A stretch of DNA of 14,645 nt from contig JAFUDW010000064.1 in NCBI GenBank assembly GCA_017464225.1, positions 1 through 14,645 on the forward strand, read 5' to 3'. Below the pieces are notes generated by a model, which had not been told where the DNA came from, ran no database searches, and saw only the letters and a program-made list of their open reading frames with translations. Of this stretch, positions 1 to 14,645 are shown one piece after another; the stretch's first letter is position 1; the number at the start of each line of letters is the position of its first letter. A program made the translations under genes and the position numbers. The stretch is from Clostridia bacterium (GTDB taxonomy: Bacteria > Bacillota_A > Clostridia > Christensenellales > Aristaeellaceae).

Positions 1-1098
1 GCCCCGGACGCCGCCCTGCCCCTGGATGATCAGCTGGTCATCCTCAGATCGGGCATCGACGCCCAGGCTGCGCAGCATGGCCAGGATGGCGGCCACCCGG
101 TCGGATTCCTTGAGCCGCAGGCGGGCGATGGGACGCAGAACGGTCCGCCCCTTGGCGTAGGCTGCCGCCACTGCCAGGATGGGCGCCAGGTCGGGGATGT
201 CGGATAGATCGATCTCCTGCCCGCGCAGCGCGCTTCCGCGGACAGCGGCGCTTCCCTCCCGCGTTTCGGTCAGCGCGCCAAAGCGTTTCAGCAGTCCCAG
301 GATCGCCCGGTCGCCCTGGGCGGAGTCAAGGCGCAGCGGCCCGCAGGCCACGCCGTCCGGGCTGAGCGCGCCGGCTGCCAGCCAGAAGGCCGCGCCGGAC
401 CAGTCGCCTTCTACAGAGAGACTTCCGGGGGAGAGGAAAACCTGATCGCCGGGAATGAAGAATCCATCCGCCGTTCTTTCAATGCGGACGCCAAAGGCGG
501 ATAGCGCTTGCAGCGTCATTTCCACATAGGGTTTGGATTCAAGCCTGCCCGTGACGGTCAAATAGCTGTCGCCATGCAGAGAAGGCAGCGCCAGAAGCAG
601 CCCGCTGACGAACTGGGAGGATACGCCGCCCGCGATCGTATACCGTCCGTGGCGCAGCGCGCCGCCGCAGCGCAGGGGAAAGCTGCCTTGGGGGGACAGC
701 TCCGCGCCCTGGGCCTGTAATTGCTCATAGAGCGGAGACAGCGGCCGCAGGCTCAGCTTGCCTTGTCCGGTGAAGGCGCAGTCGGCCTGGAGCGCGGCGG
801 CGACGGGCAGCAGGAAGCGCAGGGTGGAACCGCTTTCGCCGCAGTCCAGCAGCGCTCCCTTCCGCGGGCTTTGCATGGGGATGACCCGCAGATCGTCGCC
901 CTCCCGCGCGAAGTCGGCTCCCAATGCCTTCAGACAGCGGAGAGTGGCCTGCACGTCCGCGGAATACCCCATGCGGCGAAGCGTTGTGGGGCTGCCGGCC
1001 AGCGCGGCGCAGATCAGCAGCCGGTGGGCCTGGGATTTGCTGGACATTACAGGATCGACCGTTCCCGCCAGGGGATGGGGCGTAATGATCACGTTCAT
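1..1098 (-). CDS. aroA: 3-phosphoshikimate 1-carboxyvinyltransferase (EPSP synthase), C-terminus cut by window edge
   Basis: Transfers enolpyruvate from PEP to shikimate-3-phosphate, the sixth step of the cytosolic shikimate pathway. The frame is open to base 1, so 366 codons are visible of a usual 420-430; about 60 C-terminal residues are missing. Seen: N-terminal MSSKSQAHR with the substrate-binding Lys at residue 21, the GESGSTLR loop at 87-94 (counterpart of the PEP-site GNAGTAMR loop of E. coli), SSQFVSGLLLALP in the middle, and DIPDLAP at 300-306 holding the catalytic-type Asp 303. The ATG at 1098 overlaps the aroB stop (ATGA). It has a GGAGGTG ribosome binding site at 1107-1113, 8 nt upstream, so the two genes are translationally linked. 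The residue after LR in the loop is Phe where E. coli has Pro101; I infer this is lineage variation, not a selected resistance change. Confidence 0.96.
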   Translation of the reverse strand, partial: MNVIITPHPLAGTVDPVMSSKSQAHRLLICAALAGSPTTLRRMGYSADVQATLRCLKALGADFAREGDDLRVIPMQSPRKGALLDCGESGSTLRFLLPVAAALQADCAFTGQGKLSLRPLSPLYEQLQAQGAELSPQGSFPLRCGGALRHGRYTIAGGVSSQFVSGLLLALPSLHGDSYLTVTGRLESKPYVEMTLQALSAFGVRIERTADGFFIPGDQVFLSPGSLSVEGDWSGAAFWLAAGALSPDGVACGPLRLDSAQGDRAILGLLKRFGALTETREGSAAVRGSALRGQEIDLSDIPDLAPILAVAAAYAKGRTVLRPIARLRLKESDRVAAILAMLRSLGVDARSEDDQLIIQGQGGVRG

Positions 1099-2156
1099 AC
1101 GCCCGTCACCTCCCCGTTGCAGCAGGCGATAAAGTTCGCCAGCTCCCGGGCGGGCAGGGAATGGAGCGCGCTTTGTCCGCGCTTTACGGGCAGCACCAGG
1201 GTGATGGTATCGCCCTTGCGCTTTTTATCGTTCATGGCGATGGCTGCCACATCATGGGCGAAAAATGGCGTGGAAACAGGCAAGCGCTGGGCAGCCAGCA
1301 TGGATTTGAGTTCCCCGTATACGCCGCCCTCGCATAACCCATGCTTTTCCGCCGCCCAGGCCGCGATCAGCATCCCCACGGCCACGCCTTCGCCATGGTA
1401 AATGGCAAAGCCGTTCAGCTTTTCCAGCGCGTGGCCAAAGGTATGCCCCAGGTTCAGCAGCTGGCGCTGGCCGCGGTCGTGCTCGTCCTGACGGACGATA
1501 TCGGCTTTGATGCGGATGCAGTCAGCGATGATGGCGTTCAGATCCTCCTTCCGGGCGATGCGGCGCAGCAGCTCTCCATCGCAGATAGCACCGTACTTGA
1601 TCACCTCGGCCATGCCTTCGGCAAAGAGCGCGGGGGAGAGGGTGGACAGCGTATCGGGATCGCAGATCACCAGACGCGGCTGGTAAAACGCGCCGCACAG
1701 ATTTTTGCCCGCCTGCAGGTTCACCGCCGTTTTTCCGCCCACTGAAGCGTCCACCATGGCCAGCAGCGTGGTGGGGATCTGCACAAAATCGACGCCGCGC
1801 AGGTACAGGGCGGCGCTGAGCCCGGTAAGATCGCCCACCAGCCCGCCGCCCAGGGCGGCAAACAGATCGCCGCGGGTGATTTCGGCGTTGTTGGCGGCGT
1901 TCAGCAGCGCTTCCACGGTCTGGAGCGATTTCTGGCTCTCCCCATGGGCGAAAACGAAAGCGTCCACGGCAAAGCCGGCGGCTTCAAAGGAGGCGCGGGC
2001 GGCGTCCAGATACAGTGGAGCGACGCCGTCGTCGGTGACGATCATCACGTGGCGGCCCCGTACAGCCGGAGCGGTCAGCGCGCCTGCCTGGGCCAGCAGG
2101 CCGTTTTTCAGCAGCACGTCATAGGCGGGCTTCACGCGCACGGTCAGCTTTTCCAT
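1095..2156 (-). CDS. aroB: 3-dehydroquinate synthase
   Basis: Converts DAHP to 3-dehydroquinate, the second shikimate-pathway step, using NAD and a divalent metal in the cytosol. The 353-aa length is normal for the family. Seen: the NAD-binding GGGLVGDLTGLSAALYLRG stretch at 103-121, IPTTLLAMVDASVGGKTAVN from 127, and the metal-ligand set Glu184 (AEVIKYG), His238 and His242 (NLGHTFGH) and His254 (YHGEGVAVG). The ATG at 2156 lies inside the end of tyrA (13-bp overlap). It is preceded by an AGGAGGAG ribosome binding site near 2168-2176, which supports this start. It is the third gene of the leader-aroF-tyrA-aroB-aroA operon and shares its leader control. Confidence 0.97.
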   Translation of the reverse strand: MEKLTVRVKPAYDVLLKNGLLAQAGALTAPAVRGRHVMIVTDDGVAPLYLDAARASFEAAGFAVDAFVFAHGESQKSLQTVEALLNAANNAEITRGDLFAALGGGLVGDLTGLSAALYLRGVDFVQIPTTLLAMVDASVGGKTAVNLQAGKNLCGAFYQPRLVICDPDTLSTLSPALFAEGMAEVIKYGAICDGELLRRIARKEDLNAIIADCIRIKADIVRQDEHDRGQRQLLNLGHTFGHALEKLNGFAIYHGEGVAVGMLIAAWAAEKHGLCEGGVYGELKSMLAAQRLPVSTPFFAHDVAAIAMNDKKRKGDTITLVLPVKRGQSALHSLPARELANFIACCNGEVTGV

Positions 2157-2989
2157 TCGGTATCGATCTCCTCCTTGCGTTCGCGGCCTTCCCGCAGCAG
2201 GTTTTTGAGTGTTTCGGCGTCCCCGGACGCCAGCGCGTCCCGGTAGGCCGACAGCGCTTCGATCAGCCCGTCCAGCTCCCGGCCCAGATAATCGGCGTTA
2301 TCCAGAAACAGCTCTGTCCACATGGTCTCGTTGAGCTTGGCCACCCGGGTGAGATCCCGGTAGCTGCCCGCTGAAAAGCTCCTGTGCTGTTTGGCGGTGG
2401 GCGATTTGATGTAGGCGTTGCTCACCACGTGAGCCAATTGGGAGGTGAAGGCGATCATTTCGTCGTGCTTTTCGGCAGTGGTCAGCGTCACATGGGCAAA
2501 GCCCACGGCGTGCAGCAGGTCGCGCAGGCGGCTGAGCGCATACATATCCTCGTTCTCCCGGGGCACCAGGATCATGGTGGCGCCCTGGTACAGGTCGGCT
2601 TTGGCGTATTTGATGCCCGAAAATTGCCGCCCGGCCATGGGATGCCCGCCCACATAAGTAAAGCCGTTCTCCGCCGCCAAACGCTGGCAAGGCGCGCACA
2701 CCGCACGCTTGACGCCGCACAGATCGACCGCGATGGCGCCTTTTTTTACCCTGCTCGCCTGGGCGCGCAGGTATTCCACCGCCGCCCCGGGGTACAGGGC
2801 GATGAACAGATAATCGCAATCGCCGATCGTTTGGCCGTCCAGCCTGCCGTCCACCGTGCCGGTGAGCTCGGCATATTTCTGGGTGCTTTCGTCAATATCC
2901 AGGCCCAGTACCGGATATCCGGCGGCCTTCAAGGCCTTGCAGAGCGACGCTCCCATGAGCCCCAGCCCCACCACGCCGATCTGTTCCAT
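2144..2989 (-). CDS. tyrA: Prephenate dehydrogenase (TyrA)
   Basis: Oxidatively decarboxylates prephenate to 4-hydroxyphenylpyruvate, the tyrosine branch after chorismate. At 281 aa it is a stand-alone TyrA with no fused chorismate mutase and no C-terminal ACT domain. Seen: the Rossmann motif GLGLMGASL at 8-16, an acidic residue after the second strand (LGLDIDES) favouring NAD, the catalytic-type GGHPMAGRQFSG motif, and the helical domain with TSQLAHVVSNAY and SFSAGSYRDLTRVA. The frame is open to an ATG at 3046, but I chose the ATG at 2989. It has a GGAGG at 2998-3002 with 8-nt spacing, and the protein then begins directly with the Rossmann strand. The start is one base after the aroF stop, indicating tight translational coupling. 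Arogenate could be a substrate; the sequence does not decide this. Confidence 0.94.
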   Translation of the reverse strand: MEQIGVVGLGLMGASLCKALKAAGYPVLGLDIDESTQKYAELTGTVDGRLDGQTIGDCDYLFIALYPGAAVEYLRAQASRVKKGAIAVDLCGVKRAVCAPCQRLAAENGFTYVGGHPMAGRQFSGIKYAKADLYQGATMILVPRENEDMYALSRLRDLLHAVGFAHVTLTTAEKHDEMIAFTSQLAHVVSNAYIKSPTAKQHRSFSAGSYRDLTRVAKLNETMWTELFLDNADYLGRELDGLIEALSAYRDALASGDAETLKNLLREGRERKEEIDTEWKS

Positions 2990-2990
2990 A

Positions 2991-4001
2991 TCAGTTGCCT
3001 CCAATCGCTCCGCGCACGGCCCGGACGGCCTTTGCCACGTCGTCAAACTGCGCCGGCGTCAGCGATTGCGGGCCGTCGCATTTGGCGTGGGGCGGATCGT
3101 TGTGCACCTCGATCATCAGCCCGTCCGCGCCGCAGGCCGCCGCCGCCAGCGCCATGGGCTTCACATACCGGGCAACGCCGGTGGCATGACTGGGATCGAC
3201 GATCACCGGCAGATGGCTCATTTCATGCAGTACGGCCACGGCGGACAGATCCAGGGTATTGCGGGTGTAGGTTTCATAGGAGCGGATGCCGCGCTCGCAC
3301 AGGATCACCTGCTCGTTGCCGCCGGCCATGACGTATTCTGCGCTCATCAGCAGCTCCTTGATGGTGCCCGCGATGCCGCGCTTGAGCAGGATGGGCTTGT
3401 GCGTATGGCCCAGCTCCTTGAGCAGCTCAAAGTTCTGGGTGTTGCGCGCGCCCACCTGGATCACATCCACGTTTTCAAACAGCGGCAGATGGGCGATATC
3501 CATGATTTCGGTCACGATGGGCATGCCGGTGCGCCGTTTTGTTTCCAGCAGCAGGCGGATGCCCTCCTCATGCAGGCCCTGAAAATCATAGGGCGACGTG
3601 CGCGGCTTAAAAGCGCCGCCCCGCAGAAGACCCGCGCCGCTGGCTTTGACGGCGTTGGCCACCGTTTCCATCTGGCTTTCGCTTTCCACCGAGCAGGGCC
3701 CGGCGATGAACTGAAAATGCCCGCCGCCGATTTCAGCGCCCTCCACGATCCGGATCACGGTATCCTCGGGATGAAATTTCCGGTTGGCCTTTTTGAAGGG
3801 CTCGGAAATGCGGGTCACGTTTTCCACGATATCCAGCCCGCTGATCAAATCGGTATCGATACGCGTGGTATCGCCGATCAGCCCGATGATGGTCTGGAAT
3901 TCACCCTCGGAAATATGGGTGCGTACGCCGTAGCTTTCCAGCCAGCCGATCAGATGGGACATTTCTTCCTTGCGAACGTCTTTTTTCAGCGAAATAATCA
4001 T
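2991..4001 (-). CDS. aroF: 3-deoxy-7-phosphoheptulonate (DAHP) synthase, type I-beta with N-terminal regulatory domain
   Basis: Condenses PEP and erythrose-4-phosphate, the committed step of aromatic biosynthesis. At 336 aa it matches the Thermotoga-type class. Residues 1-70 form a ferredoxin/ACT-like regulatory domain (MIISLKKDV, then a predicted beta-alpha-beta pattern). The KDPS/DAHPS barrel follows: AGPCSVES at 100-107 with metal-ligand-type Cys103, GGAFKPRTSPYDFQG at 128-142, LLKRG near 205-209, DPSHATG at 269-275 and CDGPQSL at 308-314. An in-frame ATG exists at 4016, but the GGAGG at 4010-4014 would then lie inside the gene. That GGAGG is spaced exactly 8 nt from the ATG at 4001, so 4001 is the start. 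It is the first structural gene after the attenuator, and the U-run of the terminator ends only 2 nt before the ribosome binding site. Feedback by Tyr or Phe through the N-terminal domain is known for relatives and inferred here. Confidence 0.96.
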   Translation of the reverse strand: MIISLKKDVRKEEMSHLIGWLESYGVRTHISEGEFQTIIGLIGDTTRIDTDLISGLDIVENVTRISEPFKKANRKFHPEDTVIRIVEGAEIGGGHFQFIAGPCSVESESQMETVANAVKASGAGLLRGGAFKPRTSPYDFQGLHEEGIRLLLETKRRTGMPIVTEIMDIAHLPLFENVDVIQVGARNTQNFELLKELGHTHKPILLKRGIAGTIKELLMSAEYVMAGGNEQVILCERGIRSYETYTRNTLDLSAVAVLHEMSHLPVIVDPSHATGVARYVKPMALAAAACGADGLMIEVHNDPPHAKCDGPQSLTPAQFDDVAKAVRAVRGAIGGN

Positions 4002-4016
4002 CAGCTCATCCTCCAT

Positions 4017-4046
4017 AAAAAAGGGCCCGCAGTAATTCTGCGAGCC
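4017..4046 (-). terminator. Attenuator terminator (segments 3:4) in front of aroF
   Basis: On the minus strand GGCTCGCAG (4038-4046) pairs with CTGCGGGCC (4024-4032) over 9 bp with one T-G wobble. The loop is 5 nt, AATTA (4033-4037), and six T residues follow at 4017-4022. It is a canonical intrinsic terminator placed between the promoter and aroF, with no complete gene upstream other than the leader peptide. This makes it an attenuator and not an end-of-operon terminator. Its 5' arm, loop and first 3'-arm bases are also the partner of the antiterminator. Confidence 0.93.
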
Positions 4047-4120
4047 TCCCGATTTGATCCATTCAGGATAAAAGCGCGTGCAGCAAAATTACTTTACCTC
4101 ATTTGCAGATGGTAAAGTAA
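4031..4120 (-). promoter_or_regulatory. Mutually exclusive leader RNA pairings (1:2 hairpin and 2:3 antiterminator)
   Basis: Three RNA segments compete. Segment 1 (4111-4120, the codons for Tyr13-Phe14-Thr15) is perfectly complementary over 10 bp to segment 2 (4089-4098), with a 12-nt loop containing the leader stop codon. The 3' part of segment 2, AGTAATTTTGC (4083-4093), is complementary over 11 bp, with a single G-U pair, to GCAGAATTACT (4031-4041). That target is the tip of the terminator hairpin. If 1:2 forms, the antiterminator is blocked and the terminator can fold. If a ribosome covers segment 1, the antiterminator can fold and transcription continues into aroF. This is the layout of the enterobacterial trp and phe attenuators. 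The pairings are read from sequence; folding energies were not calculated. Confidence 0.88.
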
Positions 4121-4155
4121 AAGTAAAAATACTTGACGGTGTTCTTGCTTGCCAT
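4099..4155 (-). CDS. Tyr/Phe-rich leader peptide of the aro operon
   Basis: An 18-codon ORF encodes MASKNTVKYFYFYFTICK and ends in TGA at 4099. Six consecutive aromatic codons (TAT TTT TAC TTT TAC TTT, codons 9-14 at 4114-4131) are the sensor. Low charged Tyr-tRNA or Phe-tRNA should stall the ribosome there, over segment 1 of the attenuator. An AGGAA Shine-Dalgarno sequence at 4161-4165 lies 5 nt before the ATG. The stop codon falls in the loop between segments 1 and 2, so a ribosome that finishes the peptide would cover segment 2 and favour termination. The mix of Tyr and Phe codons, without Trp, suits a gene set headed by DAHP synthase and prephenate dehydrogenase. The peptide itself probably has no function. 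It is too short for normal gene callers. Confidence 0.9.
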   Translation of the reverse strand: MASKNTVKYFYFYFTICK

Positions 4156-4172
4156 GGCGCTTCCTTTCCACG

Positions 4173-4191
4173 CCGCGCTTTTTCTGCGCGG
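4173..4191 (-). promoter_or_regulatory. 5' leader hairpin upstream of the leader-peptide RBS
   Basis: On the minus strand CCGCGC (4186-4191) and GCGCGG (4173-4178) form a perfect 6-bp GC stem with a 7-nt A-rich loop. It lies about 8-10 nt after the predicted transcription start and just before the leader Shine-Dalgarno sequence. It could protect the 5' end or slow the polymerase so that the first ribosome can load. No T run follows, so it is not a terminator. The role is inferred. Confidence 0.6.
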
Positions 4192-4205
4192 TATCGAATG
4201 ATGAT

Positions 4206-4234
4206 AGTTTAGCACACTAAAGTGAACTTGGCAA
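4206..4234 (-). promoter_or_regulatory. Sigma-70/SigA promoter of the aro operon
   Basis: The -35 box is TTGCCA (4229-4234) and the -10 box is TAAACT (4206-4211), with an ideal 17-bp spacer on the minus strand. Transcription should start near 4199, giving a leader RNA of about 198 nt before the aroF ATG. It contains the leader peptide and attenuator in the correct order. Confidence 0.85.
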
Positions 4235-4256
4235 GGGACAAACAAAAGAAAAACAG

Positions 4257-4291
4257 ATGAAAGGCGCAGCTGCGGCATTCATGAAAGCGCG
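4257..4291 (+). repeat. Direct repeat and palindrome upstream of the two-component promoter
   Basis: ATGAAAGGCGC (4257-4267) and ATGAAAGCGCG (4281-4291) are near-identical direct repeats 24 bp apart. They end 1 bp before the -35 box of the response regulator promoter. A 10-bp perfect palindrome, CGCAGCTGCG (4265-4274), sits between and partly within them. OmpR-family regulators bind direct repeats near their own promoters, so this may be an autoregulatory site. That is inference only. Confidence 0.4.
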
Positions 4292-4292
4292 C

Positions 4293-4322
4293 TTGATATT
4301 CTTTGGCGCTGTGTATTATAAT
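4293..4322 (+). promoter_or_regulatory. Sigma-70/SigA promoter of the two-component operon
   Basis: The -35 box is TTGATA (4293-4298) and the -10 box is a consensus TATAAT (4317-4322), with an 18-bp spacer. It is divergent from the aro promoter; the two -35 boxes are about 58 bp apart. The resulting 5' UTR to the ATG at 4410 is about 80 nt, in which I see no recognisable riboswitch. Confidence 0.85.
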
Positions 4323-4409
4323 AACTATGCAAGGTACCGACGCCAGCTACAGGTACGAGGGATATGCCCGATACAGGACGGAAGAGTTATAAAGACTTGG
4401 AGGATTTGC

Positions 4410-5090
4410 ATGCGCGTTTTGCTTGTGGAGGATGAAAAAGCCCTGTCCTCTGCCATTTGCCAGGTGCTGAGGCGGGAACAGTTTACCGTGGATCCGGTGT
4501 ATACCGGCACCGACGGCTATGATTATGCCCAGAGCGATATTTACGACGCCATTGTGCTGGATGTGATGCTGCCCGGCATGGACGGCTTTACCGTGCTCAA
4601 AAAGCTGCGGAGCGAGGGCATTCGCACGCCGGTATGCATGCTCACCGCCCGATCCGGGCTGGAGGACAGGGTGCGGGGGCTGGAAAGCGGCGCCGATTAT
4701 TATCTGCCCAAGCCATTTCAGATGGCTGAGCTGGCGGCTTGCCTGCGGGCCATCACACGCCGAAGGGAGGAAGCGCCGGTGATGGAGCTGGCCTATGGCG
4801 ACGTACAGCTGAACCAGCAGGAGGCCAAGCTGATCCACCGCGCCACCGGGCAGGAGGTCAAGCTGGGGGCCAAGGAGTATCAGCTCATGGAGCTGTTTTT
4901 GCGCAACTCAGGACAGACCTTGCCCAAGGATACTATTTTCGATCGGGTATGGGGCTATGAAAGCGAAGCCGATATCAGCGCTGTGGAGGTGTATATTTCC
5001 TTTCTGCGCAAAAAGCTGGCCTTTATCGGCTCCAATATCAGGATCCGCGCCGCCCGGGGCATCGGCTATTCACTGGAGGAAGGCGTATGA
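4410..5090 (+). CDS. OmpR/PhoB-family DNA-binding response regulator
   Basis: A 226-aa two-domain regulator that, once phosphorylated by its kinase, should bind DNA and alter transcription. Receiver domain, about 1-115: acidic pair Glu7-Asp8, phospho-acceptor Asp51 in VLDVMLPGMDG, switch Thr79 in CMLTARS and Lys101 in YYLPKPF. Winged-helix effector domain, about 128-226: LNQQEAKLI, LGAKEYQLMELFLRNSGQ, IFDRVWGY, VEVYISFLRKKL and the C-terminal IRAARGIGYSL. The open frame extends to 4257, but the GGAGG at 4399-4403, 6 nt before the ATG at 4410, and the canonical MRVLLVEDE opening fix this start. The stop overlaps the kinase start (ATGA). The target genes cannot be read from the sequence. Confidence 0.95.
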   Translation: MRVLLVEDEKALSSAICQVLRREQFTVDPVYTGTDGYDYAQSDIYDAIVLDVMLPGMDGFTVLKKLRSEGIRTPVCMLTARSGLEDRVRGLESGADYYLPKPFQMAELAACLRAITRRREEAPVMELAYGDVQLNQQEAKLIHRATGQEVKLGAKEYQLMELFLRNSGQTLPKDTIFDRVWGYESEADISAVEVYISFLRKKLAFIGSNIRIRAARGIGYSLEEGV

Positions 5091-6379
5091 TCAAAAGGCT
5101 GCAAAAGCGCATGATCCTGCTGGTGCTGGGCGGGCTGCTGCTGGCCTCGGCGGGGCTGGTGTTCGCCGTCAACTGGATCAACTGGCGGAGCATTGTCAGT
5201 CAGGCAGGCGGTGTATTGAATATGCTGGCCGAAAACGACGGGCAGCGCCCGCTGGCAATGGAACGGGAGACCTTTGCGCCCATCGGCGAAACGCCGCCGC
5301 CATTTTCGCGGAATGATATGGGTTTTGACGGGCGAAACGACCGGGGAAACCGGGGGCATAATAATGATCTGCGCAGCGCTGCCAGCCTGATCAGCTCCTA
5401 TACTGTGGAGCTGGATGCCGATGGAAACGTGACCGAATGGAACAGCGACCGGTGCGAACTGTACAGCGAGGAGCAGAACGCCGGGGTGGTTGACGCCGCG
5501 CTGAAAAAGGGAACGGAAACGGGCCGGGTGGATACCCAGTTTTACCGGCTTGTGCCCCGGAACGAATGCAGGCTGCTGATCGTGGTGGATCAGCGTCTGG
5601 CCATACAGGACGCCATGCGCGTGCTGCGGCTCACCTGCCTGTTTGCCATTGCGGAGGACGCGCTGCTGGCTATTGGCGCCGTTCTGCTGATCCGCCGCAT
5701 GGTCAAGCCGGTGGACGAGGCCATGGAGAAGCAAAAACAGTTTGTCTGGGATGCCAGCCATGAGCTCAAAACGCCGCTGGCCGTGATTTCCGCAAACGCG
5801 GAAGCGCTGGCGGGAGAGGTAACGGACAGCAAACCTCTGGAATACATCCAGTCGGAGGTGCAGCGCACCGATCATTTGATTCAAAACCTGCTCACGCTGG
5901 CGCGGCTGGAGAAGGGCACGGTCAAGGCCGAGCTCAAGCGCTTTGACTTGAGCCGCGCCGTGCTGAGCGTGGCGCTGCCCTTTGAAAGCGCGGTGTTTGA
6001 AGCGGGAAAAACGCTGGATACTCAGGTGCCGGATGGCGTGCAGTATACCGGGGATGAGGAAATGATCAAGCAGCTGTGCGTGATCCTGCTCAGCAACGCT
6101 CAGAAGTATGGCGACGACCATGGCAAAATCACCCTGAGCCTGGAAGTCAGGGGGGATAAGCGCGTGCTGAAAGTCCATAACACCGGCCCTGCCATTCCGC
6201 CGGAGGCGCAAGGCAAGATCTTTGACCGCTTTTATCGGGTGGATTCCAGCCACAACAGCGATATCCCGGGCAACGGTCTGGGGCTGGCCATCGCCAAAAG
6301 CATCGTGGAAGCGCATAAGGGAAAGATCACGGTGGAAAGCGCTGAAAATACCGGTACGGCATTTATGGTGGTTCTATAG
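5087..6379 (+). CDS. Membrane sensor histidine kinase
   Basis: A 430-aa kinase partner of the upstream regulator. Seen: a transmembrane segment at about 8-29, an extracytoplasmic region of about 150 residues, and a second transmembrane segment at about 183-203 that contains two acidic residues. The DHp domain has phospho-acceptor His225 in DASHELKTPL. The HATPase_c domain has N-box Asn337 (LLSNAQKYGDD), NTGPAIP at 365-371, the F-box IFDRFYR and the G2 box GNGLGLAIAKSIVEAH from 395. There is little room for a HAMP domain between the second membrane helix and the DHp helix. The G1 box has Asn in place of the usual Asp. Residues 73-96 of the sensor region are rich in Asn, Arg, Asp and Gly, with no recognised fold. 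The stimulus is unknown. The gene ends just before a strong terminator. Confidence 0.95.
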   Translation: MIKRLQKRMILLVLGGLLLASAGLVFAVNWINWRSIVSQAGGVLNMLAENDGQRPLAMERETFAPIGETPPPFSRNDMGFDGRNDRGNRGHNNDLRSAASLISSYTVELDADGNVTEWNSDRCELYSEEQNAGVVDAALKKGTETGRVDTQFYRLVPRNECRLLIVVDQRLAIQDAMRVLRLTCLFAIAEDALLAIGAVLLIRRMVKPVDEAMEKQKQFVWDASHELKTPLAVISANAEALAGEVTDSKPLEYIQSEVQRTDHLIQNLLTLARLEKGTVKAELKRFDLSRAVLSVALPFESAVFEAGKTLDTQVPDGVQYTGDEEMIKQLCVILLSNAQKYGDDHGKITLSLEVRGDKRVLKVHNTGPAIPPEAQGKIFDRFYRVDSSHNSDIPGNGLGLAIAKSIVEAHKGKITVESAENTGTAFMVVL

Positions 6380-6381
6380 CG

Positions 6382-6435
6382 AAAAAAACTTCGGCGTCAA
6401 AATGATAGCTTTCATTTTGACGCCGAAGTTTTTTT
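6382..6435 (+). terminator. Long perfect hairpin terminator after the kinase gene (bidirectional)
   Basis: A 24-bp perfect inverted repeat (6382-6405 with 6412-6435) with a 6-nt loop begins 2 bp after the kinase stop. Seven A residues open it and seven T residues close it, so it can end transcripts from both strands. It is likely also the terminator of the minus-strand gene at 6637-6840. Confidence 0.95.
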
Positions 6436-6471
6436 ATACTGGTCGCTGGTTAAAATACTGCAAGCAGAAAG

Positions 6472-6597
6472 ATTTGACGAGAGTACGATAAGAACCTCGG
6501 CGTCCGGGGCCTACCGGCCCGCTCTACGCTGAAAGCCTGCCACCGGCAGCCTTTCCGGGCGCTTCGAGCCCCTTATCGTCTCCCATCCCCGTCAAAT
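6472..6597. repeat. Cloverleaf-like palindromic intergenic element, unknown family
   Basis: The 201 bp between the terminator and the next gene hold no ORF. The outer ends ATTTGACG (6472-6479) and CGTCAAAT (6590-6597) are perfect inverted repeats. A second pair, CGATAAG (6486-6492) and CTTATCG (6572-6578), nests inside. Within these lie three local hairpins. The first is GGGCC/GGCCC (6507-6520), enclosed by GCGT/ACGC (6500-6529). The second is an 11-bp stem with one mismatch (6531-6541 with 6545-6555). The third is a stem with a bulge (6557-6572). The whole could fold as a cloverleaf in RNA or be a mobile palindromic repeat. I see no target-site duplication and do not recognise the family. 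Confidence 0.6.
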
Positions 6598-6636
6598 TCC
6601 TGTTTTCAGGTGTATATCTTTCATCGAGAATCAGTA

Positions 6637-6840
6637 TCAGTCCTTTACGGTCACCCGATCGCGGAACAGCAGCGTGGTACACCATAGCCCGGCGGCACCA
6701 ACCAGCGTATAAATGATGCGGCTGATCACGGCAGCCTGGCCGCCAAAAATGGACGCCACCAGATCAAACTGGAAAATGCCGATCAGGCCCCAGTTCACCG
6801 CGCCGATGATGACCAGCAGCAGAGCGATTCTGTCCAGCAT
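6637..6840 (-). CDS. Small DUF378-type membrane protein
   Basis: A 67-aa protein with two predicted membrane helices, about 4-24 (IALLLVIIGAVNWGLIGIF) and 39-58 (ISRIIYTLVGAAGLW), and a short basic/acidic tail. The ALLLxxIGAxNWGLIGxFxFDLV pattern is characteristic of the DUF378 family (YuzA-like) of small bacterial membrane proteins, whose function is not known. The AAGGAGGT at 6849-6856 lies 8 nt before the ATG and supports the start. It follows the aminotransferase on the same strand with a 76-bp gap, so it could be expressed by read-through or from its own weak promoter. Confidence 0.88.
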   Translation of the reverse strand: MLDRIALLLVIIGAVNWGLIGIFQFDLVASIFGGQAAVISRIIYTLVGAAGLWCTTLLFRDRVTVKD

Positions 6841-6849
6841 AACAAAACA

Positions 6850-6884
6850 CCTCCTTGCTTTGCAACGTTATTATGTCAAGGAGG
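6850..6884 (-). promoter_or_regulatory. Inverted repeat that can sequester the DUF378 gene RBS
   Basis: In the minus-strand transcript CCTCCTTG (6877-6884) is perfectly complementary to CAAGGAGG (6850-6857), which contains the Shine-Dalgarno of the downstream gene. The spacer is 19 nt. If transcription begins upstream, for example by read-through from the aminotransferase, the hairpin would hide the ribosome binding site. If it begins inside the spacer, where a CATAAT sequence occurs, it would not. Confidence 0.5.
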
Positions 6885-6916
6885 CGTTTTTGCTATTCAT
6901 TGAAATGATGTTTTGA

Positions 6917-8116
6917 TCATTCCAGGCTGTCCACAAAGTGCTTCATCCGGCGCACGGCTTCGGAAATCTGCACGTCGTTGACGGCGTAGGAAAGGCGTAC
7001 AAAGCCATTTGCGCCGAAGGGCGCGCCGGGGATGACGGCCACAAAGGCCTTTTTCAGCAGCAGCTCGGCAAATTTACCGTCGCTGTCAATGATCTCATCC
7101 CCGCATTTTTTGCCGATGTAGGGGCGCACGTCCAGCAGCATGTAGAATGCGCCTTTGGGCATTACGCCGGGCCGGAGGGCGTTCTGCGCCAGCAGGAACA
7201 AAAGCAGCGTGCGGCGGCGGGCAAAGGAATGGGCCATATCCACCACGCAGTCCTGGGGCGCGGTCAGGGCGGTCAAGGCGGCGTACTGGGTGATGCTGTT
7301 GGGGTTGCCGGTCATATGGCTCTGAATGGAGCCCATGGCTTTGATGGCAAACAGCGGGCCCGAGGCGTAACCCATGCGCCAGCCGGTCATGGCGTAGGCT
7401 TTGCTGAAGCCCGAAACCAGAATGGTGCGCTGCTTGGCGTCGTCGCTGATTTGGGCGGGGGAAATCTGGGTGTAGCCGTCGTAGCACAGATCCTCGTAGA
7501 TCTCGTCGCTGATAATGAAGAAATCATGCTTCCGGGCCAGCTCGCAGGCCGCGGCCAGCAGCTCCCGGGGCCAGATGGTGCCCGTGGGGTTGTTGGGAGA
7601 GTTGATGATGATGGCCTTTGTCCGTTCGGAAACGGCCTCCTCCAGCTGGGCTTGGGTGGGCAGAAAATCGGTTTCGGGATCGGTGGTGATGATCACCGGT
7701 TTGCCGCCCGCGATCTTGATCATTTCGGTATAGCTGATCCAGTAGGGCGAGGGAAGGATGACCTCGTCGCCGGGGTTCAGCACGGACTGCAGCGCCAGCA
7801 CGATGGCCTGTTTGGCGCCCGAGGATACGATGATCTCATCCGGGCTGTACCGCAGCGATTTATGGGCGAATATATGGTTTGCAATGGCTTGGCGAAGCTC
7901 GGGAATGCCCTTTACGTCGGTATAGCGCGTTTTGCCGGCGTCGATGGCCTCCTTGGCGGCCTTGCGGATATGGACGGGCGTATCAAAATCAGGTTCGCCC
8001 ACGCCCATGGAAATCACATCCTCGCCCTGCTCCTTGAGCTGGGCCACGATGGCGTTGAGCCCCAGGGTTGCGGAGGGCGTAATGGATTTGGCGATATCGG
8101 AAAGTTCCAGCGGCAT
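6917..8116 (-). CDS. Class I pyridoxal-phosphate aminotransferase (aspartate aminotransferase-like)
   Basis: A 399-aa PLP enzyme that moves an amino group between an amino acid and a 2-oxo acid in the cytosol. Seen: GVGEPDFDTP at 38-47, SSGAKQAI at 98-105, PYWISYTEM at 124-132, NSPNNPTGT at 172-180, Asp204 and Tyr207 in ISDEIYEDL, the PLP-binding Lys239 in SGFSKAYAMTGWR, and substrate-carboxylate Arg374 in FVRLSYA. These fit the I-gamma subgroup, which includes aspartate and aspartate/prephenate aminotransferases. Specificity cannot be fixed from motifs; a role in Phe/Tyr synthesis is possible given the aro operon 3 kb away but is not shown. The AAAGGAG 7 nt before the ATG supports the start. 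It has its own promoter at 8161-8189, separate from proC. Confidence 0.93.
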   Translation of the reverse strand: MPLELSDIAKSITPSATLGLNAIVAQLKEQGEDVISMGVGEPDFDTPVHIRKAAKEAIDAGKTRYTDVKGIPELRQAIANHIFAHKSLRYSPDEIIVSSGAKQAIVLALQSVLNPGDEVILPSPYWISYTEMIKIAGGKPVIITTDPETDFLPTQAQLEEAVSERTKAIIINSPNNPTGTIWPRELLAAACELARKHDFFIISDEIYEDLCYDGYTQISPAQISDDAKQRTILVSGFSKAYAMTGWRMGYASGPLFAIKAMGSIQSHMTGNPNSITQYAALTALTAPQDCVVDMAHSFARRRTLLLFLLAQNALRPGVMPKGAFYMLLDVRPYIGKKCGDEIIDSDGKFAELLLKKAFVAVIPGAPFGANGFVRLSYAVNDVQISEAVRRMKHFVDSLE

Positions 8117-8160
8117 GAAAAGGCTCCTTTCGGAATGCAGGATTGCTGAGTTGCAGTTGC

Positions 8161-8189
8161 ATTATATACCCTTTCATTCCCGATTACAA
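8161..8189 (-). promoter_or_regulatory. Sigma-70/SigA promoter of the aminotransferase gene
   Basis: The -35 box is TTGTAA (8184-8189) and the -10 box is a consensus TATAAT (8161-8166), with a 17-bp spacer on the minus strand. The 5' UTR is about 35-40 nt and begins with a tandem TGCAAC repeat. The promoter lies in the 116-bp gap after proC. Confidence 0.87.
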
Positions 8190-8232
8190 CCCTTTGAAAT
8201 GAATTTTTATTGTATTGATTATCCCAATTCTT

Positions 8233-9021
8233 TTATTTTCCGATGGATTTCTCGTAGGCGGCGATCACGGCTTCCATCACGGCGCCGCGCATCCCGCCGG
8301 CCTCCAGCGCGCGAACACCCTGAATGGTAGTGCCGCCGGGAGAGCAAACCTGATCCTTGAGCGGGCCGGGATGCAGGCCGGAAAGCGCCAGCTGCGCCGT
8401 GCCCGCCATCATTTGGGCCGCCAGCTCCAGCGCTTGTGCGCGGGGCAGGCCGCAGGCCACGCCGCCGTCGGAGAGCGCCTCCAAAAAGAGCGCCGCGAAG
8501 GCCGGGCCGCAGCCCGACACCGCGCTGCCGGCCTCAAACAGGTGCTCGTCCATGCGCACGAATCGGCCCGAAGCTGAAAGATCATTCAAAAATTCCTCCA
8601 GCACGGCGTCCGGCACGTGCCCATCCGCCGCGTACAGCGTCATGCCCGCGCCAACGGCCACCGGCGTGTTGGGCATGATGCGGATCACCGGGTATTCGCC
8701 GCCCGCCATGCCGCGCACCTGATCCATGGTGATGCCAGGGGCCATGGATACCAGTACCGAGCCGCCATACAGCGCCGGAGCGATGTCGGCGATGACGCCC
8801 GCCATCATATAGGGTTTGACGCCCAGCAAGATATAGTCGGCGGCCTGAACGGCTTCCTGTGCCGAGCCCGCCGTTTGGCAGCCCAGGGCGTCGGCCAGCT
8901 TCCGCGCCTTCTCGGGCGTGCGGTTGAACAGGATGACCTGGGCGGGATGCACCTTTTTGCAAAGGCCCTTTGCCAGCGCGCCGCCCATGTTTCCGGTGCC
9001 GATGATCGCATAAACAGCCAT
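8233..9021 (-). CDS. proC: Pyrroline-5-carboxylate reductase
   Basis: Reduces pyrroline-5-carboxylate to proline with NAD(P)H, the last step of proline synthesis in the cytosol. The 262-aa length is normal. Seen: the Rossmann motif IIGTGNMGGAL at 6-16, NRTPEK after the second strand, LLGVKP near 65-70, RIMPNTPVAVGAGMT in the centre, AVSGCGPAF, and the C-terminal signature running from HPGPLKDQV to SPGGTTIQGVRALE, which forms the substrate site and dimer core. The AAGGAGGA at 9028-9035, 6 nt before the ATG, supports the start. It follows uppP, but a terminator hairpin sits directly before its ribosome binding site, leaving no room there for a separate promoter. Confidence 0.97.
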   Translation of the reverse strand: MAVYAIIGTGNMGGALAKGLCKKVHPAQVILFNRTPEKARKLADALGCQTAGSAQEAVQAADYILLGVKPYMMAGVIADIAPALYGGSVLVSMAPGITMDQVRGMAGGEYPVIRIMPNTPVAVGAGMTLYAADGHVPDAVLEEFLNDLSASGRFVRMDEHLFEAGSAVSGCGPAFAALFLEALSDGGVACGLPRAQALELAAQMMAGTAQLALSGLHPGPLKDQVCSPGGTTIQGVRALEAGGMRGAVMEAVIAAYEKSIGK

Positions 9022-9037
9022 AACGTATCCTCCTTAT

Positions 9038-9063
9038 AAAAAGCGGCAGGCCAAGCCTGCCGC
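9038..9063 (-). terminator. Terminator between uppP and proC
   Basis: GCGGCAGGC (9055-9063) pairs perfectly with GCCTGCCGC (9043-9051) over 9 bp, with a 3-nt loop and five T residues at 9038-9042. It starts 11 bp after the uppP stop, and the proC Shine-Dalgarno begins 2 nt after its T run. It probably ends or thins out the parAB-uppP transcript. Confidence 0.88.
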
Positions 9064-9074
9064 CGCGTTGTTGA

Positions 9075-9914
9075 TCACAGAAGCCCAGATGCCGCCAGCG
9101 CCAGCACCGCCGCGCCTAAAATAATGCGGTAGATGCCGAACACACGGAAGGAATGGGTGCGGATATAATTGACCAGTGCGCGGATGGCGACAATCGATAC
9201 CGCGAAGGCCATCACAAAGCCCACGGCCAGGATGGCGGCTTCGCTGCCGGTCATGGCGCCGCCGTTCATCACAAATTTGACGCATTTTAAAAGACTTGCG
9301 CCCGCCATGGTGGGGATGGCCATAAAAAAGCTGAATTCCACCGCCGCGGTGCGGCCAAGGCCCAGCAGCAGCGCGCCGATGATGGTGCTCCCGCTGCGGG
9401 AGGTACCGGGGATCAGGGCCAGCACCTGAAAACAGCCGATCAGGAAGGCTGTTTTGTAGCTGACGCCCTGGATGCTGCCGATGCGCCTTGCGTGCTTGCC
9501 GCCTTCCAGACGATCCAGCAGCAGAAAGATCACGCCGTATACGATCAGCGCGACGGCAACCGTGACCGCGCCGTTCAGGCGAGCTTCGATCCAATCGTTC
9601 AACAGCACGCCCACGATGCCGCTGGGGATCACCGCCACGATGATCTTGAACCACAGCGACCAGGTATCGCGCTTTTCCGCGGGGGATTTTGACGGAGCGA
9701 AGGGATTGAGCCGCCGGAAATAGAGCACAACCACGGCCAGGATGGATCCCAGCTGGATCACCACATCATAGAGATTCCAAAAATCCTCAGTGATGCCCTT
9801 TAAGGGCAGCAATGCGTTCAGGATCAGCAGATGGCCGCCCGAGCTGACGGGCAGCCATTCGGTGATGCCCTGCACAAGCCCCATCAGGGCGGATTTGAGC
9901 AGATTGAAAAGCAT
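9075..9914 (-). CDS. uppP: Undecaprenyl-diphosphate phosphatase (UppP/BacA)
   Basis: An integral membrane enzyme that removes phosphate from undecaprenyl diphosphate, recycling the lipid carrier for peptidoglycan and other wall polymers; overexpression in other bacteria gives bacitracin resistance. At 279 aa with several hydrophobic segments it fits the BacA family. Seen: the first signature QGITEWLPVSSGGHL at 15-29, with the catalytic-type Glu19 and His28, and the second signature LIPGTSRSGST at 167-177 with Arg173. The TRP-like EWLP and SGGH variants replace the more usual EFLP and STGH, which is common in the family. An AGGGAGA ribosome binding site lies in the 12-bp gap after parB, so it is likely cotranscribed with parAB. 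Confidence 0.96.
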   Translation of the reverse strand: MLFNLLKSALMGLVQGITEWLPVSSGGHLLILNALLPLKGITEDFWNLYDVVIQLGSILAVVVLYFRRLNPFAPSKSPAEKRDTWSLWFKIIVAVIPSGIVGVLLNDWIEARLNGAVTVAVALIVYGVIFLLLDRLEGGKHARRIGSIQGVSYKTAFLIGCFQVLALIPGTSRSGSTIIGALLLGLGRTAAVEFSFFMAIPTMAGASLLKCVKFVMNGGAMTGSEAAILAVGFVMAFAVSIVAIRALVNYIRTHSFRVFGIYRIILGAAVLALAASGLL

Positions 9915-9926
9915 AAACGATCTCCC

Positions 9927-10772
9927 TTATTGGTTTTCAAGCCGTTCCATGGCGGCGTAGATGGCCTCCAGCTCCTCCTCGGTGCTGTACTGCAATACCA
10001 CCTTGCCGCGTTTCAGGCTGCCGGTGAGCAGCGTGCGCACGCCGATCACGTTTTGCAGCCGCGCCCGCATATCCTCCAGTTCCACGGCGATGGGCTTTTT
10101 TTCGCGGCGTTCGGCGGGCTTTTCGGGCATGGCGGCCAGCTTTTCGGCCTCGCGCACGCTGAGCCCTTCCCGCACGATACGCTGGGCCAGGGCGCGCTGA
10201 GTATGCGCGCCGTTCATGCCGGCCAGCACCCGGGCGTGCCCGGCGGACAGGCTGCCGTCCTTTACCAATTGCTGAATATCCTCGGGAAGCGTCAGCAGGC
10301 GCAGCAGGTTGGCCACGGCCGGGCGCGAACGGCCTACGCGCCGGGCGGCTAATTCCTGCGTATAGCCGCAGGCGTCCATCAGCTCGCGGATGCCGGCGGC
10401 CTCCTCCATGGGATTCAGATCCTCGCGCTGCAGGTTTTCGATCAGCGCGGCTTCCATGCGCTCCTGGGCGTTCATTTCGCGCACGATACAGGGTACGCTC
10501 TGCAGGCCGGCCATCCGGGCGGCCCGGTAGCGGCGCTCGCCGGCGATGATGCGGTAACGGTTGCCCTCGGGCGCCACCAGCAGCGGCTGCAAAACGCCTG
10601 TCTGGCGGATGCTCTCGGCCAGCGTTTCCAGCGCTTCCTTTTCAAAAACGCGCCGGGGCTGATCGGGATTGGGATCTATTTCATTGAGGGCGATCTCGGT
10701 GGAGCCGGAGGGCTCGTCGCTTTCCGGCAGCAGGATATCCAGCCCGCGCCCCAGTCCTTTTTTGGAAGCCAT
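9927..10772 (-). CDS. parB: Chromosome partitioning protein ParB (Spo0J)
   Basis: A CTP-dependent DNA clamp that loads at parS near the origin and, with ParA and SMC, separates new origins. The 281-aa length is normal. Seen: the N-terminal ParA-stimulating peptide KKGLGRGLDILL at 4-15, box I from LNEIDPNPDQPRR, the CTP-binding box II AGERRYRAARMAG at 77-89, ENLQREDLNPMEEA at 112-125, a helix-turn-helix at about 138-162 (TQELAARRVGRSRPAVANLL), and a C-terminal dimerisation domain from about 215. A GAGGAA precedes the ATG by 7 nt. It lies 31 bp downstream of parA. No perfect parS site was found in the window. Confidence 0.96.
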   Translation of the reverse strand: MASKKGLGRGLDILLPESDEPSGSTEIALNEIDPNPDQPRRVFEKEALETLAESIRQTGVLQPLLVAPEGNRYRIIAGERRYRAARMAGLQSVPCIVREMNAQERMEAALIENLQREDLNPMEEAAGIRELMDACGYTQELAARRVGRSRPAVANLLRLLTLPEDIQQLVKDGSLSAGHARVLAGMNGAHTQRALAQRIVREGLSVREAEKLAAMPEKPAERREKKPIAVELEDMRARLQNVIGVRTLLTGSLKRGKVVLQYSTEEELEAIYAAMERLENQ

Positions 10773-10803
10773 GGTTCATTCCTCATTTCTTTGGTTGATC
10801 GGT

Positions 10804-11574
10804 TTATTTTACGCGTTCGCCGTTGCGGGCCAGCACCTCCCGGGCCAGGGACCGGTAAGCCTCCGCCCCGGTGGAACGCGGATCGTAGCGGTTGATGGGC
10901 AGCGCGTGGCTGGGCGCTTCGCCCAGGCGCACGTTGCGGGGTACGGTGGTGGCGAATACCTTGGATTTAAAATGCTTTTTTACCTGCGCCACCACCTGCA
11001 GGCTCAGGTTAGTGCGCCCGTCGAACATGGTCAAAAGCACGCCTTCGATCTCCAGCGAAGGATTCAAGCCGCGCTTGACCCGGTTTACGGTGTCGGTCAG
11101 GCTGCGCACGCCCTCCAGGGCATAGTATTCGCATTGGATGGGGATCAGTACGCTGCCCGCCGCCGTCAGGGCGTTCACGGTCAGCAGTCCCAGGGAGGGC
11201 GGGCAATCGATCAGGATATAATCGTAAGCGTCGGCCAGACCGCGCAGAGCGGCCCGCAGGCGGTATTCCCGGCGATCCAGCCCCACCATTTCGATTTCGG
11301 CCCCGGCCAGGCGGATATCGGAGGGCAGCACATCCATGCCGGAGGTGTCGGTGGATATGACGGCCTTTTCGGCTGTGGCGATCCCCAGCAGCACCTCGTA
11401 CAGCGTGATATCGCCCGCGGGAGCGCCCGAGCCGCTGGAGGCGTTGCCCTGGGGATCGGCGTCGATCAGGAGCACCTTTTTACCCAGCTCGGCCAAGCAG
11501 GCGCTCAAATTGACGGACGTAGTGGTTTTGCCCACGCCGCCCTTCTGATTGGTAACGGCAATGATTTTGGCCAA
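10804..11574 (-). CDS. parA: Chromosome partitioning ATPase ParA (Soj)
   Basis: A deviant-Walker ATPase that works with ParB in origin segregation. In Bacillus subtilis its homologue Soj also regulates DnaA, which fits its position beside dnaA. At 256 aa it is the short chromosomal type, without an N-terminal helix-turn-helix. Seen: the deviant Walker A KGGVGKTTT at 11-19, A' LIDADPQGNAS at 36-46, Walker B ILIDCPPSLG at 120-129, and SVLIPIQCEYYALEG. The start codon is TTG at 11574, preceded by AAGGAA; the family-typical MAKIIAVTNQKGG opening supports it. It is 17 bp downstream of the unrecognised 163-aa gene, implying one operon. Confidence 0.96.
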   Translation of the reverse strand: MAKIIAVTNQKGGVGKTTTSVNLSACLAELGKKVLLIDADPQGNASSGSGAPAGDITLYEVLLGIATAEKAVISTDTSGMDVLPSDIRLAGAEIEMVGLDRREYRLRAALRGLADAYDYILIDCPPSLGLLTVNALTAAGSVLIPIQCEYYALEGVRSLTDTVNRVKRGLNPSLEIEGVLLTMFDGRTNLSLQVVAQVKKHFKSKVFATTVPRNVRLGEAPSHALPINRYDPRSTGAEAYRSLAREVLARNGERVK

Positions 11575-11591
11575 TGTGATTCCTTCTTTGT

Positions 11592-12083
11592 TTACTGTTT
11601 TCTTTCGTCAGGCAGCCAGCCGCGCCAGCGGTACGGGGGATAGCAGGTCCTTACCGTGCGGGCGATCAGCGACAGCTCATCCTCGGTTTGAAAGGCGGCG
11701 AAGGGCTGATACAGCGCCCGAAGGGCGGCAAGGCTTTCGTGAGACATGGCGTATTGCCGGAGCCGCCCATACTGCCAGGCGTTATGCGGCAGGCGGCACA
11801 GCGCAAGATAGAGAAGCTCGTCCGCCATCTGATCGATATCGTCCACGTGGATGCGGATCACGCGCCCATCGTCCAGCAGCACGCGCATATCGCCTTCGGT
11901 CAGGCTGCGGGCCTGCTGGAACAGCAGCGTGCTCAGCTGGGCGTACAGCGCGGCGGGGTCCTCCTCCTCGATGGGAAAGGCGTTCAGCGCTTCGCAGGCG
12001 TTTCGGCGGATATCGCAGGCGTCAAGAAAGGCTGCTCCCAGCCAGGGGCGCAGCACCGCCGCAACCGTTTCCTCACGCACCAT
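11592..12083 (-). CDS. Hypothetical protein, first gene of the parAB operon
   Basis: A 163-aa soluble-looking protein that I do not recognise. The open frame extends to an ATG at 12101, but AAAGGAG at 12092-12098 sits 8 nt before the ATG at 12083, so the shorter form is chosen. There is no signal peptide or membrane segment. The middle is acidic (IEEEDP, then HVDDIDQMADE). The second half is rich in Leu, Ala and Tyr with predicted helices. The C-terminus is CYPPYRWRGWLPDERKQ, aromatic then charged. No catalytic or DNA-binding motif stands out. Its place between oriC and parA, under a promoter that overlaps a DnaA-box-like site, suggests a role linked to replication or segregation, but this rests on context alone. 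Confidence 0.8.
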   Translation of the reverse strand: MVREETVAAVLRPWLGAAFLDACDIRRNACEALNAFPIEEEDPAALYAQLSTLLFQQARSLTEGDMRVLLDDGRVIRIHVDDIDQMADELLYLALCRLPHNAWQYGRLRQYAMSHESLAALRALYQPFAAFQTEDELSLIARTVRTCYPPYRWRGWLPDERKQ

Positions 12084-12109
12084 GACGGCCTCTCCTTTCA
12101 TGCCCTACC

Positions 12110-12138
12110 AAAATACCACATTTGCGCCGATTTGTCCA
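12110..12138 (-). promoter_or_regulatory. Promoter of the hypothetical-parA-parB operon
   Basis: On the minus strand the -35 box is TGGACA (12133-12138) and the -10 box is TATTTT (12110-12115), with a 17-bp spacer. The predicted start, near 12103, leaves a short leader with the AAAGGAG ribosome binding site. The -35 overlaps a DnaA-box-like TTGTCCACC (12132-12140), so DnaA might influence it. Confidence 0.7.
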
Positions 12139-12168
12139 CCGCCCGGGGCGGCAAAGGCGGCTTTGAGG

Positions 12169-12226
12169 ATAAAAAAAGAAATTTTATTGAAGATTATTAC
12201 AATAAAATTAAAAATCGGAATATTTA
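12169..12226. other. AT-rich putative DNA unwinding element
   Basis: 51 of 58 bases are A or T, in otherwise GC-rich DNA. It contains a 10-bp perfect inverted repeat, AATTTTATTG (12180-12189) with CAATAAAATT (12200-12209), around a 10-nt spacer. It lies between the DnaA-box-like site at 12132 and the cluster at 12292-12420. Confidence 0.7.
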
Positions 12227-12251
12227 TTCGCAGATTTGGAGCCCGGGACAT

Positions 12252-12289
12252 ACCGCTTGTGTTGGCGAGACCGAGACTACACAAGCGGT
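12252..12289. repeat. 11-bp inverted repeat inside the origin
   Basis: ACCGCTTGTGT (12252-12262) and ACACAAGCGGT (12279-12289) are perfect inverted repeats separated by 16 bp. They lie just beside the AT-rich stretch and 2 bp before a DnaA-box-like site. No T run follows, so it is not a terminator. It may be a cruciform or a binding site for a dimeric protein. Confidence 0.65.
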
Positions 12290-12339
12290 TGTTTTCCACC
12301 AAGGACAAAGCATGCAAATGGGCGGACGGTGGATAACTC

Positions 12340-12368
12340 TTGCCTTTTTTCCGAAAATCTGCTATGAT
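12340..12368 (+). promoter_or_regulatory. Sigma-70/SigA promoter of dnaA
   Basis: The -35 box is TTGCCT (12340-12345) and the -10 box is TATGAT (12363-12368), with a 17-bp spacer. A minus-strand DnaA box (12328-12336) ends 3 bp before the -35, and two more (12398-12420) lie just after the predicted start, near 12375. This arrangement suits autoregulation by DnaA. Confidence 0.82.
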
Positions 12369-12510
12369 AAAGGCGTTTTCAGAACAGGTCGATGGTTTTA
12401 TCCACAGGCAGTTATCCACCGATCAAATGAAAAGAGACGGGTGGGCTTATTTTTTTCGCCCTTTTCGCAGCACGAAAGCATGCGCTTCAATATACATTCT
12501 CTGATTACAA

Positions 12511-13836
12511 ATGGGGGCCATTTCCTTGGATACGACGCAGCTATGGGACCAGGCATGTCAGCTTTTGAGCGCCGACATGATGAAAGTGACGTTTGATACG
12601 TGGATCAAAACGCTCAAGCCGATCGCGCTGGAGGGCGATCTTTTTGTGCTGCAGGCGGCCACCGATTTTTATAAGAAAAACGTGGTTTCCCGTTATGCCG
12701 GCACCATCGAAGGCGCGCTGACCCAGATCGCCCGGCAGCCCATCCGCGCCAAGTTTCTGACGCCCGAAGAGGCCGAAGGATATCTCCATCCCGCCGAAAC
12801 GGTGGAGAAGCCCTCCTTCCTGAACCCCAAATATACCTTTGATTCCTTTGTGGTGGGCTCCAGCAACCGGTTTGCGCACGCCGCCTGTCTGGCGGTGGCC
12901 GAATCGCCCGCCGAAGCCTATAATCCGCTGTTCATATACGGCGGCGTGGGATTGGGCAAAACCCATCTGATGCATGCCATCGGCCATTATCTGCTGGCGG
13001 AGAATCCCAAAATCAAAATCAATTATGTGACCAGCGAAGCCTTCATGAACGAGCTGATCTCGGCCATCCAAACCGGACAGACCGCCGATTTCCGGGATAA
13101 ATACCGCAAGGTGGATGTGCTGCTGATCGATGATATTCAGTTCATCGCCGGCACCACCAGCACCCAGGAGGAATTCTTCCATACCTTCAACGCCCTGCAC
13201 ACGGCAGGCAAACAGATCATCGTATCCAGCGACCGTCCGCCCCGGGAGATCCCGCGCCTGGAGGAGCGGCTGCGCAGCCGCTTTGAATGGGGTCTGATCG
13301 CCGATATCCAGCGGCCCGATCTGGAGACCCGCATCGCCATCCTGCGGCGCAGGGCGCAGGATGAGATGATTCAGTGCGACGACGAGGTACTGCAGATGAT
13401 CGCCGCCCGGGTGGAGAGCAACATCCGCGAGCTGGAGGGCAGCCTGACCAGGCTCTCGGCCTATGCCTCGCTGACGGGGCGCAGGATCGATGCCGCCCTG
13501 GCGGAGGAGGCCCTGCGCGAGGTGTTCGCCAGCCATGAGCCTCATAACATCACCTGCGAGGATGTGATGCGGGTGGTATCTTCCTATTACAATGTAACGC
13601 CGGAGGATCTAAAGGGCCCCCGCCGCAACCGGGAGATCACCGTGCCGCGGCAGATCGCCATGTATCTCTGCCGTGAGCTGACCGATAATTCCATGTCCCG
13701 CATCGGCGACGCCATGGGCGGTCGCGATCATACCACTGTGCTCCACGGCTGCGATAAGGTGGCCGAGGACCTTCGCACCTCTGAAAGTCTGGGCGCATTG
13801 ATGGAGGATATCCGCCATCGACTCCAGAATGGGTAA
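12511..13836 (+). CDS. dnaA: Chromosomal replication initiator protein DnaA
   Basis: An AAA+ ATPase that binds DnaA boxes at oriC, opens the duplex and loads the helicase; it is also a transcription regulator. The 441-aa length is normal, with a short linker domain II. Seen: domain I at about 8-85 (LWDQACQLLSADM, FDTWIKTLKPI), Walker A GGVGLGKTH at 144-152, Walker B LLIDDIQF at 204-211, SRFEWGL at 256-262, and domain IV with PRQIAMYLCRELTDNSMSRIG and the box-binding GGRDHTTVLHG at 403-413. The ATG at 12511 has no clear ribosome binding site. A TTG at 12526, 8 nt after a GGGGG run, would give a protein opening MDTTQLWDQ and may be the real start. A terminator follows, and there is no dnaN within the window. 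Confidence 0.95.
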   Translation: MGAISLDTTQLWDQACQLLSADMMKVTFDTWIKTLKPIALEGDLFVLQAATDFYKKNVVSRYAGTIEGALTQIARQPIRAKFLTPEEAEGYLHPAETVEKPSFLNPKYTFDSFVVGSSNRFAHAACLAVAESPAEAYNPLFIYGGVGLGKTHLMHAIGHYLLAENPKIKINYVTSEAFMNELISAIQTGQTADFRDKYRKVDVLLIDDIQFIAGTTSTQEEFFHTFNALHTAGKQIIVSSDRPPREIPRLEERLRSRFEWGLIADIQRPDLETRIAILRRRAQDEMIQCDDEVLQMIAARVESNIRELEGSLTRLSAYASLTGRRIDAALAEEALREVFASHEPHNITCEDVMRVVSSYYNVTPEDLKGPRRNREITVPRQIAMYLCRELTDNSMSRIGDAMGGRDHTTVLHGCDKVAEDLRTSESLGALMEDIRHRLQNG

Positions 13837-13873
13837 AGGAAACTTCGCTGATTTTCCCGCAACAGCAAAACAA

Positions 13874-13915
13874 ATCCCCGAAACCGACAGGCTTGTCGAT
13901 TCCGGGGATCTTTTT
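13874..13915 (+). terminator. Terminator between convergent dnaA and the coiled-coil gene
   Basis: ATCCCCG (13874-13880) pairs with CGGGGAT (13903-13909), and CGACA pairs with TGTCG further in. There are two A-C mismatches on the plus strand, and five T residues follow at 13911-13915. On the minus strand the mismatches become G-U pairs, and a TTTGTTTT stretch follows. It can therefore serve both convergent genes and may work better for the minus-strand one. Confidence 0.8.
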
Positions 13916-13922
13916 GCGTATA

Positions 13923-14645
13923 TTATTTGGTTTCTTCGGTTTCCTCGGTCTCACCGTTCAGCTTGGACAGCAGATCGGACAGGAAATCGCTCAGGCCTTC
14001 CTTGATGGAGGCGGCTTCCTCGCTTTCGGTGAGGGCGGTCAGCTGGTCGCTGATTTCGGTCAGCTTGGTCTCGGCTTTTTCCTTCAATGCGTCGGTGTCC
14101 AGCAGCTCGCGGGTCTTGGCTTCCAAATCAGCGGTCAGCTTCGTGATCTGCTCCTGAGCGGTTTTGGCGGCTTCCTGGGCGGCCTTTGCGGCTTCAGCCT
14201 TGGCGGCTTCCAGCTTGGCGGCGGCTTCCTCGGCAGCCTTCGCGGCTTCAGCCTTGGCGGCTTCCAGCTTGGCGGCGGCCTCCTCGGCGGTCTTCGCGGC
14301 CTCGGCCTTCAGAGCGTCCACAACGCTGGTGCTCTCAGCTTTAGCGGCTTCCAGCTCTTTGGCGATGGCGGCGGTTTCGGCCTTGGCGGCTTCCAGCTCG
14401 GCGGCAGCGGTTTCGGCGGCCTTGGCGGCGGCGTCTTTGGCGGCCTTCAATTCGGCGGCGGAAATCTCCGCGGCATTGGCGGCGGCGGCCTGGGTGGCTT
14501 TCAGATTGGCGGCGGCCTCCTCGGCAGCCTTCGCGGCATCAGCCTTCACGGTGCTGAGCTCCTTGGCGGAGATCTCGGCAGCTTTGGCGGCTTCGTCGCG
14601 GGTGGCCTTCAGATTGGCGGCGGCGTCCTCGGCGGCCTTCGCGGC
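13923..14645 (-). CDS. Alanine-rich, repeat-containing helical protein, N-terminus cut by window edge
   Basis: The frame is open from the right edge to a TAA at 13923, so 240 C-terminal residues are visible. The first roughly 170 are about half Ala with regular Lys and Glu, built from an 18-residue period (AAAKLEAAKAEAAKAAEE and variants such as AAANLKAT). Then comes a more ordinary amphipathic helical stretch (LTADLEAKTRELL, LKEKAETKLTEISDQL), SDFLSDLLSKL, and an acidic tail, NGETEETEETK. There is no cysteine and no glycine in the repeat part. The composition predicts a long helix or coiled coil. No catalytic domain is seen. Similar low-complexity proteins include TolA-like linkers, apolipoprotein-like and LEA-like proteins, so function is not assigned. 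It points head-on to dnaA. Confidence 0.85.
   Translation of the reverse strand, partial: AAKAAEDAAANLKATRDEAAKAAEISAKELSTVKADAAKAAEEAAANLKATQAAAANAAEISAAELKAAKDAAAKAAETAAAELEAAKAETAAIAKELEAAKAESTSVVDALKAEAAKTAEEAAAKLEAAKAEAAKAAEEAAAKLEAAKAEAAKAAQEAAKTAQEQITKLTADLEAKTRELLDTDALKEKAETKLTEISDQLTALTESEEAASIKEGLSDFLSDLLSKLNGETEETEETK
14188..14295 (-). repeat. Two tandem 54-bp repeats within the coiled-coil gene
   Basis: Units at 14188-14241 and 14242-14295 are nearly identical at the DNA level, and each encodes the 18-residue unit AAAKLEAAKAEAAKAAEE or its close variant. A degenerate third unit follows from 14296. Near-identity including third codon positions suggests recent duplication or slippage. 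Confidence 0.85.

Follow-up and report, generated by a model that had tools for sequence, protein, structure and literature searches.

How a Clostridia operon for aromatic amino acid synthesis could respond to the supply of Tyr and Phe is the question raised by the minus strand of the window, the whole stretch of 14,645 nucleotides that we analysed. Four biosynthetic genes follow one another on this strand:

2991–4001, minus strand: aroF, DAHP synthase with an N-terminal ferredoxin-like domain (PF00793, PF18152, NF006421); ATG at 4001, Shine-Dalgarno GGAGG at 4014–4010
2144–2989, minus strand: tyrA, prephenate dehydrogenase (PF02153, PF20463)
1095–2156, minus strand: aroB, 3-dehydroquinate synthase (PF01761, PF24621)
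1–1098, minus strand: aroA, EPSP synthase, extending beyond the window (PF00275)

For tyrA, the ATG at 2989 was preferred to the TTG at 3046 given by the ORF finder. The nearest relative (genome G001) encodes a prephenate dehydratase domain some 4.6 kb beyond aroF, on the same contig and strand, so that the Tyr and the Phe branch may both lie in the operon. The AroF of the window shares 94% identity with its counterpart in a Clostridia MAG (locus L001), in agreement with the Clostridia-like genome assumed in the original prediction for this DNA. A phage origin of the region 4300–3900 was rejected, no near match being found in the phage collection.

Re-reading the minus strand upstream of aroF returned every part that had been described there, at the correct coordinates, from promoter, ribosome-binding site and leader ORF through the 1:2, 2:3 and terminator pairings to the ribosome-binding site and ATG of aroF:

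4206–4234, minus strand: promoter, TTGCCA and TAAACT separated by 17 nt, with TG before the −10; 9 of 12 consensus matches
4173–4191, minus strand: 5′ hairpin CCGCGC/GCGCGG, between the expected transcription start and the leader Shine-Dalgarno
4161–4169, minus strand: Shine-Dalgarno of the leader ORF, GGAAAGGAA
4099–4155, minus strand: leader ORF MASKNTVKYFYFYFTICK, 18 codons, stop UGA at 4101–4099
4114–4131, minus strand: control codons Tyr-Phe-Tyr-Phe-Tyr-Phe, codons 9–14
4111–4120, minus strand: segment 1
4089–4098, minus strand: segment 2, part pairing with segment 1
4083–4093, minus strand: segment 2, part pairing with segment 3 (antiterminator 5′ strand)
4031–4041, minus strand: segment 3 (antiterminator 3′ strand)
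4024–4046, minus strand: intrinsic terminator hairpin 3:4, 9 pairs, loop of 5
4017–4022, minus strand: U6 tract of the terminator

The 1:2 hairpin joins 4120–4111 with 4098–4089 by 10 Watson-Crick pairs and is built from the final control codons and the bases that follow the stop, confirming that the UGA lies in its loop. The antiterminator 2:3 pairs 4093–4083 with 4041–4031 (11 pairs, one G-U), and as both helices use the five bases 4093–4089, their mutual exclusion is only partial. The RNA from 4180 to 4010 folds with −60.6 kcal/mol (z −4.2), a value as low being reached by 0 of 200 shuffles. Among 100 shuffled spacers, 1% matched the 1:2 pairing of the window and 6% its 2:3 pairing, indicating that the latter taken alone stands little above chance and that the family carries the case. 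The promoter is likewise weak by itself, since three sites as good as 4234–4206 occur in the region compared with 0.7 expected. The 5′ hairpin, with a z of −4.1 in the window and −1.6 in the relative L082, is present at roughly the same place with other sequence in L001, L082, L083 and L006; as a family-wide feature it was rejected, the mean z over 93 leaders being −0.14.

The trp and pheA leaders of enterobacteria are textbook ribosome-mediated attenuators. The leader described here resembles them in its control codons over segment 1, the stop near the 1:2 loop, the alternative 2:3 and 3:4 pairings, the U-tract terminator and the biosynthetic operon downstream, whereas it differs in belonging to another phylum, in that one leader would read two amino acids, and in that the ORF of some family leaders (31 of 93) spans the antiterminator strand completely. 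The parts, their conservation in the family, the pairings and the matching of codons to genes all support the ribosome-mediated Tyr/Phe attenuator originally proposed, and we regard it as very probable that aroF-tyrA-aroB-aroA is controlled by an attenuator of the trp/pheA type through the supply of charged Tyr- and Phe-tRNA.

In such a switch, a ribosome supplied with plentiful Tyr- and Phe-tRNA would pass the run and reach the stop in the 1:2 loop, where it would cover part of segment 2 and the terminator would form. If either charged tRNA were scarce, the ribosome would stall on the run and mask segment 1, 2:3 would pair, and RNA polymerase would continue into aroF. Without translation, 1:2 would form, followed by the terminator. 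We infer that uncharged tRNA causes the stalling and that the timing of transcription relative to translation is tight enough.

We modelled this switch with an assumed ribosome footprint extending 24 nt upstream and 12 nt downstream from the first base of the A site. For the window RNA up to segment 3, the probability of 2:3 was 0.15 without a ribosome, 0.99–1.00 with the A site at codons 10–14, 0.88–0.99 at codons 15–18, i.e. beyond the run, and 0.40 with the ribosome at the stop. With segment 4 included, the equilibrium favoured the terminator (probability of 3:4 0.27 at one codon and at least 0.81 at the others), and as the terminator wins at most stall positions, the switch must be kinetic. 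Counted as antiterminator pairs, the window gave 5.0 without a ribosome, 10.2 with a stalled ribosome and 6.7 with a ribosome at the stop, the means over 93 leaders being 7.2, 12.6 and 3.6, respectively. The stalled state exceeded both alternatives in 88 of the 93 leaders and lay at least 3 pairs above the state without ribosome in 62, the modelled stall giving no gain in five and less than half a pair in 14, these five included. Where the ORF reads through segment 2 (31 of 93), translation itself would clear the antiterminator. In Bacillus subtilis the polymerase is reported to outrun the ribosomes (PMC7858274), which, if valid in Clostridia, would disfavour ribosome-mediated attenuation.

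The survey of the family covered 151 aroF upstream regions including the window, with L081 repeating L001 and 148 regions being 150 nt or longer. A short ORF with at least five Tyr/Phe in seven codons was found at 102 of these 148 loci compared with 1.93% of 5920 dinucleotide shuffles, which bears out the expectation of conserved short Tyr/Phe-rich ORFs upstream of aroF in related genomes; 46 loci had no such ORF. At least six Tyr/Phe in seven codons were present at 66 loci (0.12% of shuffles) and seven of seven at 17 (no shuffle), while among 12 other residue pairs tried as a control the top count was 39, for Leu/Ile. The Tyr/Phe-rich short ORF upstream of aroF is not due to chance. A site resembling a Shine-Dalgarno precedes 77 of 93 leader ORFs (at least five in seven) versus 207 of 660 for the remaining ATGs of these upstream regions, and a scripted search found terminator-like hairpins behind 61 of 63 Tyr/Phe-rich ORFs. 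ORFs with at least four Tyr/Phe yielded 109 non-identical leaders with a terminator between run and aroF, among which the low-scoring L107, L122 and L123 are probably no leaders; at the score used, 12 such ORFs had no terminator. Cultured species with the leader include Sporobacter termitidis DSM 10068 (L080), Angelakisella massiliensis (L050), Yanshouia hominis (L044) and Aminicella lysinilytica (L062).

All 93 aroF leaders with at least five in seven contain Tyr. L008, L009 and L012 have Tyr runs without Phe, and Tyr is absent from the Phe-containing, weaker but plausible leaders L006 and L100. The aromatic residues vary in order and number (YFYFYF, YYFFYF, YYYYYFTF, YYYYSYY), as does the position of the stop relative to the antiterminator strand. 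Of 93 leaders, 34 have the stop ahead of this strand, 28 within it, and 31 at its 3′ end or farther on; the stop of the window (4101–4099) precedes the strand (4093–4083). Outside the run, the peptide parts FAAEY and KVKVISAA recur, coinciding with paired RNA segments and missing from the window peptide, and where an ORF reads through segment 2, it is the sequence of this segment that yields endings such as KVKVISAA.

Terminators and alternative pairings recur with differing sequences across the family. We compared own with swapped segments for 60 loci, omitting L038 and L071 (no real leader) as well as L006; for L013, L049 and L064 we assigned the terminators manually, overriding the scripted pick at L013 and L064. 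Own segments paired with −23.1 vs −16.7 kcal/mol for 1:2 and with −17.7 vs −12.6 kcal/mol for 2:3. The own 1:2 pairing beat the swap mean at 53 of 60 loci with segment 1 fixed and at 55 with segment 2 fixed, the own 2:3 pairing at 54 with segment 2 fixed and at all 60 with the terminator fixed, and 8–14% of the swaps at the median equalled the native pair. When the segment 2 regions were shuffled instead, the own pairing was better than the mean in 56 of 60 (1:2) and 60 of 60 (2:3).

The covariation scores in alignment A2, comprising 40 sequences, were 0.226 for 1:2 (0.188 in shuffles), 0.217 for 2:3 (0.138) and 0.551 for 3:4 (0.229), each observed score being reached by 0 of 500 shuffles, a comparison in which kinship among sequences can beat shuffles without any structure. 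Both-side changes of pairs were not outstanding in number, being matched by 46 (1:2), 86 (2:3) and 108 (3:4) of 500 shuffles. Slid controls were clearly beaten in score for 3:4, the +3 slide of 2:3 came near (0.191), and two slid controls of 1:2 each surpassed it on one measure. Absence of compensatory change had been named in advance as evidence against the attenuator; we find that the pairings recur, with compensatory change that is strong for 3:4, moderate for 2:3 and weak for 1:2, where little covariation is expected because the codons constrain the 5′ strand.

From A2, i.e. 40 of the 109 aroF leaders chosen for typical geometry and thus aroF leaders only, we built the covariance model R1 and ran it over 391 genomes of the class and 347 genomes of the order of G001. 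Matches were obtained in 92 of 391 genomes at E ≤ 0.01 (class) and in 39 of 347 at E ≤ 1e-4 (order); the filters of the search lose weak matches, and weaker matches are mixed. At 41.8 bits or more there were 34 matches in 31 genomes of the class and, G001 removed, 28 in 27 genomes of the order. Each of the 62 lies upstream of a gene for making, charging, using or transporting aromatic amino acids, namely aroF in 52 cases (27 + 25), pheA in five, a TrpX-like gene in three, tyrS in one, and in one a PaaK-like ligase gene that adjoins a gene for an ACT-domain protein. A short ORF with at least four Tyr/Phe in seven codons accompanies all 62, partly by construction; six of the matches are exact copies of A2 sequences, 11 are exact copies of already surveyed leaders, and there are near relatives among the others. 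Further cases at 37–41 bits precede three TrpX-like genes and one pheA. Of 26 matches below 41.8 bits that were fetched, 14 precede aroF, pheA or TrpX-like genes and 12 do not (L191, L193, L195, L196, L200–L203, L322, L323, L329, L332).

All six TrpX-like substrate-binding proteins carry PF04392, and the three tested scored 207–238 bits against a TrpX cut-off of 390, which makes them relatives of TrpX. The codons of their leaders, such as that of L324, point to Tyr/Phe as what these putative transporters serve, with Trp in addition in the leader of L326 (YWFWFSF). R1 was also run over 148 genomes of the class to which G009 belongs, a MAG that carries the label Treponema; 11 matched at E ≤ 0.01, and just two, G009 itself among them, scored above 40 bits. 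The predicted attenuator extends beyond the locus for which it had been proposed, to a family across Clostridia that also precedes pheA, tyrS and transporter genes.

Genomes in which pheA lies apart from aroF with a leader of its own allow the codons to be compared with the genes behind them. In all seven (G243, G315, G293, G356, G217, G396 and G414), the separate pheA leader has 0 Tyr and 6–9 Phe codons, e.g. MNNFAFTSFGFFFAFTSRGI, whereas the aroF leaders of the same genomes have 5–7 Tyr and 2–4 Phe codons, e.g. MKTAVFFYAYSYYYYFREKN; as the leaders of G243, G217 and G356 are nearly identical, these amount to about five independent pheA cases at most. Behind the separate pheA, the next ORF of at least 120 codons is encoded on the other strand in five genomes; in G217 it is a ZnuA-like gene at a distance of about 565 nt, and in G396 it encodes a putative component of an ABC transporter, about 75 nt away. 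The search for an AroF of this family found none in G203 and G462. There pheA leads a longer aro run, which continues with aroB in both genomes and, in G203, goes on to aroC and a gene resembling aroE-aroK, and the pheA leader has Tyr as well as Phe. Leaders of pheA are not general, a leader with terminator being present at 7 of the 70 pheA loci examined; six of these seven were already R1 matches and only that of G203 was new. Control codons hence match the pathway branch, with 7 of 7 pheA leaders Phe-only and 93 of 93 aroF leaders containing Tyr, and with L006 and L100 as the weaker exceptions.

This matching bears on an arrest of the ribosome by the nascent peptide, in which an aromatic peptide would stall it on free Tyr/Phe or a drug and work the same RNA switch. 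The anatomy would be identical, the window, L001 and L082 all retain a Tyr/Phe run, and the recurrence of FAAEY and KVKVISAA outside the run could speak for a selected peptide. These parts, however, are the ones that coincide with paired RNA and that the window peptide lacks, and the order and number of Tyr/Phe vary among leaders. The Tyr:Phe mix follows the downstream gene in the seven genome pairs, as codon sensing predicts, unlike peptide arrest or chance. We therefore consider peptide arrest very unlikely and retain control by charged tRNA as the preferred reading.

In Bacillota, amino acid genes are frequently controlled by T-boxes. An alternative 5′ regulator here would be a T-box or a metabolite riboswitch, next to which the ORF would be accidental; T-boxes have been reported for his genes of this phylum (PMC9413887). 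The T-box motif UGGNACCRCG, however, was not found in the upstream region of the window and occurs in 1 of 148 upstream regions, that of L073, which itself has a Tyr/Phe leader. Rfam 15 gave no match at gathering score in the window or ten family loci, and at E ≤ 10 only implausible matches far below the gathering score in the leader, while the Tyr/Phe bias is far above chance, leaving this explanation barely credible.

Among Rfam leader families (Phe, Trp, His and others), no covariance model matched. The nearest described motif, compared by its description only, is uORFC-13-1, for which a promoter, a uORF with Phe codon(s) and a terminator upstream of Acholeplasma aroF led to the suggestion of Phe-sensing attenuation (PMC8632094). 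It comprises 24 sequences from Acholeplasma and environmental samples only, with at least one Phe codon, and the accessible part of its description mentions no Tyr/Phe run and no Clostridia, pheA, tyrS or transporter members (PMC8632094). Attenuation by leader peptides in Bacillota, including some Eubacteriales, is reported for his genes as ribosome-mediated His-leader attenuators (PMC2965389, PMC9413887; hisZ cases also in PMC4833913). These differ in their histidine codons and in their genes (hisS, hisZ and his operons), and were reported from 17 genomes in the 2022 study. The gbs2033 element, reported as a riboswitch, lies upstream of an Enterococcus aroFBC-tyrA operon and occurs at ABC transporter genes too, and its account, as far as accessible, mentions no leader peptide (PMC4448216). 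No description of leaders such as those reported here was found for Clostridia in the open-access literature searched, and they are best read, from sequence, as a new and widespread Clostridia variant of the trp/pheA-type attenuator.

Near relatives of the window document both retention and loss. L001 and L082 (AroF 92% identical) differ from the window at four of the leader residues 1–8 (MVSKASRK and MSSKTGRK) and retain a six-residue Tyr/Phe run, which reads YYFFYF in L082, together with stop, pairings and terminator; in the promoter, TGTGCTAAACT is kept, and the −10 and the leader Shine-Dalgarno are likewise retained. The leaders of L083 (AroF 81%) and L006 (AroF 77%) are MRQAYGYYYYYFTFTKTV and MRSGRTFGFAFTFTFFTLMAG, respectively. 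Among seven loci with 75–90% identical AroF, only L083 has a run of at least five, L006 reaching four. In L002, L004, L005 and L007 (AroF 80–83%), no Tyr/Phe-rich short ORF was found upstream of aroF; another open frame of at least 70 codons ends there at most 81 nt from aroF. Loss of the aromatic codons with the terminator kept, which the original prediction had counted against itself, was seen in one near relative, L003 (AroF 84%), which has a similar terminator without the leader ORF, a loss that looks like decay. The predicted switch is sometimes lost or replaced among near relatives. To a constitutive terminator behind a non-functional ORF, alike by descent and with no regulation in the lineage of the window, we give next to no weight, for although L002–L005 and L007 lack all or part of the leader and loss hence happens, L001 and L082 keep run, stop, pairings and terminator despite differing at four of the first eight residues, with promoter −10 and leader Shine-Dalgarno conserved too.

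With control by Tyr- and Phe-tRNA as the preferred reading, the leaders found across Clostridia give a list of putatively Tyr/Phe-controlled genes that can be read from sequence, and their codons predict the substrates of TrpX-like transporters. Phe-only and Tyr-plus-Phe leaders within one genome are natural pairs for testing codon sensing, and the leaders make transcription-translation coupling in Clostridia directly testable. We lean, with some reserve, towards the wider view that the Tyr:Phe(:Trp) mix of each leader is tuned, that the leaders form a large undescribed Clostridia regulon of aroF operons, pheA, TrpX-like genes, tyrS and a PaaK-like gene, that a third of the ORFs erase the antiterminator by translation rather than by a ribosome pausing at the stop, and that ribosomes keep pace with the polymerase. 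If this is true, the prevalence of the leaders would imply that ribosomes keep up with RNA polymerase at them, unlike the runaway transcription reported for Bacillus subtilis.

Leaders of the proposed attenuator family, which are short Tyr/Phe-rich ORFs with alternative hairpins and a terminator, also precede genes other than aroF. The Tyr-rich leader of one surveyed locus (L183) lies upstream of tyrS, a gene usually under T-box control in Bacillota, and its segment 2 and terminator resemble those of the other family leaders.

L183 1480-1720: Tyr-rich leader (QAYYYLFS) upstream of tyrS (TIGR00234)
L184 180-420: Tyr/Phe leader upstream of a gene resembling that of phenylacetate-CoA ligase, together with one for an ACT-pair protein

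Two MAGs labelled Treponema (L008, L009) carry a Tyr-run leader (YYYYSYY) upstream of an aroF 73–74% identical to that of the window, which may reflect transfer or misbinning.

In the window itself, the following features were delineated.

4173-4191, minus strand: 5' hairpin directly upstream of the leader Shine-Dalgarno (SD) sequence
4257-5090 and 5087-6379, plus strand: response regulator and histidine kinase pair, divergent from the aro operon
4293-4322: promoter-like site (11/12 matches), noted with this pair
9927-10772, minus strand: parB (Pfam)
10804-11574, minus strand: parA (Pfam)
12511-13836, plus strand: dnaA (Pfam)
13923-14645, minus strand: repetitive ORF rich in Ala/Glu/Lys, adjoining the par/dnaA genes

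The near relatives L001, L082, L083 and L006 exhibit a hairpin of differing sequence at a roughly matching position 5' of the leader SD, its role perhaps being 5'-end protection or an early pause. Judging by parB, parA and dnaA (9927-13836), the replication origin is probably close to the window.

Beside Tyr/Phe, the leaders of L027, L057, L065, L107 and L326, located upstream of aroF or a TrpX-like transporter gene, contain Trp codons (e.g. IWYWYYF, YWFWFSF), suggesting three-way aromatic sensing. The genes behind the L184 leader suggest that Tyr/Phe supply controls how arylacids are salvaged or broken down.
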